Source of the DNA: Tepidimonas fonticaldi
GTDB taxonomy: Bacteria; Pseudomonadota; Gammaproteobacteria; Burkholderiales; Burkholderiaceae_C
Assembly (NCBI RefSeq): GCF_007556755.1
Contig: NZ_VJOO01000006.1
Location: forward strand, 1-64,000
Reading direction: 5' to 3'
DNA length: 64,000 nt
Shown here: one piece after another, positions 1-64,000 of the stretch
Numbering within the stretch: the stretch's first letter is position 1
Layout: each line of letters begins with the position of its first letter
Position numbers and translations under genes: made by a program
Notes under the pieces: model-generated
Seen by the model: the letters and a program-made list of their open reading frames with translations, nothing else
Told to the model about the DNA's origin: nothing
Databases searched by the model: none

Positions 1-655
<655 letters not shown>

Positions 656-772
656 TGCAGTTTCCTTGCATCAAAGAACGGTGCCCGTGCGGGTTTAACG
701 TCTGGGGCGCGGTCCCGCCACGGGCAGCGGGACCTCCCCCACGAGCGGGGTGCCCAAGACCAGAGGGATGGG

Positions 773-2875
<2,103 letters not shown>

Positions 2876-2971
2876 GAGAAAACTCCGATTTTGGATGGGC
2901 GAAGCCCGCCGACCTCGTGCAGTGCGGTGGCGGGCTTGGGGTTGAGGTCGCGGCCTGGCGCTCGGACGGCG

Positions 2972-3442
2972 TCAGAAGCGGAAGTGGCTGAACGCCTTGT
3001 TGGCCTCGGCCATGCGGTGGACCTCGTCGCGCTTCTTCATGGCACCGCCGCGGCCTTCGGTGGCCTCGATCAGCTCGTTGGCCAGACGCAGCGCCATCGA
3101 CTTCTCGCTGCGCTTGCGCGCGGCTTGCTTGACCCAGCGCATGGCCAGCGCCTGGCGACGCACCGGGCGCACTTCGACCGGCACCTGGTAGTTGGCACCA
3201 CCGACGCGGCGGGACTTGACCTCGACGAGGGGCTTGACGTTGTTGAGCGCGGTCGAAAAAACCTCCAGCGGGTCTTTGCCGGTCTTCTTCTCGATGTGCT
3301 CGAGCGCGCCATAGACGATGCGCTCGGCGACCGCCTTCTTGCCACTCTCCATGACGACGTTCATGAACTTGGAGAGCTCGACATTGCCGAACTTGGGATC
3401 CGGCAGGATTTCGCGTTTAGGGACTTCGCGACGACGTGGCAT
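2972..3442 (-). CDS. rpsG: 30S ribosomal protein S7
   Basis: S7 nucleates assembly of the 30S head by binding the 3' major domain of 16S rRNA. The protein is 156 residues, the standard length, starting [16 protein letters not shown] and ending in the typical HFRF. The start ATG at 3442 has an AAGGA ribosome binding site about nine bases upstream. In E. coli, S7 represses its own operon by binding the rpsL-rpsG intergenic RNA; here that spacer is 182 bases and holds a clear hairpin (see 3466-3481), so the same control is plausible but not proven. Confidence 0.98.
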
Positions 3443-3465
3443 GGTTCGATCCTTTTTGCTTCAGT

Positions 3466-3481
3466 TGGCACCCAAGTGCCA
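3466..3481 (-). promoter_or_regulatory. Hairpin just upstream of rpsG (possible S7 autoregulation element)
   Basis: A perfect 6-bp stem, TGGCAC / GTGCCA with a CCAA loop, stands about ten bases upstream of the rpsG ribosome binding site within the 182-base rpsL-rpsG spacer. A weaker AGGG/CCCT pairing is adjacent. In E. coli the equivalent spacer is the S7 translational operator. The remaining spacer (3482-3624) has no gene. Confidence 0.4.
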
Positions 3482-3624
3482 CGAGGGCCATCGGGACCCT
3501 CACTTACTCGACCACCGGCACCCTGGGGTTGCCGCGGTCACACTGCCGGAGGCCCGCCAGCTAGGCATTCCGACACCGATGCGTGACAGCCGCATGACGG
3601 CCGCACACGCGTGGCATGCGCCGA

Positions 3625-4002
3625 TCAGGCCTTCTTGGGCCGCTTGGCGCCGTACTTGGAGCGGGCTTGCTTGCGGTCCTTGACGCCCTGCAGGTCCAGC
3701 GAGCCGCGCACGATGTGGTAGCGCACGCCGGGCAGGTCCTTCACACGGCCGCCGCGCACGAGCACCACCGAGTGCTCTTGCAGGTTGTGGCCTTCACCGC
3801 CGATGTACGAGATGACCTCGAAGCCGTTGGTCAGGCGCACCTTGGCGACCTTACGCAGCGCCGAGTTCGGCTTCTTGGGCGTCGTGGTGTAGACGCGGGT
3901 GCACACACCCCGCCGCTGGGGGCAGTTCTCCATCGCCGGGCTCTTGGACTTGGTCTTCTCGACCGTCCGCCCGTGGCGCACGAGTTGGTTGATGGTTGGC
4001 AT
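3625..4002 (-). CDS. rpsL: 30S ribosomal protein S12
   Basis: S12 sits at the decoding centre and influences translational accuracy. The start is taken as the ATG at 4002, giving the standard 125 residues beginning MPTINQLVR; an upstream ATG would add six unconserved residues. The decoding loop [11 protein letters not shown] carries lysine at position 43, and [13 protein letters not shown] carries lysine 88, so the residues altered in common streptomycin-resistant mutants are wild type. It is the first gene of the minus-strand str operon and has its own promoter and leader hairpin. Confidence 0.98.
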
Positions 4003-4020
4003 AACGTCCCTAAACGTCAA

Positions 4021-4050
4021 AGAAAACGATTCGCCCTTCGGACGAATCCG
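4021..4050 (-). promoter_or_regulatory. Terminator-like hairpin in the rpsL leader
   Basis: Read on the minus strand, GATTCGTCC and GGGCGAATC pair around a GAA loop (one G-T wobble), then TTTTC follows. It lies between the promoter at 4062-4090 and the rpsL start at 4002, so it would be transcribed in the 5' leader. The shape is that of an intrinsic attenuator, though the T-run is short. Confidence 0.35.
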
Positions 4051-4061
4051 AAAAGCCCGCT

Positions 4062-4090
4062 ACTGTAACACGCGCCGGGGTTGGGCGCAA
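4062..4090 (-). promoter_or_regulatory. Sigma70-type promoter of the str operon
   Basis: On the minus strand TTGCGC (4090-4085) and TACAGT (4067-4062) are separated by exactly 17 bases, about 60 bases ahead of the rpsL ATG. The placement in front of the first str operon gene supports it. Confidence 0.55.
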
Positions 4091-4106
4091 TGGCCGGACG
4101 ACGCGT

Positions 4107-5345
4107 TCAGCGGATCCACAGGCGCAGTGCGCCCCACAGCCGCCCCAACAGCCCAGCCTCGTCGACGGTCTCCAGCACGACCAGCGGCACTTCGGCGACG
4201 GGCTCGCCCCCTGCGGAGAGCACGCGCAGCGTGCCCAGTGGCTGGCCTTTTTGCAGCGGCGCGACCAGCGGGTCGGGGCGCACCACCTCGGTGCGCAGTC
4301 CTTTGGCCATGCCGGCCGGTACGGTCACCACCACGCCCTCCGGGCGGCCGAGCTTGACCTCGCTGGCACGGCCCTTCCAGACCGTGGGGGTGGCGACGGG
4401 CTGGCCCGGCGCCGACAGCCGCACGGCCTCGAACGCGGTGTAGCCCCAGTTGAGCAGTTTCTGGCTTTCGGCGGCGCGGGCGTTTTCGCTGGCCGCCCCC
4501 AGCACGACGCTGATCAGGCGGCGCTGCCCAGCTGCCCCCTCGCCCAGGCCCGGCACGGGCCGGCGCGCCGTAGCCACGAGGCAGTAGCCCGCCGCGGCGG
4601 TGTGCCCGGTCTTGAGCCCGTCCACCGTGGGATCGCGAAACAGCAGCAGGTTGCGGTTGGTGTCGTTGGCCGCGGGCGTGCCGGGGTAGCGGTAGCGCTG
4701 AATGGCGTAGTACCCCACGTACTCGGGAAAGTCGCGCATCAGACGCATGGCCAGGGTGGCCAAATCGCGCGCGGTCGTGGTGTGCCCCGGGGCGGTGAGC
4801 CCCTCCGGGTTCTGGAACTGGGTGCGCGTCAGCCCCAGGGCCTTGGCCTGCCGGTTCATCAGCTCGACGAAATGCTCCACCGTGCCCCCGACACCTTCGG
4901 CCAGCACCACGGTGGCATCGTTGCCCGACTGCACGATCATGCCTTTGAGCAGATCTTCCACCGGGATCTGCGCGTTGGGGGTGATGAACATGCGCGAGCC
5001 GGGCATGCGCCACGCCCGCTCGCTGACGACGAGCTTTTGGTCCAGGGCCAGCTTGCGCGACTTGAGCGCATCGAACACCAGATACGCCGTCATCAGCTTG
5101 GTCAGCGACGCCGGCTCGACCGCTTCGTCCGGGTCCTTGGCGGCGAGCACCTGACCGCTGGTGGCGTCCAGCAGCAGCCACGCCCGCGCGGCCACCTCCG
5201 GCGGCTGGGGCGCCTGGGCCTGCGCCAGCCCCACGCCCAGCGCCCAGGCGCACAGCGCGACGAGGGCGCCCCCACCCAGGCGACGCAGCCGGTGCAGACC
5301 GGCACGGATGGCAGCGAACGGCAAAAACAACGCAACGACGGACAC
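4107..5345 (-). CDS. dacC: D-alanyl-D-alanine carboxypeptidase (PBP5/6 type)
   Basis: Penicillin-binding protein of peptidase family S11 that trims the terminal D-Ala from peptidoglycan pentapeptides in the periplasm. A GTG at 5345 with GGAGGG nine bases upstream is the best start; it gives 412 residues with a signal peptide (cleavage near AQA, residues 41-43). The catalytic motifs are intact: SLTK at residues 80-83, SGN in QSGNDATVV, and KTG in GLKTGHTAA. A C-terminal PBP5-like beta domain and an amphipathic tail ending WGALRLWIR fit a membrane-anchored enzyme. The dacC/dacA label is by family; paralogues cannot be told apart here. The symbol could equally be dacA. Confidence 0.9.
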   Translation of the reverse strand: MSVVALFLPFAAIRAGLHRLRRLGGGALVALCAWALGVGLAQAQAPQPPEVAARAWLLLDATSGQVLAAKDPDEAVEPASLTKLMTAYLVFDALKSRKLALDQKLVVSERAWRMPGSRMFITPNAQIPVEDLLKGMIVQSGNDATVVLAEGVGGTVEHFVELMNRQAKALGLTRTQFQNPEGLTAPGHTTTARDLATLAMRLMRDFPEYVGYYAIQRYRYPGTPAANDTNRNLLLFRDPTVDGLKTGHTAAAGYCLVATARRPVPGLGEGAAGQRRLISVVLGAASENARAAESQKLLNWGYTAFEAVRLSAPGQPVATPTVWKGRASEVKLGRPEGVVVTVPAGMAKGLRTEVVRPDPLVAPLQKGQPLGTLRVLSAGGEPVAEVPLVVLETVDEAGLLGRLWGALRLWIR

Positions 5346-5386
5346 GACGGAAAACCCTCCAGGCCACCCGCGGCGGGGGCGGCGGA

Positions 5387-6022
5387 TCACAGCGCGCGCA
5401 GATGGCGCACGACCAAGGACTTGAGCAACGGCAGACGCCCGTGGAAGAAGTGTTCCCCCCCGGGCACCACGGTGATGGGCAGCCCCTGCGGGCGCGCCCA
5501 GTCGAGCACTGCGGCCAGCGGCACGGTGTCGTCGACCTCCCCATGAACGACCAGGGTGCGTTCGTGGAGTTCCGCATCCAGCGCGGGGAGCGTGAAACGG
5601 CTGGCGGCCGGGGCCACCAGCGTCAAGGCCTGCATGGGCCGCTGCGCCCCCAGGCGGGCGGCCGCAGCCGCCGCCACATAGCCGCCGAACGAAAACCCGG
5701 CCAGCGCCAGCGGGACGGGCTCGGCCGCGCACGCCCCCACCACCGCGAGCAGGTCATCGAGCTCGCCCACGCCGTGGTCGTGCACGCCCGCGCTGCCCCC
5801 CACACCGCGGAAATGGAAGCGCACCGCTACCCAGCCCTGCTGCACGAAGGCGCGGGCGAGCATCTGCACCACTTTGTTGTGAAGGGTGCCGCCAAACAAG
5901 GGGTGCGGATGGGCGATCACCGCCACCCCGCCGTCCGGGCGGGGCACGGTGGGGCGATCGATCGCCAGCTCCAGCGGGCCGGCCGGCCCGGGGATGAAGG
6001 ACGACTCGGTGTGGGCGTTCAT
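5387..6022 (-). CDS. Alpha/beta hydrolase (dienelactone hydrolase-like)
   Basis: A 211-residue alpha/beta hydrolase of the small COG2945 type found throughout proteobacteria. The nucleophile elbow GFSFGG holds the probable catalytic serine, the oxyanion HPHPLFGGTLHNK motif is near residue 38-50, a late VHGEVDDTVP supplies the acid, and GGEHFFHG the histidine. No signal peptide is seen, so it is cytoplasmic. It lies 41 bases upstream of dacC and 21 bases downstream of the ferredoxin gene in a minus-strand run. The substrate is unknown. Confidence 0.8.
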   Translation of the reverse strand: MNAHTESSFIPGPAGPLELAIDRPTVPRPDGGVAVIAHPHPLFGGTLHNKVVQMLARAFVQQGWVAVRFHFRGVGGSAGVHDHGVGELDDLLAVVGACAAEPVPLALAGFSFGGYVAAAAAARLGAQRPMQALTLVAPAASRFTLPALDAELHERTLVVHGEVDDTVPLAAVLDWARPQGLPITVVPGGEHFFHGRLPLLKSLVVRHLRAL

Positions 6023-6043
6023 CGGCAGGGCCGCCCCTTTGCG

Positions 6044-6403
6044 TCAGCGCCCCACGTCCGGGGGCAGGCGCAACCGGTCGACGACCACCCCGTCGCGCAG
6101 GTGCGAAGTGACGATCTCGTCGATGTCGGCGAGGTCCACATAGGTGTACCAGACCCCGTCCGGGTACACGACCGCCACCGGCCCGCCGGCACAGCGGTCC
6201 AGGCAGCCCGCCTTGTTGACCCGCACCTGCCCCGGGCCGGCCAGCCCGAGGGCGCGCACCTGCGCCTTGCAGTGCTCGAACGCCTGCTGGGCGCCGTGGC
6301 GGGCGCAGCAGGCCTCGCCGTTGGCCCGGTCGTTTAAGCAGAAGAAGATGTGGCGGCGATAGTAAGGCGGCGGCGTGGCCGCGTCGTGCGTGGCGTCGGT
6401 CAT
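6044..6403 (-). CDS. Small 2Fe-2S ferredoxin domain protein
   Basis: A 119-residue thioredoxin-fold 2Fe-2S protein, like the short NuoE-type ferredoxins. The cluster ligands are likely the cysteines in FCLND...CC and NKAGCLDRCAGGP. The start ATG at 6403 overlaps the stop of the upstream VanZ gene by ATGA, so the two are translationally coupled. It probably passes electrons to an unidentified partner; nothing in the neighbourhood names it. Confidence 0.8.
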   Translation of the reverse strand: MTDATHDAATPPPYYRRHIFFCLNDRANGEACCARHGAQQAFEHCKAQVRALGLAGPGQVRVNKAGCLDRCAGGPVAVVYPDGVWYTYVDLADIDEIVTSHLRDGVVVDRLRLPPDVGR

Positions 6404-7548
6404 GGGCGACGATTGTAGGACGCCCCTTCGCTGCGGCGCAGGGCCAGCCGGGCCGCCGCGGCCAGGGCGGCCCAGGGCCAGAGCCAACCCAGCCACTGGG
6501 ACAGACCGTGAAAGCGGCTGAAGCGCCCCTGCTCCCAGGTCTGCAACCACTCCCCCAGATAGGCGGGGTCGGGCACGCGGTTGAGCAAGCCCAGCATCAG
6601 CCCCCCGGCGAGCACGGCCAGCAGCGCCGCCGCACGCGAGCCGAGCGGCAGGGCAAACAGCGACATCGCCCCGGCTGCGGCCAAGCCCAACTGCGTGGGC
6701 GGCGTGAGCCACGCCCAGGCGTGCAGCGGGCCGAAAGACAGCACGGCCGACAAGGCCCCGCTGCCCCAGGCCACCGCGCCGAACAGCAGGGCAAAGACGC
6801 TGCGCTGCCCAATGTGGCGCACGCTGGCATAGCCCAGCAGCACGGGCAGCCAAAGGCTCAAGGCGACCAGCAGCGCTTCGGTCAGGGGACTGGGCGCAGC
6901 CAGGGGCGGGCTTTGCGGCAGCCACGCCTGCAGCGGCGAGCCCTCCGCGGCCCGCCACAGCGCCGCCTCCAGCCGCGGCCAGAACTGGCCGGTGCCAAAC
7001 GGCACGGGCGTGGGGTACAGCACGGCCAGGGGCCACAGCAGCAACACCGCCCATGCCCACTGCCCACCCGGCTGCTGCCAGCGGGCGCGAAATTGCGCCC
7101 ACGACCCGAGCACCCGCCAGCGCAGCAGCACCGTGGCCCCGACCGCGCCGATCAGAGCGCCGATGGCGTTGAGCAGGGCGTCGGCTTGCGACGGCACCCG
7201 CTGCGGCAGGTAGGTCTGGGTGGCCTCCATGGCCAGGGACAGCAGCGCCGGCCCGACGACGCCCAGCACGGGCGCCCCCCGCGGCCACCCGGCGCGGGCC
7301 AGGGCCACCGTGAGCAGGGCCCCGAGCGGCACATAACCCAACAGGTTGGCGACGACGTCGAAACGGGTCCAGTACCGCGGCCAGGGCGCGGTCAGAAAGG
7401 CCCATGGCGCCACCCCTTGCGCCCGCCAGCCCTCGAACGGAAACAGGCTGGCATAGACGACCAGCACCGTGTAGCAGCCCAGCAAGGGCCAGGCCAGCGA
7501 CAAACTGCGCGCACCGGGCTGGGGCGCGGAAGTCGGCCTCACCGCCAC
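6400..7548 (-). CDS. VanZ-family integral membrane protein
   Basis: A 382-residue membrane protein with about ten hydrophobic segments. The N-terminal third matches the VanZ fold, including FDVVANLLGYVPLG and the acidic EATQTYLPQRVPSQADALLN segment. The C-terminal part is a further set of membrane helices typical of the long betaproteobacterial VanZ proteins. The start is a GTG at 7548, only five bases after hemJ ends. VanZ proteins are linked to lipoglycopeptide tolerance in Firmicutes, but the function of these long versions is unknown, so no drug-resistance role is inferred. Confidence 0.75.
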   Translation of the reverse strand: MAVRPTSAPQPGARSLSLAWPLLGCYTVLVVYASLFPFEGWRAQGVAPWAFLTAPWPRYWTRFDVVANLLGYVPLGALLTVALARAGWPRGAPVLGVVGPALLSLAMEATQTYLPQRVPSQADALLNAIGALIGAVGATVLLRWRVLGSWAQFRARWQQPGGQWAWAVLLLWPLAVLYPTPVPFGTGQFWPRLEAALWRAAEGSPLQAWLPQSPPLAAPSPLTEALLVALSLWLPVLLGYASVRHIGQRSVFALLFGAVAWGSGALSAVLSFGPLHAWAWLTPPTQLGLAAAGAMSLFALPLGSRAAALLAVLAGGLMLGLLNRVPDPAYLGEWLQTWEQGRFSRFHGLSQWLGWLWPWAALAAAARLALRRSEGASYNRRP

Positions 7549-7553
7549 CCGGC

Positions 7554-7982
7554 TCAGAAGGGCTTGACGACCACCAGCGCCACCGCCACCAGCATCAGCA
7601 GCACCGGCACCTCATTGAACCAGCGGTACCACCGGTGGCCATGGCGGTTGGTGCCCGTCTCGAAGCGGCGCAACAGCCGCGCGCAAGCGTGGTGGTAGCC
7701 GATGAGCAGCACCACGATCGCCAGCTTGGCGTGCATCCAGCCGTTGCCCGGCCCCAGACCGATGCCATAGCCCAGCCACAGCCACAAACCCAGCGCCAGC
7801 GCGGGCACCGCCAGCAGCGTCATGAAGCGCAACAGCTTGCGCGCCATCAGCAGCAACCGCTCGCGCTCGGCCGGGCTGTCGGCCGGCACCATCGCCAGGT
7901 TGACGAAGATGCGCGGCAGGTAGAACAGCCCGGCAAACCAACTGGCGATGAAGACGATGTGAAAGGTTTTGACCCACAACAT
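7554..7982 (-). CDS. hemJ: Protoporphyrinogen IX oxidase HemJ (CopD-like)
   Basis: A 142-residue membrane protein with four transmembrane helices that oxidises protoporphyrinogen IX to protoporphyrin IX in haem synthesis. It begins MLWVKTFHIVFIASWFAG, containing the conserved histidine at residue 8, followed by LFYLPRIFV with the conserved arginine; GWMHAKL and GYHHACARLLRRF match the family. HemJ substitutes for HemG and HemY in many proteobacteria. It is divergent from the SMP-30 gene with 58 bases between them. Confidence 0.85.
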   Translation of the reverse strand: MLWVKTFHIVFIASWFAGLFYLPRIFVNLAMVPADSPAERERLLLMARKLLRFMTLLAVPALALGLWLWLGYGIGLGPGNGWMHAKLAIVVLLIGYHHACARLLRRFETGTNRHGHRWYRWFNEVPVLLMLVAVALVVVKPF

Positions 7983-8040
7983 GGTCCGCAGTGTATGCCA
8001 GGGGCTGCGCCGCCCGCAGCGCATGGCATAAGATCGGTGC

Positions 8041-9021
8041 ATGGCCACGACCCCTCCCCCCGATGCCGACGGCGATGCCGCCGGGATGGGCGGCTGGACC
8101 TGCCTGACGCCGCCCGTCTGCGCCCATGGCGAATCGCCCGTCTGGCGCGGGCTGGAGGATCGGCTGTACTGGATCGACGCCGGCTTGCAGCGGCTGTGGC
8201 GGCTGCATGTGCCCAGCGGCCGCAGCGAGTTCCGGGAGCTGCCCCAGGCGCCCGGGGCCCTGGTGCCCTGCCGCCGCGGGGGCTGGCTGATCGCGCTGCG
8301 CGACGGCATCTACCACCTGTCGGACTGGACCCTGCCGCTGGAGCGCATCGCCGACGCGCCCTACGACGCGCGCCGGGTGTGCTTCAACGACGGCAAGTGC
8401 GACCCCTGGGGGCGCTTTTGGGTGGGCAGCAGTGTCGATGCCCGCGACCGGCCCGACGCCGCGCTGTACTGCCTGCGCGCACGCGACCGGCAGCGGCCCG
8501 AACTCGCGCTGATCCAGTCGGGCGTGTACACCTTCAACGGGCTGGCCTGGGCGCCCGACGGCAAGCTGCTGTATTGGGCCGATTCCCACGGCCACGCGGT
8601 GTACACCCTGCCGATGGTGTCGGCCGGCCAATGGCCGCCGGTGCTGGGGATGCGGTTGCTGCTCAAGCGGTTCGATGCGCGCCCGGCGGACTGGCGCTTC
8701 GAGCAGGACCTGGGCCAGGGCTACGGGGGCCGTCCGGATGGCGCCGCCATCGACAGCGCGGGCAACTACTGGGTGGCAATGTTCGAAGGGGCGCGGGTGC
8801 TGTGCCTGAGCCCCAGCGGGCAGATTCTGGCCGACTGGCCGGTACCGGCCCAATGTCCGACCATGGTGTGTTTTGGCGGGCCGGACCTGCGCACCCTGTT
8901 CGTCACCACGGCGCGGCAACGCCGCTCGGCCGCCGAGCTGGCACACTACCCGCACAGCGGTGCCGTGTTCGCGCGCCGGGTGGCCACCCCCGGCCTGCCG
9001 CCGGCGACGTATTGGGACTGA
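8041..9021 (+). CDS. SMP-30/gluconolactonase family protein
   Basis: A 326-residue six-bladed beta-propeller of the SMP-30/gluconolactonase/LRE family, predicted metal-dependent lactonase. Recognisable elements are GESPVWR near residue 31 (metal-binding glutamate), RVCFNDGKCDPWGRFWVGS, YTFNGLAWAPDGKLLYWADS and GRPDGAAIDSAGNYW, which place the metal ligands in the normal order. No signal peptide is seen. It is 120 bases upstream of glcE on the same strand but may be independent; the sugar lactone substrate cannot be inferred. Confidence 0.8.
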   Translation: MATTPPPDADGDAAGMGGWTCLTPPVCAHGESPVWRGLEDRLYWIDAGLQRLWRLHVPSGRSEFRELPQAPGALVPCRRGGWLIALRDGIYHLSDWTLPLERIADAPYDARRVCFNDGKCDPWGRFWVGSSVDARDRPDAALYCLRARDRQRPELALIQSGVYTFNGLAWAPDGKLLYWADSHGHAVYTLPMVSAGQWPPVLGMRLLLKRFDARPADWRFEQDLGQGYGGRPDGAAIDSAGNYWVAMFEGARVLCLSPSGQILADWPVPAQCPTMVCFGGPDLRTLFVTTARQRRSAAELAHYPHSGAVFARRVATPGLPPATYWD

Positions 9022-9141
9022 TGAAACGGACGGGGCCGGTGGAGCGGGCGCCAAGGCACCCCGGGCCGGCGCAGACCGGCTCAAGCCCGCCATTCAAAAA
9101 GTTCACGCCAGCGGTGCCCGCGCGGGCTACCATTGCCGCCC

Positions 9142-10293
9142 ATGGCCGACGATACCCCCTTTTTGCCCCCCGGCGACGGCGCAGCGGATGACGTGCTGCG
9201 CGCATGGGCCGAGCGCATCCGCGCCGCGGCCGCCGATCGCCGCCCCTTGCGTCTGCGCGGCGGCGGCACCAAGGCGTTCTATGGCGACCCCGTCGACGCC
9301 GAGGCCGAGGTCGTGGACACGCGCGCATACGCGGGCATCCTGAGCCACGAGCCGACCGAGCTGGTGATCACGGCCCGCTGCGGCACCCGGTTGAGCGAAC
9401 TGGAGGCCGCCCTCGCCCGCCACGCCCAGTATCTGCCTTTCGAGCCGCCGCACTTGGGCGAGGGGGCGACCGTCGGGGGCATGGTGGCGGCCGGCCTGGC
9501 CGGCCCGGCGCGCGCCGCCGTGGGGGGCGTGCGCGACTATGTGCTGGGGGCACGGCTGCTCAACGGCCGGGGCGAGGACCTGACCTTTGGCGGCCAGGTG
9601 ATGAAGAACGTCGCCGGCTACGACGTCAGCCGGGCGCTGGCCGGCAGCCTCGGCACGCTGGGGCTGATCACGGAGGTCTCGCTCAAGGTCCTGCCCCGGC
9701 CGGCCGGCGAAGCCACCCTGCGGCTGCCGCTGTCCGCCGACGCGGCCCTGCAACGACTGGCGCGCTGGCGCGCCCAGCCGCTGCCGCTCAACGCCAGCCG
9801 GTGGCAGGACGACGCGGGCGGCACCCTGCTGCTGCGGCTGCGCGGCGCGGCCGCCGCGGTCGAGACGGCCTGCCAACGGTTGCTGGCCGAGGTGGGGGGG
9901 GATCGGCTGGACCCCTCCGCCGCCCAGCGCGAGTGGGAGGCCACCCGCGAGCAGACGCTGCCCTTCTTTGCCACCCCGCCGTCGCCCGCCCATGGGCTGT
10001 GGCGGCTGTCGGTGGCGCCCACCGCCCCCGTGCTGGCGCTGCCCGGGCCGACGCTGGTCGAGTGGTTTGGCGGGCAGCGCTGGGTGTGGGCGCCGCTGGA
10101 TGCCGCGGACACCCTGCGCGCCATGGCCCGGCAGGCGGGCGGGCATGCGACGCTGTTTCGCGCCCCGGCCGCGACGCCGCAGGCGCGCGGCCGCTTCACG
10201 CCGCCCGAGGATCCGTTGCGCGCGCTGCAACAGCGCGTGCGGGCCGCGTTCGATCCGCACGGCCTCTTTCAGCCGGGCGTCTGGGGATTTTGA
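9142..10293 (+). CDS. glcE: Glycolate oxidase FAD-binding subunit GlcE
   Basis: A 383-residue subunit of the membrane-associated glycolate dehydrogenase that turns glycolate into glyoxylate. It has a PCMH-type FAD-binding fold, with LRLRGGGTKAFYG near residues 32-44, TARCGTRLSELE, GATVGGMVAAGLAGP and MKNVAGYDVSR, then a C-terminal substrate-domain segment ending HGLFQPGVWGF. The ATG at 9142 is chosen over one nine bases earlier because the preceding residues are unconserved. glcF follows after three bases. The catalytic partner glcD is not adjacent upstream as it often is. Confidence 0.92.
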   Translation: MADDTPFLPPGDGAADDVLRAWAERIRAAAADRRPLRLRGGGTKAFYGDPVDAEAEVVDTRAYAGILSHEPTELVITARCGTRLSELEAALARHAQYLPFEPPHLGEGATVGGMVAAGLAGPARAAVGGVRDYVLGARLLNGRGEDLTFGGQVMKNVAGYDVSRALAGSLGTLGLITEVSLKVLPRPAGEATLRLPLSADAALQRLARWRAQPLPLNASRWQDDAGGTLLLRLRGAAAAVETACQRLLAEVGGDRLDPSAAQREWEATREQTLPFFATPPSPAHGLWRLSVAPTAPVLALPGPTLVEWFGGQRWVWAPLDAADTLRAMARQAGGHATLFRAPAATPQARGRFTPPEDPLRALQQRVRAAFDPHGLFQPGVWGF

Positions 10294-10296
10294 TCC

Positions 10297-11571
10297 ATGC
10301 AAACCCGACTCGCTGCCGAGTTTTTGAGCACACCCGACGGCCAGACGGCCGACGCCATCCTGCGGCGCTGCGTGCACTGCGGCTTTTGCACCGCCACCTG
10401 CCCGACCTATCAGCTGCTGGGCGATGAGCTGGACGGACCGCGGGGACGCATCTATCTGATCAAGCAGGTGCTGGAAGGCGCCGAGCCCACCCGGGCGACG
10501 CAGCAACACCTGGACCGCTGCCTGACCTGCCGCAACTGCGAAAGCACCTGCCCGAGCGGGGTGGAGTACGGCCATCTGCTGGACATCGGGCGCAAGGTGG
10601 TCGAAGCGCGCGTGCAGCGCCCGGCGGGCGAGCGGGCGGTGCGCTGGCTGCTGCGCGAAGGGTTGACCTCGCCGCTGTTCGGCCCCGCGATGCGGCTGGG
10701 GCAGGCCGTGCGCGATGTGCTGCCCGCCCCGCTGCAGGCCAAGGTGCCGGCCCGGCGCGAGGCCGGCGCATGGCCGCAGACGCCCCGGCCACGCCGCGTG
10801 CTGATGCTGGCCGGCTGCGTGCAGCCGGCGATGATGCCCACCATCAACGCCGCGACGGCGCGCGTGCTGGACGCCGCGGGCATCCAGACCGTGGTGGCGC
10901 CCAAGGCCGGCTGCTGCGGCGCCATCCGCTTCCACCTGGACGACCAGGTGGGGGCGCTGGACGACATGCGCGCCAACATCGACGCCTGGTGGCCCTGGAT
11001 CGAACCCACCGATGGCAGCCCCGGCGTCGAGGCCATCGTCATGAACGCCTCGGGCTGCGGCGTGATGGTGAAGGACTACGCGCACGCGCTGCGGCACGAC
11101 CCGGCCTATGCCGACAAGGCGCGCCGGATCAGCGACCTGACGCGCGACCTGAGCGAGCTGCTGCCCGACCTGGTGCCCGCCTGGCGGCAGCGGCTGGGCG
11201 ACGGCCTGCCCGCGTCGGTGCCCCGGCGGCTGGTGTTTCACCCCCCCTGCACGCTGCAGCACGGCCAGAAGCTGCGCGGCGGCGTGGAGCGGCACCTGGG
11301 CGAGCTGGGCTTCGAGGTCACGCTGGCACGGCAGGAGTCGCACCTGTGCTGCGGATCGGCCGGCACCTACAGCGTGCTGCAGCCGACGCTGAGCCGCCAG
11401 TTGCGCGACCGCAAGCTGGGGCACCTGGAAGCCGCCGCCCCCCAGACGATTGTGTCGGCCAACATCGGCTGCATCACCCACCTGCAAAGCGGCACCGCCA
11501 CCCCGGTGCGCCACTGGGTGGAGGTGGTGGACGAGGCCCTGGCCGCCAGCCCTGCACGGACCCCAGCCTAG
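10297..11571 (+). CDS. glcF: Glycolate oxidase iron-sulfur subunit GlcF
   Basis: A 424-residue iron-sulfur subunit that passes electrons from GlcDE to the quinone pool. Two 4Fe-4S motifs are intact: cysteines 25, 28, 31 and 35 (CVHCGFCTATCP) and 76, 79, 82 and 86 (CLTCRNCESTCP). Two CCG-type cysteine-rich motifs follow, AGCCGAIRF and LCCGSAGTY, characteristic of the GlcF/HdrB-like C terminus. It is translationally close to glcE (three-base gap) and 13 bases ahead of the LrgAB fusion, so the three probably share one mRNA. Confidence 0.93.
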   Translation: MQTRLAAEFLSTPDGQTADAILRRCVHCGFCTATCPTYQLLGDELDGPRGRIYLIKQVLEGAEPTRATQQHLDRCLTCRNCESTCPSGVEYGHLLDIGRKVVEARVQRPAGERAVRWLLREGLTSPLFGPAMRLGQAVRDVLPAPLQAKVPARREAGAWPQTPRPRRVLMLAGCVQPAMMPTINAATARVLDAAGIQTVVAPKAGCCGAIRFHLDDQVGALDDMRANIDAWWPWIEPTDGSPGVEAIVMNASGCGVMVKDYAHALRHDPAYADKARRISDLTRDLSELLPDLVPAWRQRLGDGLPASVPRRLVFHPPCTLQHGQKLRGGVERHLGELGFEVTLARQESHLCCGSAGTYSVLQPTLSRQLRDRKLGHLEAAAPQTIVSANIGCITHLQSGTATPVRHWVEVVDEALAASPARTPA

Positions 11572-11584
11572 CGCATCGCCCGCC

Positions 11585-12433
11585 ATGCTGCCCGCTCTGA
11601 CCGCCCTGTTGACCTTGCAACTGGCCGGGGAGGTGCTGGTGCGGATGCTGGGCCTGCCCATCCCCGGGCCGGTGCTGGGCATGGCGCTGTTGCTGGCGCT
11701 GCTGATGGCGCGCCCGGCCTGGCGCGACGCCTTGCAGCCCACCACCCAGGGCCTGCTGCAGCATCTGTCGCTGCTGTTTGTGCCGGCCGGGGTGGGGGTG
11801 GTGCAACACCTGCAGCGGCTGGGAGACGAGGCCGTGGCCATCGCCGTCGCGCTGATCGGCGGGCTGTTGACCCTGACCGGCACGCCCTACGCCACGTATT
11901 TCGAAGGGGCGCAGTTCGTGCACTTTCTGCTCGGTCCGGCGACGGTGGCGCTCGCCGTCGCCCTGCACGCGCAGTGGCCGCTGCTGCGGCGCACCTGGGC
12001 ACCGCTGGTCGCAGGGCTGGTGACCGGGGCGCTGGCCGCGGCAGTGAGCGCCGTGGCGCTGGGCTGGCTGCTGGGGGCCAGCCCGCAGACGCTGGCCTCG
12101 CTGGCCCCCAAGTCGGTGACCACCCCGGTGGCGATGGGCATCGCCGAGCGCCTGGGGGGGCTGCCGTCCTTGACCGCGGTGCTGGTCGTGGTCACCGGCA
12201 TCTTGGGCGCGGCGACGGCGCGCTGGCTGTTCGAACGGCTGGGCATCGCCGACCCCATGGTGCGCGGCTTTGCCCTGGGCGTCACGGCCCACGGCATCGG
12301 CACCGCGCGGGCCTTTCAGGTCAGCCCCACGATGGGCGCCTTCGCCGGACTGGCCATGGGGCTGGCCGCCCTATTCAACGCCCTGGCCTTGCCCTGGCTG
12401 ATGCAGGGCCTGCTGGCGCTGCTGGCCCGCTGA
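11585..12433 (+). CDS. Compact LrgA-LrgB (CidA-CidB) fusion, candidate glycolate carrier
   Basis: A 282-residue integral membrane protein. Residues 1 to about 85 match LrgA/CidA (LPIPGPVLGMALLL, LLFVPAGVGVVQHL). From about 95 to the end it matches LrgB/CidB (GTPYATYFEGAQFVHFLLGP, LAPKSVTTPVAMGIAE, HGIGTARAF). LrgA is usually about 115-120 residues and LrgB about 230-240, so the last LrgA helix and the first LrgB helices are missing; the join lies near AVAIAVALIGG. The frame is open. LrgAB pairs are known as holin-like regulators and as pyruvate carriers, and the plant plastid fusion PLGG1 carries glycolate and glycerate. Placement 13 bases behind glcF suggests glycolate uptake. Whether the shortened form works is unknown. 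Confidence 0.75.
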   Translation: MLPALTALLTLQLAGEVLVRMLGLPIPGPVLGMALLLALLMARPAWRDALQPTTQGLLQHLSLLFVPAGVGVVQHLQRLGDEAVAIAVALIGGLLTLTGTPYATYFEGAQFVHFLLGPATVALAVALHAQWPLLRRTWAPLVAGLVTGALAAAVSAVALGWLLGASPQTLASLAPKSVTTPVAMGIAERLGGLPSLTAVLVVVTGILGAATARWLFERLGIADPMVRGFALGVTAHGIGTARAFQVSPTMGAFAGLAMGLAALFNALALPWLMQGLLALLAR

Positions 12434-12440
12434 AACGGGG

Positions 12441-12454
12441 AGCGCCCGGGCGCT
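12441..12454. terminator. GC palindrome between convergent genes (possible terminator)
   Basis: AGCGCCCGGGCGCT is a perfect 14-base palindrome in the 40-base gap between the ends of the LrgAB gene and the Bug-type gene on the other strand. It has no T-run, so a terminator role is uncertain. Confidence 0.25.
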
Positions 12455-12473
12455 GCGGCGCGCCCCGATGCGC

Positions 12474-13512
12474 TCACTGCGCGCGGATGCCGTTGCGCTC
12501 GATGATCGCCTTCATGCGCGCGGTGTCCGTGCGCACGCGCTGGGCCAGCCCCTCGGGCGCCGTGCCGGCCACCTGCCAGCCCTGGGCAAACAGCCTTTGG
12601 CGCACCTCGGGCCGCCGCACGATCTCGGCCAGCGCCGCGGCCACGCGCTGAATCTGCACCGCGGGCCAGGTCACCGGCGCGGCGACGGCGTTCCAGATTT
12701 CCAGATCGAAGCCGCGCAGGCCCAGCTCCGCCAGGCTGGGCACCTGCGGGGCCAGCGTGCTGCGCCCGGGGGAGGTCAACCCCACCGCGCGCAGCCGGCC
12801 CGCCTGCACCTGCGGCAGCGCCACGCCGGGCGGCAGCAGGGCCACCTGCACATCGCCCTGGATCATGGCCGTGACCACCTGCGGATTGCCCGAATACGGC
12901 ACATGCACGGCGCGCCAGCCCGCGGCGGCCTTGAGCATCTCCATCCCGATGTGGGCGACCGTGCCCGCCCCCGGGGTGCCGTAGTTCCAGCGGTCGCCCG
13001 CCTCGCGCCCCGCGGCCAGGACGGCGGCGGGCTCGGCCGGCAGCCGGGTCGAAGCCGTCAGCACCAGCGGCGCGGTGCCGACCAGCGACACCGGGGCCAG
13101 GTCGGTCAGCGGATCGTAGGGCGTGGCGGGGTTGAGGATCTTGGCGATGGTCAGATTGCCGTTGATCATCAGACCCAAGGTGTGGCCATCGCTGGCGCGC
13201 GCCACCTGCTCCGCGGCGATGTTGCCGCCCGCGCCCGGACGGTTTTCCACCACCACCGGCTGGCCGAGCACCTGGGCCAGCGGCTCGGCCAGGGTGCGTG
13301 CGGTCAGGTCGGGCGACGAGCCGGGCGGGAAACCCACCAACAGGCGCAGCGGCCGCGACGGCCAGCCGCCGGTCTGCGCGTAGCCGGATGCGGGCGACAC
13401 GGCAAGTGCGGCCCCCCCCCCAAGCCGCCGTGTGCAGCCAGGCACGGCGGGACAGCGGGACTGACTGGGCCAACTGGGCGAACGGGGCGGACGACGAACG
13501 GGACGAAACCAT
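12474..13512 (-). pseudogene. Bug-type (TctC) solute-binding protein, frameshifted at a G10 tract
   Basis: Periplasmic binding protein of the tripartite tricarboxylate transporter family. The mature part is complete: RLLVGFPPGSSPDLTAR, NRPGAGGNIAAEQVA and VPYSGNPQ are all typical. The start and export signal lie in another frame: ATG at 13512 with a GGAG site reads SRRAWLHTAAWGG, then the frame is lost at ten consecutive G (minus strand) at 13412-13421. Removing one G joins the signal to ALAVSPASGYAQ and gives a normal protein of about 345 residues. It is either switched off, phase-variable or a base-calling error. No tctA or tctB membrane genes are nearby, as is common for the many orphan Bug proteins of Burkholderiales. 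Confidence 0.75.
13412..13421. repeat. Ten-base C/G homopolymer inside the Bug-type gene
   Basis: A run of ten C on the plus strand (ten G in the coding sense) at the junction of signal peptide and mature protein. Nine would keep the reading frame open. Confidence 0.95.
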
Positions 13513-13563
13513 GGCGGGGTCTCCTCGGATGATGGGGTCACTTTCGGCCGCCGCCGGCGCCGC

Positions 13564-14847
13564 TCAGCCGTGCAGGTCGTCGCGGCGGGCGATCTCGAAC
13601 AAGCGGGCCAGCTCGTGCGAATGGTGGCGCAAATTGTGCCGGTGCCAGCGCGTGATCAGCACCATCACCCCAGCCACCAGCAGGCCGAACACGGTGATGG
13701 CGCCAAACGCCGACAGCCCCGCCCCGGTGGCGGCGCTGTAGAGGAAGCCCAGCCCCAGGATGCAGGTCTGCTCGTTGAAGTTCTGCACCGCGATCGAGCG
13801 GCCGGCGCCCATCAGGTTGTGGCCGCGGTGCTGCAGCAGCGCGTTCATCGGCACCACCAGAAAGCCGCCCAGCGCCCCCAGCAGCACCAGGAACGGCGCA
13901 GCCACCCAGACGTCGCGGATGACCACCATCAGCACCACCAGCAGCCCCATCGCCACGCCCAGCGGCATCACGCGCGGGGCCTGGTCGATGCGCATGCGCA
14001 CCGAGGCCACCACCGCCCCCACCGCCGTGCCGACCGCCACCACGCCGACCAAGCTGGAGGCCTGCGTGGTGTTGTAGCCCAGCGCCGCGGCGGCCCAGGC
14101 CAGCACGATGTAGCGCAGGTTGCCGCTGACGCCCCAGAACAGCGTCGTCGTGGCCAGCGAGATCTGGCCCAGATGGTCGCGCCACAGGCGCAGGTTGCAG
14201 CGCCAGAAGTCCGGCAGCAGCGCCAGCGGGTTGGGCGGCAGGTGGCGCAGCGGCGCCGTGGTGCGCGGGATGCGCAGGTTGAACGCCGCCGCGAGCCCGT
14301 ACACCGCCACCAGGCCGACGATGGCCAGCTCCGCCGCCGTCGGCAGCCAGGCGCGCAGCCACGCCGCCTCGTGCGCCGCCAGCCACGCCGCCACTGCCGG
14401 CGAGACGAGCTGCCCGCCCAGCACGACGCCGAGGATGATGGAGGCGATCGTCAGCCCCTCGATCCAGCCATTGGCCTTGACCAGCTGCGACGGCGGCAGC
14501 AGCTCGGTGAGGATGCCGTACTTGGCCGGCGAATACGCCGCCGCGCCCAGCCCCACCAAGCTGTAGGCCAGCAGCGGATGCACGGGGGTCAGCATCAGCA
14601 CGCAGCCCACCACCTTGATGGCGTTGCTGATGAACATGACCTGCCCCTTCGGCCGCGAGTCCGCGAACGCCCCGACCCACGGCGCCAGCAGCACGTAGAA
14701 CAGCGCGAACATCGGCACCAGCGCGGCGGCCTGCCACTCCGGCGCGCCGCGGCTGCGCAGCAGCTCCACCGCCACCACGAACAGCGCGTTGTCGGCCAAC
14801 GAGCTGCAGAACTGCGCCGTCATGATGGTGTAGAAGCCGCGCTTCAT
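13564..14847 (-). CDS. lplT: Lysophospholipid transporter LplT (MFS)
   Basis: A 427-residue major facilitator protein with about twelve membrane helices that flips lysophospholipids across the inner membrane for re-acylation. It begins [21 protein letters not shown], with the LADNALF element typical of Lpl[16 protein letters not shown] and [11 protein letters not shown] follow the family. The ATG at 14847 is chosen since the sequence upstream is unconserved. In enterobacteria lplT sits with aas; here no acyltransferase gene adjoins, and it is divergent from alr with 148 bases between. Confidence 0.88.
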
Positions 14848-14995
14848 GGGGGCGAAATATCCGAAAGAAAGCCTCGAATCGGGGGGCGCGCACCGCCCGC
14901 CTGTGCGAAAGTCGCGTCTGGCGCAGGGTGCGCGGTTTATAGCATGCGCCTGCGCCGTCCTCTGTCCGCCAGTTCCCCTTTTCCCTTTGCTTGCC

Positions 14996-16162
14996 ATGCC
15001 TCGCCCGATCCTCGCCACCGTGCATCTGGATGCCCTGCGCCACAACCTGCACCGCTGCCGCGCCGCCGCCGGCGACGCGCGCGTGTGGGCGGTCGTCAAG
15101 GCCAACGCCTATGGCCACGGCATCGAGCGCGTCTGGCCGGCGCTGCGCGGCGCCGACGGCTTCGCGCTGCTGGATCTGGCCGAGGCCGAGCGGCTGCGCG
15201 CGCTGGGCTGGCGCGGCCCGATCCTGCTGCTGGAGGGCTGCTTCGAGCCGCGCGACCTGGAGACCTGCTCGCGCCTGGACCTGTGGCACGTGGTGCACAC
15301 CGAGGAGCAGATCGACTGGCTGGCGGCGCACAAGACCCACCAGCCGCACCACGTGTTCCTGAAGATGAACTCCGGCATGAACCGGCTCGGCTTTCGCCCC
15401 GAGGCCTACCGCGCCGCCTGGGCGCGGCTGCAGGCGCTGCCGCAGGTGGGTGAGATCGGGCTGATGACGCACTTTTCCGACGCCGACGGGCTGCGCCACG
15501 GGCGCGAGGGCGTGCTGCACCAGGTGGAGGCGTTCGTGCGCGCCACGCGCGACCTGCCCGGCGAGCGCAGCCTGTGCAACAGCGCCGCCACGCTGCGCCA
15601 CGCGCTGCGGCTGCGCCTGGGCGACGGCGGCGGGGCGCTGGCCGCGGACTGGGTGCGCGCCGGCATCGCCCTCTACGGCAGCGCGCCGGACCACCCGGCG
15701 CACGCCGCCGCCGACTGGGACCTGCAGCCGACGATGACGCTGGCCAGCCGGCTGATCGCCATCCAGCCGGTGGCCGCCGGCGAGACGGTCGGCTATGGCT
15801 CCGCCTTCACCGCACCGCGCGACCTGCGCGTCGGCATCGTCGCCTGCGGCTACGCCGACGGCTACCCGCGCCACGCCAGCCTGTCGCAAGCCCCCGGCGC
15901 GCCGGTGCTGGTGCGCGGCGTGCGCACCCACTTGGTCGGGCGCGTCAGTATGGATATGCTGGCGGTGGACCTGACCCCGGTGGAGGCCGCCGGCGGCCCG
16001 TGCCACATCGGCGACGAAGTGGTGCTGTGGGGCCGCAGCGGCAGCGGCGCGGTGCTGCCGGTGGACGAGGTGGCGCAGGCCGCCGGCACCATTGCCTACG
16101 AGCTGCTGTGCGCGGTGGCGGCGCGCGTGCCGTTCGCCGTCGACGAGGCCGACACGCCGTAG
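14996..16162 (+). CDS. alr: Alanine racemase
   Basis: A PLP enzyme that interconverts L- and D-alanine for peptidoglycan. The protein is 388 residues starting [18 protein letters not shown] at ATG 14996, somewhat longer than the 360-residue norm because of small insertions. Lysine 35 in [10 protein letters not shown] binds PLP. The second-half catalytic tyrosine lies in [12 protein letters not shown], and [12 protein letters not shown] and GDEVVLWG are in place. The short divergent spacer to lplT must hold both promoters. Its product could supply D-alanine that dadA (37523-38863) degrades, but the two are not linked. Confidence 0.94.
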
Positions 16163-16165
16163 CCC

Positions 16166-16194
16166 TTGTACTCCTGGGGGTATGGCGCTATACT
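16166..16194 (+). promoter_or_regulatory. Sigma70-type promoter of the RND efflux operon
   Basis: TTGTAC (16166-16171) and TATACT (16189-16194) are 17 bases apart, directly after the alr stop and 23 bases before the adaptor ATG. The -10 box matches five of six consensus bases and the -35 box three. Confidence 0.5.
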
Positions 16195-16217
16195 CGCGTC
16201 CAATGGAGGATCAAGCC

Positions 16218-17321
16218 ATGGATCGACGCACGACGCCCCGCCCCCTGCTGGCCCGCCGGCGCTGGCTCGGCGCGGCCGTTGCCACCGCGCTGCTCGGCGG
16301 CGCGCTGCCCCCCCTGACCTGGGCCCAGCCCGAGGCGGCCGGCCCACGCGTGCCGGTGGCCGAAGCCACCCGCCGCCCGGTCGGCCAGGCGCTGTTGCTG
16401 GACGCCACCATCGAAGCGCAACAGCAGGCCACGCTGGCGGCCCAGGCCAGCGGCCGCATCGTGCAGCTGCACGTCAAGGCCGGTGACCGCGTGCGCGCCG
16501 GGCAGGTGCTGGCGGTGATCGACGACCGCGAGACCACGGCCGGCGTGCAGCGCGCCGGCGGCGCGGTGGCACAGGTCGAAGCCGAGCTGCGCAACGCCGA
16601 GGCCCACGCCAAGCGCACGCGCGAGCTGCGCGCGCAGGGCTTCGTGTCACAGGCGGCGCTGGACACCGCCGAGGCCCAGGCCGCCGCCGCACGCGCCGCG
16701 CTGCAGCAGGCCAAGGCCGCGCAGTCGCAGGCCGCGCTGGCGCAGGGTTTCACGCGGTTGACCGCGCCGTTCGACGGCTTCGTGCTGGCTACGCACGCCG
16801 AGGCCGGCGACCTGGCCGCGCCGGGCCGCCCGGTGCTGACGGTCTACGCGCCGCAGCCACTGCGCGCCACCGTGTACGTGCCGGCGTCGCAGTCGGCGCT
16901 GGCGGAGCGCGCCCAGCGCGTCGAGGTGCGCCTGCCCGATGGGCGCTGGGTGCAGCCCAGCGGCCGCAGCCGCCTGCCGGCCGCCGATCCCGTGGCGCAG
17001 ACAGTGGAGTGGCGCCTGCCGCTCGCGGCCGCCGATGCACAGGGTGTGCTGCCCGGTCAGGCGGTCAAGGTGCGTTTTGCCGCCGGCAGCGACGAGCGGC
17101 TGGTGGTGCCGGCCAGCGCCCTGCTGCGCCGGGGCGAGCTGACCGCAGCCTATGTGGCGGCACCGGCCGGGGCGCCCGCGGGCTTCGTGCTGCGTGCGGT
17201 GCGCACCGGTGCCGACCACGGCGAGGCCGGGGTCGAGATCCTGTCGGGCCTGCAGCCGGGCGAGCGCGTGGCGCTCGATCCGGTGCGCGCGGGGCTGCGC
17301 GGTGCGCAGCCGGCGCAGTGA
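16218..17321 (+). CDS. RND efflux periplasmic adaptor (membrane fusion protein)
   Basis: A 367-residue adaptor linking an inner-membrane RND pump to an outer-membrane channel. The ATG at 16218 has GGAGGA seven bases upstream and is preferred over the ATG at 16203. An arginine-rich start followed by a hydrophobic stretch ending TWAQ is an export signal. A lipoyl-like half (QASGRIVQLHVKAGDRV), an alanine-rich alpha-hairpin (about residues 115-180), the second lipoyl half (LTAPFDGFV) and a beta-barrel follow. It is 40 bases ahead of the pump gene. No outer-membrane factor gene is nearby. Confidence 0.88.
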   Translation: MDRRTTPRPLLARRRWLGAAVATALLGGALPPLTWAQPEAAGPRVPVAEATRRPVGQALLLDATIEAQQQATLAAQASGRIVQLHVKAGDRVRAGQVLAVIDDRETTAGVQRAGGAVAQVEAELRNAEAHAKRTRELRAQGFVSQAALDTAEAQAAAARAALQQAKAAQSQAALAQGFTRLTAPFDGFVLATHAEAGDLAAPGRPVLTVYAPQPLRATVYVPASQSALAERAQRVEVRLPDGRWVQPSGRSRLPAADPVAQTVEWRLPLAAADAQGVLPGQAVKVRFAAGSDERLVVPASALLRRGELTAAYVAAPAGAPAGFVLRAVRTGADHGEAGVEILSGLQPGERVALDPVRAGLRGAQPAQ

Positions 17322-17361
17322 TCGGCCATCGTCCCCCTCCCCGCACGCAGGAGAACGGCCG

Positions 17362-20300
17362 ATGAACGCCGAACCCCAAACTACCCCCACCGGTACCCAG
17401 ACCGAACGGCTGGGCATCTCCGGCGTGATCGCGCGCGCCTTCCAGGCCAACGCCATCACGCCGCTGCTGGCGCTGGTGGCGCTGCTGCTGGGCCTCTTTG
17501 CGGTGCTGGTCACGCCGCGCGAGGAGGAGCCGCAGATCAACGTCACGATGGCCAACGTGCTGATCCCATTCCCCGGCGCCTCCGCCGCGGACGTGGAAAA
17601 GATGGTGGCGCAGCCCGCCGAGCACGTGCTGTCGCAGATCCAAGGCATCGAGCACACCTACAGCGTCTCGCGCCCCGGCGTGGCGGTGCTGACGGTGCAG
17701 TTCAAGGTCGGCGTGCCGCGCACCGAGGCGCTGGTGCACCTGTACGACGTGCTCAACGCCAACCAGGACTGGCTGCCGCAGGGCCTGGGCGTGCTGCCGC
17801 CGATCGTCAAGCCCAAGGGCATCGACGACGTGCCGGTGCTGGCCGCCACGCTGTGGAGCCCCGCCGGCACGAGCGCGTGGGAAATCGAGCGCGTCGCGCA
17901 CGCCATCGAGACCGAGCTCAAGCGCGTGCCCGGCACGCGCGAGGTGCAGACCATCGGCGGCCCCGGGCGCGCCATCCACGTCTGGATCGAGCCGGAGCGG
18001 CTGCGCGCGCGCGGCGTGCCGCTGCAGGCCATCCACCAGGCGATCGCCGCCGCCAACCAGGCCATGCCGTCCGGCACCGTGGCGCAGCCGCGCCAGCAGC
18101 CCGGCGAGCCGGGCCTGCTGACGGTGGAAACCGGCGAGTTCCTGAAAAGCGTGCAGGACGTCGGCGACATCGTGGTCGGCGTGCACCAGGGCCGCCCGGT
18201 GTACCTGCGCGAGGTGGCGCGCATCGAGGAAGGCGCGCAACTGCCGCGCCGCTACGTCTGGCACACGCCGGGGCCGGCGGCCACGCTGCCGCAGGGCGCG
18301 CAGCCCGGCCAGGCCTACCCCGCCGTCACGGTCATCGTGACCAAGAAGCCGGGTGAGAACGCCGTGGACGTGGCGCGCGCCGCCACGCAGCAGCTGCAGC
18401 GCCTGCACAACACGCTCATCCCCGATGGCGTCGAGGTGACGATCAGCCGCGACTACGGCGCCACCGCCGCCGACAAGGCCAACAAGCTGATCAGCAAGCT
18501 GATCTTCGCCACCGGCAGCGTGATCGTGCTGGTCGGGCTGGCGCTGGGCCGGCGCGAGGCGGTCATCGTCGGCGTCGCGGTGATCCTGACGTTGACCGCG
18601 ACGCTGTTTGCCTCGTGGGCGTGGGGCTTCACGCTCAACCGCGTGTCGCTGTTCGCGCTGATTTTTTCGATCGGCATCCTGGTGGACGACGCCATCGTCG
18701 TGGTGGAAAACATCCACCGCCACCGCCTGCTCACGCCCGAGGCACCGCTGCGCGAGATCATCCCGCGCGCGGTGGACGAGGTCGGCGGGCCGACGATCCT
18801 GGCCACCCTGACGGTGATCGCGGCGCTGCTGCCGATGGCCTTCGTCACCGGCCTGATGGGGCCGTACATGAGCCCGATCCCGATCAACGCCAGCATGGGC
18901 ATGGCGATCTCGCTGGCGGTGGCGTTCACCATCACGCCGTGGCTGGCGTGGAAGCTGATGGGCGCGCATGGCGCTGCCGGCCACGCGGGGCACGGGCCGT
19001 CCAGGCTGACGCGCGGGCTGCAGACCTTCTTCACGCGCGTGCTGACGCCGTTTCTGGAAAACGCCCGTCACCGCTGGCTACTGGCGCTGGGCGTGCTGGC
19101 GGGCCTGTTCCTGTCGATCGGACTGGCGGTGGTGCAGGCGGTGATCCTCAAGATGCTGCCGTTTGACAACAAGAGCGAGTTCCAGGTGGTGCTGGAAATG
19201 CCCGCCGGCACGGCGCTGGAAGACACCGCCGCGGCGCTGCAGGACATGACGGCGTTTTTGGCGCAGCAGCCCGAAGTCACCCATGTGCAGGGCTACGCCG
19301 GCACCGCCAGCCCGATCACCTTCAACGGCCTGGTGCGGCAGTACTACCTACGCGCCGACGCCGAGCAGGGTGACCTGCAGGTCAACTTGGTTGACACCAA
19401 GCACCGCAAGGAGCAAAGCCACGCCATCGCGCAGCGGCTGCGCCCGGGGCTAGAGGCGATCGCCCAGGCGCACGGCGGGCGCATCAAGGTGGTCGAGGTG
19501 CCGCCAGGGCCGCCGGTGCTGTCGCCCATCGTGGCCGAGGTGTACGGCCCGGACGAGGTCGGCCGCGCCGAGCTCGCGCGCCGCGTGACCAAAGCGTTTG
19601 CCGACACGCCCGACATCGTCGGCATCGACACCACGCTCAAAGAGGAGGTGCCGCGCGTGTTTCTGCGCATCGAGCGCGCGCGCGCCGAGCGGCTGGGTAT
19701 CCCGGCGCAGGTGATCGCGCAGACGGTTTACACGGCGCTCTCAGGCAGCGATGCGGCCTACCTGCACGACGGCTACGCCAAATACGCGGTGCCGGTGCGG
19801 CTGCAGCTGCCGCGCGAGCGTCAGGTCGGGCTGGACGCGGTGCTGGCGCTGCCGCTCAAAGCCGCCGACGGCCGCATGGTGCCGCTGTCGGAGCTGGTGC
19901 GCATCGAGCACGGCGTCATCGACCAGCCGCGCTTCACCAAGGACCTGCTGCCGGTGGTGTACGTGCTGGGCGACATGGCCGGGCGCACCGACTCGCCGCT
20001 GTACGGCATGTTCGCCATCCGCAGCCGGCTGGCCGAGGCCGCGCTGCCCGAGGCCGGGCCGCTGGGCGAATACTGGATCCGCCAGCCCGAAGACCCCTGG
20101 CGCGGCTACGCCATCAAGTGGGACGGCGAGTGGCAGGTCACCTACGAGACGTTCCGCGACATGGGGGCGGCCTACGCGGTCGGTCTGGTGCTGATCTACC
20201 TGCTGGTGGTGGCGCAGTTCCGCAGCTACCTGACGCCGCTGATCATCATGGCGCCGATCCCGCTGACGATGATCGGCATCATGCCGGGCCACGCGCTGCT

Positions 20301-20658
20301 GGACGCGCAGTTCACCGCCACCAGCATGATCGGCATGATCGCGCTGGCCGGCATCATCGTGCGCAACTCGATCCTGCTGGTGGACTTCATCGAGCTGGAG
20401 ACCGCGCGCGGCATGCCGTTCAAGGAGGCCGTGATCCAGTCCGCCGCGGTGCGCGCGCAACCGATCGCGCTCACCGCCCTGGCGGCGATGCTCGGGGCGT
20501 TCTTCATCCTGGACGACCCGATCTTCAACGGCCTGGCCGTGTCCTTGATCTTCGGCATCGCCGTCTCCACCTTGCTGACGCTGGTGGTGATCCCGGTGCT
20601 GTACTACGCCGTGTACCGGCGCCGCCACGAGGCACCGGGCGCGCCGCGCCCCGCCTGA
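17362..20658 (+). CDS. RND efflux transporter permease
   Basis: A 1098-residue proton-driven RND pump with twelve membrane helices and two periplasmic porter loops. It starts at ATG 17362 behind a GGAGA site. TM1 is near residues 31-50 (LLALVALLLGLFAVLV); EEEPQINV and PGASAADVE follow. The paired aspartates of the proton relay are in GILVDDAIVVVENIHRHR. It is closest to the broadly distributed AcrB/CzcA-superfamily permeases whose substrates are not fixed by sequence, so neither drug nor metal export is assigned. The co-transcribed DUF2892 and SLAC1-type genes are unusual companions for a drug pump. Confidence 0.88.
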   Translation: MNAEPQTTPTGTQTERLGISGVIARAFQANAITPLLALVALLLGLFAVLVTPREEEPQINVTMANVLIPFPGASAADVEKMVAQPAEHVLSQIQGIEHTYSVSRPGVAVLTVQFKVGVPRTEALVHLYDVLNANQDWLPQGLGVLPPIVKPKGIDDVPVLAATLWSPAGTSAWEIERVAHAIETELKRVPGTREVQTIGGPGRAIHVWIEPERLRARGVPLQAIHQAIAAANQAMPSGTVAQPRQQPGEPGLLTVETGEFLKSVQDVGDIVVGVHQGRPVYLREVARIEEGAQLPRRYVWHTPGPAATLPQGAQPGQAYPAVTVIVTKKPGENAVDVARAATQQLQRLHNTLIPDGVEVTISRDYGATAADKANKLISKLIFATGSVIVLVGLALGRREAVIVGVAVILTLTATLFASWAWGFTLNRVSLFALIFSIGILVDDAIVVVENIHRHRLLTPEAPLREIIPRAVDEVGGPTILATLTVIAALLPMAFVTGLMGPYMSPIPINASMGMAISLAVAFTITPWLAWKLMGAHGAAGHAGHGPSRLTRGLQTFFTRVLTPFLENARHRWLLALGVLAGLFLSIGLAVVQAVILKMLPFDNKSEFQVVLEMPAGTALEDTAAALQDMTAFLAQQPEVTHVQGYAGTASPITFNGLVRQYYLRADAEQGDLQVNLVDTKHRKEQSHAIAQRLRPGLEAIAQAHGGRIKVVEVPPGPPVLSPIVAEVYGPDEVGRAELARRVTKAFADTPDIVGIDTTLKEEVPRVFLRIERARAERLGIPAQVIAQTVYTALSGSDAAYLHDGYAKYAVPVRLQLPRERQVGLDAVLALPLKAADGRMVPLSELVRIEHGVIDQPRFTKDLLPVVYVLGDMAGRTDSPLYGMFAIRSRLAEAALPEAGPLGEYWIRQPEDPWRGYAIKWDGEWQVTYETFRDMGAAYAVGLVLIYLLVVAQFRSYLTPLIIMAPIPLTMIGIMPGHALLDAQFTATSMIGMIALAGIIVRNSILLVDFIELETARGMPFKEAVIQSAAVRAQPIALTALAAMLGAFFILDDPIFNGLAVSLIFGIAVSTLLTLVVIPVLYYAVYRRRHEAPGAPRPA

Positions 20659-20710
20659 ATCCCGTTTTTCCTGCAACCCTGCCCCAACCCTTGCCAGTGA
20701 GGAGAGCATC

Positions 20711-20938
20711 ATGACCGTCGAGCGCTGGATCCGTGTGATCGCGGGCCTGTTCGTGTTCCTGTCGGTGGCGCTGGGCGCGCCCGCCAGCCCGCTGTTCGTC
20801 AGCGAGTGGTTCCTGGCCTTCACGGCCTTCGTCGGGCTGAACCTGTTCCAGTTCGGCTTCACCAACTTCTGCCCGCTGGCCATCATCCTGAAGAAGCTGG
20901 GCGTGCCCGAGGCCGCCATCCCCTGCAAGGCCTGCTGA
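20711..20938 (+). CDS. DUF2892 small membrane protein
   Basis: A 75-residue protein with two hydrophobic helices and the DUF2892 pattern: MTVERWIRVIAGLFVF at the start, NLFQFGFTNFCPL, and a C-terminal C-x-x-C (CKAC). The same domain forms the membrane part of rhodanese-fused YgaP proteins and often sits in sulfur-handling loci. It lies 52 bases behind the RND permease and 19 before the anion channel on the same strand. The function is unknown; a GAGGAG binding site precedes the ATG. Confidence 0.8.
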   Translation: MTVERWIRVIAGLFVFLSVALGAPASPLFVSEWFLAFTAFVGLNLFQFGFTNFCPLAIILKKLGVPEAAIPCKAC

Positions 20939-20957
20939 GGCCGAGGCGGAGGCCGCG

Positions 20958-21977
20958 ATGAACGGTGCCCATCCCACCCCACTGAAGTTCCTGCATCCCG
21001 GCTGGTTCACGCTGGTGATGGGCCTCAGCGGCCTGGCGCTGGCCTGGCACGCCGCCGGCCCCGTGCTCGGCCCCTGGGCCGAGGGGGCGGCGCTGGTCAT
21101 CGGTGCGCTGGCCGCGACGGTGTTCGTGGTGTTGCTTGCGGGTTCGCTGCGCCGCTGGCAGCGACATCCCGAGGCCGTCGCCGAGGATCTGCGCCATCCG
21201 GTGCGCCACGCCTTCGTCGCCGCGATGCCGGTGGCGCTGCTCCTGCTGGCGACCTGGCTGCAGGCGGTGGACCTGGCGCGGCCGCTGGCGCAGGCGCTGT
21301 GGTGGATCGGCTCGATCGGCCAGCTCGGCGTCACTGTCTGGGCGCTGGGGCGGTGGCTGGCCCCCACCGTGGCGCACGCCCCAGATGCGCAGTCGCTGTG
21401 GAACGGCGTCACCCCGGTGCTCTACATCCCGGTGGTCGGCAACGTCGTCGCGCCTCTGGCCGGCGTCGGCTTCGAGCACGCCCTGTGGTCGGCGGTGCAC
21501 TTCGGCATCGGGGTGTTCTTCTGGCCGGTGGTGTTCACGCTGCTGGTGGTGCGGCGGCTGGCGCACGGGCCGATGCCGCCGCGGCTGCATCCGACTTGGT
21601 TCATCTCGCTGGCGCCGGCGGCGGTGGTGGGGCTGTGCGCGCTGCGCTTCGGCTGGCCGCCGGGGGTGGCAGCCACCGTGTGGGGCGTGGGCCTGTTCAT
21701 GCTGCTGTGGGTCGGCACGCAGGCGCGGCGCTACTTCGCGCAGCCGTTCGCGCTGCCGTTCTGGGCCGTGTCGTTCCCGCTGGCGGCGTTCACCGCCCTG
21801 ACCTTCAAGTTGGCCGTGGCGCTGGCGCACCCCGGGCTGCAGTTGGCGGCACTGGGGCTGCTGGCGCTGGTGTCGGTGGTGATCGCGGCGCTGGCGCTGG
21901 CCACGATCAAGGGCCTGCGGCAAGGCACGCTGCTGGCGCCGGAGCCGGTGGCGCCGATCGTGCCGGCCACGCCCTGA
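20958..21977 (+). CDS. SLAC1/TehA-type anion channel or C4-dicarboxylate transporter
   Basis: A 339-residue membrane protein with about ten helices, of the TDT superfamily that includes TehA, Mae1 and plant SLAC1. Its opening LKFLHPGWFTLVMGLSGLALAW is diagnostic, as are HPVRHAFVAA, ATWLQ and PPRLHPTWFISLAPAA. Members conduct small anions including sulfite, nitrate, chloride or dicarboxylates. It is the last gene of the RND operon, 19 bases after the DUF2892 gene. A role in exporting a small sulfur anion is a guess from its partners only. The 89 bases beyond its stop carry GC hairpins but no T-run. Confidence 0.82.
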   Translation: MNGAHPTPLKFLHPGWFTLVMGLSGLALAWHAAGPVLGPWAEGAALVIGALAATVFVVLLAGSLRRWQRHPEAVAEDLRHPVRHAFVAAMPVALLLLATWLQAVDLARPLAQALWWIGSIGQLGVTVWALGRWLAPTVAHAPDAQSLWNGVTPVLYIPVVGNVVAPLAGVGFEHALWSAVHFGIGVFFWPVVFTLLVVRRLAHGPMPPRLHPTWFISLAPAAVVGLCALRFGWPPGVAATVWGVGLFMLLWVGTQARRYFAQPFALPFWAVSFPLAAFTALTFKLAVALAHPGLQLAALGLLALVSVVIAALALATIKGLRQGTLLAPEPVAPIVPATP

Positions 21978-22066
21978 CCCCATCCCCGGGGCGTCACGCG
22001 TGGCACGGCCGGGAAGCCGGGCGATACCGGGGCCCGGGGCGGTAGCGAGCGGTTAGCATAGCCGAC

Positions 22067-23059
22067 ATGCACGCCGCCGCGCCCGACCGCCTCCTCGCCC
22101 TGCCCGAGTGGCTGGCCAGCCCCACCGGTCAGCCGGCGGGGTTGCGCTGGCATGTGCTGCCCTGCCCCCAGGGGGTGGAACCCGCATGGTGGCAGTCGGC
22201 CGAGGTGGTGACCCTGGCCGAGCGGTGGCCCACCTGCTGGATCGGCCAACGCGAAGATCTGGCGCCCGCGGCGGACACCATCCCGCCGTGCCAACCGGAT
22301 GAGGTCGCCGAGTCCCACACACAGCCCCCGGACGGCCACGGCCCGCGGTGGACTGCCGGGACGTGGTACCTGAGGCCACCGGCCCGGCCCAACACCGCCC
22401 ACACGGCGTCGCGCCAGCGCGCCTTGCGCCTGCTGGAGCTGGTGCATGCCGACGCCGATCTGCACGAGCTGGAGGCGGCTTTTCGCGAAGACGCGGCCCT
22501 GTCCTACCAATTGCTGCGGCTGGTCAACTCCGCCGCGTTTGGCGCGCGCCGCGAAATCACCAGCTACGGGCAGGCCATCCTGATGATGGGGCGCCAGCCC
22601 CTCAAGCGCTGGCTGCACCTGCTGGTCTTTGCCGCGGGCGACGACGACGCCCGCGGCGCCATGCTGCAGATGGACGTGGCCCTGCGCGCACGCGGCATGG
22701 AGGCCTTGGCGCAGGATGCCGGGCTGGACCGCGTGGGGCAAGACCTGGCCTTCATGGCGGGCATGCTCTCGCGGCTGGATGTGCTGTTTGGGCAGCCCTT
22801 GCCCGAGCTGCTGCGCCCGCTGGCCATCGGCGACGACCTGCGCGATGCCCTGCTCGCCCCCGACCAGACCGCGCATCCCGTCGGGGCCCTGCTGCGCACC
22901 TGGCAAGCGGTCGAGGCCCGTGCGCTCGACAACGTCACCCGCCACTGGCCGGCCTGGGGGATGGAGGGCCCCCGGTTCCAAGCCTGCATCCTGGCGGCCT
23001 GTCACTGGACTTTGGACCTGATCGGGGCGGGAGCCGGGCGTGAGCGATGCGCAGGATGA
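22067..23059 (+). CDS. HDOD domain protein
   Basis: A 330-residue protein whose residues about 120-320 form an HDOD domain (DADLHELEAAFREDAALSYQLLRLVNSAAF is abbreviated here to LSYQLLRLVNSAAFG), similar to the YuxH/CdgJ group. The first 110 residues are proline-rich and show only faint similarity to the degenerate EAL half of those proteins. HDOD proteins usually act in signalling without catalysis. Its stop lies 20 bases inside the next, broken PAS/EAL gene, so the pair was probably co-expressed. Identification of the HDOD part is firm; the role is not known. Confidence 0.75.
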   Translation: MHAAAPDRLLALPEWLASPTGQPAGLRWHVLPCPQGVEPAWWQSAEVVTLAERWPTCWIGQREDLAPAADTIPPCQPDEVAESHTQPPDGHGPRWTAGTWYLRPPARPNTAHTASRQRALRLLELVHADADLHELEAAFREDAALSYQLLRLVNSAAFGARREITSYGQAILMMGRQPLKRWLHLLVFAAGDDDARGAMLQMDVALRARGMEALAQDAGLDRVGQDLAFMAGMLSRLDVLFGQPLPELLRPLAIGDDLRDALLAPDQTAHPVGALLRTWQAVEARALDNVTRHWPAWGMEGPRFQACILAACHWTLDLIGAGAGRERCAG

Positions 23060-23793
23060 TGGCACGGCCGTCGACATCGAACTCGATGCCGCCGGCTTCG
23101 TAACCCACTGGCCCGCGCAGGCCGTCGCCCTGTTTGGCCTGCCGGCCTCCGCCGTCCTGGGGCAGCCGCTGCCCTGGCTGCTCGACGACCGGCAAGACCC
23201 GACCCACGCCCAGCTGGTGACCCTGCCCCACGACGGCGAGGCCCTGCGCCTGCTGGTCGAGCGGCCGGATGCCAGCGGCCAGACCCGACGTCTGTGGATG
23301 ACGCTGCGGCGGCGCCACGACGCCCCTCTGGCCCGCCCTGTGGGCAGACCCCGCCCCGCCCCCGCTGGACGCGCTGATGCACAGCGACGACGGCCACTGG
23401 CACGGCGAAGCCACGGCGCGGCACCGCGAGGGGCACCCGCTGCCGCTGGGCGTGAGCCTGGCGCTGGACGACTTTGGCACGGGCTACTCCAGCCTGGCCT
23501 ACCTCAAGCGCTTTCCGATTCGCACGCTCAAAATCGACCGCTCCTTCGTCACCGGCATTCCGCACCAGATCAGCGACGGTGCCATCGCCCGCGCGATCGT
23601 GACCATGGGGCAGCAGTTGCGCCAGGAGATCGTCGCGGAAGGGGTCGAGACCGTCGAGCAGATGCAATTTCTGCGCGCGCTCGGCTGCGACCAACTGCAG
23701 GGCTTTCTGTTCAGCCCCCCGGTGGACTTGGACACCTTCGAAACCCTGGTGCGGCAAGACCGACGCCTGCCTCTGGATCCCCCCCATTCATGA
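23040..23793 (+). pseudogene. Collapsed PAS-(GGDEF)-EAL cyclic-di-GMP protein remnant
   Basis: A gene remnant. From GTG 23040 one frame gives a PAS-like segment (AAGFVTHWPAQAVALFGL). Near 23290-23330 the sense moves to the next frame, giving PAS residues (HWHGEATARHREGHPLPL) joined directly to the second half of an EAL domain: LALDDFGTGYSSLAYLKRFP, IKTLKIDRSFV-like TLKIDRSFVTGI, and EIVAEGVETVEQ. The GGDEF domain and the first half of EAL, with the EAL motif itself, are missing. A full-length protein would be some 800 residues or more. Phosphodiesterase activity is not possible. The stop overlaps the next ATG (ATGA). Confidence 0.8.
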
Positions 23794-24548
23794 TGACCCT
23801 GACCGACGGCCTGCTGCTGGCCAGCGCCGCCTTTGCCGCGGGCGTGCTCAACGCCATCGCGGGTGGCGGCAGTTTTTTGACGTTCCCCGCGCTCGTGTTC
23901 ACGGGCGTCAACCCCATCGTCGCCAACGCCACCAGCGCGGTGGCCGTCAGCCCGGGCTATCTGGGCAGCACCCTGGGCATGCGCGACGAGCTGGCCCGGG
24001 TACCCCCGCACCGCCTGCGCATGGAGGCCGGCATCGCCGCGGCGGGCGGGGTGGTGGGGGCCCTGCTGTTGCTGATCACCCCAGCCAGCGCCTTTCGCGC
24101 CATCGTACCGTGGCTGCTGCTGTTTGCCACGGTCGTCTTCATGGCCGGGCCGCGGTGCGTGCGCTGGTTGGCCGAGCACCGCGGCGGCGTCCCGGGCCGC
24201 AGCGCGCGAACCTGGGGGCTGCTGGCCGTGTCCGTGTACGGCGGCTATTTCAACGGCGGGCTGGGCATCCTGCTCATGGCGCTGTACACCGTGACGGGGG
24301 AGTCGCGCATCCACACCGCCAACGCGCTCAAAAACCTCAATTCGCTGGTGTTGTCGCTGCTGTCGGTGGCGACGTTCGCGCTCGCCGGTGCCATCGCCTG
24401 GGGCCCGGCGGTGCTGATGATGGCGGCCGCCACCGCCGGGGGCTACGCCGGCGCACACGGCGCACGGCGGCTGCCCGCTGCCGCCGTGCGGGCGGTGGTC
24501 ATCGGCACCGGGATCGTGATGAGCGCCGTGTTCTTTTGGCGCGGCTGA
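23790..24548 (+). CDS. TSUP (TauE/SafE) family membrane permease
   Basis: A 252-residue membrane protein with about seven to eight helices of the TauE/SafE family, thought to export sulfite, sulfoacetate or related anions. It begins MMTLTDGLLLASAAFAAGV; NAIAGGGSFLTFPAL and VANATSAVAVSPGYLGS are hallmark sequences of the first repeat, and GGYFNGGLGILLMAL and HTANALKNLNS of the second. The start overlaps the stop of the degraded EAL gene. The IS element begins 36 bases beyond its stop. The substrate is not defined. Confidence 0.85.
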   Translation: MMTLTDGLLLASAAFAAGVLNAIAGGGSFLTFPALVFTGVNPIVANATSAVAVSPGYLGSTLGMRDELARVPPHRLRMEAGIAAAGGVVGALLLLITPASAFRAIVPWLLLFATVVFMAGPRCVRWLAEHRGGVPGRSARTWGLLAVSVYGGYFNGGLGILLMALYTVTGESRIHTANALKNLNSLVLSLLSVATFALAGAIAWGPAVLMMAAATAGGYAGAHGARRLPAAAVRAVVIGTGIVMSAVFFWRG

Positions 24549-24578
24549 ACCCACCCTCGGACTGCGCTACGATCACGG

Positions 24579-24584
24579 TATTTC
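24579..24584. repeat. Left 6-bp target duplication (TATTTC)
   Basis: TATTTC directly outside the left inverted repeat is repeated at 26215-26220 directly outside the right one. Confidence 0.75.
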
Positions 24585-24604
24585 GTCCACCCTGAAATAT
24601 TCAT
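24585..24604 (+). repeat. Left terminal inverted repeat of the IS
   Basis: Twenty bases, GTCCACCCTGAAATATTCAT, pairing with 26195-26214 at 17 of 20 positions. Confidence 0.85.
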
Positions 24605-24620
24605 AACCATCTGATTTATC

Positions 24621-24649
24621 GTGACATTTCCTTGATTTTGGGGTACAAT
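24621..24649 (+). promoter_or_regulatory. Transposase promoter inside the IS
   Basis: GTGACA (24621-24626) and TACAAT (24644-24649) lie 17 bases apart, each five of six to consensus, 48 bases ahead of the transposase ATG. This is the best sigma70-like promoter in the window. Confidence 0.65.
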
Positions 24650-24696
24650 TTCCCGCGCTCTATCGACGTTTGGCGCTGATTTTCTGGGAGTTCGAG

Positions 24697-26193
24697 ATGG
24701 CTTACTGTCCTGCCACCGAGGATTTTTTCCGGCTGCGCCTGGACCAGATGATCGACCTGCGCCACCCGCTGGCGGTGCTGGCCTCGCGCATGCCGTGGCA
24801 GGAGATTGAAGCGGCGGTTGCCCACCGTTTCGCACGAAAGGCGCGCGCGGGAGCGGCTGTGCCCGAGCTGGATTTGTTCGGGCAGACGCTGGTGCGCACC
24901 CCAAGGCCGTCCAACGCCGGTCGCCCGCGCGTGCCGCTGCGCATCATGGTGAGCCTGTTGTACCTCAAACACGCCTTCAACGAGTCTGATGAGGGGGTGG
25001 TGGAGCGCTGGGCCGAGACCCCCACCTGGCAGTATTTCTCTGGGCAGGCGTACTTTGAGCACCGGCTGCCCTGCGATGCGACGACCTTGGTCAAGTTTCG
25101 CCAACTCCTGGGCGAAGAAGGGGTGGAGGAACTTTTAGCGCAGACCATCAACGTGGCGGCGGCGCTTGGGCTCATCGAGCGCAAGGACTTGAGGTGCGTG
25201 GCGGTGGACAGCACCGTGCAAGAGAAGGCCATCACCTACCCCACCGACAGCCGGCTGCTGGAGACGGCGCGCACCAAGCTCGTGCAGGCGGCCAAGGACC
25301 TGGGGATCAAACTCAAGCAGACTTTTCAGCGTGAAGGCCAAGCCCTGGCGCGCCAGGCGGGGCGCTATGCGCACGCACGGCAGTTCAAACGCCTGCGCCG
25401 GGCGATTGCGCGGCAGCGCACGATCGTGGCGCGCTTGGCGCGCGAGATCGAGCGCAAGGTTGCGCACGCCGGGCAGGCCCTGTGGCAGTCGCTGCGCGAG
25501 GCGCTCGACAAGGCGCGACGCATCGTGGCGCAGAGCGCCCAGCGTGGCCGTGTCGATGGCGAGCCCAAGCTCTACAGCTGGCACGCCCCGGAGGTCGAAT
25601 GCATCAACAAAGGCAAGGCGCGCAGGCCATACGAGTTCGGGGTCAAAGTGGGCGTGGCCAGCACCCTCGAGGGTAACCTCATCGTCGGTGCCCGCGCCTT
25701 CCACGGCAACCCCTACGACGGTCACACCCTTGCCGAGCAGATCGAGCAGGCCACGATCCTGATGCAGGACACGGGCGTCAAGCCGGAGACGGCCTTCGTC
25801 GATCTGGGCTACCGCGGGGTGGATGCCGACAACCCCGAGGTGTGCCTCGTGCATCGGGGCAAGATGCGGCGCCTGAGCGCCAAAGCGCGCCGGCAGCTCA
25901 AACGCCGCCAGGCGATCGAGCCCATCATCGGGCATCTGAAACAAGACCACCGCATGGGACGCTGTCACCTCAAGGGTGAGATGGGCGATCGGCTGCATGC
26001 GGTGCTGTGTGCTGCAGGCTACAACATCCGGTGGCTGCTGCGCATGATCGTCAAGAAGGGCATCACCTTCTTGGCCCAGCTTTTGTTGAGCCTGCGCATG
26101 GCGTGGGCTTTGCGTGCCGTTGGGGCTGGATGGTCGCCAAGATCCCGGCCGATGGGAACGCAACCATCTTCAATCCAGCTGGGCGTGGCTTGA
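24697..26193 (+). CDS. IS5-type DDE transposase
   Basis: A 498-residue transposase of the IS4/IS5 superfamily. The ATG at 24697 has GGGAG upstream; residues from MAYCPATEDFFRLRLDQM onward match the family. A DUF772-type helix-turn-helix N-terminal region includes LLYLKHAFNESDEGVVERW. The DDE catalytic residues are probably the aspartates of VAVDSTVQEKA and FVDLGYRG and the glutamate of RRQAIEPIIGHLK. The frame is open and ends two bases before the right inverted repeat. It is longer than the shortest IS5 enzymes because of a basic central insertion (about residues 205-280). Confidence 0.9.
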   Translation: MAYCPATEDFFRLRLDQMIDLRHPLAVLASRMPWQEIEAAVAHRFARKARAGAAVPELDLFGQTLVRTPRPSNAGRPRVPLRIMVSLLYLKHAFNESDEGVVERWAETPTWQYFSGQAYFEHRLPCDATTLVKFRQLLGEEGVEELLAQTINVAAALGLIERKDLRCVAVDSTVQEKAITYPTDSRLLETARTKLVQAAKDLGIKLKQTFQREGQALARQAGRYAHARQFKRLRRAIARQRTIVARLAREIERKVAHAGQALWQSLREALDKARRIVAQSAQRGRVDGEPKLYSWHAPEVECINKGKARRPYEFGVKVGVASTLEGNLIVGARAFHGNPYDGHTLAEQIEQATILMQDTGVKPETAFVDLGYRGVDADNPEVCLVHRGKMRRLSAKARRQLKRRQAIEPIIGHLKQDHRMGRCHLKGEMGDRLHAVLCAAGYNIRWLLRMIVKKGITFLAQLLLSLRMAWALRAVGAGWSPRSRPMGTQPSSIQLGVA

Positions 26194-26194
26194 A

Positions 26195-26214
26195 ATGAAT
26201 TTTTCAGGGGCGAC
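26195..26214 (-). repeat. Right terminal inverted repeat of the IS
   Basis: Reverse complement GTCGCCCCTGAAAAATTCAT, 17 of 20 identical to the left end. Confidence 0.85.
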
Positions 26215-26220
26215 TATTTC
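26215..26220. repeat. Right 6-bp target duplication (TATTTC)
   Basis: Matches 24579-24584 exactly. Removing the IS and one copy restores a continuous sequence ahead of the 109-residue gene. Confidence 0.75.
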
Positions 26221-26241
26221 ACCCCCCACCGTGTATCTGCC

Positions 26242-26571
26242 ATGGACCGCATGCCCGACGTCCTGAGCGGACGTCTCGAACAAATCGCCTACCCCCACAT
26301 CCGGGACCGCCTGCTGCAGCTGCAGGACGATTGGCCGGGCATGTTGGACTACGTGAACCATTTGTTCCTGGACACGCGGGGCGGCACGCGGCGCGGCTTC
26401 GATTTCACGACCGCTGCGGCGCTGATGGCGATCAAGCACGACCTGATGGTGCGGCTGGACGAATTCGCCCGCCTGCGCGATCAGGTGTTGCACCGCGACC
26501 CGCAGTTCACCGCCGGCGGTGGCAAACCAATCAACGGTTACAGCAAGATTCCGCTGCCCAAGCACTGGTGA
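26242..26571 (+). CDS. Conserved-looking hypothetical protein, 109 residues
   Basis: Not recognised. It is soluble, mildly basic and acidic in alternation, without signal peptide or membrane helices, and predicted mostly helical up to about residue 85 (RLEQIAYPHIRDRLLQLQDD, KHDLMVRLDEFARLRDQVL), with a C-terminal tail GGGKPINGYSKIPLPKHW. Codon use is normal for the window, which supports a real gene. The IS right end stands 27 bases before the ATG, so the native promoter has probably been cut away. It is convergent with the LysR gene at 26615. Confidence 0.6.
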   Translation: MDRMPDVLSGRLEQIAYPHIRDRLLQLQDDWPGMLDYVNHLFLDTRGGTRRGFDFTTAAALMAIKHDLMVRLDEFARLRDQVLHRDPQFTAGGGKPINGYSKIPLPKHW

Positions 26572-26614
26572 CGCGGGCGCCGTCCCCGGACGATCCGCGG
26601 CCGTCATCCCCACC

Positions 26615-27523
26615 TTAGACGCCGCCCTCGGCGCCGCCCCAGACCCGATCCAGCGCGGTCCAGGCGGCTTCGATGGCCGGCTCGCCCTGCCGCTCGGTCA
26701 GGCTGACGAAGCTCAACACACACCCCAGCGCCACCCGGTCGGCCACCACCAGCCCGCGCGCCTGCACCTCGCGGATGGCCACCGCATCGCGCACCAGGCT
26801 CAGGCCCACGCCGGAGCGCACCAGGTCCAGCATCGACGCCTCCTGATCCACCAGGGCCACACGCCGCACCTGCAACCCCAGCGGCTGCAGGGTGCGGCGC
26901 AGCAGGCGGTGATGGGCCGACTCGGGCGGCGTCTCGATCCACGGCAAGGCCGCGAGCTCGGCCCAGCCGCGCCCTTGCACCTGCGGCCCCCACCCGGCGG
27001 GCGCCAGCACGCGGTAGGTGAACGGGGTGAGCGTGCGCACGCGGTAGCGCCCGGCCGTCCCGCGGTCCTGGTCCGGGTCACCGAGGTAGAAGCCCACGTC
27101 GTGCTCGCCCGCGTCCAGGCGCTGCAGCACCTCGCCGCTCATGCCCTGGCGCAACGCCGTCTGCAGGAAGGGGGCGGTCTCCACCAGCTCGCGCAAAAAG
27201 GCCCCCAGGCGGGTGAACTCCGGGTCCAGGATGGTGCCGATGGCCAGCTCCCCGCGCACCTGCTGGCGCAGGCGCTGGGCGGCGCCGTCGAACTCGCGCT
27301 GCGCCGCCAGCACCCGGTCGGCCAGGGGCAACAGGGCCGCACCGTCCGGGGTCAGCCGCATGCCGCGCGGGGTGCGCTCGAACAGCCGCACCCCCAGCCG
27401 CGTCTGCAAGGCCTTGAGCTGCAGACTCAAGGCCGGCTGCGTCAGGTGCAGGCGCTGCGCCGCCCGCGACAGGCTGCCTTCGCGGGCCACGGCGGCAAAG
27501 GCGCGCAGGGCGGTGTGGTCCAT
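26615..27523 (-). CDS. LysR-family transcriptional regulator
   Basis: A 302-residue LysR regulator with an N-terminal winged helix-turn-helix (residues 1-60; FAAVAREGSLSRAAQRLHLT, then QPALSLQLKALQTRLG) and a C-terminal effector-binding domain. It is divergent from mmsA with 103 bases between, the normal arrangement for a LysR protein controlling its neighbour, so regulation of the mmsA-GMC operon is likely. The inducer is not known. Confidence 0.85.
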   Translation of the reverse strand: MDHTALRAFAAVAREGSLSRAAQRLHLTQPALSLQLKALQTRLGVRLFERTPRGMRLTPDGAALLPLADRVLAAQREFDGAAQRLRQQVRGELAIGTILDPEFTRLGAFLRELVETAPFLQTALRQGMSGEVLQRLDAGEHDVGFYLGDPDQDRGTAGRYRVRTLTPFTYRVLAPAGWGPQVQGRGWAELAALPWIETPPESAHHRLLRRTLQPLGLQVRRVALVDQEASMLDLVRSGVGLSLVRDAVAIREVQARGLVVADRVALGCVLSFVSLTERQGEPAIEAAWTALDRVWGGAEGGV

Positions 27524-27566
27524 CCGGGTATTAGATCACCTTATGTCTGACTTTTGAAAAACTCGC

Positions 27567-27595
27567 TGGTCAGGCGGACTGCACTCTTCTACAGT
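27567..27595 (+). promoter_or_regulatory. Possible promoter of mmsA
   Basis: TGGTCA (27567-27572) and TACAGT (27590-27595) are 17 bases apart in the LysR/mmsA divergent gap. The segment CTGAC (27547-27551) and GTCAG (27569-27573) forms an inverted repeat overlapping the -35 box and could be a LysR operator. Confidence 0.35.
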
Positions 27596-27626
27596 GGGGG
27601 TTTTCGCATGAGCCGGATTTAAGTCC

Positions 27627-29144
27627 ATGATCCTGACCCCCACCGCCATCGGCCACCACATCGGCGGCCGCCCCGTCGCCGGCCAGTCGGGCCGCCAGCA
27701 GGACGTCTTCAACCCCGCGACGGGCGCCATCACCGGCCGCGTCGCGCTGGCCGATGCGGCCGAGGTGCAAGCCGCCGTCGCGGCCGCACGCGCGGCCTTC
27801 CCCGCCTGGGCCGAGCTGCCCCCGCTGCGCCGCGCGCGCATCCTGTTCCGGTTTCTGGAGCTGCTCAATCAGCACCGCGACGAGCTGGCCGCCATGATCA
27901 CCGCCGAGCACGGCAAGGTGTTCACGGACGCGCAGGGCGAAGTCACCCGCGGCATCGAGATCGTCGAATTCGCCTGCGGCATTCCGCAACTGCTCAAGGG
28001 TGACTACACCGAGCAGGTCTCCACCGGCATCGACAACTGGACCATGCGCCAGCCGCTGGGCGTGGTGGCCGGCATCACGCCGTTCAACTTCCCCGTCATG
28101 GTGCCGATGTGGATGTTCCCGGTCGCGCTGGCCTGCGGCAACACCTTCGTGCTCAAGCCCAGCCCCATCGACCCGTCGCCGTCGCTGCGCATCGCCGAGC
28201 TGCTGCAGCAGGCCGGCCTGCCCGACGGCGTGTTCAACGTGGTGCAGGGCGACAAGGCGGCGGTGGACGCGTTGCTGGATCACCCCGATGTGCGGGCGGT
28301 CAGCTTCGTCGGCTCGACGCCGATCGCCAACACCATCTACGAGACCGGCGCGCGCCACGGCAAGCGCGTGCAGGCCCTGGGCGGGGCCAAGAACCACATG
28401 GTCGTCATGCCCGATGCAGATCTGGACCAGGCGGTCGACGCGCTGATCGGTGCGGCCTTCGGCTCGGCCGGCGAACGCTGCATGGCCATCTCGGTCGGCG
28501 TGCTGGTGGGCGACGTGGCCGACCGGATCATGCCCCGGCTGGTCGAACGCACGCGGGCGCTGAAGGTGCTGGACGGGATGAACCGGCAGGCCGAGATGGG
28601 CCCCATCGTCACCGACGCCGCGCGCCAGCGCATCACCGGCTACATCGAGGCCGGCGTGCGCGAAGGGGCACAGCTGCTGGTGGACGGCCGGGGCTTCGAC
28701 GGCCGCAGCGCCGGCCCGGGCTGTGACCACGGCTTCTGGCTGGGCGGCACGCTGTTCGACCACGTCACGCCGGAGATGTCGATCTACCGCGACGAGATCT
28801 TCGGCCCCGTGCTGTCGTGCGTGCGGGTGCCGGACTTTGCCACCGCGGTGCGGCTGATCAACGAACACGCCTACGGCAACGGCACGGCCTGCTTCACCCG
28901 CGACGGGCATGTGGCGCGCGAGTTTGCGCGCCGCGTGCAGGTCGGCATGGTGGGCATCAACGTGCCGATCCCGGTGCCGATGGCCTGGCACGGCTTTGGC
29001 GGCTGGAAAAAGAGCCTGTTCGGCGACATGCACGCCTATGGCGAGGAGGGTGTGCGCTTCTACACCGCGCAAAAGAGCGTCATGCAGCGCTGGCCCGAGA
29101 GCACGCCCAAGGGCGCCGAGTTCGTGATGCCGACGTCGCAGTGA
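27627..29144 (+). CDS. mmsA: CoA-acylating methylmalonate-semialdehyde dehydrogenase
   Basis: A 505-residue aldehyde dehydrogenase that converts methylmalonate semialdehyde (valine, thymine breakdown) or malonate semialdehyde to an acyl-CoA using NAD and CoA. Catalytic cysteine 285 is in [11 protein letters not shown]. The position that is a glutamate base in most aldehyde dehydrogenases is asparagine 256 (GAKNH), as is typical of the CoA-dependent MmsA group. [14 protein letters not shown] is also diagnostic. The stop overlaps the GTG start of the GMC oxidoreductase (GTGA), so the two are made together. Confidence 0.88.
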
Positions 29145-30811
29145 ACACCTTCGACTACATCGTGGTCGGCGGCGGCACCGCCGGCAGCCTGCTGGCCAAC
29201 CGCCTGTCGGCCAACCCGCGCCACCGCGTGCTGCTCATCGAGGCTGGGCAGAAGGACAACTACCACTGGGTGCACATCCCGGTGGGCTACCTGTACTGCA
29301 TCGGCAACCCGCGCACCGACTGGCTGTACAAGACGGAACCGGACGCGGGCCTCAACGGCCGGCAACTGCGCTACCCGCGCGGCAAGGTGCTGGGCGGCTG
29401 CTCCAGCATCAACGGCATGATCTATATGCGCGGCCAGGCGCGCGACTACGACCAGTGGGCGCAGATCACCGGCGACGACGAGTGGACGTGGGAGCGCTGC
29501 CTGCCCGACTTCAAGGCGCACGAGGACCACTACCGGCTGGATGCGGACACCGACCCCGCATTCGCCGCCCTGCACGGCCATCGGCGCACCGGCAGCACGG
29601 GCGAGTGGCGTGTGGAAAAGCAGCGCCTGCGCTGGGACATTCTGGACGCCTTCGCGCAGGCGGCGCAGCAGGCCGGCATCCCGGCCACGGACGACTTCAA
29701 TCGCGGCACCAACGAAGGGGTGGGCTACTTCGAGGTCAACCAGAAAAGCGGCTGGCGCTGGAACACGGCCAAGGCCTTTTTGCGCCCGACCTGCGAGCGG
29801 CGGCCCAACTTCACCCTGTGGACCGGCGCGCAGGTCAAGCGGCTGCTGATCGAGCGCGGCGCGGACGGCGCCCTGCACTGCCGGGGGGTGGAGGTCTGGA
29901 CCGCCCAAGGCAGCGTGACCGCCCAGGCCGCGCGCGAGGTGGTGCTCAGCGCCGGCGCCATCGGCAGCCCGCAGATCCTGCAACTCTCCGGCATCGGGCC
30001 GGCGGCCGTGCTGCGGCCCCTGGGGCTCGAGGTGCTGGCCGACCTGCCGGGCGTGGGCGCCAACCTGCAAGACCACCTGCAAATCCGCGCCGTCTTCAAG
30101 GTGCAGGGGGCCGAGACGCTCAACACCCTGGCCCGCCACTGGTGGGGCAAAGCCCGCATCGGGCTGCAATACCTGCTGACGCGCAGCGGGCCGATGAGCA
30201 TGGCGCCCAGCCAGTTGGGCGCCTTCACGCGCAGCGGGCCCGGCTTCGACTGGCCCAATGTGGAATACCACGTGCAGCCGCTCAGCCTGGACGCCTTTGG
30301 CGAACCGCTGCACCCCTTCCCGGCTTTCACGGCGAGCGTGTGCAACCTCAACCCGACCAGCCGCGGCACGGTGCATCTGCGCAGCCCGCGCTTCGAGGAC
30401 GCGCCCGCCATCGCGCCCCAGTACCTGTCCACGGCGCAGGACCGCCAGGTTGCGGCCGACAGCCTGCGCCTGACCCGGCGCATCGTCGCCCAGCCGGCGC
30501 TCGCCCCCTACCGGCCCGAGGAATACCGGCCCGGCCCGCAGTACCAGACCGACGAGGAACTGGCGCGGCTGGCCGGCGACATCGCCACCACCATCTTCCA
30601 CCCCGTGGGCACCACGGCGATGGGGCGCGACGGAGACCCGATGGCGGTCACCGACCCCCACCTGCGCGTGCGCGACGGGCGCGGCGGGCGCATCGGCGGG
30701 CTGCGCGTGGTCGATGCCGGCATCATGCCCACCATCACCAGCGGCAACACCAACAGCCCCACCTTGATGATCGCCGAGAAGGCCGCGCGCTGGATCCTGG
30801 CCGGCGCATGA
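29141..30811 (+). CDS. GMC-family FAD alcohol dehydrogenase (choline dehydrogenase-like)
   Basis: A 556-residue glucose-methanol-choline oxidoreductase that oxidises an alcohol to an aldehyde. The GTG at 29141 overlaps the mmsA stop. The FAD fold begins at once with [35 protein letters not shown] and [16 protein letters not shown] are the two GMC signatures. Catalytic histidine is in [10 protein letters not shown] and the second polar residue is the asparagine of [14 protein letters not shown]. With mmsA it could take an alcohol through an aldehyde to an acyl-CoA. Choline itself is not implied. Confidence 0.87.
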
Positions 30812-30868
30812 CCGCGCTGCGGGTTTGTCCCAAGCCGCAGCGGGGACAACGCCACCTAGAATGTCCGT

Positions 30869-31047
30869 ACTCGGACACCGGCGCCTGCGCGCAGCCGGGC
30901 AGCTCTGAGAGGACCGAGGAGACAAATCGATGGCGCGGCACGCCAGCCAAGCGCCCGTTTGAGGGTAAACCCCGACAGAGACGATCCAGGTGCCACCGCC
31001 ACAGGTGGCTTGCGACGACACCGGCAGCCCCGCTCCCGGTGTTTTTT
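30869..31047 (+). ncRNA. Candidate structured small RNA or mRNA 3' element
   Basis: The 265 bases between the GMC gene and the next gene (30812-31076) have no open frame of note but several perfect stems: TGTCCG/CGGACA with a TACT loop (30862-30877), GCCACC/GGTGGC (30993-31010), and a terminal hairpin. TAGAAT at 30857-30862 could be a -10 box, giving a transcript of about 180 bases ending in a terminator. The 9-base word GACACCGGC occurs at 30874 and 31017, and both copies can pair with CCGGTGT at 31036-31042. No family was recognised; 6S RNA was considered for size only. Confidence 0.3.
31018..31047 (+). terminator. Intrinsic terminator
   Basis: ACACCGG and CCGGTGT form a 7-bp stem followed by TTTTT (31043-31047). 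It ends the mmsA-GMC operon or the candidate RNA before it. Confidence 0.75.
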
Positions 31048-31076
31048 GTTGCCGCGCGCGCGGCGCGTCTGTCGAT

Positions 31077-31385
31077 TCAGGCGCGGGTGTCGAGCAAGCG
31101 CCCCATCGCCTGATCGGCCGCCTTGAACACCTGCAAATTGGCCGCAAAGCTGGTGGCCGCCATTTTCTGCTCCACCATGTCGGCGGCCAGATCGGCCCCG
31201 GGCTCGGGCCGCTTGTCGATGCGGGTGCGCACCCCCGCGCCCAGCGCGGGCTCAGCCTCGCTGCGCACCTGCTCGCGGCGGTAGCCGTCGGTTTGCGCGT
31301 TGGCGATGTTGTTGGCCGCGCTGCTCAGCCGGGTCTGCGCCGCGCGCATCCCGGACAACGCCGTGCTGTTGATCCTGCCGTCCAT
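31077..31385 (-). CDS. Mini flagellar rod/hook-type protein
   Basis: A 102-residue protein with the two ends of flagellar rod proteins and little between. The N-terminal ALSGMRAAQTRLSSAANNIA followed by NAQTDGY matches the Flg_bb_rod motif; the C-terminal DLAADMVEQKMAATSFAANL plus QVFKAADQAMG matches the Flg_bbr_C motif. FlgB and FlgC are about 135 residues, so the middle is shortened. No other flagellar genes are nearby. It is on the minus strand downstream of the uracil permease. It could be an isolated rod homologue or a secreted adaptor; the role is not known. Confidence 0.72.
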   Translation of the reverse strand: MDGRINSTALSGMRAAQTRLSSAANNIANAQTDGYRREQVRSEAEPALGAGVRTRIDKRPEPGADLAADMVEQKMAATSFAANLQVFKAADQAMGRLLDTRA

Positions 31386-31458
31386 ACCCGGCAGTGTACG
31401 GCCGGGGCGGGACTTCGTGCCAACGCGGCGACGAACGGCCCCACCCAGGGCGCGGGCG

Positions 31459-32745
31459 TCAGCCCGCCGAGCGCCGGTCGAGCAGCGCGTACAGACCAAT
31501 GGCGCCAAAGGTCGCCGTGCCGATGCCGCCCAGGGCAAAGTCGCCAAACTTCAGCGTGAAGTCGCCCGTGCCCAGCACCAGCGTGATCGCCGCCACCAGC
31601 AGGTTCTTGTTGTCGGAAAAGTCCACCTGGTTGTCCACCCAAATCTTGGCGCCCGCCACCGCGATCAGGCCAAACACCACGATCGAGACCCCGCCCATCA
31701 CCGCCAGCGGAATGGCCTGGATCAGCGCGCCGAACTTGGGGCTGAAGCCCAGCAGAATGGCCATCAGGCCCGCCACGACGAAGATCGCGGTCGAGTAGAT
31801 CTTGGTCGCCGCCATCACGCCGATGTTCTCGGCGTAGGTGGTCACGCCCGTGCCGCCCGCGCTGCCGGCGACCATGGTCGCCACGCCATCGCCCATGAAG
31901 GCGCGGCCCATGTACACATCCAGGTTCTTGCCCGTCATCGCCGTCACGGCCTTGATGTGGCCCAGGTTTTCGGCCACCAGAATCACGGCCACCGGCGCGA
32001 TCAGCAGCATCGCATGGCCGCTGAACACGGGGGCGCTGAAGTTGGGCATGCCAATCCACGCGGCATTGGCCACCCCCGACAGGTCGAGCGGCTTGCCCAA
32101 CCCCAGGCCGTTGGCCAGCACGGCATACACGACACTGGCCACGATCAGGCCCATCAGGATCAACAGCCGCTGCACCATGCCGCGTGTGAACACCGCCACC
32201 AGCCCCACGCAGACGAAGGTCACCGCCTGCATCCAGGCATCGAACGGCGTCGGCGCCATGTTCTTGACCGGAATGTGCGCCAGGTTCAGGCCGATGACCG
32301 CCACCACCGAGCCGGTGACCACCGGCGGCATCAGGCGCTCGATCCATCCGGTACCCACCGCCTGCACGACGGCCCCGATGACGAAGTACAGCGCCCCGCA
32401 CGCGATGATGCCGCCCAGCGCCACGCCGATGTTGGCGTTGGGCCCCTGCCCGGCATAGCCCGTGGCTGCGATCACCACACCGATGAACGCAAAGCTCGAC
32501 CCCAGGTAGCTGGGCACCTTGCCGCCCGTGGCCACGAAGAACAGCAGCGTGCCGATGCCGCTCATCAGGATGGCGACGTTGGGATCGAAGCCCATCAGGA
32601 TGGGCGCCAGCACCGTCGCGCCAAACATGGCGATCAGGTGCTGCACCCCCAGCATGGCGGTCTGCGGCCAGGGCAGCCGCTCGTCCGGCCCGATGACGCC
32701 GCCGGCCTGCAGGGCGGCGTCGGATTTTTCCGTCCATTGGAACAT
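31459..32745 (-). CDS. uraA: NCS2 uracil permease
   Basis: A 428-residue NCS2 (nucleobase-cation symporter 2) transporter with about 14 membrane segments, closest to UraA/RutG. It begins MFQWTEKSDAALQAGGVIGP; LGVQHLIAMFGATVLAPILM, then LAENLGHI-like VAENLGHIKAVTAM with the conserved glutamate, and GGTGVTTYAENIGVM, which carries the substrate-binding glutamate, all fit. The ATG at 32745 has GGAG upstream. It stands alone and is divergent from the acetoacetyl-CoA synthetase gene. The 229-base gap (32746-32974) shows no gene or strong motif. Confidence 0.9.
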   Translation of the reverse strand: MFQWTEKSDAALQAGGVIGPDERLPWPQTAMLGVQHLIAMFGATVLAPILMGFDPNVAILMSGIGTLLFFVATGGKVPSYLGSSFAFIGVVIAATGYAGQGPNANIGVALGGIIACGALYFVIGAVVQAVGTGWIERLMPPVVTGSVVAVIGLNLAHIPVKNMAPTPFDAWMQAVTFVCVGLVAVFTRGMVQRLLILMGLIVASVVYAVLANGLGLGKPLDLSGVANAAWIGMPNFSAPVFSGHAMLLIAPVAVILVAENLGHIKAVTAMTGKNLDVYMGRAFMGDGVATMVAGSAGGTGVTTYAENIGVMAATKIYSTAIFVVAGLMAILLGFSPKFGALIQAIPLAVMGGVSIVVFGLIAVAGAKIWVDNQVDFSDNKNLLVAAITLVLGTGDFTLKFGDFALGGIGTATFGAIGLYALLDRRSAG

Positions 32746-32974
32746 GATGGTTCTCGCTCCTCGCGTGGTTTCGGGTAAATGGGCGTGATTCTGCCCGCGG
32801 GCGCCATGCCCCTGCAAGCCTCGTGTCAGGTCGCGGGCGCCCGCGCCGGGGCAAGCAGGATTCGGGCCGGCTCGCCTGACGCCGACGCGACGGGCCGCGC
32901 GGCGCCGCTCTCGATAATTCGGCCCATGCGCCCCCCGTGCGCGGCCGACCGCGCCAAGCGCCGAAGGAGACCGG

Positions 32975-35068
32975 ATGCCCGCCCCCTACACCCCCCAGAT
33001 TGGCCGCTACCAGGACTGGCTGCGGCAGCGCCATGGCCTGGGCTTTGACGACTACGACGCGCTGTGGCGCTGGTCCACCACCGACCTGGGGGCGTTCTGG
33101 CAAAGCGTGTGGGACTACTTTGCCCTGGAGTCGCCCACGCCGCACCACGCCGTGCTGGAAGGCGCGGCCATGCCGCATGTGCGCTGGTTCCCCGGTGCGC
33201 AGGTGAACTATGCGCGCCAGGTGTGGCGCCATGTGGAGCCGGCCGAGGCCGCGGGCCAGCCGGCCATCATCGCCGAGGACGAACTGGGCCGCGTGCGCAC
33301 CGTGGGCTGGCGCGAGCTGCAGCGCGACGTGGCCGCGTTGGCGGTGGGCCTGCGCGCGCTGGGGGTGCGGCGCGGCGACCGCGTGGCCGCCTATTTGCCC
33401 AACCGGGCCGAGACGGTGGTGGCCTTTCTGGCCTGCGCCAGCCTGGGCGCGATCTGGAGCGTGTGCGCGCCGGACATGGGCACGGCGGCGGTGCTGGACC
33501 GCTTCCGCCAGATCGAGCCGACCGTGCTGATCGCCGCGGACGGGGTGCACTACGCGGGCCGGCCGCTGGACCGCAGCGCCACTGTGCGCGAGCTGCGCGC
33601 CGGCCTGCCGACGCTGTCCCATGTGGTCACGCTGCGCACGCCCTACGCGGCCGAGCGCCTCACCGACACGCACGACTTTGCCGCGCTGGTCGATCGCGAC
33701 GATGCGGTCGTGCGCGACTTTGCGCCCGAGTGGCTGCCGTTCGACCATCCGCTGTGGATCGTGTACTCCAGCGGCACGACGGGCCTGCCCAAGCCCATCG
33801 TGCACGGACACGGCGGCATCCTGCTGACCACGCTGGCGCTCAAAGTCCTGCACAACGACATTGGCCCCAGCTACGACCCCAACAGCCTGGGCGAACGCTT
33901 TCACTGGTACAGCTCCACCGGCTGGGTGATGTGGAACGCCCAGATCGCCGGGCTGACCGGCGGGACCACCATCGTGCTCTACGACGGCAGCCCGGGCGGG
34001 CGCAAGGACGAGCCGGACTGGACCGTGCTGTGGCGTTTTGCCGCGCGGCACCGCGTGACGTTCTTTGGTGCGGGGGCGGCCTTCTATGGCAACGTCATGA
34101 AGGCGGGGGTCGATCTGGCCGCCCTGCAGGCCGGCGGACACGATCTGTCCACCATCCGCGCGCTGGGCTCCACCGGCTCGCCCCTGCCCGAGGAGGTTCA
34201 GCGCTGGGGCAGCGCGCAGTTCGCGCGCGTCTATGCGCTCGCGGGCCGCGCGGCCGATCCGGCCGCCCTGCCGGGCGGCCCTGGCGGGCCGGTGTGGTGG
34301 TGCAACATCTCCGGCGGCACGGACTTTTGCGGCGCCTTCATTGGCGGTCACCGGGGCCTGCCGCAGGTGCCGGGGCAGATGCAATGCCGGCAACTGGGCT
34401 GCGCGGTGGAGGCCTGGGACGACGACGGGCGCGCCGTCGTCGGGCAGGTGGGCGAGCTGGTTTGCGTGCGCCCCATCCCCTCCATGCCGTTGTACTTTTG
34501 GAACGACGAGGGCGATGCGCGCTACCTGTCGAGCTACTTCGACACCTACCCCGGCGTTTGGCGCCACGGCGACTGGCTGGAGGTGCGCCCCGATGGCGGC
34601 TGCGTCATCTACGGCCGATCCGACGCGACCATCAACCGCCACGGCCTGCGCATGGGCACGAGCGAGATCTACGCCGCTGTCGAAGCGCTGCCCGAGGTGC
34701 TGGACAGCCTGGTGGTGGATCTGGAGTACCTGGGCCGCGAGAGCTTCATGCCGCTGTTCGTGGTGCTGCGCCCGGGGCTGACGCTGGACGAGCCCCTGCG
34801 CGAGCGGCTGCGCGACGCCATCCGGCGCGCGTTGTCGCCGCGCTTCGTCCCCGACGCCATCGAGCAGGTACCGGACATTCCGCGCACCCTCAGCGGCAAA
34901 AAGCAGGAGCTGCCGATCAAGAAACTGCTGCTGGGCCAGCCGCTGGAGCGTGTGGTCAACCGCGACGCCATGGCCAACCCGGACTGCCTGGCCTGGTACG
35001 TGGCCTATGCCCAGGCCCGCCAAGCCCATGCCCCCGGTGAGACCCCGCCAGCCCCCGCGGGGGCATGA
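32975..35068 (+). CDS. Acetoacetyl-CoA synthetase
   Basis: A 697-residue ANL-superfamily ligase that activates acetoacetate with ATP and CoA, providing acetoacetyl-CoA from ketone bodies or polyhydroxybutyrate turnover. The AMP-binding P-loop is YSSGTTGLPKPIVHGHGG; the family-specific WYSSTGWVMWN follows, then WWCNISGGTDFCGAF and GRSDATINRHGLRMGTSEIY. The catalytic lysine lies in LSGKKQELPIKK near the C terminus. GAAGGAGA precedes ATG 32975. It is a single gene, with an HDOD gene 53 bases on. Confidence 0.9.
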   Translation: MPAPYTPQIGRYQDWLRQRHGLGFDDYDALWRWSTTDLGAFWQSVWDYFALESPTPHHAVLEGAAMPHVRWFPGAQVNYARQVWRHVEPAEAAGQPAIIAEDELGRVRTVGWRELQRDVAALAVGLRALGVRRGDRVAAYLPNRAETVVAFLACASLGAIWSVCAPDMGTAAVLDRFRQIEPTVLIAADGVHYAGRPLDRSATVRELRAGLPTLSHVVTLRTPYAAERLTDTHDFAALVDRDDAVVRDFAPEWLPFDHPLWIVYSSGTTGLPKPIVHGHGGILLTTLALKVLHNDIGPSYDPNSLGERFHWYSSTGWVMWNAQIAGLTGGTTIVLYDGSPGGRKDEPDWTVLWRFAARHRVTFFGAGAAFYGNVMKAGVDLAALQAGGHDLSTIRALGSTGSPLPEEVQRWGSAQFARVYALAGRAADPAALPGGPGGPVWWCNISGGTDFCGAFIGGHRGLPQVPGQMQCRQLGCAVEAWDDDGRAVVGQVGELVCVRPIPSMPLYFWNDEGDARYLSSYFDTYPGVWRHGDWLEVRPDGGCVIYGRSDATINRHGLRMGTSEIYAAVEALPEVLDSLVVDLEYLGRESFMPLFVVLRPGLTLDEPLRERLRDAIRRALSPRFVPDAIEQVPDIPRTLSGKKQELPIKKLLLGQPLERVVNRDAMANPDCLAWYVAYAQARQAHAPGETPPAPAGA

Positions 35069-35121
35069 CCCCAAACCCCCAAACCGGCCGGCCCGCCGCG
35101 GCTTCGCGGCACAATCGACGC

Positions 35122-35991
35122 ATGACCGACCGCTCCGTCGAAGCCGAATTGGACCACGCCCGCTCGCGCGGGCCCGTGCGCGACATCGTCATCCCGCCGT
35201 GCCCGGAGTTGCTGCGCCAGCTGCAGGACGCCACCGCGCATGGCGAGCCCGACCCCGCGGTGCTGGACACCATCGCCAGCAGCGACGTGGCCATGGCCGC
35301 CGCCCTGATCCGGCAGGCCAACAGCCCGCTCTATGGCCTGAGCCAGCCCGTTGCCACCGTGGGGCAGGCCCTCACGGTGCTGGGTGTGCGGCCCGCGGTG
35401 CAGTTGCTCATGGGCTTTCTGACGCGCAACGCGTTGCAGGTGCATTCGCCGGTGCTGGCGCATTTCTGGGAAAGCTCCACGCGCCGCGCCATCGCCTGCG
35501 AACACATCGGCCGCCAGCTCTACGACATGGACCCCGGGCTGGCGTACAGCTTTGGCCTGTTTTGCCACGTCGGCATGCCGGTGCTGCTGCGCGGCGTGCG
35601 CGGCTATGCCGCCACGATCACCGAGGCGCTGGCCCGCAAGGACCGCACCTTCACCCAGACCGAAAACGCCAACCACCGCACCGATCACGCGGTGGTGGGC
35701 GCCATCGTCGCGCGCACCTGGCGCCTGCCGCCCCCGGTGGCGGTGGCCATCCGGCTGCACCACGACTTCACCTGCCTGGGCGACACCCGTTATTCGGACA
35801 CCGTGCGGCACCTGGTCGCCATGGGGCTGATCGCCGACCATCTGGTGCAACAGCACGAAGGGGTGCCCCCGTCGCCCGACTGGGCGCGGCACGGGCAGGC
35901 GGCGCTGGCGCATCTGCAAATCGGCGCGGCGGAGGTGGAGCTCTGGATCGACGAGCTGCACCCGGCCTTCGAGGCGGTGCAGGCCCCCTAA
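35122..35991 (+). CDS. HDOD domain protein
   Basis: A 289-residue cytoplasmic protein that is almost wholly an HDOD domain. PPCPELLRQLQDATA, SDVAMAAALIRQANSPLYG, TVGQALTVLGVRPAVQLLMG and AHFWESSTRRAIACEHIG are all typical, as is HHDFTCLG. HDOD proteins are HD-like signalling modules usually lacking the metal residues. The ATG at 35122 is chosen over an upstream in-frame ATG at 35065, whose extra residues resemble intergenic sequence. It is the second HDOD gene of the window. The partner is unknown. Confidence 0.82.
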   Translation: MTDRSVEAELDHARSRGPVRDIVIPPCPELLRQLQDATAHGEPDPAVLDTIASSDVAMAAALIRQANSPLYGLSQPVATVGQALTVLGVRPAVQLLMGFLTRNALQVHSPVLAHFWESSTRRAIACEHIGRQLYDMDPGLAYSFGLFCHVGMPVLLRGVRGYAATITEALARKDRTFTQTENANHRTDHAVVGAIVARTWRLPPPVAVAIRLHHDFTCLGDTRYSDTVRHLVAMGLIADHLVQQHEGVPPSPDWARHGQAALAHLQIGAAEVELWIDELHPAFEAVQAP

Positions 35992-36010
35992 CCCCGCGTT
36001 CAGCCCGCGT

Positions 36011-36919
36011 TCAGCGCCGGCTGACCAGCACGATGCCGGCCGCCACCCCGGCCAGCGCCAGCAGCAACTGCAGCGTCAGCGGCTCGCCCAGCAGCAGCAC
36101 GCCAAACACCAGCGCAAATAGCGGCGTCAGAAAAGTGAACGTCGCCATGCGGGTCGCCGGATAGTGGCGCAGCATCCACATCCAGGCCAGGTAGCTGGCA
36201 AACGCCCCCACCGCGGTCTGCAAAAACACCGACCCCCACGCCAGCGCCGAATAGTCCAGCGCCCAGCGCTCGCCCAGGGCCAGGGACAGCAGCGGGGTCA
36301 CGGCCGCGGTGACCCCCAGCTGGTAGAACAGCGATTTTTCGGCGGCGACCGTGGCGATGCGGGTGGTGCGGATGGCCACCGTGGTCAGGCCCCAGAACAG
36401 GCCGGCCGCCAGCCCCATGGCGTCGCCCTTCCACTGCCCGGGCGTCGAGCCGTGCAAAAACGCCTCGCTGAAGGCCACCGCCACCGCTGCGAAGGCCAGA
36501 CACAGACCGGCCCACTGAATGGGGCGCAGCCGCTCCGCCGACACGAAGCGCGGCAACAGCAACGCCACCCAGAACGGGCTGGTGTAGAGAAAGACCGTCA
36601 ACCGCGAGGCGCTGGTGTGCTGCAGCCCCAGATAGATGAAGACGAACTCCGCCGCGAACAGCAGCCCGACCAGCAGCCCCCCCGGCAGCGAGCCGTCGCG
36701 CTGGAACAGCGGCACACCGCGCCCGCGGCACCACAGCCACAGCAGCGCCGTGGCGCCCCACATGCGCAGCGACGCCTGCCACAGCGGAGGGATCTCGCGC
36801 CCGGCAAACTTGATCAGGATCTGCTGAAACCCCCAGAACGCGCAGCACACCACCAGCAACGACACGGCCAGCGTGTCGAGGTGGTCCTTGCGTTGGGGCA
36901 GGGCGGCGGAGGTCGTCAC
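36011..36919 (-). CDS. EamA/DMT-family transporter
   Basis: A 302-residue permease of the drug/metabolite superfamily with ten helices in two EamA repeats (residues about 18-145 and 160-295). It starts at GTG 36919, overlapping the flavin reductase stop by GTGA. AFWGFQQILIKFAGREIPP and LTPLFALVFGVLLLGEPLT mark the repeats. Substrates of this family are metabolites such as amino acids or nucleosides and are not predictable here. Confidence 0.85.
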   Translation of the reverse strand: MTTSAALPQRKDHLDTLAVSLLVVCCAFWGFQQILIKFAGREIPPLWQASLRMWGATALLWLWCRGRGVPLFQRDGSLPGGLLVGLLFAAEFVFIYLGLQHTSASRLTVFLYTSPFWVALLLPRFVSAERLRPIQWAGLCLAFAAVAVAFSEAFLHGSTPGQWKGDAMGLAAGLFWGLTTVAIRTTRIATVAAEKSLFYQLGVTAAVTPLLSLALGERWALDYSALAWGSVFLQTAVGAFASYLAWMWMLRHYPATRMATFTFLTPLFALVFGVLLLGEPLTLQLLLALAGVAAGIVLVSRR

Positions 36920-37401
36920 AGCGGATGCTCGGTGTAGAACCGCCCGCCATGGTACAGGAGGGGCGAGGCCGTGCCGTCGTGGCGGCAGCGCAGCACCTCG
37001 GCCACCAGGATCACGTGGTCCCCCTCGACATACCGGCTGCGGCTGCGGCACTCGAAGACGGCGGCGCAGTCCGGCAGCAGCGGCACGCCGTCGGCGTTGG
37101 GCGTCCACGCCACGCCGGCCCAGCGGTCCGCCTGCCGGCTGGCAAACCGTTGGGCCAGAGCCTGCTGCGTCACCCCCAGCACATGGATGGCGTAATGCGC
37201 CGCCGACTCGAAGACGGGCAGCGCGCGCGAGCGCAGCGCCAGGCTCCAGAGCACCAGCGGCGGCTCCAGCGAGACGGAGTTGAACGAATTGGCGGTCAGG
37301 CCGACCGGTGCGCCATCCGCCGCACGCGCGGTGACGATGGTCACGCCGGTGGCAAAGCGCCCAAGGGCGGCCCGAAACCGCTCGGGCGACGGTTCGAACA
37401 T
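36916..37401 (-). CDS. Flavin reductase family protein
   Basis: A 161-residue FMN-binding split-barrel protein of the flavin reductase/HpaC type that reduces free flavin with NAD(P)H for a partner monooxygenase. FRAALGRFATGVTIVTAR, GLTANSFNSVSLEPPLVLW and FAIHVLG-like YAIHVLGVTQQALA match the family; GRFYTEHPL ends it. It is coupled to the transporter downstream and lies 121 bases behind dadA. No monooxygenase gene is nearby. The gap to dadA (37402-37522) holds short TGGGC repeats only. Confidence 0.85.
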   Translation of the reverse strand: MFEPSPERFRAALGRFATGVTIVTARAADGAPVGLTANSFNSVSLEPPLVLWSLALRSRALPVFESAAHYAIHVLGVTQQALAQRFASRQADRWAGVAWTPNADGVPLLPDCAAVFECRSRSRYVEGDHVILVAEVLRCRHDGTASPLLYHGGRFYTEHPL

Positions 37402-37522
37402 GGGGCGCGATTGTGCCTTGCCGCCGCCCGGCGCGTGGCCGGGCGGCGCGATGCCCTGGCCCGCGCTGGGCTTGAGCGCCTGGGCACTGGGCGCTTGGGG
37501 GTTGGGCGCCCTGGGCCGAGGT

Positions 37523-38863
37523 TCAGGCCGTGGCGGACGCCGCGGCGGGGCGGGCGGCGCGGTCGCGCGCCCCCGCCATGCCGACGAAGTCCATGGCGAT
37601 CGCCGGCCGCTCGCCGTTGATCAGCTCGGCCAACGCCCGGCCAGAGCCCGCGCCGTGCGTCCAGCCCAGGGTGCCATGGCCGGCGTTGATCCACAGCCGC
37701 CCCAGCGGCAGCCGGCCGATCAACGGGATATTGGTGGGCGTGGCTGGGCGCAAGCCGCACCAGAATTGCGGCTCGCCGCCCTGCTCCGGCGTGCGCGTGT
37801 CGGCCACGCCGGGGAAGAGCTGCTCGATACGCTCCAGCAGCATGTGGCAGCGCGCCCGCGCCACGGGCGTGTCCAGCCGCAGGTCGAAGCCGCCCAGCTC
37901 GATCGTGCCCGCCACGCGCAGGCGGTCGCCCAGGCGCGAGATGGCGATCTTGCGCCCATCGTCGAGCAGACTGACCTGCGGCGCCCGCGCCGGATCGCGC
38001 AGGGCCAGCGTGGCGCTGTAGCCCTTGCCAGGGTAGATGGGCACGCGGATGCCCACCGTGGCCAGCAGCGGCGTGGTGTACGAGCCGCACGCCACCACGA
38101 AGGCGTCGGCCTGCAGGGCGCGCGGCTGGCCGGTGGCGCGGCAGCGCACCTGCACCCGCTGCACGGCGCCGCCCGCCACCTCCAGCCGCTCGATGTCGTG
38201 GCCGAACAGCAGCTGCGCCCCCTGGGCCGCGCAGCGTCGGGCCAGCGCCTGGGTGAACACGCGCGCATCGCCGTGCTCGTCGGTAGGGGTGTAGGTGCCC
38301 CCGGCGATCTGCTCGGCAAAGGGCTGCAGCGCCGGCTCGATGCGCAACAGCTCCTCGCGCGAGACCACCCGGCGCTGCACCCCGTGGCGGCGCATCAGCT
38401 CGGCGGCCTCGCCCGCCTCGGCAAAGGCCCGGGTATCGGTGTAGACGTGCGCGATGCCGCGCTCGCTGCGCTGGTACTCGATCCCCGTCTCGGCCACCAT
38501 CTGCTTGAGCGTGGCGTGGCTGAAGGCGCCCAGCGACACCAGTTGCGCCACGTTGCGCTCGAACGCGCGGTCGGTGCACTGGCCCAGAAACTGCAACAGC
38601 CAGCGCCACTGCGCGGTATCCCACTGCGGGCGCCACAGCAGCGGGGCCTGCTTGTCGAACATCCATTTGAGTGCCTTCAGCGGCGCCTGGGGGTTGGCCC
38701 ACGGCTCGCAGTAGCTCACCGAAATCTGCGCCGCATTGGCAAAGCTGGTCTCCAGCGCCGCATCGGGCTGGCGGTCCACCAGCACCACCTCGTGCCCGCG
38801 CTGCAGCAGGTGCCACGCCGTCGAGGTGCCGATGATGCCTGCGCCCAGAACCACCACTCGCAT
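37523..38863 (-). CDS. dadA: D-amino acid dehydrogenase
   Basis: A 446-residue FAD enzyme that oxidises D-alanine and other D-amino acids to the keto acid, handing electrons to quinone. The FAD site VLGAGIIGTSTAWHLLQRGH opens the protein; ETSFANAAQISVSYCEPWA is the family mark, and INAGHGTLGWTHGAGSGR near the C terminus completes it. It is slightly longer than the E. coli enzyme because of an alanine-rich tail. The gene is divergent from an ArgP-like regulator, which may control it. Confidence 0.9.
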   Translation of the reverse strand: MRVVVLGAGIIGTSTAWHLLQRGHEVVLVDRQPDAALETSFANAAQISVSYCEPWANPQAPLKALKWMFDKQAPLLWRPQWDTAQWRWLLQFLGQCTDRAFERNVAQLVSLGAFSHATLKQMVAETGIEYQRSERGIAHVYTDTRAFAEAGEAAELMRRHGVQRRVVSREELLRIEPALQPFAEQIAGGTYTPTDEHGDARVFTQALARRCAAQGAQLLFGHDIERLEVAGGAVQRVQVRCRATGQPRALQADAFVVACGSYTTPLLATVGIRVPIYPGKGYSATLALRDPARAPQVSLLDDGRKIAISRLGDRLRVAGTIELGGFDLRLDTPVARARCHMLLERIEQLFPGVADTRTPEQGGEPQFWCGLRPATPTNIPLIGRLPLGRLWINAGHGTLGWTHGAGSGRALAELINGERPAIAMDFVGMAGARDRAARPAAASATA

Positions 38864-39006
38864 GTCCGTCTCCTTGAGCGGCCCCGCCGCGCCCGCGCGC
38901 GGATCGCCAACCGCCTGTCGGGCGGGAGTGTGCGCGATGGCGCGACAAAGATGAAGCGGGATTCACCAAACGGCGGTAACATCAGAAAAACTAATGCACA
39001 ACCGCC

Positions 39007-39927
39007 ATGACCGCCACCTTCGATCCCGACGCCCTCGAATGCCTGGCCGCCATCGTCGAGGAGGGCGGTTTTGAACGCGCGGCCCAGCGGCTGTCCATCA
39101 CGCAGTCGGCGGTGTCGCAGCGACTGCGCGCGCTGGAGGCGCAGGTGGGCACCGTGCTGCTGGTGCGCAGCCGCCCGATCAAGCCGACACCGGCGGGGCA
39201 GCTGCTCATCAAGCACGCCAAGATGATGCGGCTGCTGCGCGCCGACCTGGAGCACGACCTGCGCGACCTGGCGCCCACGCTGGCGCGCCGCCCGCGCGAC
39301 GAGGGGCGCATTTCGGTGGCGATCAACGCCGACAGCATCGCGAGCTGGGCGCTGCCGGCCGTCACGCCGCTGGTGCGCGATGGCGTGCCGCTGGAGATCA
39401 TCCACGACGACCAGGACTTCACCCACGAATGGCTGCGCGAGGGCCAGGTGATGGGCTGCGTGACCTCGCTGGCGCAGCCGCTGCGCGGCTGCCGGCTGGA
39501 GCCGCTGGGCCGCATGGCCTACGTCGCAGTGGCCAGCCCCGCCTTCGCCGCCGCGGCGCTGGAGGGGCGGCTGACGCGCCACAACTTCCACCGCGTGCCC
39601 TTCGTCGCCTTCAACCGCAAGGACGATCTGCAGCGCGACTTCGTCTGCCAGACCTTCGGGCTGCCCCAGGTGGTGCTGCAGCAGTGCTACGTCCCCTCGT
39701 CCGAGGGGCAGGTGCGCGCGGCGCTGGCCGGCTGGGGCGTGACCGTGGTGCCGCGCCTGGTGGCGGGGCCGGCCCTGCAGGCCGGCACGCTGGTGGACGT
39801 GGCGCCGGGCAGCGCCTACGCCGTGCCGCTGTACTGGCACTGCTGGAACCTGGACTCCGACGTGCTCACCCGCCTGACCCACGCCTTGCGCGACGCCGCG
39901 GCGACCCTGCTCGAACCCATGGCCTGA
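39007..39927 (+). CDS. argP: LysR-family regulator, ArgP (IciA) type
   Basis: A 306-residue LysR protein of the ArgP subgroup, which controls lysine/arginine export and metabolism in other proteobacteria. ALECLAAIVEEGGFERAAQR and LSITQSAVSQRLRALEAQVG form the DNA-binding domain; RISVAINADSIASWALPA is an ArgP feature. It is divergent from dadA over a relatively AT-rich 143-base gap (38864-39006), so it probably responds to an amino acid and regulates dadA or an exporter gene elsewhere. Subgroup assignment is by overall resemblance. Confidence 0.75.
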   Translation: MTATFDPDALECLAAIVEEGGFERAAQRLSITQSAVSQRLRALEAQVGTVLLVRSRPIKPTPAGQLLIKHAKMMRLLRADLEHDLRDLAPTLARRPRDEGRISVAINADSIASWALPAVTPLVRDGVPLEIIHDDQDFTHEWLREGQVMGCVTSLAQPLRGCRLEPLGRMAYVAVASPAFAAAALEGRLTRHNFHRVPFVAFNRKDDLQRDFVCQTFGLPQVVLQQCYVPSSEGQVRAALAGWGVTVVPRLVAGPALQAGTLVDVAPGSAYAVPLYWHCWNLDSDVLTRLTHALRDAAATLLEPMA

Positions 39928-39950
39928 GCCACGGCCCGCCGGCGCCGGGT

Positions 39951-41189
39951 TCAGCCGCGCCCCAGCCCCGGGATACCCGACCAGATCTCGTCGAGGTCCG
40001 GGATCTTCCACTGGGCCGGATCCTCGCGCTGCACCACCTGCACCGTGCAGCCCGGCGCCGACAGATCGATGCGCTCGGGCACCACCCGCTCCCCGCTGCG
40101 GGTGGAAAACACCGTCTTGACCACCGGCTTGAGCAGGCTGCGCGGTGAGGGCTCGACCACGACCGCCAGGCGGCCGTTGCTCAGCCGCACCAGCGAGCCG
40201 ACCGGGTAGATGCCCAGGCTGCGCACGAAGGCCTGAAAAACGCGCTCGTCAAAGTGCCCCTTCCAGCTCGCCATGCGCTTGAGCGACTCGGCCGGATCCC
40301 AGCCCGCCTTGTATGGGCGGTTGGAGGTGATGGCGTCGTACACGTCGCACACGGCGCCCATACGGGCCACCAGCGAGATGCCCTCGCCCGCCAAGCGATC
40401 GGGGTAGCCCGTGCCGTCGTAGCGCTCGTGGTGGTGCAGGCAGACGTCCAGCGCCACCGCGTCCTCGATGCCCGCGGCGCGCAGCCGCTCCCAGCCCTTG
40501 CGCGGGTGCTCGCGCACGATCGCGAACTCCTCGTCGGTCAGGCGGCCGGGCTTGTTCAGGATCTCCAGCGGGATGTCGGCCTTGCCAACGTCGTGCAGCA
40601 GCCCGGCAAAGCCCGCCGCGCGGGTCTCGTCGTCGGGCAGGCCGAGCTGACGCGCCAGCGCGACCATCAGCGCGCACACCGCCACCGAGTGCATGTAGGT
40701 GTATTCGTCGGCGGTCTTGACGCGCGCCAGGCTGATCAGCGCCCCCGCGTTGCGCGTGACGCTGTCGGCAATGTCGTCGGCCACCGCGCGCATGACCTGT
40801 CGGTCGATCGCACGCCCCATGCGCGCGTCCTGGAACATGTCCTTGACCGCGCCGCGCGCGCTGGCCAACAGGCGGGCGGCGCGCTGCAACTCGACCGACT
40901 GGCTGACCGGCTCCAGCAGGCGCTGCACGCGCTCGTCATAGGCCTGCAACGGCGCGATGTCCTGCGGCGCGTCCACCGCCTCGGCCACCGGCGCCTCCGG
41001 CGGCACATCGGCCCCTTGGCTGACGTCGATCCACACCTCGCGCACGGCGCTGGCACGGATGCGCGCCAAGTCGGCCGGGTCTTCCAGCAAAAAGCGGTTG
41101 CGCCAGAACGGGTGATCCAGCCACGACCCCGCAAAGCCGTGGATGAACATACCCAACCGGACGTCTTCGACGTGGATGCGCTTCAACAT
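39951..41189 (-). CDS. HD-GYP cyclic-di-GMP phosphodiesterase
   Basis: A 412-residue protein with a DUF3391 N-terminal region (residues about 1-130; MLKRIHVEDVRLGMFIHGFA) and an HD-GYP domain (about 150-330). All catalytic motifs are present: HDVGK in GLLHDVGKADIP, HHERYDGTGYP, and DVYDAITSNRPYK. Such enzymes hydrolyse cyclic-di-GMP to pGpG or GMP. The C-terminal segment (residues 340-412) is the usual beta-rich tail. Its start overlaps the end of the metallophosphoesterase gene by seven bases. Confidence 0.92.
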   Translation of the reverse strand: MLKRIHVEDVRLGMFIHGFAGSWLDHPFWRNRFLLEDPADLARIRASAVREVWIDVSQGADVPPEAPVAEAVDAPQDIAPLQAYDERVQRLLEPVSQSVELQRAARLLASARGAVKDMFQDARMGRAIDRQVMRAVADDIADSVTRNAGALISLARVKTADEYTYMHSVAVCALMVALARQLGLPDDETRAAGFAGLLHDVGKADIPLEILNKPGRLTDEEFAIVREHPRKGWERLRAAGIEDAVALDVCLHHHERYDGTGYPDRLAGEGISLVARMGAVCDVYDAITSNRPYKAGWDPAESLKRMASWKGHFDERVFQAFVRSLGIYPVGSLVRLSNGRLAVVVEPSPRSLLKPVVKTVFSTRSGERVVPERIDLSAPGCTVQVVQREDPAQWKIPDLDEIWSGIPGLGRG

Positions 41190-42109
41190 GCCTGTGTGTC
41201 CTGCCCCCCATTATCCCGCCGCGCATCCCCCGGGGGTACGGCCGGCGCCCCCGACGGCACCGCCACCACCGCCGCCGGGGCAAAGGCGCCCTGCTCGCCC
41301 TTGTCGGCATACCCCAGCGGATTGGCCACCACGCGGCAGCGGCCGACGCGGTAGTCGTGCGGGCAGTGCAGGTGGCCATGCAGCCACAGGTCGGCCAGCG
41401 GCAGCAGGTCGTCCAGCGCGTTGCAAAAACCGGCCGTGCTGGGCTGGATGCCGTAGCGCGGATCGGCGCTGCGCAGCGTCGGCGCAAAGTGGGTCACGAC
41501 GACGGTGGGTCCGTCGAAAGGGGCCGACAGCGCCGCGCGCAGCCACGTCTGGCAACGCAGGGCCTCGTCGCGCATGGCCGCCGCGTCGAACAGCCGGCCC
41601 GCGCGCTGCGTGGCCATCTGGGTCAAATGGAAATTGGCGGCCCGAAAGGCCCGCTGTCGCTGGTGCAGCCGACGCGCCTGCGGGTCGGTGATGGGCCGCG
41701 GCCGGCCACGGCGCTGCAGCGGCACCGAAGCCAGCGCGTCGAAGTCGCTCCACAGCGTCGTGCCCACGAAGCGCACCCCGTCGATGACGACCACCTCGCG
41801 CTCCAGCCATACGATGCCCAACCGCTCGCACGCCGCGCGCAGGCCCGCGTGGGCCTCGTCCCAGTCCAGGCCGTCGTACTCGTGGTTGCCGGGCACGTAG
41901 AGCACCGGCGTGGGCCAGCCCCCGTATTGCGGCAAGGGCGAGAAGGCCTGCAAGCCCCAGTCGGGCAGCCCCAGCCGCCCCCCATCGGCGCGCCGTTGGT
42001 ACGAGCCCACGTCCCCGGCCAGGACCAGCAGGTCGGCGTCCGCCGCCGGCGTGGGGACGAAACCGGTGTTGGCCTCCAAATGCAGATCCGACAGCAGTTG
42101 CACACGCAT
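41183..42109 (-). CDS. Metallophosphoesterase
   Basis: A 308-residue calcineurin-like phosphoesterase binding two metal ions. The ligand motifs are in order: SDLHLE (residues 7-12), AGDVG, PGNHEYD, THFAPT and HGHLHCPHDY. The substrate is unknown. The start shares one base with the upstream LysR stop (TGATG), and its end overlaps the HD-GYP gene, so the three form a tight minus-strand operon. A proline/alanine-rich 40-residue tail is not conserved in the family. Confidence 0.87.
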   Translation of the reverse strand: MRVQLLSDLHLEANTGFVPTPAADADLLVLAGDVGSYQRRADGGRLGLPDWGLQAFSPLPQYGGWPTPVLYVPGNHEYDGLDWDEAHAGLRAACERLGIVWLEREVVVIDGVRFVGTTLWSDFDALASVPLQRRGRPRPITDPQARRLHQRQRAFRAANFHLTQMATQRAGRLFDAAAMRDEALRCQTWLRAALSAPFDGPTVVVTHFAPTLRSADPRYGIQPSTAGFCNALDDLLPLADLWLHGHLHCPHDYRVGRCRVVANPLGYADKGEQGAFAPAAVVAVPSGAPAVPPGDARRDNGGQDTQAC

Positions 42110-43080
42110 CAGTACGCCTCATCGGGTGCCGGGGAGCTGGCGACGGCGCGCACCACCGTCTCGCGCAGCCAGCGCTGGGCGCTGCCCAGCTCGGTTTGCC
42201 GGTGCCACAGCATGTCCACATGCACCGTGGGCACATCGATGGGCAGCGGCTGCACGGCCAGCTCGGCCGCGCGCCCCGTGCTGCTCAAAAAATGGTGCGG
42301 CAGCACCGTCAACAGATCGGACGTGGCCACCACCTGCCCGGCGGTAAAAAACTGGTTGACCGTCAACACGATGCGGCGCCGGCGGGACAGAGCGGCCAGC
42401 GCCTCGTCCACGAAGCCGAACGGCCGCCCGGAAAAGCTCACCAGCAGATGCCGCGCGGCGCAGTAGTCGTCCAGCGTCAGCGGCCCCTGGGCAAGCGGAT
42501 GCCCGCGGCGCATCACGACGACGTAATGCCCCTCGTACAGCCGGCGCGACAAAAAGCGCGGCGCCTGCTCCTGCAGGTGGGTGGCGCCCAGCTCGGCCAA
42601 CACCCCCGGAAAATAGCCGATGGCCAGATCCACCCCGCCGTCCTCCAGCAGCGGGCGCGGGTCGCGCGTGGTCAGGGGCAGCACGCGCAGCGTCACCCCC
42701 GGCGCCTCCCGGTCCAGGATTGCCACCAGCCCGGGGACGATCTTGGAGGCGGTGGCATCGGCCATGGCGAGCACGAACGCATCCTGCGCCTGCGTGGGGT
42801 CGAACGGCCCCGGCGCCAACGACTCGCGCAGGCGTTGCAGCGCCTCGCGCACCGCCGGCCAGATCTGCAGGGCCAGGGGTGTGGGCTCTACACCGTAGCC
42901 AGAGCGGCGCACCAGGTCATCGCCCAGCAGCTCGCGCAGCCGTCGCAAGGCGTTGCTGACCGCCGGCTGCGACAGAGCCAGGTTGTGCGCGGCGCGCGTC
43001 AGATTGCGCTCGGCCATCACCTCGTCAAAAACGCGCAGCAGGTTCAGGTCGAGGGTGCGGAAGTTGAGTCGATTTATCAC
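42109..43080 (-). CDS. LysR-family transcriptional regulator (NodD/PcpR-like)
   Basis: A 323-residue LysR regulator with helix-turn-helix near residues 20-65 (RAAHNLALSQPAVSNALRRL) and the LNLLRVFDEVMAERNLTRAA start typical of the NodD/NahR-like subgroup, which often respond to aromatic compounds. It is the first gene of the operon with the metallophosphoesterase and HD-GYP genes. It is divergent from a small membrane protein gene over an AT-rich 105-base gap that probably contains its operator. Confidence 0.85.
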   Translation of the reverse strand: MINRLNFRTLDLNLLRVFDEVMAERNLTRAAHNLALSQPAVSNALRRLRELLGDDLVRRSGYGVEPTPLALQIWPAVREALQRLRESLAPGPFDPTQAQDAFVLAMADATASKIVPGLVAILDREAPGVTLRVLPLTTRDPRPLLEDGGVDLAIGYFPGVLAELGATHLQEQAPRFLSRRLYEGHYVVVMRRGHPLAQGPLTLDDYCAARHLLVSFSGRPFGFVDEALAALSRRRRIVLTVNQFFTAGQVVATSDLLTVLPHHFLSSTGRAAELAVQPLPIDVPTVHVDMLWHRQTELGSAQRWLRETVVRAVASSPAPDEAY

Positions 43081-43112
43081 CTCGGTGAATATATGACATT
43101 CTAAAAATTAAT

Positions 43113-43141
43113 TTGCAACTCATCAGGGCAAACCCTAATAT
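43113..43141 (+). promoter_or_regulatory. Probable promoter of the 181-residue membrane protein gene
   Basis: TTGCAA (43113-43118) and TAATAT (43136-43141) are 17 bases apart in the AT-rich divergent region, 45 bases before ATG 43186. Confidence 0.5.
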
Positions 43142-43185
43142 GCGAACCATCGCATTGCTGCAACGCAGCATTCAGGAGTCACACC

Positions 43186-43731
43186 ATGAGCACCACGCTG
43201 ATCCACACCCCGAACCCGGCCCCCGCCGTGGGGGCCGGTGCCTCCCACGTCGAAGCCGCCCGCCGTGCGGTCGCCCCGCGCGCGCTGGCCACCTTGCTGC
43301 TGGCAGCGGGTGTGGCCGCGCTGGCGGTGGTGACGGATCGCCTCATCGACACCTGGGCCGACGGCCACCTGCTGGCCGCCTGGGTGCTGATGTGGGCGGT
43401 CGTCTTTCTGGGCAGTCTGCTGCTGGCCTCGCCCGCCCGCCACGCGGCCCAGCGCGTCATGGCCGGCCTGAACGGCTGGGCGCGGCGCCGCGCCGTCGCC
43501 CGCGCCGAAGCCCGCACCGCCGCGCTGGCGCGCCGGGACGCCCGCCTGCAGGCCGAGCTGAACGCCCTGCGCCAGCGCATGGAAACCCCCGACGCGGCCT
43601 GGGCGCACGCCCTCAGCCCGCTGGGGCCCGAGCCGACCGGCGCCGCCCACGCGGTGTACGAATGGACGCTCAGCCAGGCCGAACAGATGACTTGGCCCAA
43701 CGGCCGGCGCTACAGCCTCTACTACGTTTGA
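43186..43731 (+). CDS. Hypothetical membrane protein, 181 residues
   Basis: Not recognised as a named family. Two membrane helices are visible (residues about 34-53, LATLLLAAGVAALAVV, and 63-85, AAWVLMWAVVFLGSLLLA), then a basic, alanine- and arginine-rich coiled-coil-like stretch (about 95-130) and a C-terminal aromatic tail ending RRYSLYYV. An AGGAG binding site precedes the ATG, and a strong promoter and terminator bracket the gene. This single-gene unit with good expression signals suggests an abundant protein. Its function is unknown. Confidence 0.7.
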   Translation: MSTTLIHTPNPAPAVGAGASHVEAARRAVAPRALATLLLAAGVAALAVVTDRLIDTWADGHLLAAWVLMWAVVFLGSLLLASPARHAAQRVMAGLNGWARRRAVARAEARTAALARRDARLQAELNALRQRMETPDAAWAHALSPLGPEPTGAAHAVYEWTLSQAEQMTWPNGRRYSLYYV

Positions 43732-43772
43732 CCGGCGCGCGACGGCTCGCCCATCGCCCCGATCACCAGTGC

Positions 43773-43797
43773 AAAGGCCCCGCAACGCGGGGCCTTT
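43773..43797. terminator. Bidirectional intrinsic terminator
   Basis: AAAGGCCCCGC and GCGGGGCCTTT form a perfect 11-bp stem with an AAC loop between the convergent membrane protein gene and pckG. It has A-tracts and T-tracts on both sides, so it serves both strands. Confidence 0.9.
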
Positions 43798-43818
43798 GCC
43801 TTGGGAAGGAGCGTGCGC

Positions 43819-45690
43819 TCACCCCAGGATGCGCTGCACCATGCGCGCCTTGGTCTGCACCAGTTCGGTCGGCAGGTGGTGCGCCAGCTTGTCGAAGAGC
43901 TCCTGGTGCAGTTCCAGCTCGCGCGCCCAGTCCGCGGGGTTCATGTCGGTGACGGCAGCGAACTGCTCGGGGCCAAAGTCCAGGCCCTCCCAGTGGATCT
44001 CGTCGTAGGTGGGGCTGATGCCAAAGGCATGGTCCTCGCCCGACACGCGGCCTTCCAGCCGGTCGATCATCCAGCGCAGCACGCGCATGTTCTCGCCGTA
44101 GCCGGGCCAGATGAACTGGCCGTCCGCGTCCTTGCGGAACCAGTTGACGCAGAAGATGCGCGGCAGGGTGTGGCCCGCCTCTTTCAGCCGGTGCTCCATG
44201 TCCAGCCAGTGCTGGAAGTAGTCGCTCATGTGGTAGCCGCAGAAGGGCAGCATGGCAAACGGGTCGCGGCGCACCACGCCCTGCGCGCCGAACGCCGCAG
44301 CCGTGGTCTCGGACCCCATGGTGGCGGCCATGTAGACGCCTTCCATCCAGGTGCGCGCCTCGGTCACCAGCGGCACGGTGTTGGAGCGGCGCCCGCCAAA
44401 GATGAAGGCGTCGATCGGCACGCCGGCCGGATCATCCCACTGGGCGTCCAGCGCCGGGTTGTTGGTCGCCGCGACGGTGAAGCGGGCGTTGGGGTGCGCG
44501 GCCTTGCGCCCGGCGGCGCCATCGGCGGGCGTCCAGTCCTGGCCTTGCCAGTCCAGGCAGTGCGCGGGCGCGGGGCCCATGCCCTCCCACCAGACATCGC
44601 CATCGTCGGTCAGCGCCACGTTGGTGAAGATGACGTCGCGCGTCAGGCTGGCCATGCAGTTGGGGTTGGTCAGCGTGTTGGTGCCCGGGGCGACGCCAAA
44701 ATAGCCGGCCTCGGGGTTGATGGCATAGAGCCGGCCGTCCGCATGCGGCTTGATCCAGGCGATGTCGTCGCCGATGGTGGTGACCTTCCAGCCCTCGAAG
44801 CCCTGGGGCGGAATCAGCATGGCGAAGTTGGTCTTGCCGCAGGCGCTGGGGAAGGCTGCGGCGACGTGGTACTTCTTGCCCTCGGGGCTGGTCACGCCCA
44901 GGATGAGCATGTGCTCGGCCAGCCACCCCTCGTCGCGCCCCATGACCGAGGCGATGCGCAGTGCCAGGCACTTCTTGCCCAGCAGCGCGTTGCCGCCGTA
45001 GCCAGAGCCGTAGGACCAGATCTCGCGCGTCTCGGGGTAGTGGACGATGTACTTGGTGGTGGGGTTGCACGGCCACGCGACATCGGCCTGCCCCGGCTGC
45101 AGCGGCGCGCCCACGGTGTGCACGCAGGGCACGAAATGCCCGTCGCTGCCCAGCACGTCGTAGACGGCGCGGCCCATGCGGGTCATGAGCTTCATGTTCA
45201 CGACCACATAGGGGCTGTCGGACAGCTCCACGCCGATCTGCGCGATGGGCGAGCCCAGCGGCCCCATGCTGAACGGGATGACGTACATGGTGCGGCCGCG
45301 CATGCAGCCGTCGAACAGACCCGGCTGGCCGTCGCGCCCATGCTGCAGAATGGCCGGCATCTCGGCCGGGGCCATCCAGTTGTTGGTGGGGCCGGCGTCC
45401 TCGGCGCGTTCGCTGCAAATGAAGGTGCGGTCCTCGACGCGCGCGACGTCGGACGGATCGGTCCAGGCCAGATACGAGTTGGGGCGCTTGACCGGATCCA
45501 GCCGCTTGAGCGTGCCGGCCGCGACCATCTGCTCGCACAGGCGGTCGTATTCGGCCTGGCTGCCATCGCACCATTCGATGCGGTCGGGCTTGCACAGGGC
45601 GGCCATGTCGGCCACCCAGGCGATCAGGCGGGCGTGTTTGACGTACGCGGGGGTGTTGAGCTGGAGTCCCTGCATCACGGGAGCATTCAT
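43819..45690 (-). CDS. pckG: Phosphoenolpyruvate carboxykinase (GTP)
   Basis: A 623-residue GTP-dependent enzyme converting oxaloacetate to PEP for gluconeogenesis. The start [11 protein letters not shown] (ATG 45690) is preferred; an in-frame ATG 33 codons upstream has unconserved sequence. The kinase P-loop is FPSACGKTN; further GTP-type signatures are [20 protein letters not shown] and [15 protein letters not shown]. The substrate-binding [15 protein letters not shown] motif is also intact. A long 5' gap and a palindrome near 45946 suggest regulation by carbon source. The gene is convergent with the 181-residue protein gene and shares its terminator. Confidence 0.95.
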
Positions 45691-46022
45691 GGCGGTGAAA
45701 CCCTGGATCGCGGTGCGCCCGAGCCTGACCCAGCGAATGCTGGCCGACACGCTCCGGCGACTCAATGGCATCGCGCCGGTGCCACGCACCGGCCGTCGGG
45801 GACCCCACGGCCGATCGTCACGCGGATCGCGGTGGCGGCAACGACACGAGGCCCGCGGGATGGCCCGGGCCCATGCCGGTCCGGCAGGGTCGAGCGGGCA
45901 TTGTATGTAGAGCCCCCGCGGGCCGGGGCGCGCTCGTCGAAAACCCCATGCAAAATATGCATGGAATCATGACACCCCGATGACGGCCGCGGCACCTGGT
46001 ACCTCACCCACGCGCCAATGAC
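45691..46022. other. Long non-coding gap upstream of pckG
   Basis: No convincing gene is present here. Read towards pckG, a TACAAT at 45905-45900 could be a -10 box, without a good -35. The one open frame in the gap (45762-46040, minus) looks like intergenic sequence. The palindrome at 45946-45964 is listed separately. Confidence 0.5.
45946..45964. promoter_or_regulatory. Palindromic candidate operator upstream of pckG
   Basis: CCATGCA-AAATA-TGCATGG, 7-base arms with a 5-base centre. Its centre lies about 62 bases upstream of the start point implied by the TACAAT at 45900-45905, a common place for an activator. Confidence 0.4.
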
Positions 46023-46053
46023 AAAACCCCACCAGGCCACAACCCGGCGGGGT
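46023..46053 (-). terminator. Intrinsic terminator of the 47-residue protein gene
   Basis: On the minus strand ACCCCGCC pairs with GGTGGGGT (one G-T wobble), followed by TTTT (46026-46023). It stands 53 bases beyond the stop of the small gene. Confidence 0.65.
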
Positions 46054-46106
46054 CACTCACGCAGGGCTGCGCGGTGACGGGGCAAGCGCCCCCGCGCGAA
46101 GCCCGA

Positions 46107-46250
46107 TCAGGCCATGAAGACGGCGATGAACGCCAGCAGGAACATCAGAATAGCGCCGGCCACCGGAATCAGCCAGGGGATCATGGGGACGATGGCCTCG
46201 GCCGGGTCGGCCGCGGCGGCGCTGTGCTCGGTCGAGGGAACGTGTGCCAT
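46107..46250 (-). CDS. Small membrane protein, 47 residues
   Basis: A short gene with its own GGAG ribosome binding site seven bases before ATG 46250 and a terminator behind it. The N-terminal 22 residues are polar; a single hydrophobic helix follows (MIPWLIPVAGAILMFLLAFI), ending AVFMA. The size and shape resemble accessory subunits of respiratory oxidases or other one-helix regulators, but no family was recognised. The gene is divergent from murU with 71 bases between. Confidence 0.6.
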   Translation of the reverse strand: MAHVPSTEHSAAAADPAEAIVPMIPWLIPVAGAILMFLLAFIAVFMA

Positions 46251-46321
46251 GCGGGATCTCCAGGGTTGTCGGGACGGAGCGGCAGCAACGGCCGCCGCAG
46301 GATTGTAGACAAAATGCCCCC

Positions 46322-47173
46322 ATGCACGATCACCCGCCAAGCGCGCCGCCCACCGCAACGCCCATTCCGCCGATGGCCAGCCCAGAACCGCACGAACCGC
46401 CCGCCGAGGCCCTGCTGCTGGCCGCCGGCCGCGGCGAGCGCATGCGCCCGTTGACCGACTCGTGCCCCAAGCCCCTGCTGCCCGTGCGCGGCCGGCCGCT
46501 GCTGGTCTGGCATCTGGACGCGCTGGCCCGCGCGGGGGCGAAGCGCGTGCTCATCAACACCGCGTGGCTGGGCGAGCAAATCCCGACGGCTTTGGGCGAC
46601 GCGCACGATGGCCCGCACGGTCCCATGGCGCTGGCCTATTCGATGGAGGGCCGGGACTTCGGCCGCGCCCTGGAAACGGCCGGAGGCATCGCCCGCGCCC
46701 TGCCGCGGCTGGCGGATGTGTTCTGGCTGGCGGCGGGGGATGTCTTCATGCCGGACTTTGGCTTCGACCCGGCGGCGCGGGCGCGCTTTGCCCGCGGCCC
46801 GGCGCTGGCTCACCTGTGGCTGGTGCCCAATCCGCCGCACCATCCGCGCGGCGATTTCGGGCTGGATGCGCAGGGCCTTGCACTCAATCTGCCGGCCGAC
46901 GACCCGCGCCCGCGCTGGACCTATTCCACTGTGGCGCTGCTGCGTCGCGCGCTGTTCGAGCCGCCGTGGTGCGACATCCCCCCCGGCAACCCCGATGGCA
47001 TGGCCGCGCCGCTGGCCCCGCTGCTGCGCCGGGCCATGGCCGCCGGCCGCGTCACCGCCGAAGTCTGGGCAGGCGCCTGGACCGACGTGGGTACCCCGCA
47101 ACGCTGGGCCGCGCTGAACGCGCCATCCGAGACGGCGGGCACGGCGGCAGACCCGACGCTCGAGGGCGGGTGA
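46322..47173 (+). CDS. murU: Sugar-1-phosphate nucleotidyltransferase, MurU-like
   Basis: A 283-residue nucleotidyltransferase of the type that makes UDP-MurNAc from MurNAc-1-phosphate in peptidoglycan recycling (MurU), inferred from length and sequence. The signature LLLAAGRGERMRPLTDSCPK, then PLLPVRGRPLLVWHLDALA, is canonical, and WLAAGDVFMP supplies the metal-binding aspartate. The start is uncertain: ATG 46322 is used, but ATG 46373 would give a protein beginning just before the fold. Usually its partner is the kinase amgK, which is not adjacent here. Confidence 0.8.
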   Translation: MHDHPPSAPPTATPIPPMASPEPHEPPAEALLLAAGRGERMRPLTDSCPKPLLPVRGRPLLVWHLDALARAGAKRVLINTAWLGEQIPTALGDAHDGPHGPMALAYSMEGRDFGRALETAGGIARALPRLADVFWLAAGDVFMPDFGFDPAARARFARGPALAHLWLVPNPPHHPRGDFGLDAQGLALNLPADDPRPRWTYSTVALLRRALFEPPWCDIPPGNPDGMAAPLAPLLRRAMAAGRVTAEVWAGAWTDVGTPQRWAALNAPSETAGTAADPTLEGG

Positions 47174-47242
47174 GCGCACGGCCATGGATCGGCCATGGCC
47201 CGCCCCCGCTGCGGGGGATCGCGCCCCCGTATCATCCCCGCC

Positions 47243-48643
47243 ATGACGACCCCCATCCCCCACCAAGCCCGCTACGCGCAACGGCGCGCCCGGCTGGCGG
47301 CCCAGCTCGGCGACGGCGGCATCGCCATCATCCCCACGGCACCCGAGCGGGTACGCAACCGCGACAGCGAATACCCGTTTCGCTTCGACAGCTATTTCTA
47401 TTATCTGACCGGCTTCACCGAGCCCCGCGCCTGGCTGGTGCTGACGGCCGAGGGGCGCACCACCCTGTTCTGCCAGCCCAAGGACCTGGAGCGCGAAATC
47501 TGGGACGGCTACCGCCTGGGCCCGGCGGCCGCGCCCGGCGCGCTGGGGGTGGACGAGGCCCACTCGGTCGACGAACTGGATGCGCGCCTGCCGAAGCTGC
47601 TGGAAAACCGCCGCGCCGTCTGGTACCCGTTTGCCACGCACGCCGGGCTGGAGGCGCGCATCGACGGCTGGCTGCACAAGGTGCGCGCCCGGGTGCGCTA
47701 TGGGGTGCTGTGCCCCGATGCGCAGCGCGACGTGTGCGCCCTGCTCGACGAAATGCGCCTGGTGAAGGACGCGCACGAGCTCGACGTGATGCGGCGCGCG
47801 GCGCAGATCAGCGCACGGGCCCACATCCGCGCCATGCGCCGCTGCGCGGCCATGATCCGCGCCGGCGAGGAGGTGCGCGAATACCACCTAGACGCGGAGC
47901 TGCTGCACGAGTTTCGCCGCAGCGGCTCGCAGTCGCCGGCCTACGGCAGCATCGTCGCCGCCGGCGCCAACGCCTGCGTGCTGCACTACCGCGCCGACGC
48001 CGCCCCGGTGCGCAACGGCGATCTGGTGCTGATCGACGCCGGCTGCGAGCTGGACGGCTACGCATCCGACATCACGCGCACCTTCCCCGCGAACGGCCGC
48101 TTCAGCGGGCCCCAGCGCGACCTGTACGAACTGGTGCTGGCCTCGCAGCAGGCCGCCATCGACGCGACCCGCCCCGGGGCGCGCTTCGTCGATGCGCACG
48201 ATGCGACGGTCAAGGTGCTGGCGCAGGGCATGCTGGACCTGGGCCTGCTGGACAAGAACGACGTCGGCCACCTGGATGACGTGATCGAGAAGCGGCACTA
48301 CTTCCGCTTCTACATGCACCGCACCGGCCACTGGCTGGGACTGGACGTGCACGACGTCGGCAGCTACATCGAACCGGCCGAGGTGGGCCAGGTGAGCGAG
48401 CGGCGCGACCCGCTGAGCGGCGAGATCATCCGCGACCGCCCCAGCCGCATCCTGCGCCCGGGCATGGTGCTGACCATCGAGCCCGGCCTGTACGTCAGCC
48501 CCGCCGCCGGTGTGCCCGAACACTTTTGGAACCTGGGCATCCGCATCGAGGACGACGCCGTGGTGACCGACGACGGCTGCGAACTGATCACCCGCGACGT
48601 GCCGGTGGCACCCGACGCGATCGAGGCGTTGATGCGGAAGTGA
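47243..48643 (+). CDS. pepP: Xaa-Pro aminopeptidase
   Basis: A 466-residue M24B metallopeptidase that removes the N-terminal residue before proline. An aminopeptidase P N-terminal domain (about residues 5-145; FRFDSYFYYLTGF) is followed by the pita-bread catalytic domain. The five metal ligands are visible: two aspartates in LIDAGCELDGYASDITRTFP, histidine in HRTGHWLGLDVHDVG, and glutamates in LTIEPGLYV and GIRIEDDAVV. ATG 47243 is chosen; 16 earlier codons are unconserved. It lies 69 bases behind murU. Confidence 0.92.
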   Translation: MTTPIPHQARYAQRRARLAAQLGDGGIAIIPTAPERVRNRDSEYPFRFDSYFYYLTGFTEPRAWLVLTAEGRTTLFCQPKDLEREIWDGYRLGPAAAPGALGVDEAHSVDELDARLPKLLENRRAVWYPFATHAGLEARIDGWLHKVRARVRYGVLCPDAQRDVCALLDEMRLVKDAHELDVMRRAAQISARAHIRAMRRCAAMIRAGEEVREYHLDAELLHEFRRSGSQSPAYGSIVAAGANACVLHYRADAAPVRNGDLVLIDAGCELDGYASDITRTFPANGRFSGPQRDLYELVLASQQAAIDATRPGARFVDAHDATVKVLAQGMLDLGLLDKNDVGHLDDVIEKRHYFRFYMHRTGHWLGLDVHDVGSYIEPAEVGQVSERRDPLSGEIIRDRPSRILRPGMVLTIEPGLYVSPAAGVPEHFWNLGIRIEDDAVVTDDGCELITRDVPVAPDAIEALMRK

Positions 48644-48650
48644 GGCGGAG

Positions 48651-48678
48651 CCCCGAGGCGTCAACAGACGCCCTGGGG
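48651..48678. terminator. Strong hairpin between convergent genes
   Basis: GGCGTC and GACGCC with an AACA loop, extended by CCCC/GGGG, give a long stem in the 48-base gap between pepP and the DUF799 gene. There is no T-run, so it may stop transcription weakly or protect mRNA ends. Confidence 0.4.
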
Positions 48679-48691
48679 CCCAGCCACCGGG

Positions 48692-49402
48692 TCACTGGAG
48701 GGGACGATAGCAGTCCGTCCCGTCCTTACCGACGTCCGGACACAATGCCCCAGCCGGCAGTTTTTGACTCCAGATCAAGTGCGACGCCGCCGACCCCGCG
48801 ACGCGATAGGCAAAGTTGCTGCTGTCACGCACGACCTGCGACACCAACGCGTTGATGAGCAACGCCGCCACGCTGCTGGTGTCTTGGTCCACGTCCTCCC
48901 ACTTGGCTTTCCCCTCCCAGAGCAGACGCCCGGTCTTGAGTGAGACCAGCCGCCCTCGCAGGTGGACACGGGCCACGGTCCTCACCAGTTGGTAGTGCGT
49001 TCCGTAGTCGTCGATGTCCACGAAGAGCGCGGCATCGGTGCCAAATACCTCCGCCAGTTTCTCGACCGGGATCTCCTGCACCAAGCCCCAGTCGGTGACC
49101 CCGTTGTCCCGTAGCACCTCTTGGACCACGGTGGGGGCAGGCACCTCGTAACCCTTGGAGGCCAGGGCGACGTACACGTGCGGATAAACGCTCTCGCTCG
49201 CCCGCAGGTCCTTGGCATGGTTGACCGGCGGCAGCACCACCACGGACTGCGGTTTTTCGACGGCGTACTCCGGGGTCGCGACCGTCAAACGGTTGGGATG
49301 CCCGAGCCCCCCGCCATGATTTTGCGCTTGGGCGCCAAGGGGGAGTGCCCCCAGAGTCATGGCCAGCGCCATCACGCCCAACCAGCGATCATGACTTTTC
49401 AT
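48692..49402 (-). CDS. GNA1162/DUF799 putative lipoprotein
   Basis: A 236-residue exported protein with a signal peptide (LGVMALAMTLGALPLGAQA) and the DUF799 region SVVVLPPVNHAKDLRAS, VYPHVYVALASKGYEVP and LFVDIDDYGT. The family prototype is the meningococcal antigen GNA1162. The signal ends AQA rather than in a lipobox cysteine, so this copy is probably secreted without a lipid anchor, an oddity for the family. Its start overlaps the DUF4810 gene by 14 bases and has a GGGAGG site. Third gene of a CsgG-DUF4810-DUF799 operon. Confidence 0.85.
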   Translation of the reverse strand: MKSHDRWLGVMALAMTLGALPLGAQAQNHGGGLGHPNRLTVATPEYAVEKPQSVVVLPPVNHAKDLRASESVYPHVYVALASKGYEVPAPTVVQEVLRDNGVTDWGLVQEIPVEKLAEVFGTDAALFVDIDDYGTHYQLVRTVARVHLRGRLVSLKTGRLLWEGKAKWEDVDQDTSSVAALLINALVSQVVRDSSNFAYRVAGSAASHLIWSQKLPAGALCPDVGKDGTDCYRPLQ

Positions 49403-49787
49403 CGGACTTGCCTCCCTTCGGTTGTTGTGCTTGTTGTGCTTGTTGTTTTTGCAGCCACGTCACGAACGCACGCAACGACGGGTAACGCTGCGCTTCGAGC
49501 TCGAGATACTGCTGCACCTGATCGTGCTGACCCAGCCGCTGGTGGAGCAAGGCCATGTGCATGGCCATACCAGGTGGCATCGGCGTCCCCGCTTTTTCCA
49601 TCAGTGCACGCTGCTGCTCCATCGCTTTCAATTGCTGCTCGGGCGGCAACGCCTGCTTCAAATCCTCGTGCAAGATCGTGGGGTATTGACCCCACTCGTA
49701 TAACGGAGCCCGTTTGGGCCCGGACGCACAACCGGCCAATACCACCGCAGCCGCGACGACGGCCAACGCACTCGATCCCGCGCGCAT
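49389..49787 (-). CDS. DUF4810 lipoprotein
   Basis: A 132-residue lipoprotein with a lipobox (VVLAGCA, cysteine about residue 20), then the DUF4810 pattern PLYEWGQYPTILHEDLKQ and a helical tetratricopeptide-like region (MALLHQRLGQHDQVQQYLEL). The tail is a glutamine repeat (KQQAQQAQQPK) encoded by a GTTGTGCTT triplet-like repeat. It belongs to the same operon as the CsgG-like and GNA1162-like genes, 12 bases after the first. The function is not known; these three proteins recur together in Gram-negative bacteria. Confidence 0.85.
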   Translation of the reverse strand: MRAGSSALAVVAAAVVLAGCASGPKRAPLYEWGQYPTILHEDLKQALPPEQQLKAMEQQRALMEKAGTPMPPGMAMHMALLHQRLGQHDQVQQYLELEAQRYPSLRAFVTWLQKQQAQQAQQPKGGKSDEKS

Positions 49788-49799
49788 TTTCGCTCCCTG

Positions 49800-50516
49800 T
49801 CAGTTGGCCCAGCGGCGCACATCCAACCCCTTGACCAAATCATCGACCGCCTGACGAATCGCCAAATCGATGACTTTGCCCACCAGGGTGGAATCGTATC
49901 CTGCCGTCCCACCAAAACCCAGCACTTCACGGGCCGCCAGCGCATATTCCCCCGCGCCTTGGGCAGAGGCAACCACCGCGCCGGATTGGACATCGGTGAC
50001 GTTGATCATCACCTTGGCATACGCGACCTGCTCTTTGCCCCGGCCCAATATGCCGAACAGTTGTTTGTCTCCGACCTCTTTGCGCCCCATCTCGGTGATA
50101 TGCCCGGAAACGACGAATCGCGCCCCCTTGAGACTGAGCTGCCCACCGGCAATCGACGCCTCCTGCCGGATTTCGCTCATGTTTTCTCGATCCATCACCG
50201 TGAAGCGCCCCGTCTGCGTCAAGTGGGCGATCAAGGCAGTCTTGGCTTGGTTGCCGACGCGATCCACCCCATCCGAAAAGGCGCCACGCATGAAAGCGCT
50301 CTGATTTTCGAATTTACCGATGGACACCGAAACCCGTTGCTGCACCGGGACCGGGGCCGTCGCTTGCGCAATCGCCGCTTGGGTTTGTGTGGCAGCAACA
50401 ACGCGGTTCGTCTCCGTCGCACACCCCGCCAAACCGAGGACGACCGCCGCGCCCCCAAAAACCAGCGCCATCCGGACGCCGGTACCCTTCAGCATACCTG
50501 TGCCATGCTTACTCAC
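49800..50516 (-). CDS. CsgG-family outer-membrane lipoprotein
   Basis: A 238-residue lipoprotein (lipobox LGLAGCA) of the CsgG/HfaB family, which form oligomeric channels or export platforms in the outer membrane. VSVSIGKFENQS, TALIAHLTQTGRFTVMDREN and FVVSGHITEMGRK fit the fold. The GTG at 50516 has GGGAGG five bases upstream and overlaps the stop of a short upstream frame (GTGA). An ATG at 50495 is an alternative. No curli genes are present, so this is the CsgG-like member of the GNA1162-type operon rather than curli. The operon is noticeably lower in GC than its neighbours. Confidence 0.85.
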   Translation of the reverse strand: MSKHGTGMLKGTGVRMALVFGGAAVVLGLAGCATETNRVVAATQTQAAIAQATAPVPVQQRVSVSIGKFENQSAFMRGAFSDGVDRVGNQAKTALIAHLTQTGRFTVMDRENMSEIRQEASIAGGQLSLKGARFVVSGHITEMGRKEVGDKQLFGILGRGKEQVAYAKVMINVTDVQSGAVVASAQGAGEYALAAREVLGFGGTAGYDSTLVGKVIDLAIRQAVDDLVKGLDVRRWAN

Positions 50517-50746
50517 ATGCCCCTCCCTTCTTGCATGTCGTTGATGATGCGTGCCGCAAAGACTGGCGACACCGGGTCAAGTGTATTCAATTGGTTGATC
50601 GCTCGAGCCCGCCCCTCCCGCGTGTTGCATGCCCGCGACACCTCCGCACGAACCAACCCTTCGGGAAATTGGGGGCGATCATCCAAGCGGCAACATGTAC
50701 CGGGTACTTCATCCGCAACGACGCCCCAATGTCGCCCGCCCGACAA
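50513..50746 (-). CDS. Possible short gene or gene fragment coupled to the CsgG-like gene
   Basis: A 77-codon open frame whose stop overlaps the start of the CsgG-like gene (GTGA). The last 30 residues (INQLNTLDPVSPVFAARIIN, then DMQEGRGM) look like a plausible protein C terminus; the first half does not. It fills part of the 313-base gap (50517-50829) in front of the GDSL gene. It may be the eroded end of a lost gene or chance. No homology was recognised. Confidence 0.25.
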   Translation of the reverse strand: MSGGRHWGVVADEVPGTCCRLDDRPQFPEGLVRAEVSRACNTREGRARAINQLNTLDPVSPVFAARIINDMQEGRGM

Positions 50747-50829
50747 ACTGCAAGGGAGAACCCGAATATCCAGACATGCGCACGGATTTCTACAATGCAG
50801 TATTCGGATTTACCTTGGAGGAGCGACCC

Positions 50830-51963
50830 ATGCGCTGGATGCATCGCCTGACTGCCGTTGCCATGGCTGCCGTATTGACCGCGTGTGGCAGCGGCACCGA
50901 CGTGACGGCGATCAGGGTCGCCGGCGACAGCCTGGCCGATGCCGGGACGTTCGGGTTCAAGTTCACGGTGCAAAGCGCGACGCTGGCGCAAACGCGGATC
51001 TGGGTCGATCACGTGGCCGATGCCGCAGACGTGGGCCCGCTGTGTGCGCGCTACACGGCCACCGGGCCGAATGCCGTCGCGGCCAACCCGGCGGCGGCGC
51101 ACTGCACCAACCATGCCGTCGGGGGCGCGCGCATCAATGTGGCGGGAACGGCCGGAGACGCCACCCCCCTGTCCATCCCGCAGCAACTGCGCGATTTGGG
51201 TGCCTCCGCCTATGGCGACCGGGAGGTGCTGCTGGTCGTGGGCGGTGGCAACGATGCCGCCGACCTGATCGGGGCCTACCTGGGCGCCTCGGCGGACGGC
51301 GGGGCCGCGTATGTGGCTCTGCTGGGCGAGCTGCTCAGCCCCGCGCAGGTCGCCCAGGCAGTGGCCGGGGGCAACGCCGGGCTGGCCCAGGCGGGCGGGC
51401 TGTATATGGCCGCGCTGGCCGACCAACTGGCCGACACGCTGCAGGCGCAGGCACTGGCCAAGGGGGCCAAACGGGTGGTCGTGCTCAACGCGCCGGACGT
51501 GACGCGCACCCCGCGCTTCCTGGCGCTGCTGGCAGCCGTCGCCCAATCCAGCGGCGGGGGCGCGACGGGGGCGGCCGTGGCCGAGCAGATCGCCACGACG
51601 GCCCGCGCCTGGGTGAGCGCCTACAACAGCCGGCTGGCCCAGCGCTTTGCGACCGAATCGCGGGTGGCGGTGGTCGACTTCTTCGGCGCCCTGAACCAGT
51701 GGCTGGCCTCACCGGCAACCTATGGTCTGACCAACACGACCTCACCCGCATGCCCTGCCACGGGGACCGATGCCCGGGGTTTGCCGACGTACAGCATCCA
51801 AACCTGCACCGAGGCGTCGCTGACCGCTGCCGCGCCGGCCGGCGCGGGCGCGGGTTGGTGGAACAGCTACGTGTTCTCGGACAACTTCCACGGCACGCCC
51901 CGCACCAACGCGCTGATGGGCAACCTGGTCAACGACACGCTGCGCGCGCGGGGGTGGATGTGA
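50830..51963 (+). CDS. SGNH/GDSL-family lipoprotein esterase
   Basis: A 377-residue exported GDSL hydrolase. The ATG at 50830 has GGAGGA nine bases upstream, and a lipobox ([10 protein letters not shown]) puts the anchor cysteine near residue 20. The nucleophile serine is in [11 protein letters not shown], the oxyanion glycine in NHAVGGARI, the asparagine in [11 protein letters not shown], and the acid/histidine pair near the end is [10 protein letters not shown]. The family acts on esters of lipids or polysaccharides; no autotransporter domain follows. A TACAAT at 50791 could be its -10 box. It is convergent with the LonH gene. Confidence 0.85.
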
Positions 51964-51970
51964 CAGACGC

Positions 51971-51990
51971 CGGGCGGGTATAACCGCCCG
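51971..51990. terminator. GC hairpin between convergent GDSL and LonH genes
   Basis: CGGGCGG and CCGCCCG form a 7-bp stem around GTATAA in the 34-base gap. It has no T-run. Confidence 0.4.
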
Positions 51991-51997
51991 CAGACCC

Positions 51998-54493
51998 TCA
52001 CCCCCTGCGCCGCCACGCGCGCGGGTTGCCCGCCCGCAGGCAGGCGCGGCGGTAGGCGACCAGCGTGGCCGCGGCGCGGCCGAGCACGCTGTCGGGCGGG
52101 AAGGCTTCGTCCGGCGGGGCCACGCCGCCGCCCGCAGCCCGGGCCCCTTCGGCGCCGAAGGGCACGCCGGTCAGCAGGGCCATGCCGTCGGCGACATGGT
52201 CCACGGCCCAGACGTGGAAGCGCCCCGCGGCGACGGCCTCGCAGACCTCGTCGGCGAGCATCAGATGGCGGCGGTTGCGCGCGGGGATCAGGACGCCCTG
52301 GCTGCCGTCCAGCCCAGCCGCCGCGCAGACGCGATAGAAGCCTTCGATTTTTTCGTTGACGCCGCCGATGGGCAGCACCTCGCCGAAGGCGTTGATGGCG
52401 CCGGTGACGGCGATGCCTTGCCGCAACGGCAGGCCGGACAGCGAGGACAGCAGGGCGTAGAACTCGGCGCAGGAGGCGGAATCGCCCTCGATGCCCGCAT
52501 ACTCCTGCTCGAACATGATGGAGGCGGTCAGCGCCAGCGGGGCCAGGGGAGCGAACAGGGCCGACAGGTAGCTGTGCAGCACCAGCACGGCCTTGTCGTG
52601 GATGGGGCCGGAGAGGGCCACTTCGCGCTCGATGTTGAGCAGCCCCTCGGTGCCCGGCAGGGTGCGGGCGGCCACCCGTATGGGCAGGCCGAAACGGTAG
52701 TCGCCCAGATCGATGACCGACAGGCCGTTGAGCTGACCGATGCGCGCGCCGTGCAGGTGGACCAGGCGGTCGCCATCGGCCACGGCCTCGCGCAGGCGCT
52801 CGTCCGGGTAGTCGTGGCGGCGGTTGCGGGCGGCGATGGCGGCGGCCACATCCTCGCGTTCCACCCGGCGGGCGCCGCGGCGGCGCGCGACTTCGGCGGC
52901 TTCGACCACCAGGGCTTCGGTGCGCGCGAAGGCGGCGCTCTGGCGGGCGCGGTCCTCGGCCTCGCGGTGGCTGTCCTCGATCAGACGCGCCACGGCCGCC
53001 GCGCTGAAGGGCGGCAACCCCAGGCGCGCGCCCGTGTGCGCAACGAAGACGCCGGTGGCGCGCCGCGTGGCGTCGCTGGCGCCGAAGGTCTCGGCAAAGT
53101 CCACCTTGATGCGAAAGTGCCGCGCAAACTCCGGGTCGCCCTCCTGCAGGGCGTAGAACTGCTCGTTGGAGCCGATCAGCACCAGCTTGACGTCCACATC
53201 CACCGCCTCGGGCTCGAGCGAGGTGGTGGCCAGCGCCGAAAACATCGTGCCCGGCTCTTCGATCTGCAGCCGGCCGCTGCGCAGAAAGCGGCGCAGCTTC
53301 TCCCACACCAGGTCGTCGGCGAACAGGTCGCGCAGGTGCAGCATCAGAAAGCCGCCGTGCGCACGCAGCAGGCTGCCGGCGCGGATGCGGCTGAAGTCGG
53401 TCACCAGCACGTCGTTGTCGGTCTGGTATTCGATGCTGCCGAACAGCGGCCGGTACAGGGGGTTGTTCTCGATGATGACCGGCGCGCCGACCGTCTCGGC
53501 GTTGTCCACCACGAGGTTGACGCGGTAGCGCTGCAGCCGGCGCTCCAGCGCGTCGCGGCGGTCGTCTTCGTCCTCGGGGTCGGCGGGCTCGAACAGCTCC
53601 AGGTGGTCGAGCACGTCCTGCTCGACCGCATCCAGCCACTGGCCGAGCTTGCGCGTGTCCTTGAACTGCTTGCGCAGGCCTTGGCGGATGGCGTCGAGCT
53701 CGCGGTCCAGCACCGGGCGCACGGCCTGCCGGCGCAGCGACTCCACGCCGTCGCGCAACGCGCGCTCCAGCGGGCCGGTCACCTCCAGAAACCGCAGGAT
53801 TTCGGCACGCAGCTCGCGCTCGCCCTCGTCGTAGGCGGCCCGGCGGGCCGGATCGAGCGCGGCCATGGCGTCGGCGGTCAACGGCTCGCCGCGCTCGTCG
53901 ATGAGGGTGAAGATGAGCTGCCCGCTGTCGCGCCGCAGCGCGAAGTGCCGCGCCCGCGCAAACGCGGACAGAGCGGCGTAGGCTTCGGCCTCGCGGTCGC
54001 TGTAGGTCTTTTCCAGCGCGGACAGCGCGGCTTTGAAGCTGGGCTCGTTGAGGCGCTTGGGGATCTCGGCCTGCAGGACGCGGCAAAACTCGACCATGCG
54101 CTGGCGCAGCGCGCGCCCCTGGCCTGCGGGCAGCCGCAGCGCACGCGGCCGCTCGGGGGTGGCGAAGTTGTGCAGGTAGCACAGATCGGGCGGCACCGGG
54201 CGGGCGGCCGCGGCGGCACGCATCTCTTGCTGCAGCAGGGTGGAGCGCCCGGTCCCCACCTCGCCCAGCACGAACAGGTGGTAGTGCGGCTGGTCGATGG
54301 CGAGGCCAAAGCGGGCGGCGGTCTGCGCCCGCTCCTGCCCGATCCAGGGCAGCGGCTCGTGGGCCAGCTCGGTCGTGTCCTCGAAGCCCAGGGTGGCCGG
54401 GTCGATGCGCAGGCGCAGCGCATCCGCCGGCAGCCGCTGCGCACCGCCGGAGGGGACACCGGCATTTGCGGCGACAGTAGCAGGGTGGTCCAT
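51998..54493 (-). CDS. LonH-like (YcbZ-type) protease
   Basis: An 831-residue protein with a P-loop segment near residue 77-85, a long helical insertion (about 140-330), an AAA-like region, and a C-terminal Lon (S16) protease domain. Catalytic Ser672 in EGDSAS and Lys715 in VNEKIEGF are 43 residues apart, exactly as in Lon. The P-loop reads GEVGTGRST, with arginine where lysine normally binds nucleotide, so ATP use is doubtful. Proteins of this type are annotated as Lon-like or LonH and their substrates are unknown. It stands alone and is divergent from the remnant gene at 54562. Confidence 0.88.
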
Positions 54494-54561
54494 GCGGCCA
54501 GTCTAGCGCCGTTCGTCGGCGGCGACTGCAGCGCGGGCGCGACAGGGCCGATATCCCGTCC

Positions 54562-55163
54562 ATGGAAATCGCCCACAGCGCCATCCGCCTGCACAGCCAG
54601 ACGCAGCACACCCGCGCCACCGTGCTGCACGAGCGGCTGCAGGCGTGGCGCGGCCCGCGCCCAAGCCGCCCGGCAGGCCCAAGCCTCCCATGCGCTCGAC
54701 GGCCCCGATGCGCCGAGCGCGGCGGAAGACGCCGCGGAACACGCCTCGCTGGATCCGCGTCTTCCGCGTCTGCGCACGCTGGTGCGCATGATCGAGGCGC
54801 TGACGGGCCTGCGCGTGCGGGTGTTCCAGGCCAAAGACTGGCCGGACGCCTCCACCGAAGGGACGGCTGAGGTTCCGAATGCGGTACCCACTGCCGCCAG
54901 CCCGAACGGGGCAGCCGGGGGAGCGCCCGCATCCGTGGGCTGGGGGCTGGCTTACGATCGGGTCGAGATTCGCGTCGAGTCCCAGTCCCTGGCCTTCCAG
55001 GCCAGCGGGCGGGTGGTGGCAAGCCGGCGTCGGCGCGCTGTATCTGGGCCGCATCGACACGCCGTTTGCGCTGGGCGATGCGGGGCGCCTGCGCAGCAGC
55101 GGTCTGTACCTGACCGAAGCCGGCACGGCGCGCGCGCTGCAACAGATCGATCTGGCCGTTTAG
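54562..55163 (+). pseudogene. Decayed gene: N- and C-terminal pieces in three frames
   Basis: Three frames carry pieces of one protein type. Frame one from ATG 54562 reads [18 protein letters not shown]. Frame two (about 54650-55020) reads [20 protein letters not shown] and [20 protein letters not shown]. Frame three (about 55020-55163) reads [17 protein letters not shown] and ends LQQIDLAV. I recall that full-length homologues in related bacteria join these ends by a calcium-binding-like middle of roughly 200-300 residues, absent here. At least two frame changes and one internal deletion have occurred. Pieces are real but no product can be made. The parent protein's function is unknown. Confidence 0.65.
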
Positions 55164-55192
55164 CCGACCGCGCGGCGCCCTACACTTGCGGG

Positions 55193-56020
<828 letters not shown>

Positions 56021-56035
56021 GTCGCCGGGGGCGCG

Positions 56036-56566
56036 TCAGCCCGCCGCGGCGACCCGGGTGCACAAGCCGGCCAGCGCGTGCTCGACCGCGGCCGCCCGCA
56101 CCGCGGCGCGGTCGCCGTCGAAGCGCTGGCACTGCGCCTGGACCTGCCCCTCCACACACCAGCCAAACCAAACCGTGCCAACCGGCTTGGCGGCGCTGCC
56201 CCCACTGGGCCCCGCGATGCCGGTGATGGCCACCGCCGCCTGCACCTGCGCCGCAGCCGCGGCACCGCGCGCCATGGCCCGGGCGACCGGTTCGCTCACC
56301 GCCCCGTGGGTGGCAATCAGGCCATCATCCACCCCCAGGTCGGCCACCTTGGCGGCGTTGGAGTAGGTGACGAAACCGCGCTCGAACCAGTCGCTGGAGC
56401 CAGCCAGCGACGTGCAGCACGCGGCCACCAGCCCGCCCGTGCAGCTTTCCGCCGTGGCCAGGCGCCAGCGGCGCGCCAGCAGCGCCGCCGACAACTCCGC
56501 GAGCAACGGCCAGACCGTGGGGGGCAGCCACAGCAGCGGGGAGGCGGGGACCACGGGCGCACTCAC
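56036..56566 (-). CDS. pncC: Nicotinamide-nucleotide amidohydrolase PncC (CinA C-terminal type)
   Basis: A 176-residue enzyme that deamidates NMN to nicotinate mononucleotide in NAD salvage. ATAESCTGGLVAACCTSLAG, SDWFERGFVTYSNAAKVADL, AITGIAGPSGGS and KPVGTVWFG are the family marks; the nucleophile serine lies in the first. It is the stand-alone form, without the N-terminal CinA domain. The GTG at 56566 begins four bases after pgpA stops, in the same minus-strand operon. Confidence 0.9.
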   Translation of the reverse strand: MSAPVVPASPLLWLPPTVWPLLAELSAALLARRWRLATAESCTGGLVAACCTSLAGSSDWFERGFVTYSNAAKVADLGVDDGLIATHGAVSEPVARAMARGAAAAAQVQAAVAITGIAGPSGGSAAKPVGTVWFGWCVEGQVQAQCQRFDGDRAAVRAAAVEHALAGLCTRVAAAG

Positions 56567-56570
56567 CGCC

Positions 56571-57113
56571 TCACCCCCCGACGACGAAGCGCCACAGCGC
56601 GATGACGAGCAGGGTGCAAAAGGCCGCCACCAGATCGTCGAACATGATGCCCCAGCCCCCGCGCCAACCGGTGCCCTTGCAGACGCGGTCGGCCCAGGCG
56701 ACCGGCCCCGGCTTGGCCGCGTCAAAAAAGCGGAACAGCGCAAAACACACGATCTGGCCCCACAGCCCATGCGGCGCGGCCATCCACAGCACCAGCCAGA
56801 ACGCCACCACCTCGTCGATGACGACGAAGCCGGGATCGGCCACACCCGCGCGCCGTGCGGTGGCGGTGCTGGCCCACCACCCCAGCAGCAGGGCCGCGCC
56901 GATGATGAGCGCCCACCCCCGGTCCCCGGGAGCGGTCAGCGCATCGATGACCAAAAACGCCGCCCATGCCCACAGGGTGCCGACCGTGCCCGGCGCCAGT
57001 CGCGACAGACCGGCCCCGAAGCCCAGCGCGATCAGGTGCGACAGCCGCGCGAACATGAACCGGGCGGACGGCACGGCAGGCGCGGCCGCAGCGGTATGGG
57101 GGGACGCGCTCAC
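56571..57113 (-). CDS. pgpA: Phosphatidylglycerophosphatase A
   Basis: A 180-residue membrane enzyme that dephosphorylates PGP to phosphatidylglycerol. The start is the GTG at 57113, overlapping the Nudix stop by GTGA. FGAGLSRLAPGTVGTLWAW and DPGFVVIDEVVAFW are the diagnostic motifs, the second with the metal-binding acids; KPGPVAWADRVCKGTGWRGG with the FDDLVAAF segment completes the active site. Three to four membrane helices are visible. pgpA next to thiL is a frequent arrangement in proteobacteria. Confidence 0.93.
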   Translation of the reverse strand: MSASPHTAAAAPAVPSARFMFARLSHLIALGFGAGLSRLAPGTVGTLWAWAAFLVIDALTAPGDRGWALIIGAALLLGWWASTATARRAGVADPGFVVIDEVVAFWLVLWMAAPHGLWGQIVCFALFRFFDAAKPGPVAWADRVCKGTGWRGGWGIMFDDLVAAFCTLLVIALWRFVVGG

Positions 57114-57994
57114 CGGAACCACCCCTCGAACCCATCGAACGGCTCGAACCGGCCATCGACCAGCCGCAGCCGGGTCGGCCCCGGCAGCGCCCGCGCACGC
57201 ACCGGGTGGCGCTCGTCGCCGGGGTAGCACATGGCGCGGTGATCCCCGTCGCGAAACTGCTCCGGCTGAATGCACGGGGGCATGCGGTCGGCCGCCTCGG
57301 CCCACGCCGAGGCGACATCGGCATGCCGGGCCAGTTGCGCCAGCCCCATCAGCTGGGGCGGGATCAGCTCGATCTCGCGCGCCCAATAACGGGTCAGCGC
57401 CTCGCGCGGCGTCATCCAGGCGCTGTCGCTGGCTTCGAAGGTGTCGTGCCGGGCCTGCGCGCCCCGGGGCAGGCAGGCGAGGAAGAAGCGTGTGTCGAAC
57501 CGCGGCGTGCCCACGGGCGGATTGCGCGGGGTGATCCAGCGCGACCAGGGGCGCAGCGCCGCCGTGGTGAGGCGCGCGCCGGCCTGGGCCAGCCGTGTGC
57601 GCCAGGAGTGGGCGGCCTCGGCGGGTTCGTCCGTGGCGCGGGGCAACGGGGCGTCCACCAGGGCCACGCCGGCCTCCTCCCACAGCTCGCGGGCGGCGGC
57701 CACGAACAGCGCCTGCGCGGCGGCCGGCGTGAGCGCCGGCTCGCCCAGCCGCGCCGGCAGTCCGGCAGGCGGCTGGTCCAACAGCGCGGCCCACTCGGGC
57801 GCGGCATCGTCCGCATCCACTTTGCCGCCGGGAAACACATACAACCCACCCAGCACGCGGGAGTTCTGGTGCCGCCGCAGCAGCAGCACCTGCAAGCCCG
57901 GCGCCCCGTCACGGATGAGGACGACCGACGCCGCATCGCGCGGCGGGGCGTCGTCGGTGACGGACGGAGGGAGGGACGCGACGGCGGTGCTCAT
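57110..57994 (-). CDS. Nudix hydrolase
   Basis: A 294-residue Nudix protein of the longer NUDT19-like type. The Nudix box begins GGLYVFPGGKVDADD and, after a short insertion, continues AARELWEEAGVAL with the metal-binding glutamates. Start MSTAVASLPPSV at ATG 57994, which overlaps the thiL stop (ATGA). These proteins are thought to cleave nucleoside diphosphate derivatives such as CoA; the substrate is not determined. It sits in the pncC-pgpA-nudix-thiL chain. Confidence 0.87.
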   Translation of the reverse strand: MSTAVASLPPSVTDDAPPRDAASVVLIRDGAPGLQVLLLRRHQNSRVLGGLYVFPGGKVDADDAAPEWAALLDQPPAGLPARLGEPALTPAAAQALFVAAARELWEEAGVALVDAPLPRATDEPAEAAHSWRTRLAQAGARLTTAALRPWSRWITPRNPPVGTPRFDTRFFLACLPRGAQARHDTFEASDSAWMTPREALTRYWAREIELIPPQLMGLAQLARHADVASAWAEAADRMPPCIQPEQFRDGDHRAMCYPGDERHPVRARALPGPTRLRLVDGRFEPFDGFEGWFR

Positions 57995-59025
57995 GCCGGC
58001 ATGGTAGCGAAATGGTCGAACCCCCCCAGCGCCACGCCGGGCGGCAGCGGGTACGGTTGTCCGTGCGCATCGCACAGGTGCACGCGCGCGGCGCCCGCGT
58101 CCAGCGTATGCGTGGCGGGCGGCCCGGCCACGATCTGGCCGATGCGCGTCACGGGGGTGGCGGCCTGTTCGGCCGCGCGCTGCACGGCCGCACGCCGCTC
58201 GGGCGCAGCGGTGAAGACCAGCTCATAGTCGTCGCCGCCCGCCAGCACGCAGCGCAGCGCCTCGGCGGGGGGCAGGGCGCGCACCGCCGGATGCACCGCG
58301 CCCGAGCCGAGCAGCGTTTCCACATCCAGCCGCGCGGCCACGCCGGACGCGGCGAGGATGTGCCCCAGATCGCCCAGCAGGCCGTCGCTGACATCCGCCG
58401 CCGCATGGATGATGCCGCGCAACGCCAAGCCCAGCGCCACCCGGGGCGTGGGCCGCTCCAGCCGGGCGCGCGCATGCTCGGCACCCAGGGGTGCCGGGCG
58501 CTCGCCCAGCAGCACCGCCAGGCCCAGCCGCGCGTCGCCCAGTGTGCCGCTGACCCACACGTCGTCCCCGACCCGGGCGGCATCGCGCCGGCTGGCCTGC
58601 TGCGCCGGCACCTCGCCAAACACGGTCAGGCACAGGTTGAGCGGGCCGGCCGTGGTGTCGCCGCCAACCAGCGCGCAGCCATGCGCATCGGCCAGCGCAA
58701 ACAGACCGCGTGCCAGCGCAGCCAGCCAGGCCGAATCGGCCCGCGGCAGCGCCAACGCCAGCGTGAAGGCCAGCGGACGCGCGCCCATGGCCGCCAGATC
58801 GCTCAGGTTGACGGCCAGCGCCTTGTGGCCCAGCGCCTCGGGGTCCACATCGGGCAGAAAGTGGCGCCCCGCCACCAGCATGTCGGTGGATACCGCCAGC
58901 ACCATGCCCGGCGCGGGCACCAGCAGCGCGCAGTCGTCGCCATTGCCCAGCCGCACGCCACTGCCATCGGGCCGCGCTGGTGCGGCCCGCCAGAAGTGGG
59001 TGCGGATCAGATCGAATTCGCCCAT
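57991..59025 (-). CDS. thiL: Thiamine-monophosphate kinase
   Basis: A 344-residue kinase that makes thiamine pyrophosphate from thiamine monophosphate and ATP. It begins MGEFDLIRTHFWRA; LGNGDDCALL, STDMLVAGRHF, VNLSDLAAMGARPLAFTLAL and GGDTTAGPL are the AIR-synthase-fold motifs, and AADVSDGLLGDLGH and GGDDYELVFTA complete the site. It overlaps the Nudix gene by four bases and follows the Gcr-family gene after 39 bases. Confidence 0.95.
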   Translation of the reverse strand: MGEFDLIRTHFWRAAPARPDGSGVRLGNGDDCALLVPAPGMVLAVSTDMLVAGRHFLPDVDPEALGHKALAVNLSDLAAMGARPLAFTLALALPRADSAWLAALARGLFALADAHGCALVGGDTTAGPLNLCLTVFGEVPAQQASRRDAARVGDDVWVSGTLGDARLGLAVLLGERPAPLGAEHARARLERPTPRVALGLALRGIIHAAADVSDGLLGDLGHILAASGVAARLDVETLLGSGAVHPAVRALPPAEALRCVLAGGDDYELVFTAAPERRAAVQRAAEQAATPVTRIGQIVAGPPATHTLDAGAARVHLCDAHGQPYPLPPGVALGGFDHFATMPA

Positions 59026-59064
59026 CGCGCATCGGCCCTTGGGGGGTGATCCGGCCCGCAGCCG

Positions 59065-61068
59065 TCAGGCACGCGGCGGCGCACCGTCCGCCGGCGGCCA
59101 CAAAAAGCTGCCCGGCGCCTTGCGCCAACGGTGCGCCAGCGCCTGCTGGATGCGCTGGCGGTTGACGGCATTGATGCCCTGCGCCTTGAGCGCCAGCCGG
59201 AACGCCAGATAAAAGCTGACCGCCAGGTTGACGGGGCCCACGAGCAGCGTCGCCAGCACGGCCGAGGCGACGTCGCCGCGCAGCAGCGCGTCGGGCCCGA
59301 GCGCCGCCACCGCCGCGGTGAGCTGCCCGGTGACCAGCGTCACATGGCGCACGTCGAAACCGATGCCGAAAAACCCCAGCAGCGCCGGCACCAACCCCAG
59401 CAGCAAGCCCAGCGAGACATTCGCCGCCAACCCCGAGACGTTCGCCCGCAGCCAGGCGGCCCAGCGCCGGGCGCGCGCCGGCCCCAGCCAACGCACCCAG
59501 CCCGGGTGGTGCGCCAGCGCGCTGTCCAAGCGGTACAGCACGAAGGCGTTCTCCACCCAGCCGGCGATCAGGCTGCTGGCGAACAGCAACACCCCCGTGC
59601 CCGCCGCCAGCAGCAGGGTCGGCCCCCAAAGCTGATGGTCGGCCAGGATCTGCTCGGCCTTGGCCACGCCGATCAGGGGGGCGCCGCGCCAGAGGCGCGC
59701 CGCCGCATCCAGCAGCAGCACCGCCGGAATGACCGCCAGCAGGTTGCCGGCAATGGCCGCCACCTGCGAACGCAGCAGGTTCGCCACCTCGTCGACGAAG
59801 CGCAGCACCGCCTCGCGGCTGTGCAGATGCTTGAGCCGCGCGGCCAGCGCCGGAGCCGTCATGGCGGGCTGCTTGGTCGCCACCGTCCAATGCAGCAGCA
59901 TGATGAGCACGAACCACGCGGCATAGTTGAGGCCTGCCACCAGCCCGCCCCAGAACGCGGTCAGGCCAAGCGAGGTCAGCGCCAGCTTGCTCCACGTCGT
60001 CAGGCCGAGCACGGCGCCACCGCCCAGCGCGCGCCGCAGCATGGCACGGTACTCGGCGCGGTTGCGGCTGATGTAGTGCTCGCCCGTCTCGGCATTGCGC
60101 TCGGCCACGCGCTGCGCCAACTGCTGCGACGTTCGCGCCACGAGCGGGCCGATGCGGCGCGCCTCGTGGCTGGCACGCACCAGCCGGGCCAGCAGGTGCA
60201 GGGCGGCCCGCTCCCCGTTGGGGCTGGCCAGCGCGTCCAGCAAGCGCTTGGCGCGCAACACGCGCTCGCGCAACTGGCGCAGGCGGAACACGACGGCGGT
60301 GGAAATGCCGTGCTCGTCCAGGTGGGCATAGGCCGTGTAGGCTGCGCGGCGACATTCGTCCAGGCCGTCGCGCAGGGCCTGCAAGGCGTCGCGGGTGGCG
60401 GGGGCATCCCGCCCATGCGCGGCCAGCGCATCGCGCAACGCATCGAGTCGGCGGCCCAGATCGTGGAAGGCGCGTCCCCGCTGCGCCGACGCGGACATGC
60501 GGTGCCGCAGCTCGGGCTCGAACCCCGCCACCGCCACCTGGGCGACGCAGATGCCCAACGCATCGAGCAAGGCGGGCCACCACACCGTCGCCGCCGAAGG
60601 GGCCGGCCCGTCCGCGGGCGCGAGCAACCGGGCCAGGCGCTGCACCTGCCGCGCCGGGATCGCCGCCAGCCAGCGCGCATCCAACGGGTCGTCGAACACC
60701 CAGCCAAACCACTCCGACACATCGGTCGTCTCGGGCGACACCGGCAGCAGCCGCCGCCGCAGTCGGTGGGCAAACTCCGCCCAGAACTCGGGCCGGCGGG
60801 CAATGCCTTCGTCGGCCAGCAACGGCGCCCAGTCCAACCCCTGCGCCAACCAGCCCTGCCACGCCCGCGCCAGGCGGCCCCGCGCGGCGGGGTCGGCCTC
60901 CAGCGCGCTCAGCCAGGCATCCAGCCGGGCCAACACGGCGCGCACCTCGGCCTGCGGCCCGCGCAGCCAGCGCACCCAGTCCCGCAGCCAAACCCGCAGC
61001 GCGACTCGACCGCGGTGTGGATCGGGCGCCAGCAGGGCGGGGGGCGGCAGCGGGGTGGCAACGGTCAT
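59065..61068 (-). CDS. Gcr/SpecificRecomb family membrane protein
   Basis: A 667-residue protein of the family labelled site-specific recombinase after the gonococcal gene gcr. The visible sequence does not support a recombinase: residues 1 to about 340 are helical and soluble, and from about 345 on there are six or more membrane helices (for example FWGGLVAGLNYAAWFVLIML, LLAVIPAVLLLDAAARL, SLGLLLGLVPALLGFFGIGF). ATG 61068 is chosen; GTG 61074 is an alternative. It is the first gene of the thiL-pgpA chain and divergent from rpe. The function is unknown. Confidence 0.82.
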   Translation of the reverse strand: MTVATPLPPPALLAPDPHRGRVALRVWLRDWVRWLRGPQAEVRAVLARLDAWLSALEADPAARGRLARAWQGWLAQGLDWAPLLADEGIARRPEFWAEFAHRLRRRLLPVSPETTDVSEWFGWVFDDPLDARWLAAIPARQVQRLARLLAPADGPAPSAATVWWPALLDALGICVAQVAVAGFEPELRHRMSASAQRGRAFHDLGRRLDALRDALAAHGRDAPATRDALQALRDGLDECRRAAYTAYAHLDEHGISTAVVFRLRQLRERVLRAKRLLDALASPNGERAALHLLARLVRASHEARRIGPLVARTSQQLAQRVAERNAETGEHYISRNRAEYRAMLRRALGGGAVLGLTTWSKLALTSLGLTAFWGGLVAGLNYAAWFVLIMLLHWTVATKQPAMTAPALAARLKHLHSREAVLRFVDEVANLLRSQVAAIAGNLLAVIPAVLLLDAAARLWRGAPLIGVAKAEQILADHQLWGPTLLLAAGTGVLLFASSLIAGWVENAFVLYRLDSALAHHPGWVRWLGPARARRWAAWLRANVSGLAANVSLGLLLGLVPALLGFFGIGFDVRHVTLVTGQLTAAVAALGPDALLRGDVASAVLATLLVGPVNLAVSFYLAFRLALKAQGINAVNRQRIQQALAHRWRKAPGSFLWPPADGAPPRA

Positions 61069-61156
61069 CGGCACTCACTCGTTTTGGGGTACCCGGATGG
61101 TAGCGGCACGGCCAGGAATCGCGCCACAATAGGGCCCCGCCCGCACGACCGCCGCC

Positions 61157-61834
<678 letters not shown>

Positions 61835-61947
61835 CACGCCCCTGGCACCGACCCCCGGGTGGCGGGGGAAAGTGGCGGGGAAAAGGCCTGTCCCCTTGGT
61901 GTTTTCTCGCAGCGGCCGTCGGACCGTTCTGACCGATACTCGGCACC

Positions 61948-64000
61948 ATGCGTAAAGACGTCTTCACCCCCGCAGTGGCACTGCTGCAGCGGCTGTCGAT
62001 GCCGGTCAAGATGTTCGGGCTGGCGGCCCTCGTCGCGGTGCCGATGCTGATCGTGGCCTTTTTGCTGGTGGCCGACAACTGGCGCGCCCTACAAACCACC
62101 GAAGAAGCCCGCCAAGGCATGGTCGCCATGCGCGAAGTGCAAGCCCTGGCCCACGCACTGCAGGATTGGCGCGACACCGCCGATGTGGCGGCCGCCGGGG
62201 TGGCCGCCCTGGGCAGCGCGCAGCAGCAGGCCGCGCAGCGGGCCGCCGCCGGACTGGGCGCCGTGCACGAGCGGCTGCAGGCCCACCCCGGGTGGAACAC
62301 CGGGGGCATGTGGAACCCCCTGCGCGAACAGCTCGACGCCCTGCTCAAGGACACCCAGCGTTCGGCACCCGCCCGCCATGCCGATGCCACCCAGGCTCTG
62401 GCGCGACTGCAGCGCCTGAGCGGCTGGATCGGCGACGCCACGGGCGTGCAGCGCGACGCCGATGCCCTGACGGCGCACCGGGCCGCGTTGGCCTTTGAAG
62501 GCTTGCCGCCGGTGCGCGAGCTGGCCAGCCAGCTGCGCGGGCGCGCCACGGCCATGCTGGCCAACCCCGACGCCATGACGGATGCGGTCACCATCTCCAA
62601 CGTCGTGCAGCAGGCCACGGCGGCGGACCAGATCGAGGCCTTGCTGCCCGCCTTGCAGGAGCGGGTCGATGCGCTGCAGCGCCGCGGTGCCACCGTCCCG
62701 GCCGGCTGGAGCCCCTTCCGCAGCGCCACCGACGAGCTGGTGCGCACCACCGCCGCCCACCTCAAGACCGCGGCGATGACCGTGGACAAGATGGAGTTTT
62801 ACGCGCAGGCCACCCGCGCCATCGATGCACTGGCCGCGCTGGAGCGTGAGCTGGCCGACGGCGTGGAGGCCGAGTGGGCCCAGCGCAGCGCCACCCTCGA
62901 GCGCGAGATCGCCATCGTCGCCGCGGGCTGCGTGCTGGTGCTGCTGGTGCTGACCTATGGCCTGGTGGCCTTCTACCGCGCCACGGTGGGCGGGCTGCAC
63001 CACCTCAACAACGCCATCGACCGCGCCGCCGAAGGCGACCTGACCAGCGACGCCGTGCTGCCCGGCCGCGACGAGATGGCCGACATGAGCCAGCGCCTGC
63101 GCCACATGCTGCGGGCGCTGTCGGAGCTGGTGGCCGACGTGCGCAGCGCCGCCGCCGTGCTGGGCCACGTCGGCCTGCAATTGGTGCAGGACAGCCAGCA
63201 ATTGGCCGAGCGCACGCAGAGCCAGGCCGCCAGCCTGGAGCAGGCCACCAGCAACGTGCGCGCCGTGGCCGAGACGGTGCAGGCCAACGCCGACAGCGCG
63301 CAGGACATCCGGCGCCTGACCGGCGAGCTCAACCGCGAGACCGAGCGCGCCAGCGAGCTGATGCAGCACACCGTCGGCGGGCTGGGCTCGCTGCAGGCCA
63401 CCTCGCAGCGCATGACCGAGATCATCGGTACCATCGACGGCATCGCGTTCCAGACCAACATCCTGGCGCTCAACGCCGCGGTGGAGGCCGCGCGCGCCGG
63501 CGAGGCCGGCCGGGGCTTCGCCGTCGTGGCCGCCGAAGTGCGCCGGCTGGCCCAGCGCAGCCAGGAGGCCGCCAACGAAGTGCGCCAGCTGATCGCCGAA
63601 TCGGCCGAGCGCGTGCAGGGCACGGTGCAGGAGATCCGCTCCGTCAACGAGGCGATGGACGTGCTGGTGCGCGGCATCCGCGACATCGCCGCGCGCATCG
63701 GCGAGATGGCCGACGCCAGCCGCCAGCAGAGCACGGCCCTGAGGGAGGTGGTGGCCGCGGTCGGCGACCTCGACAAGGTCACCTACGAGAACTCGGCCAT
63801 GGTGGAGCGCACCACGCACCGCGCCAACCGCCTGATGGAGCGCACGCGCGACCTGGACGAGGCCGTGCACCACATGAAGCTGCGCCAGGGCACCGCCGAC
63901 GAGGCCTATGGGCTGGTGCAAAAAGCCCTGGAGCACATCCGCGCGGTCGGCTACGAACGGGCGGTGGAGGATTTCCACGACAAGAGCGGCCCCTTCGTCG
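61948..64000 (+). CDS. Methyl-accepting chemotaxis protein (3' end beyond the window)
   Basis: A chemoreceptor starting [18 protein letters not shown] at ATG 61948, with 684 codons visible and no stop. TM1 is near residues 23-45, a roughly 280-residue periplasmic helical domain follows, TM2 is near 325-345 ([20 protein letters not shown]), then HAMP and the signalling hairpin with the tip [20 protein letters not shown]. After the hairpin a further domain begins ([31 protein letters not shown]) that resembles the cytoplasmic Cache-like tail of some betaproteobacterial receptors, cut off by the window. No chemotaxis or flagellar operon is adjacent. Confidence 0.92.

Follow-up and report, generated by a model that had tools for sequence, protein, structure and literature searches.

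A compact LrgA–LrgB fusion behind glcEF in Tepidimonas fonticaldi, probably left by a recent deletion at a locus that is disappearing from the genus

The gene that follows glcE and glcF in Tepidimonas fonticaldi encodes LrgA and LrgB in one short chain. We consider it likely that this fusion is the product of a recent deletion of about 275 bp, that its protein is most likely inactive or impaired, and that its locus is being lost across the genus. The features of the window (the whole stretch of DNA analysed, 64,000 nucleotides) that matter here are the following.

9142..10293, + strand: glcE, glycolate oxidase FAD-binding subunit (NCBIfam NF008439, 467 bits, cut-off 284, equivalog)
10297..11571, + strand: glcF, glycolate oxidase iron-sulfur subunit (NCBIfam NF008434, 685 bits, cut-off 333, equivalog)
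11585..12433, + strand: lrgA::lrgB compact fusion, 282 aa (open frame; Pfam LrgA and LrgB)
11585..11845, + strand: lrgA-derived part, helices 1–3 and the start of helix 4 (G010 LrgA 86% over query residues 1–91; nucleotide comparison with G010 lrgA)
11835..11845, + strand: joint TGGCCATCGCC, common to lrgA (G010) and lrgB (G009) in the same codon phase (nucleotide comparison)
11835..12433, + strand: lrgB-derived part, helix 2 end to C-terminus (G008 LrgB 92% over query residues 83–282; nucleotide comparison)
12474..13541, − strand: TctC-family receptor gene (Pfam PF03401)

The preliminary description had placed LrgA and LrgB in one 282-residue chain 13 nt after glcF, and this is borne out: the frame (11585–12433) is open over 282 codons, the gap to the glcF stop is 13 nt, and the two Pfam domains that define LrgAB/CidAB proteins both score over cut-off. 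LrgA (PF03788) covers residues 12–97 (E 2.3e-23), with the profile match ending at 86/94, and LrgB (PF04172) covers residues 82–273 (E 2e-70), corresponding to profile positions 21–212 of 214. For comparison, the intact genes of the congener G010 match profile positions 1–93 (LrgA) and 1–212 (LrgB). The complete helices of the family (four in LrgA; six plus two re-entrant in LrgB) are not all present in the fusion, as LrgB helix 1 is wholly absent and LrgA helix 4 largely so, and the near-invariant residues of LrgB helix 1 (WVYL, PL, LT, TL and Y) have been deleted together with the NP that comes next. The loss of the last LrgA and the first LrgB helix had been recognized beforehand and stands, with the end of LrgB helix 2 replacing the last helix of LrgA. 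The shortening had been put at about 70 residues relative to a separate pair and is in fact 94 relative to G010 (122 + 254 aa). The genome of the window, 100% complete in 88 contigs that total 3.0 Mb, yields a single hit with the fusion protein at E<=0.001, the fusion itself. The TctC receptor gene on the opposite strand separates the fusion from a downstream MFS gene, which in G008, G009 and G010 lies directly 3′ of lrgB.

A comparison of 11 Tepidimonas genomes, one per species, points to an ordinary two-gene ancestor. G010 has full-length lrgA and lrgB at the same place after glcF, and the join is found in one of the 11 genomes, that of the window. Two genes in relatives and a join in this strain alone had been named at the outset as the pattern that would speak against a carrier; at one genome per species this is largely what the genus presents, but a second fusion exists in another genus (see below). 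Other Tepidimonas loci are damaged in different ways. In G009, lrgA is cut by an in-frame deletion and lrgB carries an internal, out-of-frame deletion (L013 2976–3543), thus two separate events; G003 retains a short remnant in which the first LrgA residues are fused to the second half of LrgB; and in G008, lrgB is intact and the contig ends before lrgA. In G006, glcF is followed by the next gene with no lrgAB between, and the genus search gave no match to the fusion protein in G001, G004, G005, G006 or G007 (the last 88% complete). glcF itself is found in 10 of the 11 genomes, including these five, with G008 as the one miss; the glcF match of G001 (L128) is reported with one TAG inside. As judged from these genomes, lrgAB beside glcF is lost or broken in several Tepidimonas, and the locus appears to be under loss. 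In G002, glcD is immediately followed by a distant lrgAB pair, in the order glcD-lrgA-lrgB (L179 1333–3922), a second and separate link of LrgAB to glycolate oxidase.

The join seems to be young. In a glcF tree, necessarily without G008, the window genome has G009 as its sister (support 100/99), and in a glcD tree (6 of 10 loci parsed) the sister is G008. The lrgA end and lrgB start that the fusion has lost are still present in G009, so the join is younger than the split between the window genome and G009.

Beyond the genus, we searched for further cases of the same architecture. At the family level, 208 of 399 genomes match (with at most six candidates scored per genome); among the matches listed, only the window spans residues 1–282, no other starts before residue 27, and the row starting there has an internal stop codon. 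From 562 confirmed stretches we took the 80 best; one of these is a compact fusion (L042), four are broken by contig ends, and 75 have lrgA and lrgB as two matches, including L056 with a broken lrgB. L042 belongs to the Burkholderiales MAG CSMAG_1189 (JAUVWL010000030.1); its fusion is 280 aa long, shares 73% identity with that of the window, is gap-free across the joint and likewise follows glcF, and it is the sole hit in that genome. A joint profile built from both fusions matched 149 of 399 genomes at the order level, 35 of 369 at the class level and 46 of 60 in the L042 genus. Among the matches listed, full coverage occurs only in the window and, in the search of the L042 genus, only in the L042 genome; some others start at columns 14–33, with open frames of at least 238 aa.

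The two fusions are independent, since L048, a close relative of L042, has two genes. A shared origin by gene transfer was considered and ruled out, as the sequence on either flank of each joint agrees with that of the respective relatives, L042 having a DNA identity to two-gene L048 of 92% over glcEF and about 90% over the lrgA and lrgB parts. Looking for the same fusion point in relatives, as had been suggested, unexpectedly revealed a second origin of this join, again after glcF but in a different genus. Some features of these loci may be recorded here. About 130 nt (L042 5861–5991), containing GC-rich, inverted-repeat-like sequence, lie between glcF and the fusion in L042, and only about 11 nt lie between the glcF and lrgA matches in L048. 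In L056 (6183–6974), a Serpentinimonas MAG, lrgB follows glcF, with about 30 residues missing in the helix 1–2 region and a stop codon there. In L059 (4067–7115), a partial glcF match is flanked by two lrgAB pairs on one MAG contig.

Nucleotide comparisons show how the join was made. In register, lrgA of G010 reads GAG GCG CTG GCC ATC GCC GTG GCG CTG, lrgB of G009 reads AAT CCG GTG GCC ATC GCC ATT GCG CTG, and the joint in the window reads GAG GCC GTG GCC ATC GCC GTC GCG CTG. For the L042 case, lrgA and lrgB of L045 have TGGCCATCG in common at the same register. The distance between fixed anchors is 398 nt in G010, 404 nt in L048 and 123 nt in the fusion, corresponding to a deletion of about 275 bp between two copies of a short direct repeat, one in lrgA helix 4 and the other in lrgB helix 2. 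The layout in relatives is glcE-glcF followed by ordinary lrgA and lrgB, the latter probably encoding a pair that transports glycolate or another small hydroxy- or oxo-acid like it. Loss of the DNA between the codon-phased repeats has joined the two genes in frame, and the resulting chain, without the strongly conserved LrgB helix 1 and with opposed helices joined, would most likely be inactive or impaired. The fused frame would still look intact because the deletion is recent. The intact frame had earlier been taken to argue against recent decay, an argument that we find weak: the joint repeat has the same codon phase in both genes, and such a repeat can give an intact frame automatically after two genes are joined, so that the frame says little about function.

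The repeat may account for the position of the joint in part. Exact runs in the fusion register average 5.4 nt versus 3.8 nt in the 16 other in-frame registers (75 parsed of 80 sequences), and the fusion register is the longest or tied-longest of the 17 in-frame registers at 25 of the 75 loci (5 of 23 when glcF-linked loci alone are counted). At none of the 75 parsed loci do lrgA and lrgB share a frame. With mismatch-tolerant scoring, the fusion register was the best in 3 of 41 parsed loci (80 sequences given). The longest repeat as the explanation of the fusion register is therefore partly supported by these comparisons, and the repeat is not a full explanation of the coincidence, because the same register arose twice and is so seldom the best by mismatch-tolerant scoring.

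That coincidence lends support to the strongest rival explanation, which we nevertheless regard as unlikely: a functional, compact glycolate carrier in one chain, of new topology and selected in glycolate-oxidase operons. The same register was reached in two independent lineages, both times after glcF, which keeps a minimal carrier at a small chance; in both genomes the fusion is the sole match. The frames themselves also look well kept. Near-invariant columns were defined as at least 90% conserved in 76 LrgA and 79 LrgB rows. Outside the deletion, the window fusion changes none of 25 such columns in LrgA and two of 81 in LrgB, both of which are also changed in intact G008, and the L042 fusion changes none of 25 and one of 81. 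pN/pS over the LrgB part is low in both (0.116 for the window versus G008; 0.052 for L042 versus L048), as expected under either constraint or a recent event. Branch-polarised substitutions in the LrgB part are too few to speak for or against relaxed selection (synonymous/nonsynonymous: window 10/1, G008 27/1, L042 18/4, L048 21/0). The lack of any sign of decay within the fused frame, the low pN/pS and the repeated register all count against a deletion product.

What speaks against a working carrier is, first, what the deletion has removed. Fifteen of the 94 near-invariant LrgB columns are gone (W17, V18, Y19, L20, P24, L25, L26, L28, T29, T31, L32, Y35, P49, N52 and P53), as are three of the 28 in LrgA (S93, T94 and A102). 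Moreover, the directions of the joined helices probably clash. According to the available text of PMC8396727, LrgA has four helices with its N-terminus inside, and LrgB has six plus two re-entrant helices with its N-terminus outside. In relatives, the LrgA C-terminal tail has a mean K+R of 3.66 (71 rows); the corresponding LrgB means are 0.62 for the N-terminal tail (29 rows) and 1.86, 0.34 and 3.33 for the loops TM1–2, TM2–3 and TM3–4 (79 rows each), the last having a K+R of at least 2 in 79 of 79 rows. These counts mostly agree with the published topologies. For LrgA, the charge evidence comes mostly from the C-terminal tail; the loop preceding helix 4, which the published topology places outside, is less clear (mean K+R 1.25 and D+E 1.62, versus 1.36 in the inner loop; 76 rows) and counts against this reading. 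Given the published topologies (PMC8396727, available text) and these charge counts, the joined helices are predicted to be oppositely directed, and the joint probably connects the first part of a helix running from outside to inside with the last part of one running from inside to outside.

Structure prediction also gives low confidence at the joint. The AlphaFold model of the fusion has a mean pLDDT of 81.3, with blocks of 51/37/53 over residues 61–90 (before and at the joint) versus 70/70/83 for the matching blocks of intact LrgA; LrgA and LrgB rows were unpaired in this prediction, which may by itself reduce confidence at the joint. No PDB relative was found by sequence at E<=0.1, and Foldseek gave no match at E<=0.001, the best being a GltPh entry at 0.8. 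Against a working carrier further stand the lack of any additional case in the genus, family, order, class or L042 genus, among the matches listed, and the five congeners that have glcF without any lrgAB match. Slightly less credible still is the bolder form of the idea, in which a compact LrgA–LrgB carrier evolved twice at the same residue in bacterial glycolate-oxidase operons, as a bacterial counterpart of PLGG1 without LrgB helix 1 and with LrgB upside down.

Also improbable is that the fused chain has lost transport and been kept for another role, for instance as an incomplete LrgA-like pore or as a partner in the membrane. Its retention of 25 of 28 near-invariant LrgA columns would suit such a role, for which we know of no case, but the LrgB part is about as well conserved as the LrgA part. 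An assembly error in a strain that has two genes is scarcely credible: the 88 contigs and the joint at a short repeat would allow it, but usual assembly word sizes exceed the exact repeat of about 11 nt, a join of this kind is also present in a second assembly (L042), and the other deletions in the genus (G003, G009) differ. Of the earlier alternatives, minimal carrier or deletion product, the two-gene locus of G010, the codon-phased repeat and the helix loss favour the deletion product.

The link to glycolate had been drawn from the fusion; it is supported, mainly for the ordinary pair. Among 76 loci with lrgA in view, glcF lies at most 1 kb upstream in 23, including the L042 fusion; one has glcF 3.6 kb off, and 52 are without any of glcDEF in the stretch. 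This linkage is mainly one of separate lrgA and lrgB genes (22 of 75 two-gene loci), which makes ordinary LrgAB a better glycolate-carrier candidate than the fusion; the glcD-lrgA-lrgB arrangement of G002 also supports it. Going by gene neighbourhood, the pair linked to glcEF probably has a glycolate role, and two-gene LrgAB adjoining glcEF in Comamonadaceae and relatives is a candidate bacterial glycolate carrier. Among the papers listed in an open-access literature search, no title is on a glcEF-linked two-gene LrgAB operon. As replacement carriers in Tepidimonas, GlcA/lactate permease (PF02652) was found in none of 11 genomes and the ActP model TIGR02711 gave only sub-cut-off matches, in all 11.

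YohJK of E. coli belongs to the LrgA/LrgB families. In the available text of PMC7642389, it is a putative 3-hydroxypropionate transporter. The statement that bacterial LrgAB homologues move pyruvate agrees with the available text of PMC5626966, where PftAB of B. subtilis, formed by LrgA/LrgB homologues, transports pyruvate, and where the origin of PLGG1 is traced most likely to fused bacterial lrgA and lrgB homologues. The fused subfamily is treated as eukaryote-only in the available text of PMC8396727, so bacterial single-chain LrgAB proteins, even as deletion products, have apparently been little noticed.

Compared with two-gene LrgAB/CidAB systems (PftAB, YohJK), the fusion comprises the same two Pfam families, in the gene order seen in G010 and at the same place after glcF, but it is one chain without the last LrgA and the first LrgB helix. 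It resembles the L042 fusion of CSMAG_1189 in joint register, sequence (73% identity) and position after glcF, yet arose in a separate event. With plastid PLGG1, a carrier of glycolate and glycerate, it shares LrgA and LrgB in one chain and a metabolic tie to glycolate. Eukaryotic fused forms have eleven helices with both domains complete (PMC8396727, available text), a number that fits 4+1+6 and would keep the orientation of LrgB, whereas the domains of the fusion are truncated, two helices short and without a linker helix.
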